Shown piece after piece: positions 1-64,000 of a DNA stretch of 64,000 bases. The stretch spans positions 1 to 64,000 of the forward strand of contig JAUJOT010000004.1 of the NCBI GenBank assembly GCA_030447505.1. Reading direction: 5' to 3'. The position numbers were made by a program, and so were the translations under genes. The DNA comes from Solirubrobacteraceae bacterium. GTDB taxonomy: Bacteria; Actinomycetota; Thermoleophilia; Solirubrobacterales; Solirubrobacteraceae. A model generated the notes under the pieces. That model searched no databases and was not told the origin of the DNA. It saw only the letters and a program-made list of their open reading frames with translations. How positions within the stretch are numbered: position 1 is the first letter of the stretch; each line of letters opens with the position of its first letter.

Positions 1-200
1 GTGCGTGCGACTGGTTCTGGTGGGGGTGGTGGGGGGGCCTTTGGGGGTGTTGGGGCTGGGGGGTGTTGGGGGGCGGGTGCTGGGGTGTGGGTGTGGGGGG
101 GGGCGCGCGGGGCGCCGCGGGGGGGGGGGGGGTGGGGCCGGGGGCCGCCCCCCCCCCCCCGACCGCGAGCGCCGCGAGGACGGCGAAGGTGGCGAGCCGG
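1..200. other. Low-complexity G/C tract at window edge
   Basis: The first ~170 bases are dominated by runs of G (then C) with almost no A, ending around 160 in a C run. Nothing in it reads as a protein or a structured RNA. It is unlike the rest of the window, where GC-rich sequence still shows codon periodicity. The likeliest reading is a low-quality contig end. Bases 200-362 then look normal but hold no gene; they are downstream of the RTX gene that ends at 363. Confidence 0.6.
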
Positions 201-362
201 CGTGAGAGCATCCGGGAGTCCTAGCGCATCGCGCCCCGCGGCGACGCCGTGCCCGACGAGCCGCAGCGATCCCGCCGCCGTTCGCGGCGGAGGACCGATC
301 GCGGACGACGGGGATGCCGGCTACGAGCAGCAGCCCCGCCGCGCGAGCACGGCCCGCGCTGG

Positions 363-1853
363 CTACCGAAGCACGCGGAACATGGCTCGCCTGGGCGGGG
401 CCTGGTTGCCCGCCGCGTCACGCGCGATCGCCACGAGCCGGTAGCGCCCGGGCTTCAGGCGCCGTCCGTTGAGCCGCCCGTTGAAGCGCAGCGTGTTGTT
501 ACCGGCCCTGGCGTTCTGGCGAAGCGTCCCGCGGATCCTGATCCAGCGGATCCTGCCGCGGAGCCTGACGCGGCGCTCGACCTTGAAGGTCACCCTCGCG
601 GGTTCCGAGAGCCTGTAGCGGACGGTGGCGGTGCGCCCGCGGCGCAGGTTGCCGGCGCGCAGGCGCTGAAGCTGTGGCACGACGACGTCTCGGGCGGAAC
701 TGCCCGCGGCACCGCCACCGCCGCCGACGCCGCCACCGCCGCCGGCACCACCACCGCCGCCGCCGCCGGCGCTCCTGTCGACGTGCTCGCAGACGTCCCT
801 TCCGGAGCCCGGGATCTGATCTCCAGCGTCGAGCACCGCGGAATCCTCGCCCGGGCCGCATGCCACCGTGTCATCGCTGCCGTCACGGGCCGCGATCGTG
901 TCGCGACCGCTCGCACAGTCGCTGGGGATGCAGATCTGCACCTTGTCGCCGTGCAACGTGTCGATTCCCGCTCCGCCGTCGACCGTGTCGTTTCCGTCCC
1001 CGCCCTCGATCGTGTCCTGGCCGTCCTCGCCGAACGTGCGGTCGTCTCCGTTGTGGCCGAACAGCGAGTCTTCGCCGGCCCCGCCGTGCAGCGTGTCGTC
1101 GCCGTCCCACCCGTCGAGCCAGTTCGCGGCGCCGCTGCCGCTGATCGTGTCGGCGCCGTTTCCGCCGCGCAGCTGCTCGACGTCGAGGCCGACGTCGTCC
1201 GCCTCACCGGCCGCGCCGTCGTTGGCGATCCCGTCGATGCTGATGCTCAACGGCTCCGTGCGGCCGGCGTAGTCGAGAAAGTCCTTGCCAGGGCCGCCGA
1301 CGTAGACGTCGGTCCCTCCCGTCGACACCGGATTGGTGGGCGACAGGTTGCCGAAACCCTCGAGGAAGTCATCGCCGTCGCCGCCGTCCAGCCTGTCGTT
1401 GCCTTCGCCGCCGAACAGCGCGTCGTTGCCCGGGCCACCGTTGATGCTGTCCGCGCCGCCGCCACCGTGGAGCACGGTCTCGTTGCCGGCGCCGCCGTTG
1501 ATCGTCGACGGCCCCTCCCAGTCGAACAGCGCGTCGTCGCGATCGCCGAGGTTGACGACAACCGAGGCGGGCGCGTCGCATTCGACGGTGCGAAGGCCGT
1601 CGGCCGCGCAGCGATCGGCCGGAAAGGCGGTGATCGAGGCGTCGCCGGCCTCCTGTACGTCGATGCACGGAGCCGCGCGCGTGCCGCACGCGAAGTCGGC
1701 TGTGCCGAGCGTCAACGAGACGTTGTTCGTCTCGCCCGCGCCGGCGTCGTAGGTCAGGACGTCGCCTGTGAAGCCGACGGTGGCCGCGTGCGCCGGAGCC
1801 GCCAGCGCGAGCGCCGCAGCGCCAACCATCACAGAGATCCATCGTCTGGGCAT
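363..1853 (-). CDS. Secreted RTX (calcium-binding repeat) protein
   Basis: A 496-residue exported protein. Residues 1-23 form a signal peptide ending APAHA. From about residue 115 to 330 there are many nonapeptides of the GGxGxDxL type (for example GGEGNDRLDGGDGDDFLEG), the hemolysin-type calcium-binding repeat that folds into a parallel beta roll. A glycine-rich linker near 365-392 leads to a ~105-residue Arg-rich C-terminal domain resembling the Ig-like tails on secreted proteins of this lineage. An AGGAG stretch just upstream supports the ATG start. No enzymatic domain is visible, so it is probably a structural or adhesive surface protein. It is divergent from the GntR gene. Confidence 0.85.
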   Translation of the reverse strand: MPRRWISVMVGAAALALAAPAHAATVGFTGDVLTYDAGAGETNNVSLTLGTADFACGTRAAPCIDVQEAGDASITAFPADRCAADGLRTVECDAPASVVVNLGDRDDALFDWEGPSTINGGAGNETVLHGGGGADSINGGPGNDALFGGEGNDRLDGGDGDDFLEGFGNLSPTNPVSTGGTDVYVGGPGKDFLDYAGRTEPLSISIDGIANDGAAGEADDVGLDVEQLRGGNGADTISGSGAANWLDGWDGDDTLHGGAGEDSLFGHNGDDRTFGEDGQDTIEGGDGNDTVDGGAGIDTLHGDKVQICIPSDCASGRDTIAARDGSDDTVACGPGEDSAVLDAGDQIPGSGRDVCEHVDRSAGGGGGGGAGGGGGVGGGGGAAGSSARDVVVPQLQRLRAGNLRRGRTATVRYRLSEPARVTFKVERRVRLRGRIRWIRIRGTLRQNARAGNNTLRFNGRLNGRRLKPGRYRLVAIARDAAGNQAPPRRAMFRVLR

Positions 1854-1987
1854 GCCATCTCCTACTCGCGTTCGGACCCCTGTGTCCGGCTGCGGCGATG
1901 CTCTCCGCGCCCCAACTCGCTGTCAAGATCGCCGCGTGTGAGGTCCCACACACTGTGCTCCGGAAGCTGGTCGCCGATCCGTCGCGA

Positions 1988-2022
1988 GGGGCCTTTCGAA
2001 GGCTGAGGCCGCGAAAGGCCCC
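1988..2022. other. Perfect 11-bp stem-loop in divergent spacer
   Basis: GGGGCCTTTCG at 1988-1998 is perfectly complementary to CGAAAGGCCCC at 2012-2022, with a 13-base loop. It lies in the 318-bp spacer between the RTX gene (leftward) and the GntR gene (rightward), so it is not at the 3' end of either and lacks a T tract. It could be an attenuator, an RNA element in one 5' leader, or a protein site. A weaker CGGAC/GTCCG repeat lies at 1873-1888. I see no gene in 1854-2171. Confidence 0.5.
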
Positions 2023-2171
2023 ACGCCCGTCGCGAATCCGCCTGTTCGTCATCGCAGCCGCAGCTCAGCGCTGGCGTCGAGGAGGTCGCCGCAATCGCTG
2101 CGGGTCTCCGTTTCGACCGCCCCTTGAAGCCCTAGGATCCCTTCATCGCAGGGGATCTCGGCAGCGGGGAC

Positions 2172-2900
2172 GTGGGCCGCAGGCGTGGGGTGAGCCTGGC
2201 GCACGCCGTACGCGACAGGCTGCTCGACGGGATGCGAGCCGGGATCTTCTCAGGCGGTCGGCTGCCGCCCGAGGCCGACCTGGCCCGCAGGCTGGGCGTC
2301 AGCCGTGCGACGGTGCGGGCGGCGCTGCAGACGCTTGCCGAGGACGGCATCGTCTCGCGCCGAAGGCGGCACGGCACCGTCGTCAACGAGCACATGCTGC
2401 ACGGAAGCCTGCCTCTGAACCGGCTGCTGTCCTTCCGCGAGCTGGTCGAGCAGTCGGGGTACGTCGCGTCCGTCGATCCGCTGGTGCGACGACTGGAGGT
2501 GCCGCCGGCGGCGATCGCGACCGCGCTGCGGCTGGCGCCCGGGGAGCAGTGCCTCGTGATCAGGCGGCTGCTGCGCGCCGACGCGGCGCCCGCCATCACC
2601 GTCTCCGACATGCTGCCCCTGCGCTGGCTGTTGATGGCGCCGGACGAGGTGCCCGACGCCGACACGACGTTCAGCCTGATCGCCGAGAGCACGGGTGCGA
2701 CGGTCGATCATTCGGTCGTCGAGATCGTGCCCGGTGTCGCCACGGCTGCCGAGCCGGCGCATCTCGAGCTTCCTGCGGGCACGCCGTACGCCGAGTTGCG
2801 CGAGCTGCTCTTCTCGCCGCTGCAGGAGCCGGTGGCCTTCTCCGCGATCGCCGTCGACTGCCGTCGCGTGCGTCTGACCCTCGTCCGGCGGGAGGTCTGA
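2172..2900 (+). CDS. GntR/HutC-type transcriptional regulator with UTRA domain
   Basis: A one-component repressor of 242 residues. The N-terminal ~70 residues hold a winged helix-turn-helix with the GntR core LARRLGVSRATVRAAL. The remainder (about 85-235) has the layout of a UTRA ligand-binding domain, as in HutC-subfamily members. The gene can start at GTG 2172 or in frame at GTG 2190; the latter leaves the usual short lead-in to the winged helix. It directly precedes the permease and the urea/guanidine-type catabolic genes on the same strand, with a strong palindrome in the gap. I infer that it controls that operon and binds an intermediate or substrate of it. Confidence 0.88.
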   Translation: MGRRRGVSLAHAVRDRLLDGMRAGIFSGGRLPPEADLARRLGVSRATVRAALQTLAEDGIVSRRRRHGTVVNEHMLHGSLPLNRLLSFRELVEQSGYVASVDPLVRRLEVPPAAIATALRLAPGEQCLVIRRLLRADAAPAITVSDMLPLRWLLMAPDEVPDADTTFSLIAESTGATVDHSVVEIVPGVATAAEPAHLELPAGTPYAELRELLFSPLQEPVAFSAIAVDCRRVRLTLVRREV

Positions 2901-2930
2901 GCGGCAGCGGTTGGACCAGGTGGACAACAG

Positions 2931-2950
2931 CTTTGGACAGTTGTCCAAAG
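2931..2950. promoter_or_regulatory. Palindromic operator candidate for the GntR regulator
   Basis: CTTTGGACA at 2931-2939, two bases GT, then its exact complement TGTCCAAAG at 2942-2950. An overlapping copy of the half site (TGGACAAC, 2921-2928) also pairs with GTTGTCCA at 2940-2947, so the spacer carries nested inverted repeats built from TTGGACA. It sits 34 bases before the permease start and right after the GntR gene. GntR dimers bind such inverted repeats, so this is a good autoregulatory or operon operator candidate. No guanidine riboswitch is visible here. Confidence 0.65.
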
Positions 2951-2983
2951 ACGCCGTAGGGCCGGAGCGCAAAGGTCCGACCT

Positions 2984-4420
2984 ATGGCCACCGTCACCGC
3001 AGCACCACCACCTGCGCAGGAGCTCAAGCGGGAGTTCACGTTCCGCTCCACCTTCTCGCTCGCGTTCGCCTTCATCTCGCCGATCATCGGCCTGTACACG
3101 ATCTTCGCGCTCGCGCTGGGCGCCGCCGGACCCGGCTTCTGGATGGGCTTCGCGATCGTCCTGGGCGGCCAGCTGCTGGTCGCGCTGGTGCTCGCGGAGC
3201 TGGCCTCGGTGTGGCCACTCGCCGGCGGGCTGTACAAGTGGACGCAGAAGCTCGCCGGCGAGCGGATCGGCTGGGCCGCGGGGTGGGCGTACACGTGGAC
3301 GCTGATCGTCCTCGTCACCGCGCAGTGCTACGCCGCCGCACCGTTTCTGACCGGTCTCGTCGGCATCGCTGACCCGAGCACGAGCCTGCTGCTCTTTCTC
3401 GCTGTCGTGATCCTCATCCTGGCGACCGCAGTCAACTGGCTCGGGCCGCGCGCGCTGAAGATCTTCGTCGGGATCTCGATCACGGCGGAGTTCCTCGGCA
3501 GCATCGTCATCGGCACCGTGCTGCTGCTGTTCTTCCGCGAGCAGCCGTTCTCGGCGGTCTTCGGCGGGCATCCCGAAGCGAGCATCGGCATCGCGCCGAT
3601 GCTTGCCGCGGTCGCGCTGATCGGGTGGAGCTTCATCGGCTTCGAGAGCGCCGGCGACATCGCCGAGGAGGTCGAGGACCCGCACCGCAGCGTGCCCAAG
3701 GCGCTCGTCCTGTCGCTCGTCGTCGTGGCGCTGATCGTGATGTATGCCGCGCTCGGGCTGATCCTCGCGATCCCCGATCTCGGCGCCGCGATCGCGGGCG
3801 CCAGCGCCGACCCGATCTCCGCCACGATCACCGCCCATCTCGGCGCGGGCGTCGCCAAGCCGCTGTTCGCGATGGTCGTCCTGGCCTTCATCGCCGGCAT
3901 CGCCGCCGTGCAGGCGGCCGTGTCGCGGGTGATCTTCTCGCTGGCCCGCGACCGGCAGCTGCCCGCCGCGGGATGGTTGGGCGAGCTTTCCGGTCGCGAC
4001 CGCCTTCCGCGCAACGCGATCGCTGCCTCCGCCGTCGCCGCCGCGGCGTTTCTCTTCGTCGCGCTCAGCGAGAACGCCTACGCGACGCTGCTGGCGATGG
4101 CGACGATCGGCTTCTACATCGCCTTTGCGTTTCCCGTCCTGGCCGCGCTGCGGACACGGCTGCGCGGCGATTGGACGCCGGGCCGCTGGAACGTCGGACG
4201 CCTCGGCCTCGGCGTCAACGTCGCGGCGGCGGCGTGGCTGTGCTTCGAGATCGTGAACATCGCGTGGCCGCGCCTGCCCGACGCTCCCTGGTACGTCAAC
4301 TACGGCGCCCTGCTGATCGTCGCGGTCGTGGCCGTCGCCGGCGTGGCGGTGCGCAGCGCGATGCGCCCGGCTTCGCCCATGATCGCCGTCCCCGAGAACG
4401 CCGCCCTGGAGCAGGCATGA
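2984..4420 (+). CDS. APC-family amino acid/amine permease
   Basis: A 478-residue integral membrane protein with about 12 hydrophobic segments. The N-terminal FSLAFAFISPIIGLYTIF and the charged GWAAGWAYTW region match the APC superfamily (amino acid-polyamine-organocation), closest in feel to GABA/ethanolamine-type permeases. It probably brings the operon substrate into the cell: a guanidino or amide nitrogen compound, an amino acid or an amine. Its stop codon overlaps the next start by ATGA, so it is translationally coupled to the DUF1989 pair. Substrate cannot be read from sequence. Confidence 0.85.
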   Translation: MATVTAAPPPAQELKREFTFRSTFSLAFAFISPIIGLYTIFALALGAAGPGFWMGFAIVLGGQLLVALVLAELASVWPLAGGLYKWTQKLAGERIGWAAGWAYTWTLIVLVTAQCYAAAPFLTGLVGIADPSTSLLLFLAVVILILATAVNWLGPRALKIFVGISITAEFLGSIVIGTVLLLFFREQPFSAVFGGHPEASIGIAPMLAAVALIGWSFIGFESAGDIAEEVEDPHRSVPKALVLSLVVVALIVMYAALGLILAIPDLGAAIAGASADPISATITAHLGAGVAKPLFAMVVLAFIAGIAAVQAAVSRVIFSLARDRQLPAAGWLGELSGRDRLPRNAIAASAVAAAAFLFVALSENAYATLLAMATIGFYIAFAFPVLAALRTRLRGDWTPGRWNVGRLGLGVNVAAAAWLCFEIVNIAWPRLPDAPWYVNYGALLIVAVVAVAGVAVRSAMRPASPMIAVPENAALEQA

Positions 4421-5142
4421 GCCCGATGGTCGAGAGCCTCGCCGCCCGGCAGCTGCTGCCCGGCGCCGCGACCTGGTCGGGCATCCTGCGCCGCGGCAGC
4501 GCCCTCGAGCTCGAGGACCTCGAGGGCGGCGCGAACGTCACCCTGTTGCTGCTCGACGCCGATCGTCCGAGCGAGCGACTGAACGTCCCCGACACGCTCA
4601 AGGCGCAGCACGTGGCGCGCATCACGACCGGGGTCGCGCTGTACTCCGACATGGGCCGTGTGCTCGCCTCCGTGATCGAGGACACCTGCGGCTGGCACGA
4701 CCCGCTGTGCGGCCACGGCCGCCAGGCAGACGTGGACGCCCAGCACGGGTCGACGAGCTACGCCGTCGAGCGCAACGACGTGCGCCGCGGGACGCGCGAG
4801 CAGCTCGTCCTCGAGCTCGCCAAGCACGGTCTCGGCGCACGCGATCTGGCCGCCACGATCAACCTCTTCAGCAAGGTCACCGTCGACGAGGCCGGCCGCC
4901 TGCGCTTTCACGCCGGCAGCTCGCCGCCGGGCAGCAGGATCGTCCTGCGCGCCGACACCGATCTGCTGGTCCTGCTCGACAGCGCGCCGCACCCGCTCGA
5001 CCGCGCAGCGGCGTGGGAGCCAAAGCCGGTCGCCCTCGGCGTCCGGACGGTCGGCCCCGCCGGTCCCGAGGACCCCGTCCGCCTGGCCTGCCCCGAGAAC
5101 GAGCGCGGCTTCGCCGCGACCGATCGCAACCACCCCGCCTGA
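4417..5142 (+). CDS. DUF1989 protein, urea carboxylase-associated type 1 (carboxyguanidine deiminase subunit candidate)
   Basis: A 241-residue protein of the DUF1989 family. The start is the ATG overlapping the permease stop (ATGA). The TCGWHDPLCG segment near residue 92 and the NLFSKVTVDEAG segment near 150 are hallmarks of urea carboxylase-associated protein 1. Members of this pair have been shown elsewhere to be carboxyguanidine deiminases (CgdAB), which turn carboxyguanidine into allophanate. The neighbours (second DUF1989, carboxyltransferase, allophanate hydrolase) fit that route. I infer that this operon acts on guanidine or a related compound rather than on urea itself. Confidence 0.85.
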   Translation: MSPMVESLAARQLLPGAATWSGILRRGSALELEDLEGGANVTLLLLDADRPSERLNVPDTLKAQHVARITTGVALYSDMGRVLASVIEDTCGWHDPLCGHGRQADVDAQHGSTSYAVERNDVRRGTREQLVLELAKHGLGARDLAATINLFSKVTVDEAGRLRFHAGSSPPGSRIVLRADTDLLVLLDSAPHPLDRAAAWEPKPVALGVRTVGPAGPEDPVRLACPENERGFAATDRNHPA

Positions 5143-5155
5143 AAGGGATCGCCTC

Positions 5156-5809
5156 ATGACCGACACGCTCGTCAGCAGCGAGCTGGATCCCTCCGCCGCC
5201 GTCCTCGACCACACCCTGCAACCGGGCGAAGGCTGGATGCGGGTGCTGACCGCCGGGCAGCGCCTGCGGATCGTCGACCTCGCCGGCAACCAGGCCGTCG
5301 ACACGCTGTTCTACGACGCGCACCAGCCCGCCGAGCGCTACAGCGCGCAGGACACGATCCGCGAGCAGGGGTCGATCTACCTGACGACGGGCTCGCGACT
5401 GCTGACAGGCTCGGGCCGGCCGCTCGTGACGATCGTCGCCGACACCTGCGGCCGGCACGACACGCTGGGCGGCGCCTGCTCGCAGGAGAGCAACGCCGTG
5501 CGCTACGGCGAGCACACCCGCCACATGCACGCCTGCCGCCAGACGTTCCTCGCGCAGGCGCTCGCGTGGGGGCTGGAGAAGCGCGACCTCAGCCACAACG
5601 TCAACTTCTTCATGAACGTGCCGGTCACCCCCGAGGGCGGGCTGATGTTCGCGGACGGGCTCTCGGCGCCCGGAAAGTACGTCGAGATGCGAGCCGAGCG
5701 CGACGTGATCGTGCTGATCAGCAACTGCCCGCAGCTAAACAACCCCTGCAACGCCTACGACCCGACGCCGGTGCGCCTGCTCGTGTGGGACGACCCGGAG
5801 GCTGTGTAG
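5156..5809 (+). CDS. DUF1989 protein, urea carboxylase-associated type 2 (carboxyguanidine deiminase subunit candidate)
   Basis: A 217-residue DUF1989 paralogue. It carries ADTCGRHDTLGG near residue 98, a conserved Cys in GGACSQES, HNVNFFMNVPVTPEGG near 155 and the CPQLNNPCNAYDPTP block near the C-terminus, features of urea carboxylase-associated protein 2. The family forms a heteromeric enzyme with the type 1 protein encoded immediately upstream. AAGGGA lies ~8 bases before the ATG. The next gene starts right after its stop, so the two DUF1989 genes and the carboxyltransferase should be made together. Confidence 0.87.
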   Translation: MTDTLVSSELDPSAAVLDHTLQPGEGWMRVLTAGQRLRIVDLAGNQAVDTLFYDAHQPAERYSAQDTIREQGSIYLTTGSRLLTGSGRPLVTIVADTCGRHDTLGGACSQESNAVRYGEHTRHMHACRQTFLAQALAWGLEKRDLSHNVNFFMNVPVTPEGGLMFADGLSAPGKYVEMRAERDVIVLISNCPQLNNPCNAYDPTPVRLLVWDDPEAV

Positions 5810-7735
5810 ATGCCGATCGAGGTGCTCGCCGCCGGTCCGATGACGACCGTGCAGGAGTATCCGGGGCGCCGCGGGCTGTGGCCCGTCGGAGTCCCGCCGT
5901 CGGGTCCGATGGACGCGCTGTCGTTTCGCCTCGCCAACCGCCTGGCGGGCAACCCGTCGGGCACCGCGGCGCTGGAGATCACCGTCGGCGGCCTGCGCGT
6001 CCGCTTTGGCTGCGCGGCCACGATCGCTCTCGGAGGCGCGCAGATGCGCGCCGAGCTTGACGGCGAGCCGGTCGCGCTGTGGGAGCCCGTCGCGGTGCAC
6101 GCAGAGCAGGAGCTCGCGCTCGGCTGGACGCGCGGCGCCGGCCTGCGCGGCTACCTCGCCGTCACGGGCGGCATCCTCGTGCCCGAGGTCCTCGGCAGCC
6201 GGGCGACGTTCCCGCTCGGCGGCTTCGGCGGCCACGACGGACGCGCGCTCAAGCCCGGCGACCGCCTGACGATCGACGCGGACGCGCGTGGACCGAAACG
6301 GGCGATCTCGCTGCCGCTGCGGCCGGTGATCCGGCACGAGTGGAGGCTGCGCGTCAAGCAGGGCCCGCACGACGACGGCGAGTACTTCACCGACGAGGAC
6401 CTGACGGAGATCTTCGCCGCGACGTGGAAGGTCGGCGCCCAGTCGGATCGTACGGGCGTCCGGCTGGAAGGGCCGACGCCGACCTGGTCGCGCAGCGACG
6501 GCGGCGACGCCGGGCTGCACCCGTCCAACCTGCACGACAACGCGTACGTCGTCGGGTCGCTGATCTTCACCGGCGACGCGCCCGTCCTGATCGGTCCCGA
6601 CGGGCCGTCGCTCGGCGGCTTCGTGTCTCCGGCGGTCGTGATCCGCGCCGACCTGTGGAAGCTGGGCCAGCTGCGTCCGGGAGACAGCGTGCGCCTCGAA
6701 GCCGTCGGTGCGACTCGCGCCGCCGAGCTCGACGCGCGCCAGGAGCGTTCGCTGGAGCCGCGCATGCGGCCGTGGAAGACGGCGACCGCTGCGCCCGGGC
6801 TCGCACAGGCTGACGTCGTCGTGCGATCGTGCGGTGACAGCGCGCTGCTGGTCGAGTTCGGCGACAACACGCTCGACCTGCGGCTGCGGCTGCGCGTCCA
6901 CGCGCTGCAGGCGCGCCTCGAGGCGCAGGCGCTGCCCGGTGTCGGCGAGCTGACGCCCGGCATCCGCTCGCTGCAGGTGCAGTTCGACCCGCGCGACGCC
7001 GCCGGCGACGACCTGCGCCGCCAGATCGCGGCGCTCGTCGCAGACCTCGGCGCCGTCGACGACCTCGAGATCCCGGGCCGCGTCGTGCACCTGCCGCTGT
7101 CGTGGGACGACCCGTCGGCGCGCGAGGCGATGGAGCGCTACATGCGCCTCGTACGACCGGACGCGCCGTGGTGCCCTGACAACATCGACTTCATCCGCCG
7201 CGTCAACGGGCTCGAGGACCGCCAGCAGGTCCGCGAGATCGTCTTCTCGTCCGACTACCTCGTGCTCGGCCTCGGCGACGTCTACCTGGGAGCGCCGGTC
7301 GCCGTCCCGCTCGATCCTCGCCACCGCCTCGTGACGACCAAGTACAACCCCGCGCGGACCTGGACGCCGGAGAACGCCGTCGGAATCGGCGGTGCCTACC
7401 TGTGCGTCTACGGGATGGAGGGGCCCGGCGGCTACCAGCTCGTCGGCCGCACGACCCAGGTCTGGAATCCGCGCTGCATCGCCGAGGGCACGCCCTGGCT
7501 GCTGCGGCCGTTCGACCGGCTGCGGTTCTTCTCGGTCAGCGGCGAGGAGCTCGAGCGCCGCCGCAGCGCGCTGCTGGCGGGCGAGCTGGAGCTCGACACC
7601 GAGCCCGCCTCCTTCCGGCTCGCCGACCAGATCCGCTTCGTCGACGACAACGCCGCCGCGATCGCGACGTTCCGTCGCCGCCAGCAGGCTGCCTTCAGCG
7701 CCGAGCGCGACGCGTGGCAGGCGCTGGCGGCATGA
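5810..7735 (+). CDS. Carboxyltransferase-only urea/guanidine carboxylase (AHS2-AHS1 fusion)
   Basis: A 641-residue protein made only of the two carboxyltransferase subdomains of urea carboxylase. Residues 1-~320 match the KipA/AHS2 half (PPSGPMDALSFRLANRL). Residues ~338-620 match the KipI/AHS1 half with urea-carboxylase signatures (PWCPDNIDFIRRVNGL, TKYNPARTWTPENAVGIGG). Canonical enzymes are ~1200 residues, with a biotin carboxylase in front and a BCCP behind; both are absent and the ends fall exactly at domain borders. The reading frame is intact and overlaps atzF by ATGA. It either borrows BC-BCCP in trans (the accA product at 36-38 kb is one candidate) or works without biotin, like the related PxpBC 5-oxoprolinase subunits. 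Confidence 0.88.
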   Translation: MPIEVLAAGPMTTVQEYPGRRGLWPVGVPPSGPMDALSFRLANRLAGNPSGTAALEITVGGLRVRFGCAATIALGGAQMRAELDGEPVALWEPVAVHAEQELALGWTRGAGLRGYLAVTGGILVPEVLGSRATFPLGGFGGHDGRALKPGDRLTIDADARGPKRAISLPLRPVIRHEWRLRVKQGPHDDGEYFTDEDLTEIFAATWKVGAQSDRTGVRLEGPTPTWSRSDGGDAGLHPSNLHDNAYVVGSLIFTGDAPVLIGPDGPSLGGFVSPAVVIRADLWKLGQLRPGDSVRLEAVGATRAAELDARQERSLEPRMRPWKTATAAPGLAQADVVVRSCGDSALLVEFGDNTLDLRLRLRVHALQARLEAQALPGVGELTPGIRSLQVQFDPRDAAGDDLRRQIAALVADLGAVDDLEIPGRVVHLPLSWDDPSAREAMERYMRLVRPDAPWCPDNIDFIRRVNGLEDRQQVREIVFSSDYLVLGLGDVYLGAPVAVPLDPRHRLVTTKYNPARTWTPENAVGIGGAYLCVYGMEGPGGYQLVGRTTQVWNPRCIAEGTPWLLRPFDRLRFFSVSGEELERRRSALLAGELELDTEPASFRLADQIRFVDDNAAAIATFRRRQQAAFSAERDAWQALAA

Positions 7736-9444
7736 CGCAGGGTGTCCGCGCGCTGGCGGCCGCACACCGCTGCGGCGAGCGCGCCGTGCGCGACACCGTC
7801 GAGGAGCTGATCGACGCACTCGACGCCGCACAGGACCGGGCGACCTGGATCAGTCGCGTGCCCGCCGAGGAGCTGCGAGCGCGCGCCGCCGAGCTGCAGG
7901 ACGGCCCCGCCGACCTTGCGCTGCTCGGCGTGCCATTCGCGGTCAAGGACAACATCGACGTCGCCGGACTGGCGACCACCGCCGCATGCCCCGACTTCGC
8001 GTACCTGCCGACGCGCACGGCCTTCGTCGTGCGAACGCTGCTGCAGGCCGGCGCGGTGCTCGTCGGCAAGACGAACATGGACCAGTTCGCAACCGGGCTG
8101 ACCGGCACGCGCACGCCGCACGGCGCGTGCGCGAGCGTCTTCAGTCGCGAGCACGTGTCCGGCGGCTCGAGCTCGGGCTCGACGGTCGCCGTCGCGGCCG
8201 GGATCGTGCCGTTCTCGCTGGGAACCGACACCGCCGGCTCAGGCCGCGTTCCGGCCGCCTTCAACGGCATCGTCGGCCTCAAGCCCAGCATCGGCCGATT
8301 GAGCTGCCGCGGCGTCCTGCCGGCCTGCCGCACGCTGGACTGCGTCTCGATCTTCGCGCGCGACGTCGCCGACGCCGCAGCCGTGCTCGCGGTCGCCGAC
8401 CGCTTCGACCCCGCCGATCCGTTCGCGCGTCGCCCGCCGGCGCCGCGAGACGGCCGCTGTCCGTCGCTGATCGGCGTACCGCGCGCGCAGGACCTCGCCG
8501 CGCTCGACGACCGATCGCGTGAGGTGTGGGAGGCCGCGTGCGCCCGCGCGGCGCAGGTTGCAGACGCCGTCGTCGAGATCGACCTCGAGCCGTTCCTCGC
8601 CGTCGCGCGGCTGCTCTACGAGGGTCCTTGGGTCGCCGAGCGTCACGCCGCCGTCGGCGACTTCCTCGAGCGCGAGCATGTCACGGCAGATCCCGTCGTG
8701 CGCGCGATCGTGCTGGCCGGCGCGACCGCGTCGGCGGTCGATGCGTTTCGAGGCCTGCACCGTCTGGCCGAGCTGCGGCGCGAGACGGAGCCTGTCTGGG
8801 AGCAGATCGATGCGCTGCTGCTGCCGACCGCCCCGACGCATCCGACGCACGCGGACGTCGCCGCCGATCCCGTCGGCGTCAATGCCCGCCTGGGCATCTG
8901 GACGAACTTCGTCAACCTGCTCGACCTCGCCGCGGTCGCGCTGCCCGCGGGATCGCACGACAACGGCCTGCCCTTCGGCGTCAGCTTCGTCGCGCCGGCA
9001 TGGAGCGAACCGTCGCTGCTGCGCCTGGCGGCGGCCTTCGAGGCCACCACCGCAGGGCCCACGATCGACATCGCCGTGGTCGGGGCGCACCTCTCCGGGA
9101 TGGCGCGCAACCACGAGCTGCTGGAACGCGGGGCGCGGCTCGTTCGGCGCACCCGGACGGCGCCCTGCTACCGGCTGTTCGCGCTCGACGACGGCAGCGG
9201 TCGCCCCGGCCTGCTGCGCGACAGGCGCGGCGGCGCGATCGAGATCGAGGTCTGGCGCCTGGACGCGGCGGCGCTGGGAAGCTTCGTCGCCGGCGTGGCA
9301 GCGCCGCTGACGATCGGCACGCTCGAACTCGAGGACGCCACGACGGTCCACGGCTTCCTGTGCGAGCCGTACGCGCTGCAGGACGCGCGCGAAGCGACCA
9401 GCTTCGGCGGCTGGCGCGAGTACCTGGCGTCGGCGGGGGCGTGA
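7732..9444 (+). CDS. atzF: Allophanate hydrolase
   Basis: A 570-residue amidase-signature enzyme that hydrolyses allophanate to two ammonia and two CO2. The catalytic Lys lies in VKDNIDVAG (~residue 64), the serines in GGSSSGS (~145) and TDTAGSGRVPA (~170). A C-terminal domain of ~125 residues, starting near MARNHELLERG, is the extra domain typical of allophanate hydrolases rather than simple amidases. The ATG overlaps the upstream stop (ATGA), so I chose it over upstream in-frame codons. This is the last step of the operon and supports a urea/guanidine carboxylation route. Confidence 0.92.
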   Translation: MTQGVRALAAAHRCGERAVRDTVEELIDALDAAQDRATWISRVPAEELRARAAELQDGPADLALLGVPFAVKDNIDVAGLATTAACPDFAYLPTRTAFVVRTLLQAGAVLVGKTNMDQFATGLTGTRTPHGACASVFSREHVSGGSSSGSTVAVAAGIVPFSLGTDTAGSGRVPAAFNGIVGLKPSIGRLSCRGVLPACRTLDCVSIFARDVADAAAVLAVADRFDPADPFARRPPAPRDGRCPSLIGVPRAQDLAALDDRSREVWEAACARAAQVADAVVEIDLEPFLAVARLLYEGPWVAERHAAVGDFLEREHVTADPVVRAIVLAGATASAVDAFRGLHRLAELRRETEPVWEQIDALLLPTAPTHPTHADVAADPVGVNARLGIWTNFVNLLDLAAVALPAGSHDNGLPFGVSFVAPAWSEPSLLRLAAAFEATTAGPTIDIAVVGAHLSGMARNHELLERGARLVRRTRTAPCYRLFALDDGSGRPGLLRDRRGGAIEIEVWRLDAAALGSFVAGVAAPLTIGTLELEDATTVHGFLCEPYALQDAREATSFGGWREYLASAGA

Positions 9445-9447
9445 GCC

Positions 9448-10554
9448 CTACGCGGGCGCGGGCGCCGCTGCCAGCGAGCGGTACGCGTCGGCGAGGCGCC
9501 TGACGCCCTCGTCTATGCGGTCGTTCGTGACGCCGGAATACGCGAGGCGCAGCGCGTTCTCGCCGCCCTCGAGCAGGAAGTCCGTGCCCTTGACGAACTG
9601 CACCCCGCGCTCGTTCGCCGCGGCGAGGAGCGCGTCGACGTCGGTGCCCTCGGGCAGCTCGAGCCACATGAAGTAGCCGCCCTCCGGAAGCGTGTAGCGC
9701 GCCTCGGGCAGGTGCTCCGCAAGCGCGGCGTCGAGCGTCGCGACGCGCTCGGCGAGCGCGCTCTTGACGGTCGCGATCGCGCCGTCGATCGCGCCCGACA
9801 CGCAGAACTCGTAGACGATCGACTGGGCGACCATGTTCGGCGAGATGTACGTGTTCGTCGCCAGCTTGGCGATCCGTGCGATGAGGTCGGCGGGGCCGAC
9901 GAGGTAGCCGACGCGGATGCCCGGGCAGACGGTCTTCGAGAACGACGAGGCGTAGACGACCGTGCCGCTCGCGTCCTGCTCGAGCATCGTCGGCAGGTCC
10001 TCGCCCTTGAAGCGGATGTGGCGGTACGGGTCGTCCTCGAAGATCAGGAAGTCCTTGCGGGCGGCCAGCGCCAGCAGGGCGCCGCGCTTGTCCTGTGAGA
10101 GCGTGTAGCCGGCCGGGTTCTGGAAGTTCGGGATGACGTGGGCGAGCTTCGGCACGGTCCCGCTCTCGACGAGCTCCGCCAGCGCGTCGACGTCGATGCC
10201 GTCGGTCTGGAGGTGGACCGCCCGCACGTCGGCACCGAGCCCGCGCAGGTTCAGCAGCGTGCGGTCGTAGGTCGGCTTCTCCACGACGACCGCATCTCCC
10301 GCGCTGACGACCGTCGCGAAGAGGAAGGCATCGGCCTGCATCGAGCCGTTCGTGACGAGGACCTGCGCCTCGTCGACGCCGTGCTGCTCGGCGATCCAGC
10401 GGCGCAGCGGCACGTAGCCGATGCTCGTCCCGTACGCGGTCGCGCCGCCGGGGTCGTTCGTAAAGGCGCGGGTCGCGGCGTCGCGCAGCCCCTCGACGTC
10501 GACGATGTCCAGCGACGGCGCGCCGCGCGCGAAGGAGATGGTGTCCGAGGCCAT
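9448..10554 (-). CDS. PLP-dependent aminotransferase (fold type I, 2-aminoadipate/MocR-like)
   Basis: A 368-residue class I/II aminotransferase without a DNA-binding domain. The PLP lysine is in SSFSKTVCPGIRVGY near residue 210; NFQNPAGYTLS and FEDDPYRHIRF are the usual cofactor-pocket motifs. The sequence resembles LysN/2-aminoadipate aminotransferases and the catalytic half of MocR regulators. It ends three bases from atzF in the convergent direction, with no visible terminator between them. Substrate is unknown. The ATG at 10554 begins MASDTISFARG, the expected N-terminus for this family. Confidence 0.85.
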   Translation of the reverse strand: MASDTISFARGAPSLDIVDVEGLRDAATRAFTNDPGGATAYGTSIGYVPLRRWIAEQHGVDEAQVLVTNGSMQADAFLFATVVSAGDAVVVEKPTYDRTLLNLRGLGADVRAVHLQTDGIDVDALAELVESGTVPKLAHVIPNFQNPAGYTLSQDKRGALLALAARKDFLIFEDDPYRHIRFKGEDLPTMLEQDASGTVVYASSFSKTVCPGIRVGYLVGPADLIARIAKLATNTYISPNMVAQSIVYEFCVSGAIDGAIATVKSALAERVATLDAALAEHLPEARYTLPEGGYFMWLELPEGTDVDALLAAANERGVQFVKGTDFLLEGGENALRLAYSGVTNDRIDEGVRRLADAYRSLAAAPAPA

Positions 10555-10611
10555 GTCCCGAAGATAGCGAGCGGGCGACCGACCGGTTCGAAGCCTGAGA
10601 GGCTTGCAGCG

Positions 10612-11280
10612 GTGCAACTGCTCGCCACCGAGCACGTCGCAGCGCTGCTCGTGACGGCCGCGCTGGCCGTCGCGGCGGCGCTTTTGCCGCGCGCGCGATC
10701 CGGCCGCTGGGTGGTGCCGGCATCGCGTGCGCTCGCGCTCATCATCCTTGCCGCGTACGTCACCGACCACGCGGTCGCGGCAGCGCGCGGCATCTGGTCG
10801 CTGCGGATCTACCTGCCCCTGCACCTGTCCGACGCAGCGACGCTCGCCGCGGTGCTCGCGCTGTGGTCTGCGCGGCGGCCGCTCGTCGAGCTGACGTACT
10901 TCTGGGGCCTGACCGGCTCGTTGCAGGCCACGCTCACGCCAGACCTCGGCCACACCTTCCCCGACGTCCTGTTCTTCACCTACTTCGTCACGCACGGCGG
11001 GGTCGTCGTGGCCGCGCTCCTGCTGGTCGTCGGGCGCGGGATCGTGCCGCTGCCGGGCGCCGTCACGCGCGCGTTCGCGGCGACCGTCGCGGTCGCCTCG
11101 GCAGCGGCCGTCGGCAGCATCGCGACAGGCGGCAACTACATGTTCCTGCGCCGCAAGCCCTCGGACTCGCTGCTGGACCTGATGGGTCCGTGGCCGTGGT
11201 ACATCGCCGCCGCGGCACTGCTCGCCGTGGCGATGTTCGCCGTGCTGGCGGCGCCGTTCGCCGCCCGCGAGCGGCGCTGA
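10612..11280 (+). CDS. YwaF/TIGR02206-family membrane protein
   Basis: A 222-residue protein with about six membrane helices. The segments LRIYLPLHLSDAATLAA, ELTYFWGLTGSLQATLTPD and GGNYMFLRRKP are characteristic of the YwaF (TIGR02206) family, whose function is not established. GTG 10612 is the first start ahead of the first helix. It is divergent from the aminotransferase, with a 57-bp gap, and convergent with the RecQ gene. Confidence 0.8.
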   Translation: MQLLATEHVAALLVTAALAVAAALLPRARSGRWVVPASRALALIILAAYVTDHAVAAARGIWSLRIYLPLHLSDAATLAAVLALWSARRPLVELTYFWGLTGSLQATLTPDLGHTFPDVLFFTYFVTHGGVVVAALLLVVGRGIVPLPGAVTRAFAATVAVASAAAVGSIATGGNYMFLRRKPSDSLLDLMGPWPWYIAAAALLAVAMFAVLAAPFAARERR

Positions 11281-11300
11281 TCATCCTCTGCGCGGGCGCT

Positions 11301-13385
11301 TCAGAACGCCGTCGCGAGCGCGAGCGGGAAGACGGGGCCCGAGCCGCGCCGGCGCAGCTGCCCGCCGACCATCGCGAGCGTCCAGCCGCTGAGGCGCAGG
11401 TCGTCGAGCAGCAGGCCGCCCTCCGGCGGCGGCTCGGCCGTGACCCGAAAGGCGCCGCGCACGTTCGCCGCCTGCAGCGCGGCGTTTGCCATCTCGCGCT
11501 GCGGCGGGCGCTCGCCGGTGCGCTGCAGCAGCGCGACGAAGGGGATCGCGAGCGACTCGGCGAGCCGGCGCGCGAGGTCGTCGACGACGCCGGGATGACG
11601 CGCGGACGGCACCGCGGCGATGTAGCGCACGGGCGGGTTCCAGGCGCGCACGAGCCGGTCGACGGCGTCGGCGAGCTCGTCGGAGAAGCGGCCCTCGCGC
11701 AGACCCGCCTGCACGACCGGCGCCCAGCCGCCGTCGCCCAGCCGCGCCAGCGCGCGTCCCTCCTCGACGACGAACTCGGCCGGGATCCTGCGCATCCGGC
11801 CCTCGGCGTCGGGCGCCATCTTCTTCGCGTCGAGCCTGAGCGGCTGCGAGCGCAGGTGGTCGATCGCCTCGCGTACGAGGCCCGCGTCGAGCGGGCCGTC
11901 GTAGCGCGGCGCGGTGCAGATCGAGCAGCGCCCGCAGTCGCGCGGCTCGGGATCGTCGAGCTCCTCCTGCAGCGCGCGCATCAGGCAGCGCCGGTCGGCG
12001 CCGAAGTTCGCCATCGTCGCCTGCTCGCGGCGCCGCAAGGCCGTGATGCGCTCGTAGCGCTCGGCGTCGTACGCCCAGTCGCTGCCGGGCTCGCGGACCC
12101 AGCGGCTGCCGTCGCGCGAGACCGCCCCTTCGACGTCGAGCACCTTCAGCATCGCGTCGATCCGGCCGCGGCCGAGGTTGACCATCGCGGTCAGCTCGGG
12201 CGTCGAAGCGCCCTCGGAACCGACCTCGTCGAGGTGCTCGAGGACGCGGTCGACGAGCTCGCGGCGCGGAAACGCCTGCTCGATGAAGAAGTCCTGGATG
12301 CGGCGATCCTCGCTGCCGCGCAGCAGCACGACCTCGGCGCGGTCGATCGCGCGGCCGGCGCGGCCGACCTGCTGGTAGTAGGCGATCACCGAGCCGGGCG
12401 CCTGGTAGTGCACGACGAAGCCGAGGTCGGGCTTGTCGTAGCCCATCCCGAGCGCGCTCGTCGCGACGACCGCCTTGAGGTCGTTGGCGAGCAGCCGGTC
12501 CTCGACGGCGATCCGCCGCTCGGTCTCGATCTCGCCGGTGTACGCCTCGGCGGCGACGCCGTGCGCGTTGAGCCAGTCGGCGACCTGCTCGGCGTCGCGC
12601 TTCGTCAGCGTGTAGACGATGCCCGAGCCCGGCAGCTCGTTCAGCCACGTCGCCAGCCAGGCGAGCCGGTCGGCCTGGCCGGGCAGCTCGACGACCTCGA
12701 AGCGCAGGCTCGAGCGCCCGAGCGGCCCGCGGTAGGCGACGAGCGGCGTGCCACTGCTGCCGCTGCTTGCGTTCCGCAGCTGCTCCTCGACGTCTGCGAC
12801 GACGCGGTCGTTGGCGGTCGCCGTCGTGCACAGCACGCCGACGCCGTCGGGCAGCCGCTCGAGCATGTCGGCGATCCGGCGGTAGTCCGGGCGGAAGTCG
12901 TGGCCCCAGTCTGAGATGCAGTGCGCCTCGTCGACGACGAGCAGGCCGACGCGCTGCGCGAACGCCGGCAGCATCTGGGCGCGGAACTGCGGGTTGTTCA
13001 GCCGCTCGGGGCTGATCAGCAGCAGGTCGACCGCGTCTGCATCGAGCAGTGCGCAGATCTCGTCCCAGGCGTCGCGGTTGGTCGAGTTGACCGTGTGAGC
13101 GCGGATCCCGAGCCGCTGCGCGGCGGCGATCTGGTTGCGCATCAGGGCCAGCAGCGGCGAGACGATCAGCGTCGGCCCGGCGCCGCGCTCGCGCAACAGC
13201 GCCGTCGCGATGAAGTAGACCGCCGACTTGCCCCAGCCCGTGCGCTGCACGCACAGCACCCGCGCCCGATCCTCGACGAGATCGGCGATCGCCTCGAGCT
13301 GGTGCTCGCGGAAGGTGACGTCGGGACCCGCGAGCTCGTGCAGGAGCGCGGTGGCGCGGGTCGCGAGATCGGTCGTGACGGGCAT
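11301..13385 (-). CDS. recQ: RecQ-family ATP-dependent DNA helicase with phosphoribosyltransferase-like C-terminus
   Basis: A 694-residue superfamily 2 helicase. Motif I is TGWGKSA (~residue 48), motif II DEAHCISDWGHDFRPDY (~143) and motif VI YYQQVGRAGRAIDR (~318). A four-Cys zinc site follows (CLMRAL...CGRCSIC, ~435-462). No HRDC domain is seen. Instead the last ~120 residues (PVRYIAAVPSARHPG to the end, with LLLDDLRLSGWTL) look like a phosphoribosyltransferase fold, with the DD and loop of a PRPP site. This layout differs from E. coli RecQ and recurs in actinobacteria. ATG 13385 begins MPVTTD. Confidence 0.9.
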   Translation of the reverse strand: MPVTTDLATRATALLHELAGPDVTFREHQLEAIADLVEDRARVLCVQRTGWGKSAVYFIATALLRERGAGPTLIVSPLLALMRNQIAAAQRLGIRAHTVNSTNRDAWDEICALLDADAVDLLLISPERLNNPQFRAQMLPAFAQRVGLLVVDEAHCISDWGHDFRPDYRRIADMLERLPDGVGVLCTTATANDRVVADVEEQLRNASSGSSGTPLVAYRGPLGRSSLRFEVVELPGQADRLAWLATWLNELPGSGIVYTLTKRDAEQVADWLNAHGVAAEAYTGEIETERRIAVEDRLLANDLKAVVATSALGMGYDKPDLGFVVHYQAPGSVIAYYQQVGRAGRAIDRAEVVLLRGSEDRRIQDFFIEQAFPRRELVDRVLEHLDEVGSEGASTPELTAMVNLGRGRIDAMLKVLDVEGAVSRDGSRWVREPGSDWAYDAERYERITALRRREQATMANFGADRRCLMRALQEELDDPEPRDCGRCSICTAPRYDGPLDAGLVREAIDHLRSQPLRLDAKKMAPDAEGRMRRIPAEFVVEEGRALARLGDGGWAPVVQAGLREGRFSDELADAVDRLVRAWNPPVRYIAAVPSARHPGVVDDLARRLAESLAIPFVALLQRTGERPPQREMANAALQAANVRGAFRVTAEPPPEGGLLLDDLRLSGWTLAMVGGQLRRRGSGPVFPLALATAF

Positions 13386-13957
13386 CCGTTCACTGTAGGT
13401 CGCGGCCGGGCGCGATTCGGTCCCGTGGCGCCGCCAGGAGATCTCCGAACGCACCGGCAACCGGGGTCCGCGCGGTGGGTCTAGACGCCGGCACTGCGCT
13501 GGGAGCGACGGCGGGCGCACGTCAGACTGCTGCCTTCGTCGAGTAGGGGCAGTGTGGCGAGAGCCTCGCACCCGTCGAACGTGCGCCTCCGTGTCGAGGC
13601 TGTCGCGCAAACCCGCGCGAAACCGTTGCGCCGTCAACGGTGGGAATCGCAGCGGAAGAACGCGCGAAGCTGAGGGTGCTGTCCCATGAGGACGCCGGCG
13701 TAGACGCTCTGTTGAGCGGGTCGTCCCATCACAGATCATGCACCGGATTCACAACCGGTTTGTGCGACAGCCTCCGTCGAAGGGGGAAGTGAGGCTGGTC
13801 CCGGCGAGGCTACTCGTCCTGCCTCGAAGGAGGCGCCACGCCTCGTCGAGCGGTCCGCAACCAAGAGGCGCCGTCGACCTGGCAGGGAACGGGTGCCGCG
13901 CTGCCTCCCCGTTGAGCGGGAGCGCTCCTACCGGCCGTCTCGACGGTCGGGCAACGC
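13386..13957. other. No gene recognised
   Basis: The stretch after the RecQ start contains only short incoherent frames. It is GC-rich but without the codon bias of the surrounding genes, and holds no tRNA-like or repeat structure that I can see. It may contain the recQ promoter near 13390-13450. It opens the decayed segment that runs to 14890. Confidence 0.5.
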
Positions 13958-14110
13958 TCACGCCGCGTCAGGCTGAGCCGCCTGATGGGCGTCGGCGTCG
14001 GCGCAGAGCATGTTCTCGATCTGGCGCGCGGTCGAGTCGATCGCCTGGGCGAACTCGGTGACGGCCTCGAGTGCGCCCTTCCCTTCCCCCAACCGGCGAC
14101 ATACGGGATC
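13958..14110 (-). pseudogene. C-terminal protein fragment
   Basis: Reading leftward from about 14110 gives an open, well-biased tail containing ALEAVTEFAQAIDSTARQIE and ending ADAHQAAQPDAA at a TGA (13958-13960). It is closed upstream by an in-frame TGA and has no good start with a ribosome site. It reads like the end of a helical protein whose front is missing. I do not recognise the family. Confidence 0.3.
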
Positions 14111-14223
14111 GACTCACCGCCCACCTCGAGGCCGACGCTCGAGCTCGCGACGAAGGGCGTGGTTTTCTGGCTCGGTCGCGCGTGGGTTGGCGCACGCAGC
14201 TTGGCCGGCGTCGGTAACGGGTG

Positions 14224-14457
14224 TCACTCACGTGGCGAGCGTGCTTGGAGCAGCCCGTTTCGTACGATGTGCATGACGGTCGTGTTCTGCTCGTGCGACT
14301 CGCGTCTCCAGGGCTCGACGTAGCCCGCGCGGATGAAGTGGAAGAACGAGTCGGACTCGAGGTGCACCGCTCGCTCCGACCTGGCAGCGAGCAGCCGTGC
14401 GGTCGTCGTCTTCCCAGCACCGGGAGGTCCGGTGACGATGACGACGGAGTCGGGCAC
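14224..14457 (-). pseudogene. Truncated P-loop nucleotide kinase/phosphotransferase-like
   Basis: From GTG 14457 the frame starts with a textbook Walker A, VVIVTGPPGAGKTTTARLL, followed by HLESDSFFHFIRAGYVEPW and ESHEQNTTVMHIV, as in AAA-type small kinases related to chloramphenicol phosphotransferase. Family members are near 180-200 residues. Here the match ends after ~65 residues and the frame closes at residue 77 in unrelated sequence. The lid and C-terminal half are absent, so the gene is a truncated remnant. Confidence 0.7.
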
Positions 14458-14656
14458 GGAGCCGATCCTAGGCCGCGCGCTCACCTCGAGCGGCGTGGTC
14501 GCGATGCAAACGGGAGCTGCGTCGATGGGCCAGGCGCTCTTGCGTTGAAGCGGTCGGCAGCCCGCTGCCGGCCGGGCTCGCCGATAGTGACACGCCTTGG
14601 CAGGTGGACGGGTCGCCAATGGCCCGCAGCGGGCGGGCCCCACAGAGGAGGCCCTC

Positions 14657-14825
14657 ATGTCCAAGAAGCCGTCGCGCCGGTTGTCGGAGGCCGAGCGCGC
14701 GGAGCGCGCGGCGCCGCCACGACCGCGAGCGGCTGCAGAGGGCCGCGCATGAGCTGCTGTCCTCGGGCGGCTGGGTGCGCTGTGTGCAGGTGCGGGCGAT
14801 GTTGCGCGCAACGCACCGAAGCCGC
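14657..14825 (+). pseudogene. N-terminal remnant of an ArdC-like antirestriction protein
   Basis: A strong AGGAGG site precedes ATG 14657, which starts MSKKPSRRLSEAERAERA. That frame stops at 14752. A second frame continues the family pattern with RERLQRAAHELLSSGGW and then VRAMLRATHR before losing similarity. Together they match the start of ArdC/DUF1738 single-strand-DNA-binding proteins carried by plasmids and integrative elements, broken by at least one frameshift and truncated. I infer a relic of a mobile element. The family call is from memory of the motif pattern. Confidence 0.55.
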
Positions 14826-14890
14826 ACAGTGACAGCGGCGACGGGGGTTGCGCCCGTCGTCGGGGCACCTGACCGTTCACGCGCACGAAT

Positions 14891-16429
14891 CTACGCGGCG
14901 GGGACTGCTCCCGGTCGCCCGGCTTCCACCGCCCAACTCGTCAGGGTCCTCGCGGGCTCGCTGCTGTCGGCGGCCGCCGTGACGACCCGATAGTCCGACG
15001 TCCAGCGCTCGGGGGTGACCGTGCAGCGTACGTAGCCTCGGTGCGTGCCGTCGAAGAACTTTACGTGCGGGTTGGCGGGCACGGCCTGCGCGACCGCGCG
15101 CTCCCACGGGCAACCGGAGCTGATCGAGGTGCCGACGAACTCCGTGGCCAGCGTCGTCGAGGCCGGGTCGTCGAAGTCGGCCTTTAGGTCGTTGACCCAG
15201 CTCGAGTGCCAGTCGCCGGTGAGCACGACCGGGTTCGCGACACGGCTTGCGGCGATAAACTCGAGCAGCCGGTCGCGTGCGCCCGCGTAGCCGTCCCACT
15301 GGTCGTGGTTGACGCTCGCGCCCGGACCGGTGTCGTAGTCGAACTGCGCGACGATTGTCTGCTGGGCGAGCACGTTCCAGCGCGCGCGGGAGCGGGCGAG
15401 CCGTTCGAACAGCCACCGCTCCTGGGCAGCCCCGGTCATGGTCCGGTAAGGGTCGTCGGTGCGGGGGTCGCGCGGGCCGGCCGGGAAGGCGTCGTCGAGC
15501 TGGTCGGAGCGGTACTGGCGCGTGTCGAGAACGCTGAAGTCCGCGAGATCGCCGTACGACAGGCCGCGGTAGAGCAGCATGTCGGGGCCTTTGGGCCGCT
15601 GGGGGCGGCGCAGCGGCAGGTGCTCGTAGTAGGCCTGAAAGGCCGCGGCGCGCAGCTGCAGGAAGCGCCCGGGCTCGTTGCTCGGCTCGCCGTCGGGCTG
15701 CGAGGCGTCGGCGGCCCAGTTGTTCTCGATCTCGTGATCGTCCCAGGTGACGACGAAGGGAAACCGGGCGTGGGCCGCCTGCAGGTCGGGTGAGGTCTTG
15801 TAGCGCGCGTGGAGAATCCGGAAGTCGGCGAGGCTTTCGGTATTGCGCGCCTCGTAGATGTAGTCGCCGACGTGCACGACGAGTTCCAGGTCCTCTTCGG
15901 CCATCGTGCGGTAGGCCGCGTACGGGCCGCCGACCCAGGCCTGGCAGGACGCAAGGGCAAACCGCAGCTGATCGGTGGGACCGGACGGCGCGGTGCGCGT
16001 TCGCCCGACGGGGCTGACCTCGCCCCCGGCGACGAACCGGAAGAAGTACTCGCGGCCCGGCTCGAGCCCGTCGACCTCAACGTGCACCGAGTGGCCAAGC
16101 TCAGGGACCGCCGGCGAGCGTCCTGCTGCCACGCGCCGGCGGAACGCCTCGTCATCGGCGACCTCCCAGCTCACCGCGAGGCGTCGTTCGGGCATCCCGC
16201 CGTGGCCGTCGTCGGCCAGCGGATCCGGCGCCAACCGCGTCCACAGCACGACCCCGGTGGGGCGCGGATCGCCCGACGCCAGCCCCAGCGCGAACGGGTA
16301 CGCCGTAAAGCGCGGACGCGCCAGCGCGGGCGCCTGCGAGACCCCCGCGGCCGCCGCCCACAACGCCCCCGTCCCGAGCGCCGCCTCACCCAGCAGCTGT
16401 CGCCGACTGACCTGCCTCATCATCCCCAC
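14891..16429 (-). CDS. phoD: Tat-exported alkaline phosphatase D family protein
   Basis: A 512-residue PhoD-type phosphodiesterase/phosphatase. A twin-arginine leader (VSRRQLLGEAALGTG) sits at residues 8-22, followed by an Ala-rich hydrophobic stretch. An N-terminal fibronectin-like part (ASGDPRPTGVVLWTRL) leads into the metallophosphatase core: HVGDYIYEARN near 190, WDDHEIENNWAAD near 228 and LTGDWHSSW near 400 are the metal-ligand motifs. Export folded with Fe/Ca cofactors fits the Tat leader. It probably releases phosphate from esters outside the cell. No Pho box is evident upstream. Confidence 0.92.
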   Translation of the reverse strand: MGMMRQVSRRQLLGEAALGTGALWAAAAGVSQAPALARPRFTAYPFALGLASGDPRPTGVVLWTRLAPDPLADDGHGGMPERRLAVSWEVADDEAFRRRVAAGRSPAVPELGHSVHVEVDGLEPGREYFFRFVAGGEVSPVGRTRTAPSGPTDQLRFALASCQAWVGGPYAAYRTMAEEDLELVVHVGDYIYEARNTESLADFRILHARYKTSPDLQAAHARFPFVVTWDDHEIENNWAADASQPDGEPSNEPGRFLQLRAAAFQAYYEHLPLRRPQRPKGPDMLLYRGLSYGDLADFSVLDTRQYRSDQLDDAFPAGPRDPRTDDPYRTMTGAAQERWLFERLARSRARWNVLAQQTIVAQFDYDTGPGASVNHDQWDGYAGARDRLLEFIAASRVANPVVLTGDWHSSWVNDLKADFDDPASTTLATEFVGTSISSGCPWERAVAQAVPANPHVKFFDGTHRGYVRCTVTPERWTSDYRVVTAAADSSEPARTLTSWAVEAGRPGAVPAA

Positions 16430-16755
16430 CGCCTAGCGCGAAGTGTGCGTTTGATCCCGTCGCTACAGGAGCAGATGGTGGCGCCGCACCGCCCGGTCGT
16501 TGTGAAGGAGTGGTGACACCCGTCGTCGCAATGAAACGAGGTGAGGCACGCGGGTCCGAGCGCAGGGTGGTCATGTGCGACACCGCCGAGCCGGCTGACG
16601 TCGGCGCGAAGGCTGCCACGTGAGGTGCTGCAATGTCCTCCGGCTGCCCCTTTCCATGCGCGGCGGCCGCGAAGCGGGCCGGCGTATGCCGCTGCCTGTC
16701 GTCGTCCCGAGCGGAAGCGATGCGTGGCGCTTCCCGGGCTCATTACGATGGACCC
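16430..16755. other. Spacer between phoD and ydeI-like gene
   Basis: A divergent spacer of 326 bases with no gene. A possible -10 (TACGAT, 16744-16749) lies 7 bases before the GTG of the next gene, which would make that transcript leaderless. No clear -35, hairpin or Pho-type direct repeat is seen. Confidence 0.35.
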
Positions 16756-17022
16756 GTGAGTGGCCAGAGCGTGCTCGGTGGGGTGGTGCATGAACTACCC
16801 GCGGACCTCGGTGAGGCGCTGCTCGCCAACGCGACGGCACTCGATGCCTGGAACGACATCACGCCATTGGCCCGCAACGAGTTCATCTGCTGGGTCGAGG
16901 ATGCCAAGCAGGAGACCACCCGGGCGCGGCGCATTCGGCGGACCCAGGAGGAGCTGGAGGAAGGCCAGCGCCGACCTTGCTGCTGGCCGGGGTGCAAGCA
17001 CCGCGAGCGCACAGGGAAGTAG
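16756..17022 (+). CDS. YdeI/OmpD-associated (OmdA) family small protein
   Basis: An 88-residue protein. LLANATALDAWNDITPLARNEFICWVEDAKQ followed by the basic TRARRIRRTQEEL is the signature of the YdeI/OmpD-associated family, linked elsewhere to bacteriocin and peptide resistance. A Cys-rich tail (PCCWPGCKHRE) ends it. GTG 16756 is chosen because the family similarity begins soon after; there is no ribosome site, consistent with a leaderless message from a TACGAT -10. The role here is unknown. Confidence 0.7.
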   Translation: MSGQSVLGGVVHELPADLGEALLANATALDAWNDITPLARNEFICWVEDAKQETTRARRIRRTQEELEEGQRRPCCWPGCKHRERTGK

Positions 17023-17147
17023 CGGCCCGCGCACGATCGCCTCTCCGGCGGCTCACGCGCGCAGCCGCCACCGCGCCGCGCACGGGGAGCAGGAGTCTCA
17101 CCCTCGCTCTTGCCCGTCGTTCAAACCGGGTTACGCTCTCCCTCGCG

Positions 17148-18797
17148 GTGGCGATCGAGGAGACGCAACAGGCCGATGATGGGGTCGCCGTTGGCCGTGA
17201 CGCACTGTCGCGGGCGGCATGGGGGGAGGCTCGCGCCGCGTTTGAGTCCGTCATCGCCAGGGAGGAGACACCGGAGGCTCTCGAGGGGCTGAGCTGGGCC
17301 GCGTGGTGGACTGGCGCGACGGAATTGCTCTTCAAGTCGCGTGAGCGCGCGTATGCGCTGTATCGAGGCCGCGAGGACCGCCTCGGCGCGGCGCGGATGG
17401 CGACCTGGCTCGGCACCGACAGCGTCGACTTCCGCGGCGAGTTCGCGGTCGCCGGCGGGTGGCTGTCGCGCGCCCGTCGCCTGCTCGCCGGCCTCGAGGA
17501 CACCCTCGAGTACGGATGGCTCTGCGTCCACGAGGCCGAGCAGCTGATCTACGCCGAGGACACGGCCGAGGCGCGGATGCGCGGAACGCAGGCCGCCGCG
17601 CTCGGCCGGCGCCTCGAGAGCACCGCGCTCGAGATGATGGGCATCGCGGTCGAGGGTCTGGCCCTCGTCACCGAGGGCGAGATCGAGCGTGGGATGCGGG
17701 ATCTGGACGAGTCCGCGACCGCGGCGCTTGCGGGCGAGTTCGAGGAGCGCGCCTACGCCGCGTTCGCCTCGTGCTTCGTGATCTACGCCTGCGAGCGGGT
17801 CCGCGACTACGATCGCGCCGCGGAGTGGTGCACGCGCGCCTCGGAGTACGCGGAGCGAACGAAGATGGAGTCGCTGAACCACCTCTGTCGCGCCCATCAC
17901 GCAGGGGTGCTGATCTGGCGCGGGATGTGGACGGAGGCCGAGGCGGAGCTGATCCGCGCCGGCGACGTGCTCGCGGCGAGTCGTCCGGCCCTGGCTTCCG
18001 AGGCCGTCGTCCGGCTCGGCGAGCTGCGCCGCCGTCAGGGACGGCTCGACGAGGCGGAGAGCCTGCTCGCCGACGTGACCGACCACCCGCTCGCGCTCCT
18101 CGTTCTCGCAGAGATCCGGCTTGACCGCGACGACCCGGTGCTCGCCCACGACCTGGTCGACCGGCTCCTGCGCGAGACGCCGAAGACGAGCCGCACCCAG
18201 CGCGCCACGGTGCTCGAGCTGGCGGTGCGCTCGCATGCCGCCTGCGGCCGGCTCGACGCAGCCGGGGAGGCGCTCGCAGAGCTCCGTCAGATCGGCGACG
18301 CGCTGGCAACGGAGCCGCTGCGGGGCTGCGTGAGCTTCTCGGCCGGGGTGGTTGCCGCGGCGGTCGGCGAGCACGAGGAGGCGAGGCGCGGCTTCTCCGA
18401 CGCCGCTTACGCGTACCGGCGCGCGGCTGCTCCCTATGAAGCGGCGCGGGCGCAGGTCGAGGTCGCACGGGCGCTCGCCGCGCTGGGACGCACCGCGCAC
18501 GCCGGCCAGGAGGCCGCGCGCGCGGCCGAAGCGCTCGAGCGGATGGGCGCCGAGCGCGAGGCCGAGCGGGCGAGGATGGTGACCGGGCGCCGGCCGGGAC
18601 GGGGCTCGCTGCTGACGCGGCGCGAGCAGGAGGTCATGCGGCACGTCGCCGACGGCCGCAGCGACCGCGAGATCGCCGCCGAGCTCGTGCTCAGCGAGCA
18701 CACCGTCCACCGGCACGTGGCGAACGTTCTCGCCAAGCTCGGCTGCCGCTCGCGCTCGGCAGCGGTCGCCGAAGCCCTTCGCAAGAACCTCCTCTGA
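17148..18797 (+). CDS. LuxR-family regulator with TPR-like repeats
   Basis: About 549 residues from GTG 17148. Residues 1-~470 are Ala/Glu/Arg-rich helical hairpins of TPR type (for example EALEGLSWAAWWTG). The C-terminal ~65 residues are a LuxR helix-turn-helix: LLTRREQEVMRHVADGRSDREIAAELVLSEHTVHRHV. There is no N-terminal ATPase domain, so it resembles the C-terminal half of large ATP-binding LuxR proteins. TTACGCT upstream could be a -10 for a nearly leaderless message. The DsrE gene follows 124 bases later on the same strand and may be a target. Confidence 0.85.
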   Translation: MAIEETQQADDGVAVGRDALSRAAWGEARAAFESVIAREETPEALEGLSWAAWWTGATELLFKSRERAYALYRGREDRLGAARMATWLGTDSVDFRGEFAVAGGWLSRARRLLAGLEDTLEYGWLCVHEAEQLIYAEDTAEARMRGTQAAALGRRLESTALEMMGIAVEGLALVTEGEIERGMRDLDESATAALAGEFEERAYAAFASCFVIYACERVRDYDRAAEWCTRASEYAERTKMESLNHLCRAHHAGVLIWRGMWTEAEAELIRAGDVLAASRPALASEAVVRLGELRRRQGRLDEAESLLADVTDHPLALLVLAEIRLDRDDPVLAHDLVDRLLRETPKTSRTQRATVLELAVRSHAACGRLDAAGEALAELRQIGDALATEPLRGCVSFSAGVVAAAVGEHEEARRGFSDAAYAYRRAAAPYEAARAQVEVARALAALGRTAHAGQEAARAAEALERMGAEREAERARMVTGRRPGRGSLLTRREQEVMRHVADGRSDREIAAELVLSEHTVHRHVANVLAKLGCRSRSAAVAEALRKNLL

Positions 18798-18921
18798 CCG
18801 GGCAGTGGCCGGATCAGGCCATACACGGCGAATCCTGCAAATGGCGAATCGATGCGAAGTCTCCGAGCGCGCCCCGCGGAATGCTCGTCACATTCGAACC
18901 TCCCGGAATGGAGACGAGCAG

Positions 18922-19290
18922 ATGGCCGGCAAGAAGGCAGTGATCAACCTCGCGACGGGCCTCGAGGACGCCGAGCGCGTGACCATCGCGTTCCTCGTCG
19001 CAGGCGCGGCGGCGGCGAGCGGCAGGCGGGTGGCGATGTTCCTGACCAAGGAGGCGGTGCGGATCGGCGTCGACGGCTACACGGAAGGCGTCGCCTGCGA
19101 CGGATGCCCGCCGCTCCCGCGGCTCTTCGAGCAGTACGCCGACGCCGCCGGCGAGCTCCTCGTCTGCCCAATCTGTTTTGAGGCCCGAAAGCTCGACGAA
19201 TCGAAGCTCGTCTCCAACGCCCGCCTCGCCGGGGCCACCCCCCTCTGGGAATGGATCGGCGACGAGGGCGCCGAGGTCTTCAGCTACTGA
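18922..19290 (+). CDS. DsrE-like sulfur-relay family protein
   Basis: A 122-residue Rossmann-like protein. KAVINLATGLEDAERVTIAF at the start and VAMFLTKEAVRIGV match the DsrE/DsrF-like (predicted peroxiredoxin) family. Two Cys pairs, CDGC (~61-64) and CPIC (~82-85), could bind or transfer sulfur or a metal. GGAGA lies 7 bases before the ATG, a good ribosome site. It directly follows the LuxR regulator and is followed by non-coding sequence. Function in this organism is unknown. Confidence 0.8.
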   Translation: MAGKKAVINLATGLEDAERVTIAFLVAGAAAASGRRVAMFLTKEAVRIGVDGYTEGVACDGCPPLPRLFEQYADAAGELLVCPICFEARKLDESKLVSNARLAGATPLWEWIGDEGAEVFSY

Positions 19291-19624
19291 GACGCGCGGC
19301 AGATCCCCGGGGCGCCGCCAGCCGTTATCGTCGCCGCGGCTCGCGGCCTTCGGCCTTCGGCCTCCGGCGCCCCGCCTCCGCCGACCGCTACTGCAATGGA
19401 CGAGGACCGGCAGGCGGTGCGGCAGCAGCACCGGAGCGTCCGATAGCCGAGGTGTTTCCTCACGCCGCATCGGCGGCGACGTCGCGTAGTGTTGGCCGAG
19501 CGGGGGAGGAACACCACTTTTTGGATGCCAAGCGATTTTCGGCCGAGGGGTGCACGCTCCGGTGTGTGCCCGCTAGGGTCTGGCCCCCCGGGCGCGGCCG
19601 CTCGCGGCCGGCTCGTGAGATCGC
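19291..19624. other. Non-coding spacer with GGCCTTCGGCCTTC-type simple repeats
   Basis: Near 19350-19370 the sequence GCCTTCGGCCTTCGGCCTCC is a short slipped repeat able to form small hairpins, possibly terminating dsrE. No coding frame with proper bias is present. Confidence 0.4.
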
Positions 19625-19915
19625 TTAGGCGTCGAGCACGCGCAGCGAGGCGCCCAGCAGATCGGGGATCGGGCGTGACATCCCCAGCGAGCGCGAGAAC
19701 CGCATCAGCACGCGGTGCTGCGCCGGCGTGCCGAGCAGCTGCGACCGCGCGCGCGATGTCCGCCACCGCCGACCACCAGCCGCGCGCCGTACACGACGCC
19801 GCTCCGGGTGCACGGCCTTGCCGCCGCCGCGCCGCTGCGAGCCCGCCAGCACTGCCGCGACCGCGTAGCCAGCGGCGTCGACGGCGAGCCGGCCGGGGAG
19901 CCCGAAGACCGGCGC
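19625..19915 (-). pseudogene. Frameshifted remnant of an unidentified enzyme-like protein
   Basis: Leftward, three pieces line up as one protein if two single-base shifts are allowed: DAAGYAVAAVLAGSQRRGGGKAVHP, then SGVVYGARLVVGGGGHRAR in the next frame, then back to LLGTPAQHRVLMRFSRSLG with MSRPIPDLLGASLRVLDA and a stop. The pattern recalls an actinobacterial family with a VHPxGVV-RFSRSLGLP-PDLLGLALR layout (catalase-related or so-called phosphodiesterase proteins), but I cannot name it firmly. Its N-terminal part and a start are missing. Bases 19916-20062 hold nothing recognisable. Confidence 0.4.
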
Positions 19916-20062
19916 GCGCGTTGTCACCGATGCGCGGCACCCGCGCGCCGATACACGACGGCCGTTGCCTGCGCACGCTGAAAGGAACCGCGAGCTGCCG
20001 TGAACGCGGTCGCATCCAGCGGCGCTGCGCACCACAATCGATCCGCCGGGCCGGCGCCGCTC

Positions 20063-20938
20063 CTACCCGCGGAGGATCTCGACCGCGATCGCCGCGACCT
20101 GCGTCGGCGTGCGCCCGACGCGAACCCCGACCGCTTCGAGCGCGTCGATCTTCGCCTGCCCGCCGCCGCTGGAGCCCGACACGATCGCACCCGCGTGGCC
20201 CATCGTCCTGCCGGGCGGCGCGGTCAGTCCGGCGATGTAGCCGACGACCGGCTTGGAGACGTGCTCGGCGATGAAGGTGGCGGCTTCCTCCTCCGCCGAG
20301 CCGCCGATCTCGCCGCTCATGACGATCAGCTCGGTCTCCGGATCGGCTTCGAAGAGGGCGATGATGTCGACGAACGAGGAGCCCGGGACCGGGTCGCCGC
20401 CGATGCCGACGATCGTCGAGTTGCCAAAGCCGCTCTGCGCCAGCTCGTTGCCGATCTGATAGGTGAGCGTCCCCGATCGCGAGACGACGCCGACGTTGCC
20501 GGGCTTGAAGAACGCGGCCGGGATGATCCCGACGTTGGCCTTGCCCGGCGACAGCACCCCAGGGCAGTTCGGGCCGACGAGGCGCACGTCGGGGTTGCGC
20601 TTGAGGACGTTGAAGACCATCAGCTCGTCGTGCGCCGGGATGCCCTCGGTGATCGCGATGATCGTCGCGATGCCCGCATCCTCGGCCTCGAGGATCGAGT
20701 CGGCGGCAAAGCGGGGCGGGACGAAGATCATCGCGGTGTTGGCGTCGGCCGCCGCGACGGCCTCACGAAAGGTGTTGAAGACCGGCACGCCCTCGACGTC
20801 CTGGGCGCCCTTGCCGGGCGTGACGCCGGCCACGACGTTCGTGCCGTAGCGGCGGTTGTTGATCGCGTGGTAGCTGCCCTCGCGGCCGGTCAGGCCCGAG
20901 ACCGCGAGGCGCGTGTCCTCGCCGACGAGGATGCTCAT
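20063..20938 (-). CDS. sucD: Succinyl-CoA synthetase alpha subunit
   Basis: A 291-residue TCA-cycle subunit that carries the phospho-histidine and the CoA-binding Rossmann domain. GLTGREGSYHAINNRRYGT, FVPPRFAADSILEAEDAG and GPNCPGVLSPGKANVGI are standard; the active His lies in GRTMGHAGAIVSG (~residue 245). ATG 20938 overlaps the last stop of the mini-ORF chain. Compared with sucD in most genomes, which follows sucC within a few bases, it is separated from sucC by a 236-bp tandem repeat. Confidence 0.96.
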   Translation of the reverse strand: MSILVGEDTRLAVSGLTGREGSYHAINNRRYGTNVVAGVTPGKGAQDVEGVPVFNTFREAVAAADANTAMIFVPPRFAADSILEAEDAGIATIIAITEGIPAHDELMVFNVLKRNPDVRLVGPNCPGVLSPGKANVGIIPAAFFKPGNVGVVSRSGTLTYQIGNELAQSGFGNSTIVGIGGDPVPGSSFVDIIALFEADPETELIVMSGEIGGSAEEEAATFIAEHVSKPVVGYIAGLTAPPGRTMGHAGAIVSGSSGGGQAKIDALEAVGVRVGRTPTQVAAIAVEILRG

Positions 20939-21170
20939 CGCGAGGACCGGCCTTGCGGCTCGACGCGGGCGGCGGTCGAGCAATGGCGCGCTGTCATCGC
21001 GAGGACCGGCCTTGCGGCTCGACGCGGGCGGCGGTCGAGCAATGGCGCGCTGTCATCGCGAGGACCGGCCTTGCGGCTCGACGCGGGCGGCGGTCGAGCA
21101 ATGGCGCGCTGTCATCGCGAGGACCGGCCTTGCGGCTCGACGCGGGCGCCGCCCGAGCAATGACGCGCTG
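20935..21170. repeat. Four tandem 59-bp repeats between sucC and sucD
   Basis: Units begin at 20935, 20994, 21053 and 21112. The first three are identical; the fourth (next to sucC) differs at four bases. Each unit contains GCTCGAC and GTCGAGC as 7-bp arms around a 10-base loop (degraded to 5 bp in the divergent unit), so the mRNA could form a row of hairpins. There are no unique spacers between units, so it is not a CRISPR array. Identical copies imply recent expansion by slippage or unequal crossover. Confidence 0.97.
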
Positions 21171-21174
21171 TCAT
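20935..21174 (-). other. Chain of four 20-codon mini-ORFs linked by ATGA overlaps
   Basis: On the coding strand of sucCD each 59-bp unit is an open frame of ATG, 19 further codons and TGA (63 nt), and each start overlaps the previous stop by four bases. The first ATG (21174) overlaps the sucC stop and the last TGA (20935-20937) overlaps the sucD ATG (20938). The frames run 21174-21112, 21115-21053, 21056-20994 and 20997-20935. Peptides read MTARHC, then SGGAR or STAAR, then VEPQGRSSR. The repeats thus keep stop-start coupling unbroken. Whether peptides accumulate is unknown. Confidence 0.75.
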
Positions 21175-22322
21175 CCCGACTCTCCCCGCGCGAGCGCCAC
21201 GACGCGCGCGGCCGCGCCGTCCATCGTCGCCTCGGCGTGGACGTTCGGCAGCTTCGCGTCGGCGAGCAGGCTGCGCGCCTCGACGTCGTTCGTCCCGTCG
21301 AGCCGGACGACGAACGGCACGGTCGGCTGGAGGATTCCGTACGCCTCGATCAGCCCCCTGGCAACCTCGTCGCAGCGCGTGATCCCGCCGAAGACGTTGA
21401 ACAGGACGGCCTTGACGTTGGGGTTGGAGAGGATCACCTCGACCGAAGCGACGATCGCCTCGGCCTTCGCGCCGCCGCCGGCGTCGAGGAAGTTCGCAGG
21501 CGCCCCGCCGGCGTGTGCGACGACGTCGAGCGTCGACATGACGAGGCCGGCGCCGTTGCCGAAGATCCCGATGTCCCCGTCGAGCTTGACGTACGTCAGC
21601 CCGCGCTCCCTGGCCATCGCCTCCTGCGGGTCGACGTCGGCGTCGTCGTCGAGCGTCGCGTTGTCGGGGTGGCGGAAGATCGCGTTGTCGTCGAGCGTGA
21701 CCTTCGCGTCGAGTGCGACGACCTCGCGGTCGGGGGTGACGACGAGCGGGTTGATCTCGACGAGCGTCGCGTCCTCCCTGACGAAGGCCTCGTAGATCGC
21801 CGCCAGCATGTCTCCGACCGGACGGACGACGCCGGCGTCGACACCCGCCTCGTACGCCAGGCGCCGCGCGTGGAAGGGGTGAAAGCCGACGAGCGGGTCG
21901 ACGTGCAGCGTCGCGAGCGCCTCGGGGTGCTCGGCCGCGACCTGCTCGATCTCGATCCCGCCCTGCGTCGACAGCATGACGAGCGGCGCCTTGGCCGAGC
22001 GGTCGAGGACGACCGCCGCGTAGTACTCCGACTGGATCTCCGACGCCCGCTGGAGCCACAGCTCGCGCACCGTGTGGCCGCGGATGTCCATCCCGAGAAT
22101 GCTCGTCGCGTGCTCGCGGACCTCGTCGATCGACGCGGCGATCCTGATGCCGCCGGCCTTGCCGCGGCCGCCGCTCTTCACCTGCGCCTTGATGACGATC
22201 GGAAAGCCGATCTGCTCCGCGGCCGCGACCGCGGCGTCGACCGTCGTTGCCTCACTGCCCGGAAGCTGAGCCACGCCGTGACGGGCCAGAACCTGCTTTC
22301 CCCTGTACTCGAGAAGGTCCAT
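21171..22322 (-). CDS. sucC: Succinyl-CoA synthetase beta subunit
   Basis: A 383-residue ATP-grasp subunit. MDLLEYRGKQVLARHGV is the conserved N-terminus, so ATG 22322 is preferred over ATG 22337, which would add five residues. IVIKAQVKSGGRGKAGG, LVEINPLVVTPD and FNVFGGITRCDEVARG are nucleotide-grip and subunit-interface motifs. With sucD it forms the TCA-cycle enzyme that couples succinyl-CoA cleavage to NTP formation; it also receives succinyl-CoA from the methylmalonyl-CoA mutase at 55.5-57.1 kb. The TGA stop overlaps the first repeat mini-ORF. Confidence 0.96.
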   Translation of the reverse strand: MDLLEYRGKQVLARHGVAQLPGSEATTVDAAVAAAEQIGFPIVIKAQVKSGGRGKAGGIRIAASIDEVREHATSILGMDIRGHTVRELWLQRASEIQSEYYAAVVLDRSAKAPLVMLSTQGGIEIEQVAAEHPEALATLHVDPLVGFHPFHARRLAYEAGVDAGVVRPVGDMLAAIYEAFVREDATLVEINPLVVTPDREVVALDAKVTLDDNAIFRHPDNATLDDDADVDPQEAMARERGLTYVKLDGDIGIFGNGAGLVMSTLDVVAHAGGAPANFLDAGGGAKAEAIVASVEVILSNPNVKAVLFNVFGGITRCDEVARGLIEAYGILQPTVPFVVRLDGTNDVEARSLLADAKLPNVHAEATMDGAAARVVALARGESG

Positions 22323-22400
22323 CCGCCGCGCCACCATAGTTCAGGCGGCCCGGGGCGCGCCGGTGCTCGCGCCGGCGAAGCTCCTATGATGGCGCCCCTC

Positions 22401-23078
22401 ATGGCGCTTCCCAAGCAGATCTCGCTGGTCACCTTCGATGTCTACGGCACGCTGATCGACTGGGAACAGGGGATCGTCGATGCCTTCCAGAAGGAGGCCG
22501 CACGAGACGGCTTCACGATCGATCGCGACGAGCTGATCACGAACTTCCACGAGATCGAGCGCCAGATCGAGGCCGGCTCCTACGAGCTGTACGCCGAGGT
22601 GCTGCGCCGCACGGCAGTCGAGATCTCAAAGCGCCTGGAGTGGCCGCTCGAGCCCTCGCGCTCGGGCTTTTTGCCCGACAGCGTCCAGCGCTGGCCGCCC
22701 TTCAAGGAGACCAACACGCAGCTCGCGAAGGCCACCAAGAAGTACAAGACGGGCCTGATCTCGAACATCGACGACAAGCTGCTCGGCCAGACCCGGCGCC
22801 ACATCCCGCACGACTTCGACCTCGTCGTGACCGCCCAGCAGGTGCGCTCCTACAAGCCCGACATGGCGCACTTCACGGAGTGCGCGCGGCGGATGGGCAC
22901 GAAGAAGGGCTGGGTGCACGTGTCGTCGAGCTACTACCACGACGTCGAGCCCTGCGTGAAGAACAAGATCCCCGTGATCTGGGTCAACCGCGGCAGGGAG
23001 ACGCTCGAGCCCGGCCAGAAGAAGCCGACCGCCGAGGTGAGGAACCTCCTCGAGGCGGTCAAGCTGCTCGGCATCTAG
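22401..23078 (+). CDS. HAD-superfamily hydrolase (haloacid dehalogenase type II-like)
   Basis: About 225 residues. The nucleophile motif is FDVYGTLIDWEQG (~residue 11), where the second position of the usual DxD is Tyr, as in L-2-haloacid dehalogenases. GLISNIDDKLLG is motif II and SYKPDMAHF contains the motif III Lys; VHVSSSYYHDVEPC lies in the motif IV region. In-frame ATGs at 22386, 22389 and 22401 are possible; 22401 begins MALPKQISLVTFD. It heads a same-strand trio with the metallo-hydrolase and VOC genes. Substrate unknown. Confidence 0.82.
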   Translation: MALPKQISLVTFDVYGTLIDWEQGIVDAFQKEAARDGFTIDRDELITNFHEIERQIEAGSYELYAEVLRRTAVEISKRLEWPLEPSRSGFLPDSVQRWPPFKETNTQLAKATKKYKTGLISNIDDKLLGQTRRHIPHDFDLVVTAQQVRSYKPDMAHFTECARRMGTKKGWVHVSSSYYHDVEPCVKNKIPVIWVNRGRETLEPGQKKPTAEVRNLLEAVKLLGI

Positions 23079-23087
23079 GAAGCGTGC

Positions 23088-23864
23088 GTGGTGCGGGTCG
23101 TCGGCGTGCACCAGGACGTGCTCGTCGCGACGAGCCGTGCCTGGCAGACGACCTGCACGATCGTGCGCAACGGCGAGGAGTGCTTCGTCGTCGACTCGCC
23201 GGTCTTTCCCGACGAGCTCGAGCTGCTGCCGGCGGTGCTCGAGCACGCCGGCTTCGCACTCACCGGCCTGCTCGCCACGCACGCCGACTGGGATCACCTG
23301 CTCGGCCGGCTCGCGTTCCCGGGCGGCGCGCTCGGCGTCGCCGAGACGACCGCCGCGCGGCTGGCCGCCGCGCCGGGCGCCGCCGCCCGCGGGCTGCGCG
23401 CCTTCGACGACGAGCACTACCTCGACCGCCGCGCGCCGCTGTCGCTCGGCCAGGTCCAGGCGCTGCCCGTGCCCGGCCACTGCCAGATCGGCGGCGAGGA
23501 GCTCGAGCTGCATCCGGCCGACGGCCACACGGCTGACGGCATGGCGATCTGGATCGGCTGGGCGCGCGTGCTCGTCTGCGGCGACTACGTCTCGCCGGTC
23601 GAGGTCCCGATGCTCTCCGAGGGCGGCTCGCGCGATGCGTACATCGCGACGCTGCGCCGGCTGGAGGCGCTCGTCGACGCGGCGGCCTACGTCGTTCCCG
23701 GCCACGGCGAGGTGCTCGACAGCGCGCGCGCCGCGGCGATCCTGCGCGAGGACCTCAACTACCTCGCGAAGCTGCCCGACGCCGAGCTGCCGATCGCCCG
23801 CCGCGGCGAGGCGCAGCGCGCGATCCATGCCGCCAACGTGCAGCGCGTGCGACGCGGCTCATGA
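23088..23864 (+). CDS. Metallo-beta-lactamase fold hydrolase
   Basis: A 258-residue MBL-fold protein. The zinc motif is THADWDHLLG (~residue 64), with further ligands in ALPVPGHCQIG, HPADGHTADGMAIW, LVCGDYVSP and VPGHGEVLD. The first signature reads HxDWDH, close to the usual HxHxDH but with Asp in place of the second His. GTG 23088 follows AGGAAG; GTG 23091 is an equal alternative. Its stop overlaps the VOC start by ATGA. It resembles glyoxalase II-like or RNase-Z-like stand-alone hydrolases; no substrate can be assigned. Confidence 0.82.
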   Translation: MVRVVGVHQDVLVATSRAWQTTCTIVRNGEECFVVDSPVFPDELELLPAVLEHAGFALTGLLATHADWDHLLGRLAFPGGALGVAETTAARLAAAPGAAARGLRAFDDEHYLDRRAPLSLGQVQALPVPGHCQIGGEELELHPADGHTADGMAIWIGWARVLVCGDYVSPVEVPMLSEGGSRDAYIATLRRLEALVDAAAYVVPGHGEVLDSARAAAILREDLNYLAKLPDAELPIARRGEAQRAIHAANVQRVRRGS

Positions 23865-24217
23865 TCCAGCACGTCGCGCTCGAGGTTCGCGAGCAGGACG
23901 TCGCGGCGTGCGTGCGCTTCTGGGGCCTGCTCGGCTTTGACCGCGTCGAGCCGCCCGGCGCGCTGGCGGCCCGCTCGACCTGGGTGCAGGCCGGCGCCAC
24001 GCAGATCCACTTGCTCTACACGGAGGCGCCGGCGGTGGCGCCCGAAGGTCACGTCGCGGTCGTCGTGCGGGACCACGACGCGACGCTGCAAGCGCTGCGC
24101 GAAGCGGGCTTCGACCCGCAGCCGCGCACGCAGTACTGGGGCTCGCCGCGCGCGTTCGTCCGGTCTCCGGCGGGGCACCGCGTGGAGCTCATGGCGTTCG
24201 CGCCGGAGAGCCGCTAG
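23861..24217 (+). CDS. VOC-family (glyoxalase/bleomycin-resistance fold) protein
   Basis: A 118-residue single VOC module: MIQHVALEVREQDVAACVRFW at the start, GHVAVVVRDHDATLQALREAG in the middle and SPAGHRVELMAF with the metal Glu at the end. It is coupled to the metallo-hydrolase by ATGA. The IS481 copy inserted exactly at its TAG stop, whose CTAG is the core of the target site, so the reading frame survived unchanged. Confidence 0.85.
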   Translation: MIQHVALEVREQDVAACVRFWGLLGFDRVEPPGALAARSTWVQAGATQIHLLYTEAPAVAPEGHVAVVVRDHDATLQALREAGFDPQPRTQYWGSPRAFVRSPAGHRVELMAFAPESR

Positions 24218-24218
24218 C
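24213..24218. repeat. IS481 target site duplication, left copy (GCTAGC)
   Basis: GCTAGC immediately before the left terminal repeat, identical to the six bases after the right end (25266-25271). It fits the NCTAGN target preference known for IS481 of Bordetella. It contains the TAG of the VOC gene on the + strand and the TAG of the transposase on the - strand. Confidence 0.92.
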
Positions 24219-25185
24219 TGTAGGTCCCGAGCAGGTTGTTCAGGCGGCTGATCGGTGGTTGTCGGCCGATGGCTGCGTGTCGTCGGTGATGGTTGTAGCG
24301 GTAGATCCAGCCGTCAAGGGCTGCGGTGCGTTCGGCGCTGGTGGCGTAGATCGCGCCGTAGGCCCAGCCGGCGAGCATCGTGCGGATGAAGCGCTCGGCC
24401 TTGCCGTTGGTCTGCGGGCGTCGTGGCCGGGTGCGCAGGTGGCGGATGCCCAGCGTTCTGCAGGCGATCGCGTGAACGGCTGAGCGGTACGCCGAGCCGT
24501 TGTCGGTAAGCAGGTCGCAGACGGTCATGCCGTGGCTCTCAAAGAACGCGATCGCTCGGCGCAAAAACCCGATCGCGGTGGTTGCCTTCTCGTCGCTGAG
24601 GACTTCGGCGTAGGCCAGGCGCGTGGCGTCGTCGATCGCGACGTGGACGTAGTCCCAGCCGACGATCCTGCGGTTGTGTCCCTCGCTGTCTTTGCGTGTG
24701 CGTCGCGGGTTGCGCTGGAGCCCGGTGATGCGTTTGCCCGCGCCGCCGTGGATGCGGCCGAGCTTCTTGACGTCGATGTGGATCAGCTCACCGGCGACCT
24801 GGCGCTCGTAGCGCTCCGCGGGCTCCAAGCCCAAGCGACCGAGGCGCCCCATCCCGATCCGCGTGAGGATCCCTGAGACCGTCGACAGCGGCCGGTCAAG
24901 GACCTCGGCGATCTCTGGCCCCGAGAAGCGCAACCGTCGCAGTGCCGCGATCGCCTCGATCGTCCGCTCGTCGGTGCGGTTGGCCACCAGCTGCGGCGTC
25001 GACGGCCTGTCGATCAAGCCATCGGGCCCTTCGGTGCGATACCGCGCGAGCCACTTCCGGGCGGTCCGCTCAGAGATCCCGACGCTCTGTGCGGCGTCTC
25101 GGACCTTCCAACTCTCCCTCTCGATTCGATCGACAAGCAACTGCCGGCCGATCACGCTGAGCCGCGCGTTGGCGTGCAACTTCAT
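24214..25185 (-). CDS. IS481-family DDE transposase
   Basis: A 323-residue transposase. An N-terminal helix-turn-helix (AQSVGISERTARKWLARYR) is followed by a second DNA-binding region and an RNase H-fold integrase core: D in IHIDVKKLG, D in LLTDNGSAYRS and E in RPQTNGKAERFIRT, with YNHHRRHAAIGRQPP near the end. ATG 25185 begins MKLHANARLS. The frame runs out through the left terminal repeat and uses the target-derived TAG at 24214-24216 as its stop. The gene looks intact and the element potentially active. Confidence 0.95.
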   Translation of the reverse strand: MKLHANARLSVIGRQLLVDRIERESWKVRDAAQSVGISERTARKWLARYRTEGPDGLIDRPSTPQLVANRTDERTIEAIAALRRLRFSGPEIAEVLDRPLSTVSGILTRIGMGRLGRLGLEPAERYERQVAGELIHIDVKKLGRIHGGAGKRITGLQRNPRRTRKDSEGHNRRIVGWDYVHVAIDDATRLAYAEVLSDEKATTAIGFLRRAIAFFESHGMTVCDLLTDNGSAYRSAVHAIACRTLGIRHLRTRPRRPQTNGKAERFIRTMLAGWAYGAIYATSAERTAALDGWIYRYNHHRRHAAIGRQPPISRLNNLLGTYS

Positions 25186-25265
25186 CCGGTGTCTCCTTGG
25201 TGCTGGGGCTTCGTAACCACCAGCCTCCAGGGAGGCCCGGATGAACAACGTCCTCAGGAACTACA
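24219..25265. mobile_element. IS481-family insertion sequence (complete)
   Basis: A 1047-bp element. The left end (24219) and the complement of the right end (25265) share 20 of 24 bases, both starting TGTAG and ending GTTGTTCA. It contains one transposase gene on the - strand and no passenger. It is flanked by the 6-bp duplication GCTAGC. Both ends, the repeats and the gene are undamaged, which suggests a recent insertion. Confidence 0.94.
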
Positions 25266-25271
25266 GCTAGC
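25266..25271. repeat. IS481 target site duplication, right copy (GCTAGC)
   Basis: GCTAGC directly after the right terminal repeat, matching 24213-24218. Removing the element and one copy restores the VOC gene end joined to GCGCCGCCGCC. Confidence 0.92.
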
Positions 25272-25598
25272 GCGCCGCCGCCCGGCGGCTGGCGCTCTTA
25301 CGGTCGCGACGAGCACTGCGCGGCTCGCGCGCGATCACCTGTGCGACGCTCGTGGGGAAAAACTTCGTCGCTGGTCATGTCAGTGACCAACCTTCGGGCC
25401 GCGGGGGGTTTGAGCAGGTGAGGTCCACGCCTCGTGGCCAGGGAGGGCCCGAGGCGGGGTCTTGAAGGACGGTCGAAAGACGCTGCACAACAGGCAGCGT
25501 TCAGCCGAGCCTCCAGCGCCAGTGATGCGCTTCGGCCACCGCGGGGCCGCGGCGCCTGATGCGTTTTCACCTCCTGGGCGCAGGGTAGTGGCGTCAGC
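25272..25598. other. No gene recognised
   Basis: Sequence between the IS element and the glutaredoxin-like gene. It has short GC-rich inverted runs (CGCCGCCCGGCGGC near 25273-25290, possibly a terminator of the VOC operon) but no coherent coding frame. Confidence 0.4.
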
Positions 25599-25904
25599 GT
25601 GTCCGAGATGCCCGAGGTCTGGCAAGCCGAGTGGTGCCCGCACTCGCACAAGGTCCGCGAGGCGCTCACCGAGCTCGCGGTCCCGTTCGTCGCGCGCCAG
25701 GTTCCCGCCGATCCCGACGACCGCGACGAGATGCATCAGGCGGTCGGCTCTCGCGAGATCCCCGTCGTGCGGTTGCCTGACGATACGTTGCTCGACCGCG
25801 ATGCCGATGACATCGTCGCGGCGCTCACGGACCGCTACGGCGAGCCCGTCGGGGCGGCCGAGCACCGCCAGAAGGCGGCGGAGGAGGCGGCCGCAGACCG
25901 GTGA
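25599..25904 (+). CDS. Glutaredoxin-like / GST N-terminal thioredoxin-fold protein
   Basis: A 101-residue thioredoxin-fold protein. VWQAEWCPHSHKVREALTEL places a single active Cys (CPHS) at the N-terminus of helix 1, as in monothiol glutaredoxins and GST N-terminal domains. SREIPVVRLPDD has the cis-Pro, and DRDADDIVAALTDRYG is the last helix. GTG 25599 and ATG 25608 are both possible starts. A charged Ala/Glu tail ends it. Likely a thiol-disulfide or deglutathionylation enzyme, or one using another thiol in an actinobacterium. It is convergent with the radical SAM gene. Confidence 0.78.
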   Translation: MSEMPEVWQAEWCPHSHKVREALTELAVPFVARQVPADPDDRDEMHQAVGSREIPVVRLPDDTLLDRDADDIVAALTDRYGEPVGAAEHRQKAAEEAAADR

Positions 25905-25922
25905 TGGACGTCGCGCGCGGCG

Positions 25923-27002
25923 TCAGGCCAGCGGTGGCGCGAGTCTGACCGGCTGGCGGCGCGGGCCCTGGTTGCCCGGCGGCCCGGCGAAGACGCCGGG
26001 CAGCGGAGTGTCACATGATCGGCAGCGGCCGTCGTCGGTGAGGTTGTAGCGGCCGAGCTGGTACCAGTCGCGCTGGATGACGAGAGCGCCGCACCCGCCG
26101 CAGTACGTGCTGGCGCCGGTGCGGTCGTGCACGTTTCCCGTGTACGCGAAGCGGACGCCGTTGGCGATCGCGATCGAGCGCGCGCGCGCCAGTGTCGCGG
26201 GCGGCGTCGGCGGCCGGTCGCGCAGCTTGTAGTCCGGATGAAACGCCGTGAAGTGCATCGGCACGTCGCGGCCGAGCCGGTCGACGACCCAGTTCGTCAT
26301 CCGATCGATCTCCTCGTCGGAGTCGTTCAACCCAGGGATCAGCAGGGTCGTGATCTCAAACCAGACGTCGGTCTCGTGCCTGAGGTACTCCAGCGTGTCG
26401 AGAACCGGCCGCAGATGGCCGGAGCACGTACGCGCATAGAAGGACTCGCTGAACGCCTTCAGGTCGACGTTGGCCGCGTCCATGTGCGCGAAGAACTCGC
26501 GACGCGGCTCGTCGCAGACATAGCCGGCGGTGACCGCGACGGCGCGGATCCCGCGCTCTCGGCATGCGTCGGCCACATCAACGGCGTACTCCATGAAGAT
26601 CACGGGATCGTTGTACGTGAACGCGACGCTGGAGCACCCCAGGCGCTGCGCGGCCTCCGCGAGACCCTCGGGTGAGGCGGCGTCGGCGAGCGTGTCCATC
26701 TGACGCGACTTCGAGATGTCCCAGTTCTGGCAGAAGCGACAGCCGAGGTTGCACCCCGCGGTGCCGAACGAGAGCACCGGCGTGCCCGGCAGAAAATGGT
26801 TGAGCGGCTTTTTCTCTATCGGATCGACGCAAAAGCCGCTCGAGCGACCGTATGTCGTCAGCACGATCCGCTCGCCGTCGCGCGCGCGCACAAAACACAG
26901 ACCGCGCTGCCCGTCACGCAGCTTGCACGCGCGCGGACAGACGTCGCACTGCAGGCGACCATCCTCGATCTGGTGCCAGTGCCTCGTGGCGACGATCCCC
27001 AT
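25923..27002 (-). CDS. amrS: AmmeMemoRadiSam-system radical SAM enzyme
   Basis: About 359 residues. An N-terminal Cys cluster (CDVCPRACKLRDGQRGLC) precedes the SAM-binding iron-sulfur motif CNLGCRFCQNW near residue 78, followed by VAFTYNDPVIFMEYA and LLIPGLNDSDEEI, as in PflA-like enzymes of the AmmeMemoRadiSam type. Two more CxxC pairs (CGGC, CRSC) near the C-terminus could form a zinc site. The usual partners AmmeMemo (MEMO1) and AMMECR1 domains are not beside it. ATG 27002 (MGIVATRHWH) is preferred; ATG 27029 is possible. The reaction is not settled for the family. Confidence 0.88.
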   Translation of the reverse strand: MGIVATRHWHQIEDGRLQCDVCPRACKLRDGQRGLCFVRARDGERIVLTTYGRSSGFCVDPIEKKPLNHFLPGTPVLSFGTAGCNLGCRFCQNWDISKSRQMDTLADAASPEGLAEAAQRLGCSSVAFTYNDPVIFMEYAVDVADACRERGIRAVAVTAGYVCDEPRREFFAHMDAANVDLKAFSESFYARTCSGHLRPVLDTLEYLRHETDVWFEITTLLIPGLNDSDEEIDRMTNWVVDRLGRDVPMHFTAFHPDYKLRDRPPTPPATLARARSIAIANGVRFAYTGNVHDRTGASTYCGGCGALVIQRDWYQLGRYNLTDDGRCRSCDTPLPGVFAGPPGNQGPRRQPVRLAPPLA

Positions 27003-27116
27003 GGTGATCGAACCCGAGCCTAGCGCCACGACGCAGCCAACCCAGGAAGCAGCCCAACAGCCGTGTCGGCTACGACGCGCGGCGACGGTGCTCGCCCAGC
27101 GACGGCCCCGGCGCCG

Positions 27117-28457
27117 TCAGCCCGACGCGAAGCGGCGCAGGCCCCAGTACGCCGCGCCGCCAAAGGCGAGCGTCAGCGCAGCGAGATGGGCGAGGGCCAC
27201 GAGCATGTTGGCGTCCGCGCCGTTGATCGCGTTGTTGATCGCGTCGAGCGCGGGCTTGAACGGAAACAGCGCCGAGATCACGCGGATGACGTCGTAGAGC
27301 AGCGGCGAGACGCCGCCGCTGGGCACGAGCGCGAGGAACGCCAGCGGCAGCGCGAGCATGAGCGCCAGCAGCGACGCGGCCCGCACCTCGCGCGCCAGCG
27401 AGCCGATCGCCACGCCGAGCGTCGCAAAGGCGATCGCGCTCGCGGCGATCGCGACGATCCACAGCGCCGCGCGGCCGTAGTCGAGCGGTACGAAGGCGCT
27501 GATCCCGAGCAGCATCGCGAGCGTGACGACGAACGCGCAGGCGGCCGCCAGCACGACCTTGCCGGCCAGCAGCCAGCCGCCGGGCACGAGCCCGCGGGCA
27601 AGCCGCGAGAACGTGTTCTCCTCACGCTCGAGCGCCAGCAGGCCCGACGCGAGCAGCACGCAGACGAACATCAGCGAGACCGCCACCGCGAGCGCGACGG
27701 CGAACGTGTCAAGCGGCGTGCGCCGCCCGCTGAGCACCGTCTCGGTCACCTCCACCGGCCGCTCGACGGTGCTCAGCACGTCGTTGAAGCGCCCGACGTT
27801 CGCGACGCCGAGGCTGGCGAAGCGCTGAACCGGCGCGAGCTTGCGCGCGATCTCCGGCGGCGCGTCCTCGAGCGCTTCGTCGAGCAGCTTGTTGGCCCGC
27901 GTCAGCCCGAGCAGCTCGAAGTTCTGTCCGAGCGCGCTGATCTCGCCGCCGACGGTGATGATCTTGACGTAGCCCGCCGCGACCTGGCTGATCTGGCGGG
28001 CGAGCGCGGCGTCGGCGAGCGCGAGCTTCGACTCGACCGTCGACTCGACGAAGGACTGCTTCAGCGCGTCACCGTTGTAGACGACCTCCACGTTGGCGGC
28101 GTTGAAGCCGCCGCTGGACAGTTTCGTCGCGAAGTCGGGCGGGATGATCAGCGCCGCCAGCGCCTCGCCGGAGCGCACCTTCTCGAGCGCCTGCTCGCGA
28201 TTTTCGACGTCGATCCGATCGACCGCGTCGAATAGCTGGTCGGTGTAGACGTCGACGTCGAACTTCTCGCCGCCGAGGCGGATCGTGCTCTGGCTCCCGG
28301 GGATCTGGTTGAGAAACGCGAGGCTCGGCTTCTCGGGCCCGCTGGACAGCGCGAAGCCGATCAGCAGCGCGATCGCGACGGGGTAGACGACGAGCAGGCC
28401 GACGAGCAGCTTCGAGCGCCGCAGGATCTGCAGGTCCTTGAGCAGCATCCAGCGCAT
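27117..28457 (-). CDS. ABC-2 type transporter permease
   Basis: A 446-residue permease. One N-terminal helix (KLLVGLLVVYPVAIALLIGF), then a ~210-residue extracellular domain as in YhgE/NatB-like exporters, then five C-terminal helices from about 240. It lies 7 bases after the ATPase gene and ends a three-gene operon (lipoprotein, ATPase, permease). Such systems usually export lipids, drugs or peptides. The extracellular domain suggests interaction with the co-encoded lipoprotein. Confidence 0.85.
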   Translation of the reverse strand: MRWMLLKDLQILRRSKLLVGLLVVYPVAIALLIGFALSSGPEKPSLAFLNQIPGSQSTIRLGGEKFDVDVYTDQLFDAVDRIDVENREQALEKVRSGEALAALIIPPDFATKLSSGGFNAANVEVVYNGDALKQSFVESTVESKLALADAALARQISQVAAGYVKIITVGGEISALGQNFELLGLTRANKLLDEALEDAPPEIARKLAPVQRFASLGVANVGRFNDVLSTVERPVEVTETVLSGRRTPLDTFAVALAVAVSLMFVCVLLASGLLALEREENTFSRLARGLVPGGWLLAGKVVLAAACAFVVTLAMLLGISAFVPLDYGRAALWIVAIAASAIAFATLGVAIGSLAREVRAASLLALMLALPLAFLALVPSGGVSPLLYDVIRVISALFPFKPALDAINNAINGADANMLVALAHLAALTLAFGGAAYWGLRRFASG

Positions 28458-28464
28458 CGGCGCC

Positions 28465-29199
28465 TCAGTGCCCCCGCTCGCGCAAAAAGCCGACGAACGC
28501 CTGCTCGAGGTCGTCGTCGGGACCGGCGTTGGCCGCGCTCTTCAGCGCCGCCGGAGTGTCGTTGAACAGCAGCTCGCCGTCGGCGAGCACGAGCACGCGG
28601 TGCGCGTGGCGCTCGGCCTCGGCGATGTCGTGCGTGGCGAAGATCACGGCCGTGCCGCGTTCGGTGAGCGCCGTGATGAACCCCCACAGGCGCTCGCGCT
28701 GGCGCGGGTCCAGCGCGCCCGACGGCTCGTCGAGCAGCAGCACGGGCGGGTCGGCCAGCAGCCCGACCGCGATGTTGACGCGCTGGCGGTTGCCACCCGA
28801 CAGGCGTCCGAGCTCGTCGTCGGCGCGCTCCGCCAGCCCCGTCTGCTCGAGCATCCGCTCGACGGTCGCATCCGCGTCGGGGACCTTCTCGAGCTTGGCG
28901 AACAGGCGCAGGTTCTGGGCGACGGTCAGCTTCCCGTAGACCGCCGTCTGCTGCGGGACCCAGCCGATCCGCGCCGTCGTGCCGTCGGGCTGCGCGGCGC
29001 TGCCCTCGTCGGGCTGCTGGATGCCGGCCAGGATCGACAGCAGCGTCGTCTTGCCGGCGCCGTTGGGGCCGATGACCGCCGCCAGCTCGCCGCGCTCGAT
29101 GTCGAAGCTCACGTCGCGCACGGCCTGGCGCTCTTCGAAGCACTTGCTGATGGCCCGCACCGCCAGCGCGGGCGCCGCGGTCGCGGCGTCCGCGCTCAC
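28465..29199 (-). CDS. ABC transporter ATP-binding protein
   Basis: A 244-residue ATPase. Walker A GPNGAGKTTLLSILAG (~residue 40), Q-loop WVPQQTAVYGKL, signature LSGGNRQRVNIAVG (~137), Walker B VLLLDEPSGALD (~158) and the switch His in FATHDIAEAE. The ATG overlaps the lipoprotein stop by four bases and the permease follows at once, so the three are coupled. It is of the DrrA/CcmA type typical of ABC-2 exporters. Confidence 0.93.
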   Translation of the reverse strand: MSADAATAAPALAVRAISKCFEERQAVRDVSFDIERGELAAVIGPNGAGKTTLLSILAGIQQPDEGSAAQPDGTTARIGWVPQQTAVYGKLTVAQNLRLFAKLEKVPDADATVERMLEQTGLAERADDELGRLSGGNRQRVNIAVGLLADPPVLLLDEPSGALDPRQRERLWGFITALTERGTAVIFATHDIAEAERHAHRVLVLADGELLFNDTPAALKSAANAGPDDDLEQAFVGFLRERGH

Positions 29200-30140
29200 T
29201 TCACCGACTCGGCCAGCGCGTCCAGCGTGATCTGCAGTGCGTCGTAGGAGCCGCGGTTCGCGGGCGCCTCGATCTTCTGCGCGCTGCCGACGTCCGTGAC
29301 GTTCAGCTCGCCGTCGATCGTCATGCTCGAGAAGCCGAGCGTCCTGCGGTCCTTGCCCGACGGCTTGAGCTTCATGTCGAACGTCGCCTTGCGCAGGACC
29401 TTGTCCTCCGCGCCCGTCCAGACGTCGCCGCTCGCGCTCGTCACCGAGCGCGCGAGCGCGACGCGCGCCTTGCGGTCGACCTCCCGCGGCAGCCCCGTGA
29501 CCTCGGTGATCCGCAGCTTCGTCAGGATCTTCGTCAGGCGCGCGACGTCGAGGAAGAAGCGCTGCGCGTCGATCTGCGCGGTGCCGTGGATCGTGTCTTC
29601 GCCGGCGATCTTCTCGTTGCCGACGATGCGCGGGTTCTTCGCCCAGCGCTGCGGCGCCACGCCGAAGACCGCGAGGACGGACGTCAGCGCGTTGTCGGAG
29701 TTCGCCAGCGGCCTGCGAATCGTCGCTGCGATGTCGTCCGGGACCCGGTAGCCGGTCGTGCCGAGGCCGATCAGGACCTCGTCGTCGACGAGCACGAGCT
29801 CGCCGCCGATCGCGCCGTCGCGCAGCCCGAGTCCGACCGACAGGTTGGCCTCCGGCGCTCCGCCGCCGGACTGGTTGAACGGCCCGCTGATCGTCACCTC
29901 GATCGGCTGGCGGTAGCGCGGCACGCCCTTGACGTCGATCTCGACGGAGCCGCTGAGCTTGCCCGAGCTCGCCTTCGGGTTGGGGCCGAACGTCTGCTGG
30001 AGCAGCTTCTTCGCGTCGGCCGAGTTTGGCGCGCCGGTCTTCTCACCGGACGACGCGTCGTCTGACGAGCCGCCGCCGCAGGCGACGAGGGCGGCGACGA
30101 GCAGCAATGCAATGACGCCGAAGATGGCCTTAGGTCGCAA
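29196..30140 (-). CDS. LppX/LprG-like lipoprotein
   Basis: A 314-residue lipoprotein. The lipobox is LVAALVACGGG (Cys ~residue 21), after a short charged lead and a hydrophobic stretch. The body alternates beta strands and helices, with DAQRFFLDVARLTKILTKL and FDMKLKPSGKDRR patterns resembling the LppX_LprAFG fold that carries lipids across the mycobacterial envelope. The start is TTG 30140, preceded by AAGGAG at good spacing. Being the first gene of the ABC-2 exporter operon, it may be the extracytoplasmic acceptor for exported lipid. No experimental link exists here. Confidence 0.75.
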   Translation of the reverse strand: MRPKAIFGVIALLLVAALVACGGGSSDDASSGEKTGAPNSADAKKLLQQTFGPNPKASSGKLSGSVEIDVKGVPRYRQPIEVTISGPFNQSGGGAPEANLSVGLGLRDGAIGGELVLVDDEVLIGLGTTGYRVPDDIAATIRRPLANSDNALTSVLAVFGVAPQRWAKNPRIVGNEKIAGEDTIHGTAQIDAQRFFLDVARLTKILTKLRITEVTGLPREVDRKARVALARSVTSASGDVWTGAEDKVLRKATFDMKLKPSGKDRRTLGFSSMTIDGELNVTDVGSAQKIEAPANRGSYDALQITLDALAESVK

Positions 30141-30280
30141 CGTGTCTCCTTGTCTCCCTGTCTCCGCGATCCGCGATTCGCGAGTTTACGACGCTTGGAG
30201 CTCTTCCGCGCCTCCAGGCGTTCGCGCTCTTATCCGCGTCTTATCCAGAGTGGCGCTCAACTTACGAACTGTTGACATCC

Positions 30281-30326
30281 TCGTCCTACCGTGGAGCACA
30301 TGATCGTCCTACCGTGGAGCACATGA
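30281..30326 (+). repeat. 23-bp perfect tandem duplication over the htrA start region
   Basis: The block 30281-30303 is repeated exactly at 30304-30326. It carries the GGAG ribosome site and the ATGA. The second copy supplies the real start of the protease at 30323. TTGACA at 30272-30277 just before it could be a -35 element, although I find no convincing -10. Confidence 0.95.
30300..30326 (+). CDS. Coupled 8-residue leader mini-ORF before htrA
   Basis: The first copy of the duplicated start reads ATG ATC GTC CTA CCG TGG AGC ACA TGA (MIVLPWST), preceded by its own GGAG. Its stop overlaps the protease ATG as ATGA. Translation of the mini-ORF would deliver ribosomes to the second start. It may have no product function. 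Confidence 0.45.
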   Translation: MIVLPWST

Positions 30327-31558
30327 CAGACGACGAGCCTCCCCGGCGCAGGTCCGGACCCGATCGCCTCTGGACCGACCCGCGCGAGGAGGACGAGCAC
30401 ACGCAGTGGCTGGCCCCGAAGACCTCGGTGACGGCGGTCCATCCGCCGCTGCGCGAGCCCGAACCCCCGCCTCCGCCGCCTGAGCGCCGCCTCTGGCCGC
30501 TCGTCGCGATCGGCGTGCTGATCGCCGTCGTGCTGTTCGGCGGCGGCGTCCTCGGCGCCAGCCTGCTGCGCGACGACGACATCTCCGGCAGCCCGGTCGC
30601 GCTGCCCGCCGCGCCCGGGGCCGTCGCGCCCGATGCCGAGGCGCGCACGATCCGGCAGATCTACGAGCGGGCAAGGTCAGGGGTGGTGCTCGTGCGCTCC
30701 GGCGGCCGCGGCAGCAGCGGAATCGGGACCGGCTTCGTGATCGATTCCAACGGGACGATCGTCACCGCCGCACACGTCGTCTCAGACGCGGACCAGGTGC
30801 AGGTGCGGCTGGAGGACAACGGCAAGAGCGTCGACGCCGAGATCCTCGGCAGCGACGAGTCGTCGGATCTTGCCGTGCTGCGCGTCGACGCCTCCAGCAC
30901 GCAGGACATCAAGCCGCTGCAGATCGCGGACTCGAGCACCGTGAAGGTCGGCGATCTCGCCGTCGCGATCGGCTATCCGTTCACGCTGGACCTGACGGTG
31001 ACCCGCGGGATCGTCTCCGGTGTCGGGCGCGCGATCAAGGCGCCGAACGGCTTCTCGATCGACAACGTGATCCAGACCGATGCGCCGATCAACCCCGGCA
31101 ACTCGGGCGGGCCGCTGCTCGACGGGGCGGGCCGGGTGATCGGCGTGAACTCGCAGATCGCGACCACCGCCGCTGCCGGCGGCAACGTCGGGATCGGCTT
31201 CGCCGTGCCGTCGAACACCGTCCGCCAGGTCGTGCCCCGGCTGCGCGCCGGCAGCTCGATCAGGCGCCCGTACCTCGGCATCTCGTCGATACCGAGCACG
31301 GTCGGGCAGGGGGCGATCGTCGCCGCGGTCGTCGGCGGCGGTCCGGCCGAGCTGGGAGGGGTGCGCGCCGGCGACACGATCCGCCGCGTCGACGGGACCG
31401 ACGTGCACGCGCCGGAGGACATCGCGAGCGCGATCGAGCGGCGCAGCCCCGGCGACGAGATCGAGATCGAATTGCAGCGCGCCGGCTCCGAGCGGACGCT
31501 GCGCGTGACGCTCGGCACGCGCCCCGAGAACGCGCCGAACTCGCCGTCCGGACCCTGA
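30323..31558 (+). CDS. Membrane-anchored HtrA/DegP-type serine protease with PDZ
   Basis: A 411-residue envelope protease. An N-terminal ~65-residue acidic/proline-rich cytoplasmic part leads to one membrane helix (WPLVAIGVLIAVVLFGGG). The trypsin-like domain carries His in VTAAHVVSDADQ, Asp in ESSDLAVLRVD and Ser in NPGNSGGPLLDG. A single PDZ domain (AVVGGGPAELGGVRAGDTI) ends it. It degrades or refolds damaged exported proteins. The VWA/MoxR cluster follows 11 bases later on the same strand. ATG 30323 is the second copy of a duplicated start. Confidence 0.92.
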   Translation: MTDDEPPRRRSGPDRLWTDPREEDEHTQWLAPKTSVTAVHPPLREPEPPPPPPERRLWPLVAIGVLIAVVLFGGGVLGASLLRDDDISGSPVALPAAPGAVAPDAEARTIRQIYERARSGVVLVRSGGRGSSGIGTGFVIDSNGTIVTAAHVVSDADQVQVRLEDNGKSVDAEILGSDESSDLAVLRVDASSTQDIKPLQIADSSTVKVGDLAVAIGYPFTLDLTVTRGIVSGVGRAIKAPNGFSIDNVIQTDAPINPGNSGGPLLDGAGRVIGVNSQIATTAAAGGNVGIGFAVPSNTVRQVVPRLRAGSSIRRPYLGISSIPSTVGQGAIVAAVVGGGPAELGGVRAGDTIRRVDGTDVHAPEDIASAIERRSPGDEIEIELQRAGSERTLRVTLGTRPENAPNSPSGP

Positions 31559-31569
31559 TCGTCGCCCAG

Positions 31570-32529
31570 ATGAGCTTCGCCCAGCCGCTCTTCCTGCTCG
31601 CGCTGCTGCTCGTGCCGCTGGCACTGGTCGCCTATCGGGGCCACGAGCGCAACCGCCGCGCGGCGGCCGCGGCGTTCGCCGCGCCGGCGCTGCTGCCCTC
31701 GGTGGCGCCGCGCACGCCGGGCTGGCGGCGCCACGTGCCGCTCGTCGCATACGCGCTCGCGCTGGCCGTGTTGATCCTCGCGCTCGCCAAGCCGCAGCGG
31801 ACCGTCGCCGTCCCGGTCGAGCGCGCGTCGATCATGCTGACGACCGACTTCTCGGGGTCGATGCAGGCGACCGACGTGCCGCCGACGCGGCTGGCGGCCG
31901 CGCGCGCCGCCGCCTACGAGTTCCTCGACGAGGTTCCCGCAGCGGTGCGCGTCGGCCTCGTCGCCTTCAACCATTCCGCGCGCCTGCTCGAGAGCCCGAC
32001 CACCGACCGCTCCGCGGTGCGCAACGCGATCGCCGACCTGCGCCCGAGCGGCGGCACCGCAACCGGCGAGGCGCTCGCCGTCTCGATCGGCGCGCTCGCG
32101 CAGCAGAAGGACGCCGACGGCGTGCGCGTGCCGTCGGCGATCATCCTGCTGTCCGACGGAGCGTCCGTCCGCGGTCGACCGCCGGCGGAGCTCGCACAGC
32201 GCGCAAAGGACCTGAAGATCCCGATCTACACCGTCACGCTCGGCACCCCGTCAGGCACGATCGAGGTCACGCGATCGAACGGGGCCGTCGAGACGCGGCC
32301 CGTGCCGCCGGATCCGATCGAGAGCCGCGCGGTCGCGGAGATCTCCGGCGGGCGCGCCTACACCGCCGACACGGCGAGCAACCTCAGCGACGTCTACGAG
32401 GCGCTCGGCTCGCGGATCGGCTACCGCGACGAGAAGCGGGAGATCACCGCCGCGTTCAGCGGCGGCGCGCTCGCGCTGCTCGCCGGCGGCGCGCTGCTGT
32501 CGCTGCTGTGGTTTCGCAGGCTTGTCTGA
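31570..32529 (+). CDS. VWA-domain membrane protein (BatA/BatB-like)
   Basis: A 319-residue protein with two N-terminal helices, a periplasmic or cytoplasmic von Willebrand A domain and a C-terminal helix (GGALALLAGGALLSLLWF). The metal site (MIDAS) is complete: DFSGS in MLTTDFSGSMQ (~residue 93), Thr in SPTTDRS and Asp in LLSDGAS. Such proteins partner MoxR ATPases and DUF58 proteins in envelope stress and aerotolerance clusters. It closely resembles the second VWA gene at 34542, so the pair probably arose by duplication. Confidence 0.88.
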   Translation: MSFAQPLFLLALLLVPLALVAYRGHERNRRAAAAAFAAPALLPSVAPRTPGWRRHVPLVAYALALAVLILALAKPQRTVAVPVERASIMLTTDFSGSMQATDVPPTRLAAARAAAYEFLDEVPAAVRVGLVAFNHSARLLESPTTDRSAVRNAIADLRPSGGTATGEALAVSIGALAQQKDADGVRVPSAIILLSDGASVRGRPPAELAQRAKDLKIPIYTVTLGTPSGTIEVTRSNGAVETRPVPPDPIESRAVAEISGGRAYTADTASNLSDVYEALGSRIGYRDEKREITAAFSGGALALLAGGALLSLLWFRRLV

Positions 32530-32555
32530 TTGAGAACCGACCCGAGGACCCGAAC

Positions 32556-33605
32556 ATGAGCTTCTCCAACTACTCGACGCCGACGCCGACGCCGCCGCCC
32601 GACAACGACGCCGGGCGCCCGCCGCGCCAGGTCCTCGAGGAGGTTCTGTACGAGGTCAAGCGCGTGATCGTCGGCCAGGACGCGATGCTCGAGCGCCTGC
32701 TCGTCGCGCTGCTGGCGCGCGGCCACGTGCTGCTCGAGGGCGTCCCGGGCCTCGCCAAGACGCTGACCGTGCGCACGCTCGCCGACGTGATGGGCGGGAC
32801 GTTCCGGCGCATCCAGTTCACGCCCGACCTCGTGCCCGCAGACCTCGTCGGGACGCGCATCTACCGCCCCGACAGCGGCCGCTTCGATACGGAGCTGGGC
32901 CCCGTCTTCGGCAACTTCCTGCTCGCCGACGAGATCAACCGCGCGCCGGCCAAGGTGCAGTCGGCGCTGCTCGAGGTCATGCAGGAGCAGCAGGTCACGA
33001 TCGGCACCGAGAGCTACGCCGTCCCGCATCCGTTCCTCGTGCTCGCCACGCAGAACCCGATCGAGTCCGAGGGAACCTATCCGCTGCCCGAGGCGCAGAT
33101 CGACCGCTTCCTGTTCAAGGTGCTCGTCGACTACCCGACGCTCGGCGAGGAGGCCTCGGTCGTGGGCCGCTCGCTGCGCCCGCCCGAGAACGTCGCCGTG
33201 CGCCTGTCGATGCCCGACCTCGAGCGCTTCCAGCGCGCAGCGCGCGAGATCTTCGTCGACCGCGAGGTCGTCGCGTACGCCGTGCAGCTCGTCGACGGCA
33301 CGCGCCATCCCGAGCGCTACGGGCTGAGCGATCTCAGCGAGCTGATCCAGTACGGCTCGAGCCCGCGCGGGGCGATCGGCATGGTCCAGGCCGGCCAGGC
33401 GCTCGCGCTGCTGCGCGGCCGCCGCCACGTGCTCGTCGACGACATCCGCGATCTCGCACCGGACGTGCTGCGCCACCGCCTCGTGCTCTCCTACGACGCG
33501 CTGTCAGACGGCGTCAGCGCCGACGACATTCTCGACCACCTGCTCGGCGCGCTCAGCGCCGGCACCGCCGCGCCCGCCGCCTCCGCGGAGCACGACGTGG
33601 CCTAG
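32556..33605 (+). CDS. moxR: MoxR-family AAA+ ATPase
   Basis: A 349-residue AAA+ chaperone-like ATPase. Walker A GVPGLAKT (~residue 68), Walker B in LLADEINRAPAKVQSALLEVM, sensor region ATQNPIESEGTYPLPEAQIDRF and the C-terminal lid. MoxR proteins help activate or assemble VWA-domain partners. ATG 32556 (MSFSNYSTPTPTPPP) follows GAGGAC; the Pro/Thr tail before residue 20 is disordered. It lies between a VWA gene and a DUF58 gene, the classic arrangement. Confidence 0.93.
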   Translation: MSFSNYSTPTPTPPPDNDAGRPPRQVLEEVLYEVKRVIVGQDAMLERLLVALLARGHVLLEGVPGLAKTLTVRTLADVMGGTFRRIQFTPDLVPADLVGTRIYRPDSGRFDTELGPVFGNFLLADEINRAPAKVQSALLEVMQEQQVTIGTESYAVPHPFLVLATQNPIESEGTYPLPEAQIDRFLFKVLVDYPTLGEEASVVGRSLRPPENVAVRLSMPDLERFQRAAREIFVDREVVAYAVQLVDGTRHPERYGLSDLSELIQYGSSPRGAIGMVQAGQALALLRGRRHVLVDDIRDLAPDVLRHRLVLSYDALSDGVSADDILDHLLGALSAGTAAPAASAEHDVA

Positions 33606-34514
33606 ATGCCGACGCCGCTCACCACGCTGCGGGTGCCGCCCGCGCGCCAGGGCCCGGGACCTGTCCCAGCCGCGCTCGTCGACGCGCTCGCGCTGACGAT
33701 CGCGCGCCGCGGCGCGGGATCGCTGCCGGGCGACCGGCTCGCTCCGGGCGTCGGCAGCGGCACCGAGTTCGCGCAGCTGCGGCCCTACGCGCTCGGTGAC
33801 GACGTGCGCCAGCTCGATCCGGCCGCGAGCGCGCGGACGGGCGTGCCGCACGTGCGCCTGCAGGTGCCCGAGCGGATCCTCACGACCTGGCTCGTGCTCG
33901 ACCGCTCGGCGTCGATGGCGTTCGGCACCGCCGACCGGCTGAAATCCGACGTCGCCGAGGGCGTCGCCAACGTCGTCGGCCGTGCCGCGACCCGCCACGG
34001 CGGCCGGCTCGCCGTCCTGACGGCGGGCGGCCCGGAGAAGATGCTGCCGCCGCGTGGCGGCCCGCACGCGAAGATCGGCCTGCGGCGGCTGCTCGAGGAG
34101 GGCGTCGCGGTCGACGGGGCCGCCGACCGCGGCCTCAATCGGGTGCTGCACAAGACCGGGCGGCTGGCGCGCCAGCCGGGCCTCGTCGTCGTCGTCTCGG
34201 ACTTCCGCGGCGCGCTCGACTGGCGCAAGCCGATGCGCTCGCTCGGCGCGCGTCATCGCCTGCTCGCCGTCGAGATCCGCGACCCGCGCGAGGAGCGCCT
34301 GGAGCCGGCGGGGCGCCTCGCGCTCGTCGATCCGGAGACCGGCAGGCTGATCGAGGTCGACACGTCGCGGCGCGGGCTGCGCGAGCGCTTCGCGGCGGCT
34401 GCCGCCGAGGAGCGTGCGGCCGTCGCCACCGAGCTGCGCGCGGCCGGCGCGCACCACGCTGTGCTGTCGACGAGCGGCGACTGGCTCAAAGCGCTCGGGC
34501 GGGCGCTCCGATAG
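33606..34514 (+). CDS. DUF58 domain protein
   Basis: A 302-residue soluble protein. GTEFAQLRPYALGDDVRQLDPAASARTG is the conserved DUF58 core (~residues 52-80). A VWA-like fold follows, with TWLVLDRSASMAFG and VVVVSDFRGALDW as MIDAS-like strands. It starts directly after the MoxR stop. DUF58 proteins pair with MoxR, with a proposed adaptor role in envelope maintenance. Confidence 0.9.
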   Translation: MPTPLTTLRVPPARQGPGPVPAALVDALALTIARRGAGSLPGDRLAPGVGSGTEFAQLRPYALGDDVRQLDPAASARTGVPHVRLQVPERILTTWLVLDRSASMAFGTADRLKSDVAEGVANVVGRAATRHGGRLAVLTAGGPEKMLPPRGGPHAKIGLRRLLEEGVAVDGAADRGLNRVLHKTGRLARQPGLVVVVSDFRGALDWRKPMRSLGARHRLLAVEIRDPREERLEPAGRLALVDPETGRLIEVDTSRRGLRERFAAAAAEERAAVATELRAAGAHHAVLSTSGDWLKALGRALR

Positions 34515-34524
34515 AGGGCATCCG

Positions 34525-34545
34525 ATGACCCCTGCCAAGCCGTGA
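34525..34545 (+). CDS. 6-residue leader mini-ORF before second VWA gene
   Basis: ATG ACC CCT GCC AAG CCG TGA (MTPAKP) lies 6 bases after a good AGAGGG ribosome site. Its stop overlaps the GTG start of the VWA gene as GTGA. The GTG itself has no ribosome site, so translation may reach it by coupling. It could be chance in a GC-rich spacer. Confidence 0.35.
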   Translation: MTPAKP

Positions 34546-35489
34546 GCTTCATCTCGCCGATCGCGCTGCTCGTCCTGGCCGCGGTTCCGCTGGCGCTGCT
34601 CGCGCACGTCGCCGCGGGCCGGCGCCGCCGGCGCTACGCCGTGCGCTTTCCCGCGCTCGCGACGCTCGCCGCGGTCGCCGCGCCCGACCCGCCCTGGAGG
34701 CGCCACCTGCCGTTCGCCCTCTTGACGCTCGCCATCGCGGCGCTCGCGATCTCGCTCGCGCGCCCGCAGAAGACCGTCGAGGTCGCGGTCGAGCGCGCGT
34801 CGGTCGTGCTCGTGACAGACGTCTCGCGGTCGATGTCGGCGACCGACGTCAGCCCGACCCGCCTCGACGCGGCGCGCGGCGCCGCGGAGAGCTTCTTGGG
34901 AAAGGTCCCTGACGAGCTGCGCGTCGGCCTCGTGACGTTCTCGGACGCGGCCCAGACCCTGCAGACCCCGACGACCGACCACGACGCGGTCTCCGCCGCG
35001 CTCGAGACGCTGCAGCCGGTTGCCGGAACCGCGACCGGCGCGGGACTCGCCACGGCACTCGGCGACCTGAAGGTCCGCGGCGGCGAGGACTCCGCGCCGC
35101 GCCCGCCCGCGGCGCTCGTGCTGCTGTCCGACGGCTCGGCCACCGACGGCAGCGCCGCCGACCGGGTGGCGGCCGAGGCCAAGCGCCTGCGCGTGCCGAT
35201 CTACACCGTCGCGCTCGGGACCCCGAACGGCACGATCGAGATCCAGGGGCGCGTGCTGCGAGTTCCGCCCGACCCCGACGCGCTGGAGCGGATCGCGACG
35301 ACCTCCGGCGGTCAGGCCTTCCGCGCCGAGGACTCAGACGAGCTCGACGCCGTCTACGACCGCCTCGGATCGCAGATCGGGACGAAGCCCGAGAAGCGCG
35401 AGATCACGACCTACTTCGCCGGCGCCGCGCTGCTGCTGCTCGGCGGCGCGCTCGTCAGCTCGCTGCGGCTCGGCGGCCGGCTGCCGTAG
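34542..35489 (+). CDS. VWA-domain membrane protein (BatA/BatB-like), second copy
   Basis: A 315-residue paralogue of the protein at 31570: two N-terminal helices, VWA domain with VTDVSRSMSATDV (~residue 91), TPTTDHD and LLSDGSATDGS, and a C-terminal helix (GAALLLLGGALVSSL). The MIDAS reads DVSRS, complete. Starting at GTG 34542, it ends the MoxR cluster. Two VWA proteins around one MoxR-DUF58 pair may form a heteromeric complex, as proposed for Bat proteins. Confidence 0.87.
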   Translation: MSFISPIALLVLAAVPLALLAHVAAGRRRRRYAVRFPALATLAAVAAPDPPWRRHLPFALLTLAIAALAISLARPQKTVEVAVERASVVLVTDVSRSMSATDVSPTRLDAARGAAESFLGKVPDELRVGLVTFSDAAQTLQTPTTDHDAVSAALETLQPVAGTATGAGLATALGDLKVRGGEDSAPRPPAALVLLSDGSATDGSAADRVAAEAKRLRVPIYTVALGTPNGTIEIQGRVLRVPPDPDALERIATTSGGQAFRAEDSDELDAVYDRLGSQIGTKPEKREITTYFAGAALLLLGGALVSSLRLGGRLP

Positions 35490-35626
35490 TCGCGCGCGAC
35501 GGGCGGGGGCGTCCGCCGCGTGGTCGCCGGCGTGCCGGGCTCGTAGCAACCTCCAGACCGTCCCCAACAGTCGATCGCCTGGTGAATGCGCTGCCTGTTC
35601 TGCGCCGACTGGCATAGCATCGCCGG

Positions 35627-36112
35627 TTATCCGACGGCGCGGCCGAGGAACAGGTCGCGCCCCGCGCTGTCCTTCGAGTGCGGCGAGAACCCGTGTCGCT
35701 CGTAGAGCGCGAGCGCGGCGGCGTTGGTCTCGTTGCAGTCAAGCTCGATCCGCTTGGCGTCGCGCGCCTGCGCGCGCTCGATCGCGAGCGTGACGAGCGC
35801 GTCGCCGACCCCCGCGCGGCGCGCGTCTGTGCAGACGAAGAGGTCCTCCAGCCAGGCATCCGGCGCAGCCCTCCAGACACTGAAGCGAAAGCGCAGCTGC
35901 AGGACTCCCGCGGGCGGCGAGTCGTCGTCTGGCGTCGCCAGCAGGAACTCCGTGTCGCGATCCTCGAGCAGCCGCTCGACGGACGCGAGGAACGCGTTCT
36001 CCGACGGCCAGCTCGAGCCCATGTGATCGCGAAAGGCGACGAGCAGGCTCGCGATCGCCTCGGCCTCAGCGGGCTGGGCGACCCAGGCGCGCGCTGTCCT
36101 GGGCGTGCTCAC
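35627..36112 (-). CDS. GNAT-family N-acetyltransferase
   Basis: A 161-residue acetyltransferase. The acetyl-CoA pyrophosphate loop is RRAGVGDALVTLAIERA (~residue 98), after LEDLFVCTDA; NAAALALYERHGFSP is motif B. Its GTG start lies four bases after the accA stop, so it is probably co-transcribed with the carboxylase gene. Substrate unknown; protein or small-amine acetylation are both possible. Confidence 0.85.
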   Translation of the reverse strand: MSTPRTARAWVAQPAEAEAIASLLVAFRDHMGSSWPSENAFLASVERLLEDRDTEFLLATPDDDSPPAGVLQLRFRFSVWRAAPDAWLEDLFVCTDARRAGVGDALVTLAIERAQARDAKRIELDCNETNAAALALYERHGFSPHSKDSAGRDLFLGRAVG

Positions 36113-36116
36113 GCGG

Positions 36117-37952
36117 TCACTCGGCGTCGGTGATGACGGCGAGCACGTCGCCGCTGCGCACGAGATCGCCCTCGGAGATCGGCAGTTCGGAGATCACGCC
36201 GGCCTTGTGGGCCGTGATCTCGTTCTCCATCTTCATCGCCTCGATGATCGTCACGACCTCGCCCTCGACGACCTGCTGGCCGGCCCGGACGGGGATCTTC
36301 CAGACGCTGCCCTGCATCGGCGACGCGAGCGCGTCGTCGCCGTGGCCGTTCTCGCGCGACTTCTGTGCGCGCGCGGCACGCGCCGGGCGCTTGGACACGC
36401 TCGCGGCCGCGCCCGCGCCCGCGCCGCCGTTCGCGTTCGCCGCGGCGCGCGGCGCGCCCGGGGGGCCGATCACGCGCACGTCGAACCTGCGCCCCGAGAC
36501 CTCGACCGTGTAGGTCCGCTCGACGGTCTGCTGCTCGTCGGACGCGCCGCCCTTGCCAACCGGGGCCTGCTCGAACGCGAGCGCCTCGAGCCAGCCGCGG
36601 TCCTCGAGCAGGTCGCGGCAGGTCTCGCCGCGCGCCCACTGCTCGGTCTGCAGCAGCGCGCGGTGAAACGGGATCAGCGTCGTGAGCCCCCCGATCTCGT
36701 ACTCGGCGAGCGCGCGCAGCATGCGCCGCGTCGCCTGCTCGCGGTCGGCGTCCCAGACGATCAGCTTGGCGACCAGCGGGTCGTACATCGGCGAGACCTC
36801 GCTGCCCGCGCGGACGCCCGAGTCGACCCGCACGCCGGGCCCGGACGGCTCGACGTACGAGCCGATCCGGCCCGGTGCCGGCGCGAAGCTCTTCGACGCG
36901 TCCTCGGCATTGATGCGGCACTCGATCGCGTGGCCGCGCAGCACGACGTCGTCCTGTCCGACCGACAGCGGCTCGCCGGCCGCGACGCGGATGCCCTCCT
37001 TGACGATGTCGATGCCGGTCGTCATCTCGGTCACGCAGTGCTCGACCTGCACGCGCGTGTTCATCTCGAGGAAGAAGTAGCGGGGCGGGCGCGATCCGTC
37101 TCCGACGTCGAGCAGCCCCTCGACGGTGCCCGCGCCGCGGTAGTCGACCGCGCGCGCGGCCTCGACGGCGATCGTGCCGATCCGCCGGCGCAGCGCGTCG
37201 TCGACGATCCACTCCGGCGCCGGCGACTCCTCGACGAGCTTCTGGTGGCGGCGCTGGATCGAGCAGTCGCGCTCGCCGAGATGGATCGTGTTGCCGTGCC
37301 CGTCGGCGAGCACCTGGACCTCGACGTGGCGCGGGTCGCGCAGGTAGCGCTCGAGGTAGACCGTCGCGTCGGAGAAGAACCTCTCGCCCTCGCGCGCCGC
37401 GCCCTCGAAGGCGTCCTTCAGGTCCGCGGGCTTCAGCGCGACGCGAAAGCCCTTCCCCCCGCCCCCGCCAGCCGCCTTGACCGCGACCGGATAGCCGATC
37501 TCGTCGGCGGCGACCCGCTGCGCATCCTCCAACGAGGTCACCGGATCGACCGTGCCCGGCACGATCGGCACGCCCGCAGCGCGCATCAGCGCGCGCGCGC
37601 CCGTCTTCGAGCCCATCGCGTCGATCGCGCTCGCGGGCGGACCGATGAAGACGACGCCGGCCGCCTCGCAGGCGCGGGCGAAGGCGGCGTTCTCGGCGAG
37701 GAAGCCGTAGCCCGGATGGACCGCCTCGGCGCCGGACCGGCGCACGACCTCGAGGATCCGCTCGACGTTCAGGTAGCTCTCGGCAGGCGCCGAGCCGCCG
37801 AGCAGGTAGGACTCGCCGGCGCGCGCGACGTGCGGCGCGTCGCGGTCGAGCTCGGAGTAGACGGCCACCGAGGCGACGCCGAGCTCGTCGAGCGCGCGGA
37901 TGATGCGGACCGCGATCTCGCCGCGGTTGGCGATCAGGATCTTCGAGAACAT
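36117..37952 (-). CDS. accA: Acyl-CoA carboxylase alpha subunit (biotin carboxylase + BCCP)
   Basis: A 611-residue actinobacterial-type alpha chain. The biotin carboxylase part (1-~450) starts MFSKILIANRGEIAVRII and holds the ATP-grasp loop AAGGGGGKGFRV and EMNTRVQVEHCVTEMTTG. A ~70-residue Ala/Gly-rich linker (~510-540) precedes the BCCP, with SPMQGSVWKIPV and the biotinyl Lys in EAMKMENE (~574). It supplies carboxybiotin to beta subunits such as the product at 52.8 kb, giving malonyl- or methylmalonyl-CoA. It is also the only BC/BCCP source in this window for the carboxyltransferase at 5.8 kb. Confidence 0.95.
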   Translation of the reverse strand: MFSKILIANRGEIAVRIIRALDELGVASVAVYSELDRDAPHVARAGESYLLGGSAPAESYLNVERILEVVRRSGAEAVHPGYGFLAENAAFARACEAAGVVFIGPPASAIDAMGSKTGARALMRAAGVPIVPGTVDPVTSLEDAQRVAADEIGYPVAVKAAGGGGGKGFRVALKPADLKDAFEGAAREGERFFSDATVYLERYLRDPRHVEVQVLADGHGNTIHLGERDCSIQRRHQKLVEESPAPEWIVDDALRRRIGTIAVEAARAVDYRGAGTVEGLLDVGDGSRPPRYFFLEMNTRVQVEHCVTEMTTGIDIVKEGIRVAAGEPLSVGQDDVVLRGHAIECRINAEDASKSFAPAPGRIGSYVEPSGPGVRVDSGVRAGSEVSPMYDPLVAKLIVWDADREQATRRMLRALAEYEIGGLTTLIPFHRALLQTEQWARGETCRDLLEDRGWLEALAFEQAPVGKGGASDEQQTVERTYTVEVSGRRFDVRVIGPPGAPRAAANANGGAGAGAAASVSKRPARAARAQKSRENGHGDDALASPMQGSVWKIPVRAGQQVVEGEVVTIIEAMKMENEITAHKAGVISELPISEGDLVRSGDVLAVITDAE

Positions 37953-38067
37953 CTCACGGCATCGTAGGTGCCGCGGGGCCGAGGCGAGACTCAGGATCGG
38001 CGGGCGGCGCTGCACGCCAGGCCCAGCTGCGCGGCGCGCCGCCCGCCGGCCGGCATCGAAGCCGGGC

Positions 38068-39663
38068 TCAGGCGAGCACCTCGAACTGCGACATCAGGCC
38101 GTGGTCCTCGTGATCGAGCATGTGGCAGTGCACGACGTACTTGCCGGTGTAGTCGCTGACGCGCCCGGCGATCAGCACCCGCTCGCCGGGGTCCAGGAAG
38201 AACGTGTCCTTCAGGCACGCCTCCCACGGCGGCGGCCGCCGCCCGTTGCGCGAGAGCATGTACCAGTCGGTGTGGTGCAGGTGGATGAGGTGGGCGACGG
38301 CGGTCTGGTTGCGCAACTCCCAGGTCACGGTCTGCCCGAGCCTGGCGCTCGCCTCGACGAAGGCGGGATCGAACGACCGGCCGTTGATGAGCCAGCGCGG
38401 CCTGAGGCCGCCGCCGACCGTGAAGCGCCAGACGTGCGACGGCTCTGCGGGCGCCTCGGCGACCCACGCCGGAAGCGGACGCAGCTCGCGCGGAACCGCG
38501 CTGCGATCGGGCTCGCGCTGGCTGCCGACGCGGAACTGCATCAGAGGCCCGGCGTAGGAGACCGAACCCAGCTTGTTCGGCCCCTGGCGGCGCCGGCCGC
38601 TGAGCAGGTGGATGCGGCGCCCGCGGGCGGCGGCGAAGTCGACGACGAGCTCGACCCGCTCGCCCGGCCCGAGCAGAACCCGGCTGCGGCGCACCGGGCG
38701 GGGCATGAGGCCGGCGTCGGTCGCGATCTGGACGATCGGCAGGCCGCCGCTCAGGCGCAGCTCGTAGGCGCGGAAGTGCGACGCGTTGAGCACCCGCAGG
38801 CGATAGCGCTGGGCCCGCACGCGGTGGTATGGCAGCACCGCGCCGTTGACCAGCACGTGCCGGCCGGTGACGCCGTCGTCGGGTGGGCGCCGCCGCGCGG
38901 CGAAGGGGTCGGTGAGCTGGTTGCGCGCGTCGAACGAGCGGTCGGCGAGCATCAGCGGGATGTCGCGCTGCCCGCGCGGCAGCGGCAGCGACGCGTCGAG
39001 CTCGTCGTCGAGGATCCACATCCCGGCGAGCCCGCGCCAGACGTTGCGCGCGGTCCTGTCGAGGCGGTGGTCGTGATACCACTGGAAGGCGGCGCGCTCG
39101 GGCGCCCCGTCCTCGATCAGCTCGTACGTGTAGGTGCGCTCGCCGCCGGGAGCGATCAGCAGCTCGTTGCCCGACTCGGTTGCGCTGAGGCCCGCCGAGA
39201 TGTCGCAGTACAGCGACTGCGGCTGTGCCGCCGTCAGGCCACCGGGCTGGCCGTCCTCCTCACAGCGGTTGTGCCCTCCGTGCAGATGCACGGTGAGCTC
39301 GCCGGCCTGGCGCGGAAGCCGATGCTCGAAGCGCACGCGCGTGGTGGCGCCCGCCGGGCGGCGGATCGTCGGCCCCGGAAAGCTGCCGCCGTAGGTCCAC
39401 ATCCGCGTCCTGCGACCGGGCAGGATCGCGACCTCGGCCTCGCGCATCGGGATCGTCAGGTCGGCGCCGGTCAGGACCTCGGGGATCGGCAGCGGCGTGG
39501 AGTACGGCCGCGCCGATCGGCGAACCCGCAGGCGCGTGCCGGACGCCGGTGCGCGCGCCGCGGGCGGAAGCGTCAGCGCGAGCGCGCCCGCCGCCGCGGC
39601 GGACAGCAGCGATCGGCGGCTGATGGCGTCGATCGGCGGCTGCGGCTGGAGCTGCTGTCGCAT
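38068..39663 (-). CDS. Tat-exported multicopper oxidase
   Basis: A 531-residue three-cupredoxin oxidase. A twin-arginine leader (ISRRSLLSAAAAGALAL) covers residues 14-32. The copper motifs are present in order: HLHGGHN (~147), WYHDHRLD (~213), HLIHLHHTDWY (~458) and HCHMLDHEDHGLM (~512), providing the trinuclear and type 1 sites. It resembles CotA/bilirubin-oxidase and phenoxazinone-synthase-like enzymes. It may oxidise phenolics, bilirubin-like compounds or metals outside the cell. The cupredoxin 54 bases upstream on the same strand is a likely electron partner. Confidence 0.92.
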   Translation of the reverse strand: MRQQLQPQPPIDAISRRSLLSAAAAGALALTLPPAARAPASGTRLRVRRSARPYSTPLPIPEVLTGADLTIPMREAEVAILPGRRTRMWTYGGSFPGPTIRRPAGATTRVRFEHRLPRQAGELTVHLHGGHNRCEEDGQPGGLTAAQPQSLYCDISAGLSATESGNELLIAPGGERTYTYELIEDGAPERAAFQWYHDHRLDRTARNVWRGLAGMWILDDELDASLPLPRGQRDIPLMLADRSFDARNQLTDPFAARRRPPDDGVTGRHVLVNGAVLPYHRVRAQRYRLRVLNASHFRAYELRLSGGLPIVQIATDAGLMPRPVRRSRVLLGPGERVELVVDFAAARGRRIHLLSGRRRQGPNKLGSVSYAGPLMQFRVGSQREPDRSAVPRELRPLPAWVAEAPAEPSHVWRFTVGGGLRPRWLINGRSFDPAFVEASARLGQTVTWELRNQTAVAHLIHLHHTDWYMLSRNGRRPPPWEACLKDTFFLDPGERVLIAGRVSDYTGKYVVHCHMLDHEDHGLMSQFEVLA

Positions 39664-39717
39664 CGGAGCGGTGATGCGGGCGGGGAGCGGCGCTCCCCGC
39701 CCGCCGGGCCTTCGGCG

Positions 39718-40293
39718 CTAGCCGACGACCTTGATCTTGCCCTGCATCTCGGGGTGGATGATGCACATGAAGCGCAACAGCGTCCCCGGCTTTGCGCTGA
39801 CGACCTGCTCGAACTGCTCGCCCTGCCGCTCGCTGTACCAGGAATCGCCCGTCTTCACCTTGCGCGAGAAGCGGCGGTCCCAGCCCGACAGGCCGGCCTC
39901 GACGAGCGGGCGCTTGACCTGCTCGGTCTTCTCGTCGAACTCGTGCGCGATCGCGCCCGTCATGCAGATCTTCCCGGGGGTGAAGCAGTTCCTCATCGCC
40001 TTGCGGCTGCGCGGCAGGACGTTCGCCGCGACGAGCGTGAAGGTATGCGGACCGATCTTCCTCGGGTCGCTGAGATTGCGGATGCGCAGCGGCTGACCGG
40101 CCGTCACGAAGCTCGATCCCGTGAAGCGCGGACCGCTGGCGTCGAATCTCATCGAGACCGTCTTCGCGGTGGCGGCCGCCTGGGCACCTTCGTCCGCGGA
40201 TGCGGGCGATCCGCTGCCGAGCGCTGCCATCAAGCCGGCCGCGGCGCCCGCCGCGAGCAGCCCCCGCAATACCGTCGAACGTTGTGGCGTCAT
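39718..40293 (-). CDS. Secreted cupredoxin (plastocyanin/azurin-like) domain protein
   Basis: A 191-residue exported protein. A signal peptide (GLLAAGAAAGLMAALG) covers residues 1-33. Type 1 copper ligands are visible: His in IGPHTFTLVA (~80), then Cys, His and Met in LLRFMCIIHPEMQGKI (~172-183). A long insertion of ~80 residues between the first His and the C-terminal ligands is larger than in plastocyanin. Two Cys (NCF, KIC) in the insertion may form a disulfide. AAGGAG and AAGG precede ATG 40293. It is the first gene of a pair with the multicopper oxidase. Confidence 0.85.
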   Translation of the reverse strand: MTPQRSTVLRGLLAAGAAAGLMAALGSGSPASADEGAQAAATAKTVSMRFDASGPRFTGSSFVTAGQPLRIRNLSDPRKIGPHTFTLVAANVLPRSRKAMRNCFTPGKICMTGAIAHEFDEKTEQVKRPLVEAGLSGWDRRFSRKVKTGDSWYSERQGEQFEQVVSAKPGTLLRFMCIIHPEMQGKIKVVG

Positions 40294-40441
40294 CGCCTTC
40301 TTCTCCTTGTCCGTTGCGACTCTGGCGATCATCTGAGGGCGAGCGTCCCAGGTGAGGGCTGCCGGACGCATCGGGGAAACCCCTCGATCGTCCACCCCGA
40401 AACCCCGCTTGGGGGTGCATCGAACCCCTAAAGTGAGCGGC

Positions 40442-43342
<2,901 letters not shown>

Positions 43343-43396
43343 GCGAGGGCCGGGCAGCGTCCGACCCTCACGGAGGCACCCGACCTGGGCGACCCA

Positions 43397-43624
43397 CTAC
43401 CGCCCGCCCCGATCCCACGCCACGCGCTCGTCCGGCGCGTGCCCGGTGGCCTCCAGCAGCGACGCCCGCGCCCATGGCGAGCGCCGCGCGGGCGGCTCGG
43501 GGGCGGGCGGCGGCGCCGTGTCGCGCATGAAGCGCTCCAGCGCGGCGACGAGCGCCGCGGCCTCCTCGTCGGAGACAGCGGGAGCGACGATGCGGAGCTT
43601 CGGCCGGCGGTTCACGGCGGACAC
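43397..43624 (-). CDS. Small acyl-CoA carboxylase epsilon-like protein
   Basis: A 75-residue protein. KLRIVAPAVSDEEAAALVAALERF is a beta strand and helix pair like the actinobacterial ACC epsilon subunit, and SPWARASLLEATGHAP is a Trp-containing tail as in that family. The middle is Pro/Ala-rich. The real carboxylase genes are elsewhere (36 and 52.8 kb); here it lies 12 bases after cysN. GTG 43624 has no ribosome site, but a CTAGCTATAGCTAG palindrome precedes it. The family call rests on pattern only. Confidence 0.45.
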   Translation of the reverse strand: MSAVNRRPKLRIVAPAVSDEEAAALVAALERFMRDTAPPPAPEPPARRSPWARASLLEATGHAPDERVAWDRGGR

Positions 43625-43626
43625 GT

Positions 43627-43640
43627 CTAGCTATAGCTAG
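43627..43640. promoter_or_regulatory. 14-bp perfect palindrome CTAGCTATAGCTAG
   Basis: A fully self-complementary 14-mer spanning the cysN stop (TAG at 43637-43639) and the 12-base gap to the next gene. AT-rich and CTAG-containing, it stands out in this GC-rich DNA. It could be a regulator site, a tiny RNA hairpin or an internal control of the downstream gene. Confidence 0.4.
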
Positions 43641-44884
43641 CAGATCATGCCCGCGCCGACGGTGTCGTTCGTCGCCTCGTCGATCAGGATGAAGGAGCCG
43701 GTCGCGCGGTTGTTCGCGTACGTGTCGAATGCCATCGGCTTGGAGGTGCGCAGGCGCACGCGGCCGATGTCGTTGAGACCGAGCGCGGTTGCGCCGCGAT
43801 CCGGCGCGAGCGTGTGCACGTCGACGTGGTCGACGACCGCGTCGACGATCGCCCGGGCGCTGTGCGTCGCGTGCTTGATCGCGTAGCGCGCCCCGCCGCG
43901 CAGCGGCGCGTCGCTCATCCAGCAGACGGTCGCCGTGAGCTCGCGCGAGAGCTGCGGAGCGTCGTCGGGATGGCAGATGATGTCGCCGCGCGAGACGTCG
44001 ATCTCGTCCTCGAGCAGCAGCGTCACCGACATCCCCGCGCAGGCCTCCGCGAGCGGGCCGTCGAACGTCTCGATCGCGGCGATCCGCGTGCGCTTGCCGG
44101 ACGGCAGCACGAGCACCTCGTCACGCGGGCGCAGGATCCCGCCGGCGACCTGGCCGGCGTAGCCGCGGTAGTCGGTCTCGTGGTCGCGGATCACCCACTG
44201 GACGGGGAAGCGCGCCTGCTCGAGGTTGCGGTCGTCGTCGACCTTGACCGTCTCGAGGTACTCGAGCAGCGGCGTCCCGCCGTACCACGGCATGTTCTCC
44301 GAGCGGTCGACGACGTTGTCGCCGTGCCTGGCGCTGATCGGGATGTAGACGACGTCGCGCGCGCCGAGGCCGCGCGCGAAGTCCGAGAAGTCGCGCACGA
44401 TCGCGTCGAAGCTGTCCTCGTCGAAGTCGACGAGGTCCATCTTGTTGACGGCGACGACGAGGTGCGGGATCCCGAGCAGCGAGGAGATGTAGGCGTGGCG
44501 CTTTGACTGCTCGAGCACGCCCTTGCGCGCGTCGACGAGGATGATCGAGAGGTCGGCGGTCGACGCGCCCGTGACCATGTTGCGCGTGTACTGCACGTGT
44601 CCGGGGGTGTCGGCGATGATGAACGTCCGCCGCGCGGTCGCGAAGTAGCGGTAGGCGACATCGATCGTGATGCCCTGCTCGCGCTCGGCGCGCAGCCCGT
44701 CGACGAGCAGCGAGAGATCGACGATCCCGGCGCCGCGGCGCTTGGAGGCCTCCTCGACATGCTCGAGCTGGTCGGTCAGGACCTGCTTGGCATCGAGCAG
44801 CAGGCGCCCGATCAGCGTCGACTTGCCGTCGTCGACGGAGCCGGCGGTCGCCAGGCGCAGCAGGTCTGCCTGTGCCAGAGCCAC
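43637..44884 (-). CDS. cysN: Sulfate adenylyltransferase subunit 1 (GTPase)
   Basis: A 415-residue EF-Tu-like GTPase that drives APS formation with CysD. G1 is ATAGSVDDGKSTLIGRLLLD, the conserved REQGITIDVAYRYFAT follows, G3 is DTPGHVQYTRNMVTGA, and NKMD is G4. No APS kinase (CysC) domain is fused, as expected when an APS reductase follows. The start is GTG 44884, which has no ribosome site. A 15-codon frame just upstream ends with its TAG sharing one base with this GTG, so initiation probably depends on coupling, or the upstream frame and this one are split by a frameshift. Confidence 0.93.
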   Translation of the reverse strand: MALAQADLLRLATAGSVDDGKSTLIGRLLLDAKQVLTDQLEHVEEASKRRGAGIVDLSLLVDGLRAEREQGITIDVAYRYFATARRTFIIADTPGHVQYTRNMVTGASTADLSIILVDARKGVLEQSKRHAYISSLLGIPHLVVAVNKMDLVDFDEDSFDAIVRDFSDFARGLGARDVVYIPISARHGDNVVDRSENMPWYGGTPLLEYLETVKVDDDRNLEQARFPVQWVIRDHETDYRGYAGQVAGGILRPRDEVLVLPSGKRTRIAAIETFDGPLAEACAGMSVTLLLEDEIDVSRGDIICHPDDAPQLSRELTATVCWMSDAPLRGGARYAIKHATHSARAIVDAVVDHVDVHTLAPDRGATALGLNDIGRVRLRTSKPMAFDTYANNRATGSFILIDEATNDTVGAGMIC

Positions 44885-44931
44885 TACGACTGCGCGCCGT
44901 TGCTCGGCGGATGGTTGTCGGCAGCGGTCAT
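44884..44931 (-). CDS. 15-residue leader mini-ORF between cysD and cysN
   Basis: From ATG 44931, after a GAGGA ribosome site, the frame reads MTAADNHPPSNGAQS and stops at TAG (44884-44886). The stop shares its last base with the GTG of cysN. MTAAD is a common beginning of CysN proteins, so the alternative is that this is the true cysN N-terminus separated by a single-base shift, real or from sequencing. Confidence 0.5.
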   Translation of the reverse strand: MTAADNHPPSNGAQS

Positions 44932-44943
44932 CGCATGTCCTCG

Positions 44944-45858
44944 CTAGAAGTACCCCGCGACCTTGCGGTCTTCCATCGCGGCTTCGCTGACGCGGTCGTC
45001 GGCGCGCGTCTCGCCGCGCTCGGTCACGCGCGTGGCGGCGATCTCGGCGACCACGGAGCCGAGGTCGGCGGCGGTCGATCGCACGGCACCGGTGCAGCTC
45101 ATGTCGCCGACGGTGCGGTAGCGCACGGATGCGCGAAACGGCTGCTCGCCGTCGATCAGCTGCATGTGCTCGCACATCGCGTAGAGCATCCCGTCGCGCT
45201 GGAAGACCTCGCGCTCGTGCGCGAAGTAGATCGAGGGCACCTCGAGGTTCTCGACGGCGATGTACTCCCAGACGTCGAGCTCGGTCCAGTTGGAGAGCGG
45301 AAAGACCCGCACGCTCTCGCCGCGACGGATGCGCCCGTTGTAGATGTTCCACAGCTCGGGCCGCTGGTTCTTCGGGTCCCAGCCGCCGAAGTCGTCGCGG
45401 AACGAGAAGATCCGCTCCTTGGCCCGCGCGCGCTCCTCGTCGCGGCGCGCGCCGCCGAAGGCGGCGTCGAAGGAGTGCTCCTCGATGGCGTCCAGCAGCG
45501 TCGTCGTCTGCAGCCGGTTGCGCGACGCGCGCGGGTGGGGGGGAGCGAATTCCTCGACGACTCGTCCGCGGTCGATCGACTCCTGCACGGACGCGACGAT
45601 CAGCCGCTCGCCGAGCTCGGCGACGCGGCGGTCGCGAAACTCGATCACCTCGGGGAAGTTGTGGCCGGTGTCGACATGCATCAGCGGGAACGGGAAGCGG
45701 CCCGGCCGAAACGCCTTCTCGGCGAGGCGCAGCAGCACGATCGAGTCCTTGCCGCCGCTGAACAGCAGCACCGGGTTTGAGAGCTCGGCCGCGACCTCGC
45801 GCATGACGTGGATCGCCTCGGACTCGAGCGCCTGCAGGTGGGTCATGTGCGCGTTCAT
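44944..45858 (-). CDS. cysD: Sulfate adenylyltransferase subunit 2
   Basis: A 304-residue PP-loop ATP pyrophosphatase-type subunit that adenylates sulfate to APS. MTHLQALESEAIHVMREVAAE and NPVLLFSGGKDSIVLLRLA (PP-loop SGGKDS, ~residue 34) are diagnostic, with FPLMHVDTGHNFPEVIEFRD and FGGARRDEERARAKER further on. ATG 45858 overlaps the transporter stop by four bases. It acts with CysN. Confidence 0.96.
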   Translation of the reverse strand: MNAHMTHLQALESEAIHVMREVAAELSNPVLLFSGGKDSIVLLRLAEKAFRPGRFPFPLMHVDTGHNFPEVIEFRDRRVAELGERLIVASVQESIDRGRVVEEFAPPHPRASRNRLQTTTLLDAIEEHSFDAAFGGARRDEERARAKERIFSFRDDFGGWDPKNQRPELWNIYNGRIRRGESVRVFPLSNWTELDVWEYIAVENLEVPSIYFAHEREVFQRDGMLYAMCEHMQLIDGEQPFRASVRYRTVGDMSCTGAVRSTAADLGSVVAEIAATRVTERGETRADDRVSEAAMEDRKVAGYF

Positions 45859-46757
45859 GCGGGGACCGCCTCGACCTCGGGGGGTGGTGGTGCGACGCGC
45901 GTGCGAAGCAGCACGTACGCGGCGAGGCCGACCAGCAGCGGCACGCCGATCAGCGCCGCGGGCGGCACTTCGACGCCCGCCTTCGTCAGCACGCCCAGCG
46001 CCGACGCCAGCAGCACGCAGCCGAGCGCGGGCCGCAGCACGTTGGCCGACACCTGGCCGATCAGCATCGTGCCGATCACGACGCCCGGCAGCGAGCCGAT
46101 CAGGATCGTCCCCATCAGCAGGAAGTCGACGTTGCCGCTGACCCAGTGCGCCAGGCCGGCGACCCACAGCAGGATCGCTGCGTGGAAGACGTCCGTGCCG
46201 ACGACGCGGTGCGGCGTGAGCTGGAAGACGAGGATCAGCGCGAGGCCGATCAGCGCGCCGCTGCCGACCGAGGTGATCCCGAGGACGAGGCCGAGCACGG
46301 CGCCGATCAGCACTGCGGCGACCTTCGTGCGCCTCGTCTGCTCGACGCTGTGGCGCTCGCGCGCGACGAGCCTGGGCATGAACAGCGCGCGTCCGAGGAT
46401 CGTCACCGCGACGATGATCAGCGCGATCGCGATCGAGGCCAGCAGCGCCGGCTCGAAGCTCTTTCCGTAGGCGCCGTGCAGGCGCTGCAGCAGCCAGACG
46501 CCGACGAGCGCGCCGGGCACGCTTCCGACCGCAAGCCAGACCGAGACGCCGAGGTCGACCGTGCCCTTGCGCCAGTGCCGCCAGCCGCCGAGCGTCTTCG
46601 TGACGGCGCCGTAGGCGAGGTCGGTGCCGATCGCGACGACGGGCGGGATGCCCGCGAACAGCACGAGCAGCGGCGTCATCAGCGAGCCGCCGCCGATGCC
46701 GGTCAGGCCGATCAGGATGCCGACGCCGAGGCCGAAGAGGATGACGATCGGGTCCAT
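45855..46757 (-). CDS. TauE/SafE-family membrane transporter
   Basis: A 300-residue protein with about eight helices. GIGGGSLMTPLLVLFAG near residue 20 and TSVGSGALIGLALI near 150 are the paired motifs of the family. Members move sulfite, sulfate or organosulfonates. Its place inside the cys operon, with ATGA overlap to cysD and no ABC sulfate importer nearby, suggests that it is the sulfate uptake route or a guard exporting excess sulfite. Direction cannot be read from sequence. Confidence 0.85.
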   Translation of the reverse strand: MDPIVILFGLGVGILIGLTGIGGGSLMTPLLVLFAGIPPVVAIGTDLAYGAVTKTLGGWRHWRKGTVDLGVSVWLAVGSVPGALVGVWLLQRLHGAYGKSFEPALLASIAIALIIVAVTILGRALFMPRLVARERHSVEQTRRTKVAAVLIGAVLGLVLGITSVGSGALIGLALILVFQLTPHRVVGTDVFHAAILLWVAGLAHWVSGNVDFLLMGTILIGSLPGVVIGTMLIGQVSANVLRPALGCVLLASALGVLTKAGVEVPPAALIGVPLLVGLAAYVLLRTRVAPPPPEVEAVPA

Positions 46758-46770
46758 CGCCAGCGGCCGA

Positions 46771-47385
46771 TCAGACGTGCAGCCCGCACTCGGTCTTGTC
46801 CAGGCCCGCCCAGCGGCCCTCGCGCCCGCTGCCGGGCCGCGTGCAGGGCGCGCAGCCGATCGACTCGTAGCCCTGGTCGTGCAGCGGGTGGTAGGGCAGG
46901 TCGCGCTCGTGGATGCGCGCCCAGAGGTCGCGCTCGGTCCACAGCGCGAGCGGGTTGTACTTCGCGATCCCCCCGCGCCTGGCGTCGACCTCGACGAGCT
47001 CGGTCTCCGCGCGCGACGGCCCCTGCTCGCGGCGCAGCCCCGTGATCCAGGCGTCGGCGTCGGCCAGCGCGCGCTCGAGCGCCGCGACCTTCTGCGCGCC
47101 GCAGCAGTGCTCGGGCCCCGTCCAGGGCGGCGTCGCGAGCGCCTCCTCGACCTCGATCTGCACGCCGAAGCGCTGCTCGAAGGCGCGCCATGTCGCGAGC
47201 GTCTGCTCGAACAGCACGCCGCTGTCGATCGTCACGACGCGCACCTGCGGCGCGAGCGCGAGCAGCTCGTCGAGGATCACGGACTCCTCCTTCTGAAAGG
47301 AGCACAGGAAGACGAGCCGCTCGTGGGCGGCCGCCTGGCGCAGGGTCTCGGTCAGAGACGCTGCGAGGCTCGTCAGACTGCGCAC
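46771..47385 (-). CDS. cysH: Adenylyl-sulfate (APS) reductase
   Basis: A 204-residue reductase. VFLCSFQKEESVILDEL is the adenylyl-binding region. The four-Cys iron-sulfur signature of APS reductases is present: CC in PEHCCGAQKV and CxxC in GCAPCTRP. The catalytic Cys is in the C-terminal KTECGLH. This cluster marks use of APS rather than PAPS, consistent with no cysC. GTG 47385 lies within the end of the sulfite reductase gene (13-base overlap). Confidence 0.94.
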   Translation of the reverse strand: MRSLTSLAASLTETLRQAAAHERLVFLCSFQKEESVILDELLALAPQVRVVTIDSGVLFEQTLATWRAFEQRFGVQIEVEEALATPPWTGPEHCCGAQKVAALERALADADAWITGLRREQGPSRAETELVEVDARRGGIAKYNPLALWTERDLWARIHERDLPYHPLHDQGYESIGCAPCTRPGSGREGRWAGLDKTECGLHV

Positions 47386-49184
47386 TCGCCTTCGCCCCGG
47401 ATGACCTGGAAGGGCACGTCGCGGTTCCAGTCGATGAACGTCGTCATCGTGTCCAGGCCGAAGTCGACGGGCATCGCGAGATCGCGAACCCTGTCCTCGA
47501 ACGCCTTCGTGCCGACGCGCGCCGCGAAGTCGTTGAAGACCTCGCCGTGCTCGCGCTCGTCCTCATACCAGCGCAGCCAGCGCTCGACGGCGTCGGGGAT
47601 CCGCTTGGCGGGCAGGCGCACCTTCAGCCGCTGGCCGTAGACGATCTCGCCGCCCTCGAAGTTGCCGGCGATGTGCGCGACGTAGGCCGGGATCGTGTGC
47701 TCGCCGACCTTGATCGACGCGCCGTAGAAGCCGATGTTCGCGATGTGGTGCTGGCTGCAGCCGTTCGGGCAGCCGCTCATCTTGATGTGGATCGCGCGCG
47801 TCAGCGGGTCGGAGATCCGCATCTCCTCGAGGCGCTTCTGAAGCGCCGCGTTGAGCCCCATCGAGGACGTGATGCCGAGCTTGCAGGAGTCCGTGCCCGG
47901 GCACGAGACGACGTCGGTGATCTTGTCGGGACCCGGATCGCCGAGGCCGAGCCTGCAGAGCTCCCGCCACACCTCGTAGACGCTCTCGTCGCGAACCCAG
48001 CGCAGCAGCAGGTTCTGGTGCACGGTCGTGCGCATGTGGCCGCCGGAGTACGTGCGCATGATGTCGGCCACGCCGCGGAACTGCTCGGGCGTCAGGTCGC
48101 CGCGCGTGACCTTGATGTGCACGGTGCTGAAGCCGTCCTGCCGCTGGGCCTGGACGTTGTCGGCGAGGAAGCGCTCGAACGCCGAAGCATCGCCGTTGGG
48201 CGACGCGTAGCTGTCGGCAACGGGCGGCGCGGAGAGCTCCTCGTCGTACTGCCAGCTCAGGCCGGCGACGTCGAAGTTGCGCTCTGCCACCCAGTCGCCC
48301 TGCAGCTCCTCCTCGACGAGCTCGCGAAACGCGTCGATGCCGATCTTGTCGACGAGCACCTTGATGCGGGCGCGGGCGCGGTTGACGCGCAGGAAGTCCT
48401 GGCGATCGAAGATCCGCAGGCACGCCTCGGCGACCTTCAGGTACTCGCCGTCGTCGAGGCCGACGAAGTCGTGGAGCGTCGGCGCGACGCGCGGCATGAT
48501 CGACGTGCCGCCGCCGACGCGCACCTCGACGCCGCGCACGCCGTCGCGCTCGCGCGCCAGAAAGGCGATGTCGTGGATGCCGGTCAGCGAGCGGTCGGCG
48601 GGCGAGCCGTCGAACGCGGTCTTGATCTTGCGCGGCATCATCTGCGTCGTCGGGTGGCGCACGAAGTAGCGCACGTAGGCGCCGGCGTAGGGCGTCAGGT
48701 CGAAGAGCTCGTCGGGGGCGACGCCGGCCCAGGGGTCGCCGGTGACGTTGCGCACGGTGTTGCCGCAGCCCTCGCGCGACGACAGCCCGGACTCGGCCAG
48801 CTCGCGGATCAGCTTCGCCGCGTCGGGCAGCGGGACGTGGTGCAGCTGGATGTTCTGGCGCGTCGTGATGTGCCCCTTCCTCAGCGGCACCCACTTCTCG
48901 ATGACGGCCGCGAAGGCGTCCATCTGCTCCGCGCCGATGCCGCCGAACGGCAGCTTGACGCGAACCATCTGGACGTCCGCCTGGCGCTGGCCGTAGACGC
49001 CCTGCTTGAGGCGGAACTTGATGAACTCCGTCTCCTCGGTGTCACCGCGCAGATACTGCTGCGCCTCCGTGTCGAAGTCGTCGAACTCGCGCTCGAGGAT
49101 CGGGATGACGTGGCCCGGGACGTCCTCGCGAACCTCGGGGTTCTCGAGCGTCCCCCGGCGACCGCTGAGGGTGGTGGGCTCCAT
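47373..49184 (-). CDS. sir: Ferredoxin-type sulfite (or nitrite) reductase
   Basis: A 603-residue siroheme/4Fe-4S reductase. Two ferredoxin-like halves are present, with GHITTRQNIQLHHVPL near 140 and MRTTVHQNLLLRWV near 395. The cluster Cys lie in CPGTDSCKLGITSS and SGCPNGCSQHHI (~445-500). Being first in the cys operon makes sulfite the likely substrate, reduced to sulfide. ATG 49184 (MEPTTLSGRRG) is used because upstream in-frame sequence is non-coding. All six same-strand genes down to 43.4 kb probably follow from one promoter. Confidence 0.93.
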   Translation of the reverse strand: MEPTTLSGRRGTLENPEVREDVPGHVIPILEREFDDFDTEAQQYLRGDTEETEFIKFRLKQGVYGQRQADVQMVRVKLPFGGIGAEQMDAFAAVIEKWVPLRKGHITTRQNIQLHHVPLPDAAKLIRELAESGLSSREGCGNTVRNVTGDPWAGVAPDELFDLTPYAGAYVRYFVRHPTTQMMPRKIKTAFDGSPADRSLTGIHDIAFLARERDGVRGVEVRVGGGTSIMPRVAPTLHDFVGLDDGEYLKVAEACLRIFDRQDFLRVNRARARIKVLVDKIGIDAFRELVEEELQGDWVAERNFDVAGLSWQYDEELSAPPVADSYASPNGDASAFERFLADNVQAQRQDGFSTVHIKVTRGDLTPEQFRGVADIMRTYSGGHMRTTVHQNLLLRWVRDESVYEVWRELCRLGLGDPGPDKITDVVSCPGTDSCKLGITSSMGLNAALQKRLEEMRISDPLTRAIHIKMSGCPNGCSQHHIANIGFYGASIKVGEHTIPAYVAHIAGNFEGGEIVYGQRLKVRLPAKRIPDAVERWLRWYEDEREHGEVFNDFAARVGTKAFEDRVRDLAMPVDFGLDTMTTFIDWNRDVPFQVIRGEGECAV

Positions 49185-49228
49185 GGAAGGTCTCAGTGCT
49201 CCGTGGTGGCGTGCAGGGCGAGGCCGGC

Positions 49229-49255
49229 ATAATACAGCTAAATCCTGTCGGGATT
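49229..49255 (-). promoter_or_regulatory. Candidate promoter and inverted repeat upstream of the cys operon
   Basis: On the - strand a TATTAT -10-like hexamer (49234-49229) lies about 45 bases before the reductase ATG, within the only AT-rich spot of the spacer. Just upstream AATCC (49241-49245) and GGATT (49251-49255) form an inverted repeat around TGTCG, overlapping the -35 region where a sulfur-responsive regulator could bind. No good -35 is apparent. Confidence 0.4.
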
Positions 49256-49320
49256 CGGGAATTGTCGTCGACGGCTCGCTCTGCCTCGTTTCGAGCGGCG
49301 GCGCGGGTAGCCTGCCGGCC

Positions 49321-50271
49321 GTGCCACAGCTCGCCGTCCTCGACCACGACACCGTCCTCGCCGCCGTCTCTGCGCAGGCCGCGATCGAGGCCACCCGCGA
49401 GGCGTTCGAGCGCCATTACCGCGGCGAGTGGGCGATGCCGGCGAAGGTCTACCTGCAGAGCCCACCCTACGGCGACTTCCGCGCGATGCCTGCCCGCGGC
49501 GACGGCCTGGCGCTGCTGAAGTGGGTCACCTCCTTTCCCGGCAATCCGGAGCAGGGGCTGCCGACGGTCAGCGGCGTCGTCTGCCTGTCCGATGCGCGGA
49601 CCGGGGTGCCGCTCGCGATCCTCGACGCCCGCGCCGTCACGGCGCTGCGCACCGGCGCCGTCGCGGCCGTCGCCACGCAGGCGCTCGCGCGCGCCGATGC
49701 CCGCACCGTCGGGATCGTCGGCTGCGGGCTGCACGGCGCCTGGACGGCGCGCTGCCTCGCCGCCGCCGGCTACGACGAGGGCGTCTGCTTCGACCCGCGG
49801 ACCGAGGCCGCCGCGGCGCTCGCGGCGCAGCTCGACGGCTGGGCGGTCGGCGACCTGGCGGCGGCGCTGGCCTGCGCCGTCGTCTGCGCCGTCACGCCCG
49901 GCGCGGTCGTCGTGCTGCAGCGCGGCGACCTGCGCCCGGGCCAGCACCTGAACATGCTCGGCGCCGACGGCAGCGGCAAGGCCGAGGCGAGCATCGACGC
50001 CGTCGTCGCCTGCGAGCTGTTCTGCGACGAGTGGGCGCAGGCCTCGCACGGCGGCGAGCTGACCGGCGCCGTCGAGGCGGGGCTCGTGACGCGCGAGCAG
50101 GTCACGACGCTCGGCGCGGTGCTGGCCGGTGACGCGCCCGGCCGCAGCGGTCCCGACGCGACGACGCTCTTCGATTCGACGGGCCTGGCGATCCAGGACC
50201 TGGCGGTCGCCGCCGCGGCGCTGCGCGCCGCTCGCGCCGGCGAGGTGCAGGCCGGCAGCGTCTCGCTGTAG
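49321..50271 (+). CDS. Ornithine cyclodeaminase/mu-crystallin family protein
   Basis: A 316-residue NAD(P)-binding protein. A substrate region with AMPAKVYLQSPPYGDFRAMPA, LLKWVTSFPGNPEQGLPTV and ILDARAVTALRTGAVAAVAT is followed by a Rossmann motif, VGIVGCGLHGAWTARCLAAAG (GxGxxG, ~residue 137). The family includes ornithine cyclodeaminase, alanine dehydrogenases and ketimine reductases; the exact substrate is not assignable. GTG 49321 begins the domain. It is divergent from the cys operon. Confidence 0.85.
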   Translation: MPQLAVLDHDTVLAAVSAQAAIEATREAFERHYRGEWAMPAKVYLQSPPYGDFRAMPARGDGLALLKWVTSFPGNPEQGLPTVSGVVCLSDARTGVPLAILDARAVTALRTGAVAAVATQALARADARTVGIVGCGLHGAWTARCLAAAGYDEGVCFDPRTEAAAALAAQLDGWAVGDLAAALACAVVCAVTPGAVVVLQRGDLRPGQHLNMLGADGSGKAEASIDAVVACELFCDEWAQASHGGELTGAVEAGLVTREQVTTLGAVLAGDAPGRSGPDATTLFDSTGLAIQDLAVAAAALRAARAGEVQAGSVSL

Positions 50272-50315
50272 CCGTTCGGCTGTACCGGCCGCCGGGGCGC
50301 GAAGATCAGTGGACT

Positions 50316-50333
50316 GAAGTTCCCCGGAACTTC
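50316..50333. terminator. Hairpin between convergent genes
   Basis: GAAGTTCC, two bases CC, then GGAACTTC: an 8-bp perfect stem with a minimal loop (probably opening to 4 bases), between the ends of the cyclodeaminase-type gene and the PGPGW gene. Its location suggests a bidirectional terminator, though no T tract follows. Confidence 0.6.
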
Positions 50334-50336
50334 GGG

Positions 50337-50744
50337 TTAGACCGGCACGAGCGGGATGTCGCCGACGAGCGCCCACGCGAGCAGCGCCGCGGCGCCCAGC
50401 AGGCAGGCGAGCGCGGTCCAGATGCGCTGCGTCTTCGTCGTCGCGGCCGCCTTCTGCCTGGCGATCTCGCCCTTCTCGAGGGCGCGGTCGAGCAGCCCCT
50501 CCGCCCAGACGAACTCGAGCGACAGGATCGCCAGGCCGATCGGGATCACGACGAACGCCGGGCCCGGCAGCACGAGCATCGCGAGGCCGCCGAGCAGCAG
50601 CGTGAAGCCGACGACGATGTACACGACCCGGACGTAGAACGGGCGCTGGCGGTGGCGCGTGCGCTGCGCCTCGAGGCGGCGCACGATCCCCGGCTTGCGA
50701 AGGTCGGCCTTGGGCTCTGGGTTCGGGGGATCGGTGGTCGCCAC
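50337..50744 (-). CDS. TIGR02611/PGPGW-type small membrane protein
   Basis: A 135-residue protein with two close helices containing LLGGLAMLVLPGPAFVVIPIG (the PGPxxxxIPxG motif) and a third near the C-terminus (ALACLLGAAALLAWALVG). The motif identifies the putative transmembrane PGPGW family, of unknown function. GTG start at 50744. The N-terminal 40 residues are basic and cytoplasmic. Confidence 0.75.
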   Translation of the reverse strand: MATTDPPNPEPKADLRKPGIVRRLEAQRTRHRQRPFYVRVVYIVVGFTLLLGGLAMLVLPGPAFVVIPIGLAILSLEFVWAEGLLDRALEKGEIARQKAAATTKTQRIWTALACLLGAAALLAWALVGDIPLVPV

Positions 50745-50849
50745 AGCCTCGTCAGCGTAAACGGCCGCAGACGCGCGGCGGCTAAACGGCCACTACGCCC
50801 GGCGGCTCGTCATCGATCACCGGATCGGCGGCGGGCACGAAGCTCATCG

Positions 50850-51218
50850 CGCGCTCGCGCGGCCTGCCAGTCGTCCTCCAAGCCGGCCCACTGGCGGTCC
50901 TCGTAGAAGCGCGGGCGCGCGCGCTACAGCGTGTTCGCGTAGCCGAGGCTGCCGACGCCGACGCCGGCGCCGCTGACGACCGAGACGTCCTTGAACAGCG
51001 ACAGGCGGAAGCTGCCGTGCAGGCCCAGGCGGGGGCGAAGAACTAGCGCCGGATGTCCCACGGCGAGCGCGGGAACTCGTCGTCGGCGTAGCGCCTGCCG
51101 GATTCGACACGGCGACGCGGTGGCCCTTCTCGGTCAGCCGCTGAGCGGCGACGCTGCCGCCGAAGCCAGAGCCGACGACCAGCCAGTCGTAGTCATGCTC
51201 GCGAGCAGGCGGCGACAT
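50850..51218 (-). pseudogene. Decayed GMC (cholesterol-oxidase-like) oxidoreductase
   Basis: ATG 51218 opens a clear FAD-binding N-terminus: EHDYDWLVVGSGFGGSVAAQ then RLTEKGHRVAV. The continuation expected for the family (VESGRRYADDEFPRSPWDIRR) is in another frame and runs into TAG. A third frame gives GLHGSFRLSLFKDVSVVSG, GYANTL, another TAG, then RARPRFYEDRQWAGLEDDWQ. Beyond that the gene, normally over 500 residues, is missing. Multiple shifts and stops show a dead, truncated gene. Confidence 0.85.
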
Positions 51219-51253
51219 GGCGCGCGAAGCGTAGGGCAGCGCTGACGGGGGCG

Positions 51254-52831
51254 TCAATTGGGCCCGTGAGCCGCCGCGCTCGCTGGATCCGTCTGGCCCG
51301 GCGCGATCGTGAGCAGCGCCGCCGGCTCGCCGTCGAGCCCCGGCAGCGGTCCGATCGGCGCGGCGCGCGGCGCCGGCGCCTGCCAGCGCAGCACGGTGAA
51401 CGTCTCGCCCTCGGTGCGCTGCGCGAGCGCGTAGCCGGGCGCCGGCACGGCGGGATCGGCCGGGCGCGGCGGCTCGGGCCGCTCGCCGGGCAGGCGCACC
51501 GGCAGTGCGACGTGGTCGATCTCGGCGGTCGTGAACGTCGGCGGCGCCGCCGTCCTCAGCCCCGGCAGGTAGTAGCGCAGCGTCTCGAGCGCCGCGCCCG
51601 GCGTGGCGACGATCAGGCGCGGTGCGCTGACGGGACCGAGCGCGCGGACCGCGCCGCGCCAGTCGTCGCGCTGCAACTCGGCGCTGCGCGCGACGCCGAC
51701 GACGGCGACGAGCCCGGCCGCGCATGCCGCGCCGAGCGCGAGCGCCGCCGGGCGCGGCACGGATCGCGCCACCGCAGCGAGCCCGGCGCCCACCAGCGCG
51801 GCCGCCAGCGGCAGCGCGAACAGGACGTTGCGGGTGATGAGGTGATCCTCGCCGGCGATCGCCGCGAGCACCGGCAGCGCGAGCGCGGCGGCGGTGAGCG
51901 CGGCTAGGCGCGCGCTCTCGCTGCGCGCGCTGGGCGGCGCCGCGATGCGGCCCGTCAGCAGCGCCGCGAGCCCGACGAACCCGCCCAGCGCGGCCAGCGC
52001 CGTGACGGCGATCAGCAGCGGCTCGAGCGGCGCGTCGTAGCCGACGAGAAACTGCTTGGGCAGCTGGGCGAGCCGGGTGAGCAGGTCGCTGCCCGTGATG
52101 AACGCCGCGCGGTCGTTCTCGCGCTGGTCGAGCGCGAGCGGCGCCAGCGCGGCGGCCGCCAAGGCGGGCAGCGCCAGCGCCGCCGCCCGCTCGCGCCGGC
52201 CGGGCGCGCGCAGCACGAGCCACAGCGCCTGCGGCGCGACGAGGAACACCGCGTAGTAGTGCGTGGCGAGCGCGAGCGCGGCGATGGCGCCCCACGCGAG
52301 CAGGCGCGCGTAACGTCGTCCGAAGCTCGGCGGTCGCGAGCTCTGACTGCGACCAGCGGTCGGCTGTTCGGACGACCGGACGACGAGACCGTTCTCGAGC
52401 GCGCGCAGCCAGAGCAGCGCCGACAGCGTGCCGAGCAGCGCGAGCAGCGCGTACGCGCGCGCCTCCTGGCTGAACCAGACGAGCATCGGGTTGACCGCGA
52501 CGAGCGCGGCCGCCGCGAGGCCCGCCCGGTCGCCCCCGAGGCGCCGGCCGAGCGCCCAGACGACCACGATCGTCGCCGTCCCGAGCAGCGCCGAGAGCGA
52601 GCGCATGCCGGCCTCGCCGGTGCCGAAGACGTGCGTCCACAGCCACGCGAGGACGTAGTACAGCGGCGGCGTCGACTCGCTGTCGGGGATGACCTGCAGC
52701 ATCGCGCCGAGGTCCATCCGCAGCAGCCGCGCGGTCACGGCCTCGTCGTACCAGAGGCTCTGCGCGTCGAGCGTCGCGAAGCGCAGGGCGGCGCCGGCGG
52801 CGATCACCAGCGCCAGCAGCCGGCTGCTCAC
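51254..52831 (-). CDS. Glycosyltransferase family 39/ArnT-like membrane protein
   Basis: A 525-residue polytopic protein with about ten helices. [21 protein letters not shown] after the first helix carries the acidic catalytic site of GT-C fold mannosyl/arabinosyl transferases, and [21 protein letters not shown] is a conserved helix-loop. A ~120-residue soluble C-terminal domain follows. It would transfer a sugar from a polyprenyl-phosphate donor outside the membrane. GTG 52831 overlaps the accD stop (GTGA), so it is coupled to the carboxylase, an odd pairing. Confidence 0.78.
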
Positions 52832-54399
52832 AGCGGGATGTTGCCGTGCTTGCGCTTGGGGCGCTCGACGCGCTTGCTCTGCAGGGCCTCGAGCGCGGCG
52901 ATCAGCTTCGGCCGCGTCTCGTGCGGGATGATCACGTCGTCGACGTAGCCGCGCTCGCCGGCCGAGTACGGGTTGGCGAAGCGGGCGCGGTAGTCGTCCA
53001 TCAGCCGCTCGCGACGGGCCTCCGGCGTCGGCGAGCCCGCGATGTCGCGGCGGTAGATGATGTTCACCGCGCCCTCGGGCCCCATCACCGCGACCTCGGC
53101 GGTCGGCCAGGCGAGGTTGAGGTCGGCGCCGATGTGCTTGGAGGCCATCACGACGTACGCGCCGCCGTAGGCCTTGCGGGTGACGATCGTGATCTTCGGA
53201 ACGGTCGCCTCGGCGAAGGCGTACAGCAGCTTCGCGCCGTGGCGGATGATCCCGTTCCACTCCTGCGCCGTGCCGGGCAGAAAGCCGGGCACGTCGCAGA
53301 GCGCCACGAGCGGGATGTTGAACGCGTCGCACGTGCGCACGAAGCGGGCGGCCTTGACGCTTGCGTCGATGTCGAGCGCGCCGGCCATGCTCGCCGGCTG
53401 GTTTGCGACGATCGCGACGGCGTGGCCGTCGAGGCGCGCGAAGCCGCAGACGATGTTCTTCGCGTAGTGCTCGTGGACCTCGTAGAACTCGCCGTCGTCG
53501 ACGATCATGCGCACCGGCAGGCGCACGTCGTAGGGCTTGTTCGGGTTCGCCGGCACGACCTCGTCGAGCTCGGGGTCCATCCGCAGCGGATCGTCGGTCG
53601 GCAGCACGCGCGGCGTCGGCTCGAGGTTGTTCGACGGCAGGAAGCTCAGCAGGTAGCGCGTGTCCTGCAGGCAGGCCTCCTCGTCCTCACAGGCGAAGTG
53701 CGCGACGCCCGACTTCTCGCTGTGCGTGTCAGCGCCGCCGAGCTCCTCGAACTCGACATCCTCGCCGGTGACCGTGCGGATCACGTCGGGGCCCGTGATG
53801 AACATGTGCGAGGTCTGCTTGACCATGAAGACGAAGTCCGTGATCGCCGGCGAGTAGACGGCGCCGCCGGCGCAGGGACCCATCACGAGGCTGATCTGCG
53901 GGATCACCCCGCTGCAGTTGACGTTGCGCATGAAGACCTCGCCGTAGGCCCCGAGCGAGACGACGCCCTCCTGGATCCGGGCGCCGCCCGAGTCGTTGAT
54001 GCCGATCACCGGGCAGCCGATCTTCGCCGCCAGGTCCATGACCTTGCAGATCTTCTCGGACATGACCTCCCCGACCGATCCGCCGAAGACGCTGAAGTCC
54101 TGCGAGAAGACGCAGACGCGGCGCCCGTCGACGGTGCCGTGACCGGTGACGACGGCGTCGCCCCAGGGACGCTTGCGCTGCATCTCGAAGTCGTGCGTGC
54201 GATGGCGCGCGAAGGTGTCGAGCTCCTGGAAGGAACCCGCGTCGAGCAGCTTGTGGATGCGCTCGCGCGCACTCAGCCGCCCGCGCTCGTGCTGCTTCTT
54301 CTCGGACTCGCGCTCGATGCGGCCCGCCGCCTCGCGCAGCTCGAGCAGCTGCGCGAGCTTCATCTCGTACGTGGCCGGGGCCTTCTGGCGCTTGGACAT
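52828..54399 (-). CDS. pccB: Acyl-CoA (propionyl-CoA) carboxylase beta subunit
   Basis: A 523-residue carboxyltransferase. [14 protein letters not shown]-like N-terminal sequence, [41 protein letters not shown] (first oxyanion hole), [36 protein letters not shown] and [20 protein letters not shown] (second) are all present. It uses carboxybiotin from an accA-type alpha chain to carboxylate propionyl- or acetyl-CoA. The nearby methylmalonyl-CoA mutase makes propionyl-CoA the likelier substrate. ATG 54399 begins [19 protein letters not shown]. Confidence 0.93.
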
Positions 54400-54597
54400 C
54401 GTGCGAGCAAGGGTAATGCGGCCGGCGCGCCCCTCGCCCCGGGTCGCCGTGCCCGAGGCGGTGCTCGGGCTCCGGGGCACGCAGCGCGTTTCGTCGCACC
54501 CCTGCGCCGGGGTCGTCACGAACGCGCGTGGTTTCGTCACGCGTCCAGCGTCACGATCCGGGCATGAGCGACGGCGCGAGGCCCCGCACCGCCTGAC

Positions 54598-55479
54598 GTG
54601 CGGGTGGCGCAGCTCGCGGCGGAGCAGAACGCGGTCGTGGCGCGCCGTCAGCTGCTGGCGTGCGGGCTGACGAGTGACGCGATCACGGTGCGTACGCGCA
54701 GGTGCACGCTGTTCCGCGTGTACCGCGGCGTATACGCGGTCCTGCGCCCCGACGCGCTCACGTTGGAGGGCCGGCTCGCCGCTGCCGTTCTCGCCTGCGG
54801 CCGCGGAGCCGTCCTCAGCCACCACGCGGCCGCTGCGTGGTGGAAGCTCGTCGCATCGGACGAGCGCGCGCCGGAGGTCATCGTCGCGCGCGACGGTGGC
54901 CGCAAGATCGCCGGCATCCAGGCGCACCGCACGCGCGGCGTGGACCGTCGCGACGTCTGGACACGCGCCGGCATCCGCATCACGTCACCGGCGCGGGCTG
55001 CACTCGACGTGGCGGCGCAGATGCCGCACCGCGCGCTGCGGCGGATGCTCCGTCAGGCGCAGGCCGAAGGCCGCCTCAGCGTCGGCCAGCTGCGCGACGT
55101 CCACAGTCGCGCCGGCCGCCACCCCGGCGCCAAGGCCCTGCTCGCGGTCATCGCCGACGGACCCACGCCGACGCGCAGCGCCGCTGAGGATCTGCTGCTC
55201 GACCTCATCCAGGACGCCGGCCTACCGCTGCCGGAGGTCAACCCGCTGCTCAGGCTCGACGGCACCACCGTCATGCCCGACTTCCTCTGGCGCGCGCAGA
55301 AGCTCGTCGTCGAGGTCGACGGCGCGCAGTTTCATCGCGGCGCGATCGCAAAGCGCGACGACGCGCAGAGGCAGGCCCTCCTCGAAGCGCACGGCCAGCG
55401 CGTGCTGCGCGTCGCCTACGAGCAGCTCACGGGTCAACCGCAGCAGACGATCGCGCGCATCGCGCACGCGCTCGCCTGA
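54598..55479 (+). CDS. DUF559 nuclease-like protein with AbiEi-type N-terminus
   Basis: A 293-residue protein. Residues 1-~60 are a winged-helix like the AbiEi antitoxin N-terminus ([20 protein letters not shown], then [11 protein letters not shown]). The C-terminal ~110 residues are a DUF559/Vsr-like PD-(D/E)xK fold: [20 protein letters not shown] gives D...ExD, followed by [21 protein letters not shown]. Such proteins are common in actinobacteria and usually of unknown role. It interrupts the accD-mutase pair on the opposite strand, with no inverted repeats around it. GTG 54598 is used. Confidence 0.78.
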
Positions 55480-55512
55480 CAGCGCGCTCAGCCGCGCCCG
55501 TACCGCCCTCGC

Positions 55513-57123
55513 TCAGGCGCGCGGCCGGTACGCCCCGAAGACGTCCTTCATCGCGCCGCACACCTCGCCCAGCGAGCAGCGGTCCTCGAGCGCCTGGCGG
55601 ATCGGGTGCATGAGGTTCTCGGTGCCGCGGCAGGCGTCGCGCAGCTCGTTCAGACGCGTCGCCACGAGCTCCTGGTCGCGGTCGCGCTTGAACGCCGCCA
55701 GCCGGTCGAGCTGCGCCTTCTCGGTCGCCGGGTCGACGCGCAGGATGTCCTCGATCTCGATCGAGTCCTCCTCGTACTTGTTGACGCCGACGACGATGTC
55801 CTGCTTGAGGCGGTAGCGCTCCTGGTAGCCCCAGGCCGACTCGTCGATCTCGTTCGTGATGAACTCGATCGCGTTGACCGAGCCGCCCATCTCGTCGACC
55901 TTGGCGATCAGCTCGTAGGCGCGCTGCTCGATCTCGTCGGTCAGCGCCTCGACGTAGTAGGAGCCCGCGAACGGGTCGACGGTGTCCGTCGCGCCGGACT
56001 CGTGGGCGATGATCTGCTGCGTGCGCAGCGCGATCTTCGCGGCGCGCTCCGACGGCAGCGCGAGCGCCTCGTCGTAGCCGTTGGTGTGCAGCGACTGGGT
56101 GCCGCCGCAGACGGCGGCGAAGCCCTGCAGCGCGACGCGGACGACGTTGTTCTGGGGCTGCTGCGCGGTCAGCGTCACGCCGCCGGTCTGCGTGTGGAAG
56201 CGCAGCTTCATCGACCTCTCGTCCTTGGCGCCGAAGCGGTCGCGCATGATGTGCGCCCACATCCGCCGCACGGCGCGGAACTTCGCGACCTCCTGGAAGA
56301 CGTTGTTGTGGCCGTTGAAGAAGAACGCCAGCCGCGGCGCGAACTCGTCGACCTCGAGGCCGGCGTCGAGCGCCGCCTGCACGTAGGCGATCGCGCTGCA
56401 GAGCGTGAACGCGACCTCCTGGACGGCGGAGCACCCCTTCTCACGGAAGTGATAGCCGGAGATCGAGATCGTGTTCCACTTGGGCACGAACTCCTTGCAG
56501 TACGCGAAGAGGTCGGTCGTCAGGCGCATCGTGCCCTGTGGCGGGTAGATGAAGTTCCCGCGCGCGATGTACTCCTTGAGCACGTCGTTCTGCGTCGTGC
56601 CGCGCAGCTCGTCCAGCGCGCAGCCCTGCTCCTCGCCGACGAGCGAGTAGAGCGCCAGCAGCACGGTCGCCGGCGCGTTGATCGTCATCGACGTCGAGAT
56701 CGCGTTGAGCGGGATGCCGTCGAAGACCATCCGCATGTCGTCGATCGTGTCGATCGAGACGCCGGTGCGGCCGACCTCGCCGAGACAGCGCGGGTCGTCG
56801 GAGTCCAGGCCCAGCTGGGTCGGCAGGTCGAACGCCATCGACAGGCCCGTCGAGCCGTGTGCGAGCAGGTACTTGTAGCGCTCGTTGGATTCCGTCGCCG
56901 ACGCATAGCCCGCGTACTGGCGCATCGTCCACGGGCGCCTGCGGTACATCTCGGGATGCACGCCGCGCGTGTAGGGGAAGGCTCCGGGATCGCCCAGATC
57001 GAGGTCGGCCGGAAGGTCGTCCTGGCTGTAGAGCTGCTGGATCTCGATGCCCGAGTCGGTGAAGCGCCGCGGATCGTCCGGGCCGACGATCGGGGCGACG
57101 GTCAAGCGCTCTTGTGTCGACAT
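55513..57123 (-). CDS. Methylmalonyl-CoA mutase large (catalytic) subunit
   Basis: A 536-residue TIM-barrel subunit without a B12-binding domain. PYTRGVHPEMYRRRPWTMRQ, YAGYASATESNERYKYLL, GLSMAFDLPTQLGLDSDDPR and RFHTQTGGVTLTAQQPQNN are diagnostic. Tyr in MRQYAG and Arg in YIARGNFIYPP align, as I recall, with the specificity pair of true methylmalonyl-CoA mutases rather than the Phe/Gln of isobutyryl-CoA mutase. The small B12 subunit must be encoded elsewhere. It converts methylmalonyl-CoA from the carboxylase (via an epimerase) to succinyl-CoA. ATG 57123 (MSTQERLT). Confidence 0.9.
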   Translation of the reverse strand: MSTQERLTVAPIVGPDDPRRFTDSGIEIQQLYSQDDLPADLDLGDPGAFPYTRGVHPEMYRRRPWTMRQYAGYASATESNERYKYLLAHGSTGLSMAFDLPTQLGLDSDDPRCLGEVGRTGVSIDTIDDMRMVFDGIPLNAISTSMTINAPATVLLALYSLVGEEQGCALDELRGTTQNDVLKEYIARGNFIYPPQGTMRLTTDLFAYCKEFVPKWNTISISGYHFREKGCSAVQEVAFTLCSAIAYVQAALDAGLEVDEFAPRLAFFFNGHNNVFQEVAKFRAVRRMWAHIMRDRFGAKDERSMKLRFHTQTGGVTLTAQQPQNNVVRVALQGFAAVCGGTQSLHTNGYDEALALPSERAAKIALRTQQIIAHESGATDTVDPFAGSYYVEALTDEIEQRAYELIAKVDEMGGSVNAIEFITNEIDESAWGYQERYRLKQDIVVGVNKYEEDSIEIEDILRVDPATEKAQLDRLAAFKRDRDQELVATRLNELRDACRGTENLMHPIRQALEDRCSLGEVCGAMKDVFGAYRPRA

Positions 57124-57163
57124 ATCGAGCAAGCGTACGCGCGGGCGCCAGCTCGCGCAGTCT

Positions 57164-57179
57164 GTAAGAGAACTCTTAC
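57164..57179. promoter_or_regulatory. Inverted repeat GTAAGAG-AA-CTCTTAC
   Basis: Seven-base perfect arms with a two-base centre, 41 bases from the mutase start on one side and 37 from the protease start on the other. It is one of few AT-containing spots here. Size and position fit an operator or overlapping promoter control of the divergent htrA-type gene and the mutase. Confidence 0.55.
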
Positions 57180-57215
57180 GACGTAGAGAGCTTCCCTTGA
57201 GCGCCGCTAGGTTGG

Positions 57216-58328
57216 ATGGTGCTCATGAATGCCGACGCCCGCCGCTCGAACTTCCTCGCCGCCCTGCTCGGCGCACTTGCCGTCGCGGTCCCCTTCGGCG
57301 GGCTCGCGCTCGCCGGCGTCTTCGACTCCGACAGCGAGCCCGCGCCGGCGAGCGCCCCCGCCCCCGCCCCCGCCGCGTCGAGCGAGCGTTCCGGCTCGAG
57401 CGGCGAGCGTTCCGGCTCGACGGCAGCGCGCGCGGCGACCGATGTCTCCGAGCTCTACGAACGCGTCAGCAAGGGCGTCGTCTCGGTCGAGACGACGACG
57501 GCGGCCGGCGGCGGCACGGGCTCGGGGTTCGTGCTCGACGAGGACGGCTACATCCTGACCAACGAGCACGTCGTCGAGGACGCCGAGAGCGTCCGCGTGC
57601 GCTTCAGCGAGGGCGCGCCCGTCACGGCGCGCGTCGTCGGGGCCGACGCGTCGAGCGACCTCGCGCTGCTGAAGATCGACCCCGACGATCACGCGCTGAC
57701 GCCGTTGCCGCTCGGCTCCTCGAAGACGCTCAAGGTCGGCCAGCCCGCGATCGCGATCGGCAGCCCCTTCCGGCTTGCGGGCACCGTGACGACCGGCGTC
57801 ATCTCGGCGGTCGGGCGCCCGATCCGGTCGCCGAACAACTTCACGATCGAGAACGCGATCCAGACCGACGCCGCGATCAATCCCGGCAACTCCGGCGGGC
57901 CGCTGCTCGACGCCTCGGGGCGCGTCATCGGCATCAACGCGCAGATCGCTTCGACCAGCGGCGCGAACGACGGCGTCGGCTTCGCGATCGCGGTCGACAC
58001 CGCCAAGGACATCCTGCCGGCGCTCAAGGAGGGGCGCAAGATCAAGCGGCCCTATCTCGGCGTGACGACGGGCGATGCGAGGACCGGCACGGGTGCCGTC
58101 GTGGCCGCAGTGGTCCCGGGCGGCCCGGCTGACGACGCAGGCCTGCGCGCCGGCGACCGGATCGTCGCGATCGCCGGCCGCTCGGTCACGCAGTCCGCCG
58201 ACGTGTCCTCGGCCGTCAGCGCGCGCAAGCCCGGTGACGAGGTCGAGATCCGCATCCGCCGTCGCGGCGCCGACGACGAGCGCACGCTGCGCGTCACGCT
58301 CGGCACGCGCCCCGAGCGCGCGACCTGA
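57216..58328 (+). CDS. HtrA/DegP-type serine protease with PDZ, second copy
   Basis: A 370-residue protease. A single N-terminal helix or signal anchor (FLAALLGALAVAVPFGGLALAG) is followed by an Ala/Pro/Ser linker. The catalytic residues are His in ILTNEHVVEDAE, Asp in ASSDLALLKID and Ser in NPGNSGGPLLDA. One PDZ domain follows (GGPADDAGLRAGDRIVAI). Unlike the copy at 30.3 kb it lacks the long cytoplasmic N-terminus and has its own promoter region with an inverted repeat. ATG 57216 is preferred (AGG upstream); ATG 57225 is possible. A strong terminator follows. Confidence 0.92.
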   Translation: MVLMNADARRSNFLAALLGALAVAVPFGGLALAGVFDSDSEPAPASAPAPAPAASSERSGSSGERSGSTAARAATDVSELYERVSKGVVSVETTTAAGGGTGSGFVLDEDGYILTNEHVVEDAESVRVRFSEGAPVTARVVGADASSDLALLKIDPDDHALTPLPLGSSKTLKVGQPAIAIGSPFRLAGTVTTGVISAVGRPIRSPNNFTIENAIQTDAAINPGNSGGPLLDASGRVIGINAQIASTSGANDGVGFAIAVDTAKDILPALKEGRKIKRPYLGVTTGDARTGTGAVVAAVVPGGPADDAGLRAGDRIVAIAGRSVTQSADVSSAVSARKPGDEVEIRIRRRGADDERTLRVTLGTRPERAT

Positions 58329-58339
58329 CGAGCAGTCCG

Positions 58340-58363
58340 CCCTGCGCCGCGCGCGGCGCAGGG
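58340..58363 (+). terminator. Strong GC hairpin after the second htrA
   Basis: CCCTGCGCC and GGCGCAGGG form a 9-bp perfect stem around GCGCGC, 12 bases after the protease stop, followed by TTCGCTC. A GC-rich terminator stem without a long U tract, as is common in actinobacteria. Confidence 0.75.
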
Positions 58364-58497
58364 TTCGCTCAGGTCGCGACGACGGTCACGTGAAACGGCG
58401 TAGGCGGCCCACCAGTACACGCGGGCGCAGGTGCTGCGGGCTTTCCCGGCGCTTGATCCGTGCGTGCGTGCCAGACGGTCGGTCGCGGCCGGAGCTG

Positions 58498-59031
58498 CTA
58501 CAGCGCCCCGCCGGCGACCGGGGGCGCCGTCGGGTCTGCGCCCCCGTCGGCGGGCGCTTCGCGCGCGAGGTACTCCTCGGCGAGCAGCGGGTTCTCGCGC
58601 GAGCGGCTGACGACCTTGAGCAGGTCGTTCATCGAGGCGACCTCTTCGATCTGCTCCTTGATGAACCACTGCATGAACTGCTCGCTGGAGTAATCGCCCT
58701 CCTGCCGCGCGATCGCCGCGAGCGCGTTGATCTGGTCGGTCACGCGGCGCTCCTGTGCGAGCGCCAGCGCGACCGGCTCGACGACGTCGCCGAAGCCGTT
58801 CTGCGGCCCGGCGACGGCGGGAATCGGTGCCGGCGCGCCCGCGTCGAGTAGGTACTGCACCATCATCAGCGCGTGGTTGCGCTCCTCGAGCGCCTGCGCG
58901 TAGAAGAACGCGGCAAGGCGGGGCAGCGTCTCGTCGTCGTAGTGGACGGCGATCGCGAGGTACTGTTGCGAGGCGGCGAACTCGTGGCCGATCTGCTCGT
59001 TGAGGCGTTCGACGAAGGCATCTGCAGGCAT
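58498..59031 (-). CDS. ftn: Ferritin
   Basis: A 177-residue non-heme ferritin. The four-helix bundle carries ferroxidase ligands in GHEFAASQQYLAIAVHYDD (~residue 15), ALEERNHALMMVQYLLDAG (~47) and the third-helix RRVTDQINALAAIA, with EQFMQWFIKEQIEEVASM following. A ~25-residue Pro/Gly/Ala tail is disordered. It stores iron as ferric mineral. Its ATG is 32 bases from an iron-box-like palindrome shared with the divergent small gene. Confidence 0.93.
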   Translation of the reverse strand: MPADAFVERLNEQIGHEFAASQQYLAIAVHYDDETLPRLAAFFYAQALEERNHALMMVQYLLDAGAPAPIPAVAGPQNGFGDVVEPVALALAQERRVTDQINALAAIARQEGDYSSEQFMQWFIKEQIEEVASMNDLLKVVSRSRENPLLAEEYLAREAPADGGADPTAPPVAGGAL

Positions 59032-59062
59032 GGTTCGGACTGTACTCGTTCGACGCGACGCG

Positions 59063-59076
59063 TTAGGCTCGCCTAA
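59063..59076. promoter_or_regulatory. DtxR/IdeR-like palindrome TTAGGC-TC-GCCTAA
   Basis: A 14-bp site with perfect 6-bp arms in the 44-bp gap between ferritin and the small Cys-rich gene. The arms match the outer halves of the DtxR/IdeR iron box (TTAGG...CCTAA), but the spacing is shorter than the 19-bp consensus. The right arm's last base is the A of the small gene's ATG. IdeR activates ferritin genes in mycobacteria, so iron-dependent control of both genes is a reasonable inference. Confidence 0.6.
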
Positions 59077-59255
59077 TGAAGCTCTTGGTCAAGCCGAAGA
59101 AGGGCTGCTGCAGGAGCAAGCCGCGTTGCAAGCGCTGCCCGGTGGTGATCAAGCGACTGGAGAAGGGCGGCCTCGCCGAGCGGCGCTCGGACGGTTTCGT
59201 CGTCATCTCCCCGACGCTCACGAAGAAGCAGCTGAAGATCGCGCGCAAGCGTTAG
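59076..59255 (+). CDS. Small Cys/Lys-rich protein (59 residues)
   Basis: ATG 59076 opens a 59-residue frame. The N-terminal part, [19 protein letters not shown], has CC-x5-C-x2-C embedded in Lys/Arg; then [17 protein letters not shown], and a basic helical tail ending KIARKR at TAG. Codon use is strongly biased like real genes here. Cys spacing suggests a zinc or iron-sulfur binding knot on a nucleic-acid-binding protein. I recall similar short proteins in other actinobacteria, without known function. The start touches the palindrome, so the message may be leaderless. Divergent from ferritin. Confidence 0.75.
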
Positions 59256-59373
59256 TACCCCTCCCCAAGTTCTGCGGGTCTTCCCGGCGCCCGATCCGTG
59301 CCTGACGGCCGCCGGCGCCCGCCCCCTGCCCTTTCGTCCAGTCCGAGCGCCGGCGCGGGTACCATCCCCGCCC

Positions 59374-60324
59374 ATGGCCACCTGTCTTGTCACGGGTGGC
59401 GCGGGCTTCCTCGGGTCACATCTCTGTGACGAGCTGCTGGCCCGTGGCCACCGCGTCGTCTGCGTCGACAACCTGGAAACGGGCTCGTTGACGAACATCG
59501 CGCACATCCGCGTGCCCGAGTTCGAGTTCCTGCAGCTCGACATCGTCCAGCCGTACTACGTCGAGCGACCGATCGACTTCGTCTACCACCTCGCCTCGCC
59601 CGCGTCGCCGATCGACTATCTGCGCCTGCCGCTGCACACGCTGAAGGTCGGCTCGCACGGAACGCACAACACGCTCGGCCTGGCGAAGAAGCACCGCGCG
59701 CGCTTCCTGATCGCGTCGACGAGCGAGGTCTACGGCGATCCGCAGGTGCACCCGCAGCCCGAGTCCTACTGGGGACACGTCAACCCGATCGGCCCGCGCG
59801 GGGTCTACGACGAGGCCAAGCGCTACGCGGAGGCGCTGACGATGGCCTATCACCGCCAGCAGGGCGTCGACACGGCGATCATGCGGATCTTCAACACCTA
59901 CGGGTCGCGGATGCGTCCCTACGACGGCCGCGCGATCCCGACGTTCCTGCGCCAGGCGCTGCAGGACCGCCCGATCACCGTCTTCGGCGACGGCAGCCAG
60001 ACACGCTCGTTCTGCTACGTCGACGACCTGATCCGCGGGATGATCGCGCTCGCGGAGTCCGGCGAGCACCAGCCGATCAACGTCGGCAACCCGAACGAGT
60101 TCTCGCTCCTGGAGCTGGCCGAGACCGTGATCGACGTGACCTCCTCGAACTCGGAGATCGTCTACGAGGCGCTGCCGACCGACGACCCGCAGGTCCGCCA
60201 GCCCGACATCACGCTCGCACGCGAGCTGCTGGACTGGGAGCCCGAGGTCGGCCTGCGCGAGGGACTGCGCCGCACCGTCGAGCAGGCGGGGACGGCAACG
60301 CTCATCGGCGCAGGGAGAAGATGA
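59374..60324 (+). CDS. uxs: UDP-glucuronate decarboxylase (UDP-xylose synthase)
   Basis: A 316-residue short-chain dehydrogenase-type enzyme. Rossmann [15 protein letters not shown] (~residue 8), [17 protein letters not shown] (UXS-specific), STSEVYGDP, the catalytic [11 protein letters not shown] (YxxxK) and [16 protein letters not shown] are all present. It converts UDP-glucuronate to UDP-xylose for polysaccharide. It stands first in the exopolysaccharide run, and the downstream GH10 xylanase makes a xylose-containing polymer plausible. Confidence 0.93.
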
Positions 60325-60419
60325 CGGCGCCGGGAGGACCGACCGGCGCATCGCCGAAGGTCCAGGGAGGCTGGCGTCGCACCGGAACATCTGCGATCGT
60401 CAGCCGTTAGAGCAGGGAC

Positions 60420-61949
60420 ATGCCGACAGCCGAGCAGAAGCCACGGAAGCGCTCATCCAAGCCGCCGGCGCAGGCGCCGTCACCTGAGTTCGCGCTGGCG
60501 GAACGTGACGTGCGCCGCAAGCGCCCGCCGGTCCTCTCATTCCTGCTCAAGCTCGACACGCTGCGCAAGCTCGTGCGCGTCGGCGTGCTGCTGACGCTCG
60601 ACTCCTTCGGCGTCTACCTCGCGATCCTCACGGCGCTGTGGCTGAAGGCCGGCATCCTCAGCGGCGAGTGGGAGGCCCGCAACCAAGTGGCGCAGACAAA
60701 CGAGCTGTTCGACTTCGCCTTTCTGCTGACCGTGCTGCTGTTCGCGCGCTCGGGCCTGTACTCGGCACGCGGCGAGCGGCCGGGTCTGTCGCGGATCGTC
60801 TCCTCGCTCGTGCAGGTCGCGTTCGTCGCGCTGATCTATGCGACCGCCAGCGGCAGCCAGTTCAGCTCCTACTACATCTTCTACGGCTCGGTGTTCTTCG
60901 CCGCCATCTACATCTCGCTGCTGCGGCGCAGCTACGAGAAGGTGACGGGGGCGCTGCTGCGTGCGGCGGGCTACCAGCGCCGCGCGGTGCTCGTCGGCAC
61001 CGGCCATCACATCGAGGCTGTCGGCCATGCGCTGCGCGACGCCGCGCACCCGACCGTCAAGGTCGTCGGCTTCATCTCGCTGACGCCGCGGCCCAACAAC
61101 GGACTGCTGTCGCTCGGCACGCTCGACGAGCTCGCGCCGGTCATCCACCGTCACCGCATCGACGAGGTGATCATCGCCGACCCCGAGTTCCCGCAGCCGC
61201 AGGCGGTCGAGCTCGTCGACGTCGCGCACTCCAACGGCGTGCGCGTGCGGATCGCGCCGTCGACGATGGAGCTGCTCGTGCACCGCGCCGAGTTCGTGCC
61301 CGGCGAGGCGGTGCCGCTGTTCGAGCTCAAGCCGCCCGTCTTCGAGGGCTTCGACTACCTGGTCAAGCGCACGTTCGACCTCATCATCGCGTCGGGGCTG
61401 CTGCTCGTGCTGAGTCCGGTGATGGCTGCCAGCGCCGTTGCGGTCCGGTTCAGCTCGCGCGGGCCGATCATCTACCGCTCGATCCGACCCGGGATCGGCG
61501 GCACGCCGTTCGCGTGCCTGAAGTTCCGCACGATGTATCGCGACGCCGACCAGCGCCAGGCCGACCTCGAGTCCCACAACGAGGCGACCGGCGCGCTGTT
61601 CAAGATGCGCGACGACCCGCGCATGACGCCGGTCGGCCGCTTGCTGCGCTGCTATTCGCTCGACGAGCTGCCGCAGCTGTTCAACGTCGTGCGCGGCGAG
61701 ATGTCGCTCGTCGGACCGCGGCCGCTGCCCGCGCGGGACTTCGAGCGCCTCGACGACTGGCACAAGAAGCGCTACCTCGTCACGCCCGGCATGACCGGCC
61801 TGTGGCAGGTCTCGGGGCGCTCGGAGCTCGACTTCGACGACCTCGTCCGGCTGGACTTCCTCTATCTCGAGCGCTGGTCGGTCTTCCTGGACCTGAGCAT
61901 CCTCGTCAAGACGGTCCCCGCCGTCTTCTCCCGGCGAGGCGCCTTCTGA
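60420..61949 (+). CDS. Polyprenyl-phosphate glycosylphosphotransferase (WbaP/WcaJ type)
   Basis: A 509-residue membrane enzyme that starts polysaccharide assembly by moving a sugar-1-phosphate to undecaprenyl phosphate. About five N-terminal helices and a CoA-binding-like domain (RRAVLVGTGHHIEAVGHALR) precede the catalytic domain: VKRTFDLIIASGLLLVLSP, LKFRTMYRDAD (~370) and SLDELPQLFNVVRGEMSLVG with PRPLPARDF. The C-terminal GLWQVSGRSELDFDDLV is also typical. The N-terminus to ~40 is basic and disordered. It lies 95 bases after uxs. Confidence 0.93.
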   Translation: MPTAEQKPRKRSSKPPAQAPSPEFALAERDVRRKRPPVLSFLLKLDTLRKLVRVGVLLTLDSFGVYLAILTALWLKAGILSGEWEARNQVAQTNELFDFAFLLTVLLFARSGLYSARGERPGLSRIVSSLVQVAFVALIYATASGSQFSSYYIFYGSVFFAAIYISLLRRSYEKVTGALLRAAGYQRRAVLVGTGHHIEAVGHALRDAAHPTVKVVGFISLTPRPNNGLLSLGTLDELAPVIHRHRIDEVIIADPEFPQPQAVELVDVAHSNGVRVRIAPSTMELLVHRAEFVPGEAVPLFELKPPVFEGFDYLVKRTFDLIIASGLLLVLSPVMAASAVAVRFSSRGPIIYRSIRPGIGGTPFACLKFRTMYRDADQRQADLESHNEATGALFKMRDDPRMTPVGRLLRCYSLDELPQLFNVVRGEMSLVGPRPLPARDFERLDDWHKKRYLVTPGMTGLWQVSGRSELDFDDLVRLDFLYLERWSVFLDLSILVKTVPAVFSRRGAF

Positions 61950-62060
61950 ACCCGGAACGGCCGAATCTCGCGGCGGATCGCCGCCGGGAGCCGGCGCCAG
62001 CGCGGATCGGCCTCACTCCGAAGGACCCGCCCTGCGGATGTTCGGCCGATCCACGCTGAC

Positions 62061-63149
62061 TTGACTCCCGGCGCCGACCCATCCACGTTCTCCGGCCGTA
62101 CCGGGCTGACATTCCCGCGGCGGGCGGCGGTCGGTGCCGCCTTCGTCTTGATCGTCATCGCGGCGGCGTACTTCGCCCGCGGCGGAGCCGATGCCGAGCC
62201 GCTGCCCGGCCCGCCGCTGCGCGAAGTGGCCAAGAAGCAAGGGATGGAGCTGGGAACGGCGGTGCGCGGCGACGCGCTCGAGCGCAACCGCGCCTACCGC
62301 CAGATCGCGGCGGCGCAGTTCTCGACGGTGACGCCCGAGAACGACATGAAGTGGTTTGCGATCGAGCCCGAGCGCGGCGACTTCGACTTCGGCCCTGCCG
62401 ACGACATCGTCGAGCGCGCGCGGGAGGCAAACCAGAAGGTGCGCGGCCACACCCTCGTCTGGCACGCGCAGCTGCCGGGCTGGGTGAAGGAGCTCGGCGC
62501 GAAGGACCTGCGCCAGGCGACGCGCGAGCACATCCACGCCGTGATGGGTCACTACGACGAGGACGTCGGCGTATGGGACGTCGTCAACGAACCGGTCAGC
62601 GACGACGGCGAACTGCGCAGGTCGGTCTTCATGCGCCGTCTCGGCCCCGGCTACATCGCCGACGCGTTTCGCACCGCGCGCGCGGCCGACGCCGACGCGA
62701 AGCTCTACCTCAACGAGATCGGCGCCGAGGGGATCAACGCGAAGTCCAACCGGCTCTACGAGCTCGTGCGCCGGCTGAAGGCGCAGGGCGTGCCGATCGA
62801 CGGCGTCGGCTTTCAGGCGCACGCCAACCTCGACGGGCTGCCGGGCGACTTCGTGGCGAACATGCGGCGCTTCAAGGCGCTCGGCCTGGACATCGCGATC
62901 ACGGAGGCCGACGTCGGGCTGCCGGTGCCGGCGGACCCCGGCGAGCTGCAGGCGCAGGCGCGGATCTACCGCGAGATCGTCCGCAGCTGCCGCGCCGTCG
63001 ACTGCCGCTCGCTGACGTTCTGGGGCTTCACCGACGGGCGGTCGTGGATCTCCGAGACGCAGGCCGGGATGGGCGCCGCGACGCTGCTCGACGAAGCGCT
63101 GCGGCCCAAGCCCGCGTTCTCCGCGGTGCAGCAGGCGCTCGGTGGGTAG
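62061..63149 (+). CDS. Endo-1,4-beta-xylanase, glycoside hydrolase family 10
   Basis: A 362-residue anchored or secreted enzyme. A basic N-terminus and one hydrophobic segment (AAVGAAFVLIVIAAAYFA, ~22-39) precede the GH10 barrel: TVTPENDMKWFAIEP, GHTLVWHAQLPGW, acid/base Glu in WDVVNEPVSDDG (~176) and nucleophile Glu in IAITEADVGLP (~282), with LTFWGFTDGRSW near the end. The nucleophile segment reads ITEAD where ITELD is usual. Start TTG 62061. Its place inside the exopolysaccharide genes suggests trimming of the made polymer as well as, or rather than, plant xylan breakdown. Confidence 0.9.
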   Translation: MTPGADPSTFSGRTGLTFPRRAAVGAAFVLIVIAAAYFARGGADAEPLPGPPLREVAKKQGMELGTAVRGDALERNRAYRQIAAAQFSTVTPENDMKWFAIEPERGDFDFGPADDIVERAREANQKVRGHTLVWHAQLPGWVKELGAKDLRQATREHIHAVMGHYDEDVGVWDVVNEPVSDDGELRRSVFMRRLGPGYIADAFRTARAADADAKLYLNEIGAEGINAKSNRLYELVRRLKAQGVPIDGVGFQAHANLDGLPGDFVANMRRFKALGLDIAITEADVGLPVPADPGELQAQARIYREIVRSCRAVDCRSLTFWGFTDGRSWISETQAGMGAATLLDEALRPKPAFSAVQQALGG

Positions 63150-63184
63150 CGGCTCCCGTCCCATGATGGCGCGATAATCGCTGC

Positions 63185-63958
63185 GTGGCCTACCGCTACC
63201 TGTTCGAGCAGATGGTCCGTCGCGAGCTGCGCCAGAAGTACAAGGGCTCGGCGCTCGGCGTGCTCTGGTACCTCATCAACCCGCTCGTGCTGATGGGCGC
63301 CTACTACCTCATGTTCGGCGTGATCTTCCCGGCGCCGTCGGAGGACGACTATCCGCTGTTCCTGCTCGTCGGGCTCGTCGTGTGGGTCTTCTTCAGCCAG
63401 GCCGTGCTGAGCGCCGCGCCGTCGCTGCTGGACCAGGGCGCGCTCGTGCGCAAGGCGCGCTTCCCGCGCGAGGCGATCCCGGCGTCGGTCGTCACGGTGC
63501 AGCTCGTCACCTTCCTCGCGCTGCTCGCGCTGCTGACGCCGATCACGATCGCGATCCGCGGCACGGCCGACCTCGCGCTGCTGGCGCTGCCGCTGATCCT
63601 CGCGTGCCTGTTCGCGTTCGTGCTCGGCTTCGCGCTGGCGGTCAGCGTGCTGCACGCCTACTTCCGCGACGTCGCGCCGATCCTGTCGGCTGCGCTGCTG
63701 CCGTGGTTCTTCCTGTCGCCGATCTTCTTCGACCCCTCGCACCTGGACCGCTTCAGCGACGAGACCGCGGCGCTGTTCGTCCTGGAGTGGGTCAATCCGG
63801 TGGCGCCCTTCATCGTCGCGATCCGCGACGTGATCTACGGCGGAGCGCTGCCCGCGCTGCCGGTCCTGCTGTACGTCGGGGTCGCGGCCGCGCTCGTGCT
63901 GGCCGGCGGCATGGCGCTGTTTCGCCGGATGCAGGGCGAGCTGGCGGTGGTCGTGTGA
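63185..63958 (+). CDS. ABC-2 polysaccharide export permease (TagG/RfbA-like)
   Basis: A 257-residue permease with six helices. FEQMVRRELRQKYKGSALGVLWYLINPLV at the N-terminus and PWFFLSPIFFDPS with EWVNPVAPFIVAIRDVIY near the C-terminus are hallmarks of O-antigen/teichoic acid exporter permeases. GTG 63185 is the start, 35 bases after the xylanase. The ATPase partner is expected just beyond the window; 63959-64000 holds no recognisable start of it. Confidence 0.9.
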   Translation: MAYRYLFEQMVRRELRQKYKGSALGVLWYLINPLVLMGAYYLMFGVIFPAPSEDDYPLFLLVGLVVWVFFSQAVLSAAPSLLDQGALVRKARFPREAIPASVVTVQLVTFLALLALLTPITIAIRGTADLALLALPLILACLFAFVLGFALAVSVLHAYFRDVAPILSAALLPWFFLSPIFFDPSHLDRFSDETAALFVLEWVNPVAPFIVAIRDVIYGGALPALPVLLYVGVAAALVLAGGMALFRRMQGELAVVV

Positions 63959-64000
63959 GATCGCGCCACTGCCCGACCGTCGCTGCGCCGGCGGCGAAAG

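What the first reader, a model, noticed from the sequence alone, without database searches (positions are those of the whole stretch)
5810..7735. Carboxylase of the guanidine/urea operon lacks biotin carboxylase and BCCP domains
The 641-residue protein begins and ends at the borders of the carboxyltransferase module of urea carboxylase and keeps that family's signatures, yet both the 450-residue biotin carboxylase and the biotin carrier are missing. It is flanked by two DUF1989 proteins (carboxyguanidine deiminase type) and allophanate hydrolase, so a carboxylation step is expected. Either BC-BCCP is supplied in trans, which would be a split enzyme sharing fatty-acid-type AccA, or the module works without biotin like PxpBC.
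Basis: partly seen in the sequence, partly recalled or inferred. Interest (0 to 1): 0.76.

Follow-up and report, generated by a model that had tools for sequence, protein, structure and literature searches.

The report
Guanidine carboxylase missing its biotin half
A soil-type actinobacterium, like many relatives, keeps only the last-step domain of the enzyme that attaches CO2 to guanidine (a nitrogen-rich waste compound), and most likely borrows the missing biotin-carrying half from its fatty-acid synthesis enzyme.

Summary
Confirmed. Window 5810-7735 (+) encodes only the carboxyltransferase (CT) of urea/guanidine carboxylase. It sits in an unbroken operon: GntR, APC permease, two DUF1989 proteins (UAAP1/UAAP2 = CgdA/B type), CT, allophanate hydrolase. 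It is not an assembly error: 16 relatives in Solirubrobacterales share the form, and the biotin-carboxylase-less (BC-less) state needs about five changes across Actinomycetota. The genome has only two BC-BCCP proteins: an AccA (window 36117-38015) and a methylcrotonyl-CoA-carboxylase alpha. Neither belongs to the urea-carboxylase BC clade; there is no PxpA. AccA is conserved in all 25 BC-less genomes examined. In PDB 9YX5 an M. smegmatis acyl-CoA carboxylase complex (entry includes AccA3) was solved with a stand-alone CT pair of this superfamily bound. Best explanation: a split guanidine carboxylase drawing carboxybiotin from shared AccA; the interaction is inferred, not shown. Even so, 10 sister genomes each carry one guanidine-I riboswitch heading this operon or its importer genes. 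Guanidine, or something close, is probably still the substrate, read by an altered pocket. New variant of a known kind.

The parts
2172..2900 (+). GntR-family regulator with UTRA domain
   Evidence: Pfam GntR and UTRA; orthologues next to the same operon in L055, L056 and, at 44%, beside riboswitch-controlled L070
2984..4420 (+). APC-superfamily permease, probable guanidine importer
   Evidence: Pfam AA_permease_2; closest NCBIfam model TIGR03428 'permease, urea carboxylase system', 170 bits, below cut-off; 73-78% orthologues in L055-L057, and 79% beside a full-length guanidine carboxylase in L060
4417..5142 (+). UAAP1, DUF1989 protein (carboxyguanidine deiminase type subunit); start overlaps the permease stop
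   Evidence: TIGR03425 273 bits, cut-off 206; ATGA overlap
5156..5809 (+). UAAP2, DUF1989 protein (carboxyguanidine deiminase type subunit)
   Evidence: TIGR03424 330 bits, cut-off 285; 95% of conserved columns kept in this clade
5810..7735 (+). Stand-alone urea/guanidine-carboxylase-type carboxyltransferase (CT), 641 aa, lacking BC and BCCP
6563..6565 (+). Codon of Ile252 = K. lactis urea amidolyase N1330, the published Asp (guanidine) / Asn (urea) specificity position
   Evidence: alignment, counts; rule from PMC11410670
7277..7279 (+). Codon of Asp490 = K. lactis D1584, required signature residue, conserved
7340..7342 (+). Codon of Lys511 = K. lactis K1605, proposed general base of the CT reaction, conserved
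   Evidence: (PMC5770610)
7732..9444 (+). Allophanate hydrolase (amidase + AH_C), start overlaps the CT stop
   Evidence: TIGR02713 716 bits, cut-off 511; amidase-signature Lys/Ser residues invariant
36117..38015 (-). AccA-type BC-BCCP protein (likely start about 37952), candidate carboxybiotin donor; biotinyl lysine K595 in AMKM
   Evidence: orthologue in 25/25 BC-less genomes
52837..54297 (-). Acyl-CoA carboxylase beta (Carboxyl_trans), probable partner of the same AccA
   Evidence: partnership inferred

Best explanation
The protein is the CT subunit of a split guanidine carboxylase. AccA, the BC-BCCP subunit that also serves acyl-CoA carboxylation, charges its biotin with CO2 using ATP and bicarbonate. 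It presents carboxybiotin to this CT, which carboxylates guanidine (or a close guanidine compound) to carboxyguanidine. UAAP1/UAAP2 hydrolyse that to allophanate, and allophanate hydrolase releases ammonia and CO2. Shown here: the missing domains, operon context, genome-wide BC inventory, phylogeny, conserved catalytic residues, changed specificity residue, and guanidine riboswitches on sister operons. Inferred: that AccA is the donor, and that guanidine is the substrate in this genome, which has no riboswitch of its own.
For: Only two BC proteins in the genome, AccA and an MCC alpha beside acyl-CoA dehydrogenase and HMG-lyase-like genes. Neither falls in the 100/100 clade of urea-carboxylase BCs. 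In relative G027 AccA is the only stand-alone BC-BCCP; its other BC is pyruvate-carboxylase-sized. AccA orthologue in 25/25 BC-less genomes. BC-less state needs 5 changes on the CT tree, at least 4 forced by well-supported branches. Catalytic K511 and D490 kept. BC-less CTs of the Asp type keep 97% of 233 conserved columns. PDB 9YX5: M. smegmatis long-chain acyl-CoA carboxylase complex with MSMEG_0435-0436, a stand-alone CT_A_B/CT_C_D pair, bound; its entry contains AccA3. AccA3 is known to be shared by several CT subunits (PMC11001197, PMC5407890). One guanidine-I riboswitch in each of 10 clade-B genomes, heading the UAAP1-UAAP2-CT-AH operon or its hydrolase/transporter genes. UAAP2 and AH conserved cores kept.
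Against: No direct evidence of AccA-CT contact in this organism; accA lies 28 kb away and is not co-transcribed. Residue 252 is Ile, not the Asp used to define guanidine carboxylases, and several other columns conserved in full-length enzymes have changed in this clade. The genome itself has no guanidine-I riboswitch. The MSMEG_0435-0436 pair is closer to the PxpB/PxpC side of the superfamily than to this protein, so the precedent is not an orthologue.
Confidence: 0.7

Rival explanations
1. Biotin-independent enzyme working like PxpBC: the CT fold activates its substrate or bicarbonate with ATP and needs no BC or BCCP.
For: The same fold does ATP-dependent, biotin-free chemistry in PxpBC (established knowledge); several columns conserved in biotin-dependent full-length enzymes differ here.
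Against: Sequence is urea-carboxylase-like, not PxpBC-like (861 bits against 163 for PxpC and 51 for PxpB, both far below cut-off); PxpA absent; BC-less Asp-type relatives keep 97% of conserved columns, and BC was lost several times, so a biotin-free mechanism would have to arise repeatedly.
Confidence: 0.1
2. Split carboxylase, but the donor is the MCC-alpha protein (contig 12), not AccA.
For: It is the only other BC-BCCP in the genome.
Against: It sits in a leucine-degradation-type cluster; relative G027 has no MCC-alpha yet keeps the BC-less CT; the AccA orthologue is the one always present.
Confidence: 0.08
3. Split carboxylase of a different substrate: the Ile/Met pocket takes a substituted guanidine (for example methylguanidine), guanylurea or another amidine rather than guanidine. 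This is compatible with AccA as donor, so its probability overlaps with the best explanation.
For: The Asp/Asn specificity residue is replaced by Ile/Met in all 17 clade-B rows, with further changes at columns 211, 242, 273, 499, 513 and 530; a subgroup adds an oligopeptide-type ABC importer and an isochorismatase-like hydrolase, the superfamily of guanylurea hydrolase (PMC9800807).
Against: Guanidine-I riboswitches control the sister operons, and the V. boliviensis class I riboswitch was reported specific for guanidine (PMC12508155); UAAP2 and AH are unchanged in their conserved cores.
Confidence: 0.25
4. Decaying or mis-assembled remnant of a full-length guanidine carboxylase.
For: BC and BCCP are missing.
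Against: Open frame, tight gene overlaps, and the same form in 16 clade-B relatives at 49-76% identity, several in single-contig genomes.
Confidence: 0.01

Closest known systems
Guanidine carboxylase pathway (GC, CgdAB, allophanate hydrolase AtzF)
   Same: Same CT module, same DUF1989 pair, same allophanate hydrolase, similar operon; guanidine-I riboswitch on sister operons
   Different: No BC and no BCCP on the polypeptide; Ile/Met in place of the Asp at K. lactis position 1330
Urea carboxylase / urea amidolyase of K. lactis (PDB 3VA7, 5I8I)
   Same: CT fold (TM 0.82 on the query), catalytic Lys1605 and Asp1584 equivalents
   Different: Fungal enzyme carries BC, CT and BCCP in one chain; Asn at 1330
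Actinobacterial acyl-CoA carboxylases with a shared AccA3
   Same: Predicted use of one BC-BCCP subunit by several CT subunits
   Different: Their CTs are the CoA type (PF01039), not CT_A_B/CT_C_D
MSMEG_0435-MSMEG_0436 bound to M. smegmatis long-chain acyl-CoA carboxylase (PDB 9YX5)
   Same: Stand-alone CT_A_B/CT_C_D proteins physically on an acyl-CoA carboxylase complex whose entry contains AccA3
   Different: Two separate chains nearer PxpB/PxpC; activity of that assembly not known to me
PxpABC 5-oxoprolinase (PxpB, PxpC)
   Same: Same superfamily fold, no BC or BCCP
   Different: Much lower sequence similarity, needs PxpA, which this genome lacks
M. smegmatis MSMEG_2184-2189 operon (AmtR/GlnR regulated)
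   Same: Same gene order: permease, two unknown frames, 'urea carboxylase', amidase; nitrogen-starvation induced (PMC4222082, PMC3662644)
   Different: Annotated as urea amidolyase; the held papers do not mention a missing BC. That MSMEG_2187 is BC-less is inferred from loci L155-L160 of another actinobacterial family, not read directly

Membership tests
Urea/guanidine carboxylase (TIGR02712) | CT_A_B and CT_C_D carboxyltransferase module | tested here: met
Urea/guanidine carboxylase (TIGR02712) | N-terminal biotin carboxylase on the same chain | tested here: not met
   TIGR02712 1-448 unmatched; nearest BC is about 28 kb away
Urea/guanidine carboxylase (TIGR02712) | C-terminal biotin carrier domain with biotinyl lysine | tested here: not met
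Urea/guanidine carboxylase (TIGR02712) | Score above curated cut-off | tested here: not met
   861 against 1303.85 bits
Urea/guanidine carboxylase (TIGR02712) | General base Lys (K. lactis K1605) and Asp1584 | tested here: met
   K511 and D490
Guanidine carboxylase | Asp at K. lactis position 1330 | tested here: not met
   Ile252; Asp in 84 of 87 relatives with an adjacent BC
Guanidine carboxylase | Operon with CgdA/B-type DUF1989 pair and allophanate hydrolase | tested here: met
Guanidine carboxylase | Guanidine riboswitch control | tested here: inconclusive
   absent in this genome, present in 10 of 18 clade-B genomes searched
Guanidine carboxylase | Carboxylates guanidine | not testable with these tools
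   needs enzyme assay
PxpABC 5-oxoprolinase | PxpC/PxpB equivalog scores | tested here: not met
   163 against 500 and 51 against 146 bits
PxpABC 5-oxoprolinase | PxpA (LamB_YcsF) in the genome | tested here: not met
   no match in G000
AccA3-type shared carboxylase complex | A BC-BCCP alpha subunit available in trans, without a dedicated beta neighbour | tested here: met
AccA3-type shared carboxylase complex | CT subunit is of the CoA type (PF01039) | tested here: not met
   P0001 has no PF01039 match
AccA3-type shared carboxylase complex | Physical complex with AccA | not testable with these tools
   precedent only: 9YX5

The most novel reading that the evidence does not exclude
A biotin-free, ATP-dependent carboxylase built on the urea-carboxylase CT fold, with a third substrate pocket (Ile/Met), that carboxylates guanidine or a derivative without any BC or carrier.
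Probability: 0.09. Interest if true: 0.88.

Novelty: new variant of a known kind. Interest (0 to 1): 0.62.

Why it matters
If right, guanidine assimilation in many Actinomycetota runs on the same biotin carboxylase as fatty-acid synthesis, tying nitrogen scavenging to lipid supply. Genome pipelines that require a full-length enzyme or the Asp1330 signature would miss these organisms as guanidine users. It would also answer, at least for one group, a question left open in 2011 (PMC3199775): whether stand-alone urea-carboxylase CTs work with other BCs.

Tried and rejected
Hidden BC or BCCP remnant around the gene: none, the gene junctions leave no room. Second CT or full-length enzyme in the genome: none. 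Guanidine riboswitch in the window: none, even at relaxed threshold. PxpA: none. BC gene next to any BC-less CT in relatives: none found. My first reading, that Ile/Met meant a non-guanidine substrate, was weakened when guanidine-I riboswitches appeared on sister operons. The AlphaFold model (mean pLDDT 76.9, active-site loops under 50) confirms the fold but is too weak there, and gives no coordinates, to judge the pocket. Plasmid records gave only relatives under 60% identity, mostly annotated as urea carboxylase; their domain content was not checked. Key enzymology papers (K. lactis urea carboxylase 2012; guanidine carboxylase 2020 and 2021) are not held; their residue rules were taken from later open papers.

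Full report
WHAT IS THERE. ORF 5810-7735 (+) is a clean 641-residue protein with only CT_A_B and CT_C_D, matching urea carboxylase TIGR02712 at 449-1108 of 1201. Its AlphaFold model matches K. lactis urea amidolyase and urea carboxylase (5I8I, 3VA7) first, at 38-39% identity (sequence match). The operon reads GntR/UTRA regulator, APC permease, UAAP1, UAAP2, CT, allophanate hydrolase, with start/stop overlaps or near-zero gaps from the permease to the hydrolase.

NOT AN ARTEFACT. In this order, 16 further loci carry the same BC-less CT between UAAP2 and allophanate hydrolase, some in single-contig genomes. Two order members (L059, L060) and nearly all Proteobacteria, cyanobacteria and others sampled have the full BC-CT-BCCP chain at the same operon position. 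A second BC-less group occurs in another actinobacterial family (L155-L160), with single cases L058, L062 and L150. On a 58-row tree the BC-less label needs five changes, and well-supported branches force at least four; the window lies in an all-BC-less clade of 17 rows, here called clade B (support 94/88). The root is uncertain, so clade B may be either a loss or a relic of an unfused state.

WHERE IS THE BIOTIN? The genome has two proteins with both BC and BCCP: AccA at window 36117-38015, whose neighbours are not a carboxyltransferase, and an MCC alpha on contig 12 beside acyl-CoA dehydrogenase, an HMG-lyase-like gene and a CT beta. Urea-carboxylase BCs from full-length enzymes form one 100/100 clade that contains none of the BCs sampled from BC-less genomes; for the window genome and for G005, G027 and G063 the sampled BCs are the complete set found. 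G027 has only AccA and a pyruvate-carboxylase-sized BC. An AccA relative is present in all 25 BC-less genomes: 67% or more identical in this order and 46-49% in the other family. The genome has three CoA-type CTs for two BC-BCCP proteins, so AccA is probably shared already. Mycobacterial AccA3 is known to be shared by several CT subunits (PMC11001197, PMC5407890). PDB entry 9YX5 is titled as the M. smegmatis long-chain acyl-CoA carboxylase complex with MSMEG_0435-0436 bound; these two chains are the split CT_A_B/CT_C_D relatives of our protein, and AccA3 is a chain of the same entry. I could not read the structure paper.

IS IT GUANIDINE? K. lactis K1605 (general base, PMC5770610) and D1584 are K511 and D490 here. 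Position 1330, Asp in guanidine and Asn in urea carboxylases (PMC11410670), is Ile252. Among relatives, 84 of 87 loci with an adjacent BC have Asp and 3 have Asn (one of these, L074, is a split-gene system); BC-less loci outside clade B have Asp except L161 (Ala); clade B has only Ile or Met. Clade B also differs at other columns conserved in full-length enzymes (211, 242, 253-254, 273, 499, 513, 530), keeping 85% of 233 such columns against 97% for the Asp-type BC-less group. The downstream enzymes have not changed in the same way: UAAP2 keeps 95% and AH 90% of conserved columns. Ten of the 18 clade-B genomes searched carry one guanidine-I riboswitch each (73-85 bits; cut-off 63). It heads UAAP1-UAAP2-CT-AH in G030 and G171, a UAAP1-bearing contig in G119, and an isochorismatase-like hydrolase plus oligopeptide-type ABC importer running into UAAP1-UAAP2-CT-AH in G127, G133, G156 and G164; in G361, G140 and G198 the hydrolase/importer genes sit on a separate contig. 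No riboswitch was found above cut-off in the Asp-type actinobacterial genomes tested. L070 combines the riboswitch-controlled operon with divergent relatives of the window's GntR and permease. The hydrolase belongs to the superfamily of guanylurea hydrolase (PMC9800807). I therefore read clade B as still serving guanidine or a close relative, with a differently built pocket. This conflicts with the Asp1330 rule and is the most testable new point.

MECHANISM. Steps shown by sequence: CT present with catalytic residues, deiminase-type pair, allophanate hydrolase. Steps inferred: AccA charges biotin with ATP and bicarbonate; its BCCP visits this CT; carboxyguanidine, then allophanate, then ammonia and CO2. 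The biotin-free rival is not excluded but would have to arise several times in proteins that otherwise keep the biotin-dependent sequence.

PRIOR ART. Lombard and Moreira (PMC3199775) noted that CT relatives are more widespread than urea-carboxylase BCs and left open whether they work with other BCs. The M. smegmatis operon MSMEG_2184-2189 has this gene order and is nitrogen-regulated (PMC4222082, PMC3662644, PMC4617892). I found no held paper that describes the missing BC; subscription papers were not searchable.

Noticed in passing
L171 4412-8166, L172 2136-5682, L074 6000-9484: Split urea-type systems in the same order: separate CT_C_D and CT_A_B genes (Asn at the specificity position) beside a stand-alone BC, with a BCCP gene also found in L171 and L172; possibly a four-gene heteromeric urea carboxylase.
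   Followed up: partly
L064 137-11172, L065 205-11245, L063 6037-17082, L061 with L224: Guanidine-I riboswitch operon with isochorismatase-like hydrolase and oligopeptide-type ABC importer ahead of UAAP1-UAAP2-CT-AH; the hydrolase may be a guanylurea hydrolase.
   Followed up: partly
L161 8898-10862: BC-less CT with Ala at the specificity position, Glu and Arg in place of the conserved Asp and Lys, no UAAP or AH, near ribosomal-protein and RNA-polymerase-like genes: perhaps a non-catalytic relative.
   Followed up: no
L155-L157: Loci of another actinobacterial family with UAAP1, UAAP2 and BC-less CT but no allophanate hydrolase nearby.
   Followed up: no
window 38068-39663 (-): Looks like a multicopper oxidase, directly upstream of accA on the same strand; function of the pairing unclear.
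   Followed up: no

What the first reader, a model, noticed from the sequence alone, without database searches (positions are those of the whole stretch)
20935..21174. Four ATGA-linked 20-codon mini-ORFs made by a 59-bp tandem repeat between sucC and sucD
The sequence shows 59-bp units at 20935, 20994, 21053 and 21112. Read on the coding strand each unit is ATG plus 19 codons plus TGA, and each start overlaps the preceding stop by four bases. The chain begins on the sucC stop and ends on the sucD ATG, so a ribosome could pass through six stop-start junctions. A 59-bp period (63-nt frame minus 4) is exactly what keeps the chain unbroken when units are added or lost. Each unit also holds a 7-bp-arm hairpin, reduced in the divergent unit. 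Inference: copy number may tune the SucD:SucC ratio, or the element is a selfish repeat tolerated because it preserves coupling.
Basis: partly seen in the sequence, partly recalled or inferred. Interest (0 to 1): 0.86.

Follow-up and report, generated by a model that had tools for sequence, protein, structure and literature searches.

The report
Mobile mini-genes slotted between coupled genes
The four short repeats between two enzyme genes are copies of a dispersed DNA element, about 56 in this bacterium, that sits where one gene's stop meets the next gene's start and is itself a tiny reading frame, so the two neighbours stay linked; similar elements are known from mycobacteria.

Summary
In detail: four 59-bp units (three identical) lie between sucC and sucD on the minus strand, each a 20-codon frame chained by ATGA overlaps; there are five stop-start junctions, not six. 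It is not a local curiosity. I analysed 56 copies at 50 loci of this 3.84-Mb genome. 51 of 56 start on DTGA and end on ATGA; downstream genes include rpsE, nuoD/F/I/L, atpG, hisB and gatA. 0 of 29 relatives read carry the sucC-sucD insert (24 overlap directly by ATGA/GTGA), and four further loci lack it in most congeners with a readable orthologue. Copy number at two shared sites differs between species (2 versus 1). Distribution is patchy: 7 of 146 genomes of its family. Best reading: a MIRU-like interspersed mini-cistron that inserts at start/stop tetranucleotides, brings a ribosome-binding-like 3' end, and is tolerated because coupling survives. Translation was not tested, sequence kinship to mycobacterial MIRUs could not be tested, and the mobilising machinery is unknown.

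The parts
21171..22337 (-). sucC, succinate-CoA ligase subunit beta; its stop TGA (21173-21171) is overlapped by the first mini-ORF start
   Evidence: NF001913, 484 bits, cut-off 370
21112..21174 (-). unit 1 (divergent): 63-nt frame MTARHCSGGARVEPQGRSSR*, starts on the sucC stop as ATGA
21053..21115 (-). unit 2: 63-nt frame MTARHCSTAARVEPQGRSSR*
20994..21056 (-). unit 3: identical to unit 2
20935..20997 (-). unit 4: identical to unit 2; its final ATGA carries the sucD start
20063..20938 (-). sucD, succinate-CoA ligase subunit alpha, begins ATGAGCATCCTC
   Evidence: NF004230, 400.9 bits, cut-off 336
63955..64000 (+). another copy of the same family, cut by the window end (contig C11:63955-64017), GTGA start, coding-like frames on both sides
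   Evidence: L023

Best explanation
The array is four tandem copies of a short interspersed element, a 59-bp unit that with its overlap forms a 63-nt mini-cistron. The family has spread through this genome by insertion at the DTGA/ATGA tetranucleotide of a gene start, usually where the upstream gene also stops. Inserted there, it leaves a DTGA at each end: the upstream stop overlaps the mini-ORF start, and the mini-ORF stop overlaps the downstream start. A terminating ribosome could therefore re-initiate on the mini-ORF and again on the next gene. The 3' end carries a Shine-Dalgarno-like stretch (about GGCAGGT, ending 7 nt before the ATG) in place of the native one, which now stands before the mini-ORF. 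Because 59 = 63-4, recombination between units would add or remove whole coupled cistrons. Shown: anatomy, dispersal, empty sites, and copy-number difference at orthologous sites. Inferred: that the mini-ORFs are translated, that coupling persists, that spread is by transposition in trans, and that the element is mainly tolerated rather than beneficial.
For: 26 places by DNA search and 59 at E<=0.01 by model in the same genome. 51 of 56 analysed copies have DTGA start and ATGA end; 46 of these 51 are exactly 63 nt; 48 of the 49 whose length is a multiple of three have no internal stop. 38 of 50 loci have coding-like frames on both sides against 10 of 728 DTGA sites in the window. Ten downstream genes are, by best NCBIfam match, operon genes: RpsE, NuoD, AtpG, NuoF, NuoI, NuoL, HisB, a response regulator, GatA, SufS (several below cut-off because the pieces are truncated). 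Empty sites: sucC-sucD, 0 of 29 relatives with insert, gap difference 236 = 4 x 59; sucC2-sucD2, 0 of 12 readable relatives; the next junction is filled in G005 and empty in G000, G001, G003, G004; three more loci. Copy number 2 versus 1 at two shared sites. Binding to the anti-SD at the 3' end averages -6.6 kcal/mol against -3.2 at random sites. No sense-frame stop in 730 middle codons, 10.4 expected from shuffles.
Against: 12 of 50 loci fail the both-sides test. One has no coupled gene upstream (L014); three lack the 5' end (L162, L164, L165); four have an upstream frame of lower third-position GC (L012, L148, L153, L159). The other four are TGATG overlaps (L029, L032) or have a short downstream piece (L018; L021, where the fetched piece ends). 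The open-frame argument is weaker than the shuffles suggest: the other sense frames hold only 4 and 8 stops in 657 codons each, and two antisense frames hold none; against frame 0 the two sense frames give Fisher p 0.05 and 0.002. No parent element was seen, but I ran no search for a transposase. No expression data. Both end blocks stay more similar than the middle in shared copies, which a purely selfish reading does not require. The SD-like stretch of the window units (-5.7) is weaker than the native one before unit 1 (-8.2).
Confidence: 0.87

Rival explanations
1. The array is a copy-number rheostat for SucC:SucD stoichiometry, kept by selection at this operon.
For: Each added unit would add a termination-reinitiation step and lower downstream yield if reinitiation is partial (inference). 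Unit number varies at other sites between species.
Against: 0 of 29 relatives read have any unit here. Copies occur at about 50 loci, so the position is not special. The two subunits form a complex in equal numbers (established knowledge).
Confidence: 0.08
2. The mini-ORF is a sensory leader peptide or attenuator that regulates the downstream gene.
For: The N-terminal block MTAR[HR][CR]S is recurrent, and in the 5' block second codon positions differ least (8/77 against 20/66 and 25/66).
Against: The middle is unconserved with flat divergence over codon positions (34/99, 39/88, 44/99). Position 6 is often Cys or Arg, the flanking functions are diverse, and no conserved RNA structure was found.
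Confidence: 0.05
3. The element acts in transcription, as a promoter for the downstream gene; this is reported for the MIRU-bearing senX3-regX3 spacer (PMC4213456, passage).
For: Only the analogy.
Against: No sigma-70-like site in window 20800-21400 (0 found, 0.0 expected by shuffles, so a weak test). It does not explain the DTGA/ATGA ends or the in-frame length.
Confidence: 0.05
4. The tandem number, or the element, is an assembly artefact.
For: Three units are identical and the assembly is a 13-contig draft; reads were not available.
Against: Full-length copies occur in three separately assembled named genomes, and 46 of 50 loci here hold a single unit. Only the exact number four could be wrong.
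Confidence: 0.05

Closest known systems
MIRU (mycobacterial interspersed repetitive units; Supply et al. 1997, not held, recalled; summarised in PMC12548453, passages read)
   Same: Short interspersed repeats carrying an ORF; they appear mobile and insert at start codons so that the ORF is coupled with -4 spacing (PMC12548453). 41 locations in H37Rv, 12 of them variable in unit number (PMC2734929, passage). Unit lengths 77 and 53 bp (PMC4213456, passage) are, like 59, two more than a multiple of three. A MIRU-VNTR spacer, rnc-fpg1, is 279-358 bp in the tuberculosis complex and 1-54 bp in the other species listed (PMC2734929, section 16).
   Different: Another class of Actinomycetota (Thermoleophilia), unit of 59 bp, single units the rule (46 of 50 loci). 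Sequence kinship not tested, since no MIRU letters were held.
BRE (beta-proteobacterial repeat element, PMC3110155, passages read)
   Same: About 90-bp dispersed repeat, in tandem at some loci with species-variable number.
   Different: No stop/start coupling of an internal ORF is described in the passages read.
Enterobacterial RU-1/2/3 elements (PMC2759123, abstract and outline read)
   Same: Small mobile sequences of 103-168 bp with open reading frames.
   Different: The abstract calls them MITE-like and describes fusion into annotated genes, not separate cistrons overlapping stop and start.

Membership tests
MIRU | Interspersed repeat at tens of chromosomal loci | tested here: met
   56 analysed copies at 50 loci
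MIRU | Internal ORF whose start and stop overlap the neighbouring stop and start (-4) | tested here: met
   51 of 56 copies with DTGA start and ATGA end; 46 of 51 exactly 63 nt; 38 of 50 loci coding-like on both sides
MIRU | Target is the start/stop tetranucleotide, empty in relatives | tested here: met
   Five loci of this genome and one of G005 with empty orthologous junctions
MIRU | Tandem arrays with variable unit number | tested here: met
   Arrays of 4, 2, 2, 2 in this genome; 2 versus 1 at two shared sites between species. Variation within a species not tested.
MIRU | No dyad symmetry (recalled from Supply et al. 1997) | tested here: inconclusive
RNAalifold: 4 pairs, 0 covarying.
MIRU | Sequence of one of the mycobacterial MIRU types | tested here: inconclusive
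MIRU | Found in mycobacteria | tested here: not met
   A stringent 5' pattern over named genomes gives full-length copies in three Actinomycetota MAGs only, two of them named or placed in Solirubrobacteraceae; a diverged relative could be missed
MITE | Terminal inverted repeats and a parent transposase element | tested here: inconclusive
   35 of 39 5'-end matches are listed copies. Of the other 4, two lie in one 60-bp repeat and one looks like a decayed copy; one was not looked at. No search for a parent element or for inverted termini was run.

The most novel reading that the evidence does not exclude
Stop/start-targeting mini-cistrons are a general, convergently evolved class of bacterial mobile element: a family outside mycobacteria has colonised dozens of coupled junctions, including ribosomal-protein, NADH dehydrogenase and ATP synthase operons. 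It moves by an unknown trans-acting machinery that reads the stop-start tetranucleotide, and it changes unit number in steps that never break coupling.
Probability: 0.45. Interest if true: 0.8.

Novelty: new variant of a known kind. Interest (0 to 1): 0.64.

Why it matters
MIRU typing is widely used, yet the passages read here leave open how MIRUs spread and what their mini-ORFs do. A second family, with empty and filled sites in close relatives, separates what the architecture demands (DTGA ends, length a multiple of three, an SD-like 3' end) from sequence that is free to vary. It gives a natural mutagenesis series on translational coupling and a handle for finding the mobilising machinery. 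It also warns annotators: such copies turn clean gene overlaps into apparent intergenic regions and can add C-terminal extensions.

Tried and rejected
Hairpin as the functional core: rejected as a family feature. RNAalifold found 4 pairs without covariation. Of ten copies folded, nine have z-scores between -0.5 and 1.7 and one has -2.1. A CAUYGC:GCGAUG pairing that would hide the start codon is possible in 45 of 73 copies (shuffled 45.1), so nothing can be said.

Known RNA family: no Rfam match up to E 1 for window 19800-22600. Plasmid records: no match. Promoter scan: none.

My first idea that the copy behind the sucC paralogue in G000 and the one near it in G005 were one shared site was wrong (my note still says so): G005's copy lies one junction further, after sucD2. 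A first script looking for a SucC motif in the paralogues found none in 14 stretches and was replaced by tblastn.

The genome contigs pattern scan returned 31 stretches; 13 hold full-length members in three MAGs, and the other 18 give weak partial matches (at most 22.9 bits) read as chance. Three of 59 model places (C2:2227, C12:22025, C12:328592) were left out of the 56 copies as partial, while four others with a damaged end were kept. Of the 56, 12 were left out of the 44 distinct sequences (2 identical window units, 10 of other length or ends). The 29 relatives' sequences there come from an ungapped 63-nt profile scan that favours intact copies. The last codon before the stop was not counted; one own copy (L025) has a stop there. 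The thresholds for coding-like frames (60 codons, third-position GC 0.85) were mine, written into the script that made the count.

Literature: ten searches, of which I saw listings of at most 20 rows each; none of the rows shown names such an element in Solirubrobacteraceae. Supply et al. 1997 is not held.

Full report
Observation. The window holds four 59-bp units on the minus strand at 20935-21174. With the 4-nt overlap each is a 63-nt frame of 20 codons plus TGA; units 2-4 are identical and unit 1 differs. The first start overlaps the sucC stop and the last stop overlaps the sucD start; both enzymes pass NCBIfam cut-offs. There are five junctions, not six. Rfam and plasmid records give nothing.

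A dispersed family. A DNA search of the window's own genome (3.84 Mb, 13 contigs) gives 26 places. An alignment of 29 copies gave a sequence-only model, R1, that finds 59 places at E<=0.01. I analysed 56 copies at 50 loci. Of the 56, 26 begin exactly (A/G)TGACAGCGCG, 44 begin DTGAC, and 45 end CGCGATGA. 51 of 56 have DTGA at the start and ATGA at the end (start letter A in 39, G in 10, T in 2). Of these 51, 46 are 63 nt, two 66, one 60 and two 62; 48 of the 49 that are a multiple of three have no internal stop. A pattern for the 5' end matches 39 times against 0 for the reversed control, and 35 of the 39 are copies in my list. One other copy is cut by the window end (63955-64000).

Position. 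Taking arrays as one locus, 38 of 50 loci have coding-like frames (at least 60 codons, third-position GC at least 0.85) both up to the first TGA and from the last ATG; 48 of 50 have it downstream and 40 of 50 upstream. Among DTGA sites in the window 10 of 728 pass the same test. The 12 failing loci are L014 (no coupled gene upstream; its site is shared with G003), L162, L164 and L165 (5' end lost), L012, L148, L153 and L159 (lower third-position GC upstream), L029 and L032 (TGATG overlap instead), L018 (short downstream frame) and the second copy of L021 (fetched piece ends).

Empty sites. SucC was found in 60 of 61 genomes searched, this one included; the tool returned 30 loci and I read the 29 relatives. 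None has an insert: 24 join sucC and sucD by the direct -4 overlap, 4 by TGATG, 1 by a 4-nt gap, and this genome's spacer is longer by 236 = 4 x 59. The paralogous sucC2-sucD2 pair holds one unit in this genome and none in the 12 relatives whose junction could be read, of 13 fetched. One junction further, G005 holds a unit where this genome has a plain GTGA overlap and G001, G003 and G004 a plain ATGA; G006 gave no hit. Three more loci lack the insert in congeners' orthologues: before a copper-ATPase-like gene (two units here; six congeners empty), nuoC-nuoD (five congeners empty, no match in G002), and kinase-response regulator (five empty). The names copper-ATPase, nuoC and kinase are by eye. 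The exception is G002 at the last locus, where a copy has merged into the upstream frame as a C-terminal extension. Precise presence and absence is shown; gain rather than repeated loss is the simpler reading.

Shared sites and copy number. Of this genome's loci, 13 share a site with one of the 30 relatives' copies compared, by matching flanks on both sides. At two of them this genome has two units and the relatives one (L010 versus G005; L011 versus G005, G004 and G002). In 11 shared pairs (some reusing one copy) 53 of 209 positions differ in the 5' block, 117 of 286 in the middle and 24 of 110 in the 3' block. The middle shows no codon-position bias (34/99, 39/88, 44/99); in the 5' block second positions differ least (20/66, 8/77, 25/66).

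Open frame. In 73 distinct copies the middle has 0 stops in 730 frame-0 codons; shuffles expect 10.4, and none of 1000 reached 0. Two results temper this: the other sense frames hold only 4 and 8 stops in 657 codons each, and the antisense frames 0, 0 and 5. Against frame 0 the sense frames give Fisher p 0.05 and 0.002. So the frame is probably kept while the peptide is free to change.

Translation signals. The 3' end pairs with the anti-Shine-Dalgarno at -6.6 kcal/mol on average (73 copies; 40 at -6 or below) against -3.2 for 400 random window stretches (71 at -6 or below). At sucC the native SD-like stretch (-8.2) now precedes unit 1, and sucD follows a unit with -5.7. No conserved structure was found.

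Distribution. In the named genome collection a stringent 5' pattern hit 31 stretches; 13 are full-length and come from three MAGs: Actinomycetota 0707_bin21 (7), Solirubrobacteraceae C24_concoct.bin.52 (4) and Candidatus Siliceabacter maunaloa (2) (taxonomy). By coordinates and scores these appear to be G002, G005 and G011 (inference). R1 at E<=1e-5 matches 7 of 146 genomes of the family: 36, 25, 10, 5 and 1 matches in five of the seven genomes listed for the genus, none in the other two, and 2 and 1 in two other genera. It matches 2 of 396 genomes across the phylum, this genome and one congener. That the family is Solirubrobacteraceae is inferred from these names.

Mechanism. The anatomy fits an element that inserts at DTGA, leaves DTGA at both ends, and behaves as an extra coupled cistron. 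A recent review says of MIRUs that they appear mobile, insert at start codons and couple their ORF with -4 spacing, which likely lets them insert with minimal impact (PMC12548453, passages). That description fits here. Not tested: translation, effect on yield, the mobiliser, and sequence kinship to MIRUs. MIRUs between senX3 and regX3 are also reported to drive independent expression of regX3 (PMC4213456, passage), so a transcriptional role is a live rival.

Verdict. A MIRU-like mini-cistron family outside mycobacteria, real and well supported, and not seen described in the listings of ten literature searches. The sucC-sucD array is one of its sites, not a dedicated control device. On checking I corrected facts but found none that required a change of odds; the open-frame evidence and the parent-element test are now stated more weakly.

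Noticed in passing
window 30281-30326 (+): A perfect 23-bp tandem duplication ends on the ATGA (30323) of a trypsin/HtrA-like frame (function by eye). It makes an 8-codon mini-ORF (30300-30326) overlapping that start by ATGA; 23, like 59, is two more than a multiple of three. A possible de novo route to coupled mini-cistrons.
   Followed up: partly
G000:C3:413798, 415934, 420807, 423115: Four family copies sit within one stretch of nuo genes (before NuoD, NuoF, NuoI, NuoL), an uneven clustering in one operon.
   Followed up: partly
L235 (G002, orthologue of the L016 junction): A copy has fused in frame to the upstream gene as a C-terminal extension while still overlapping the downstream start.
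   Followed up: yes
G000:C4:43837-43958 (L011): The first of two units before rpsE has a different 5' end (ATGAACCTGCC) but the family's middle and 3' end, a possible clue to how the 5' boundary is set.
   Followed up: no
sucC2-sucD2-next gene, G000 C13:7996 and G005 C1:20499: The two copies occupy neighbouring junctions about 1 kb apart in two species yet differ at only 5 of 63 positions, while the median between distinct 63-nt copies of this genome is 22, as if one had hopped locally.
   Followed up: partly
window 712-1430: Several 27-bp and 18-bp tandem repeats, perhaps a repetitive protein gene.
   Followed up: no
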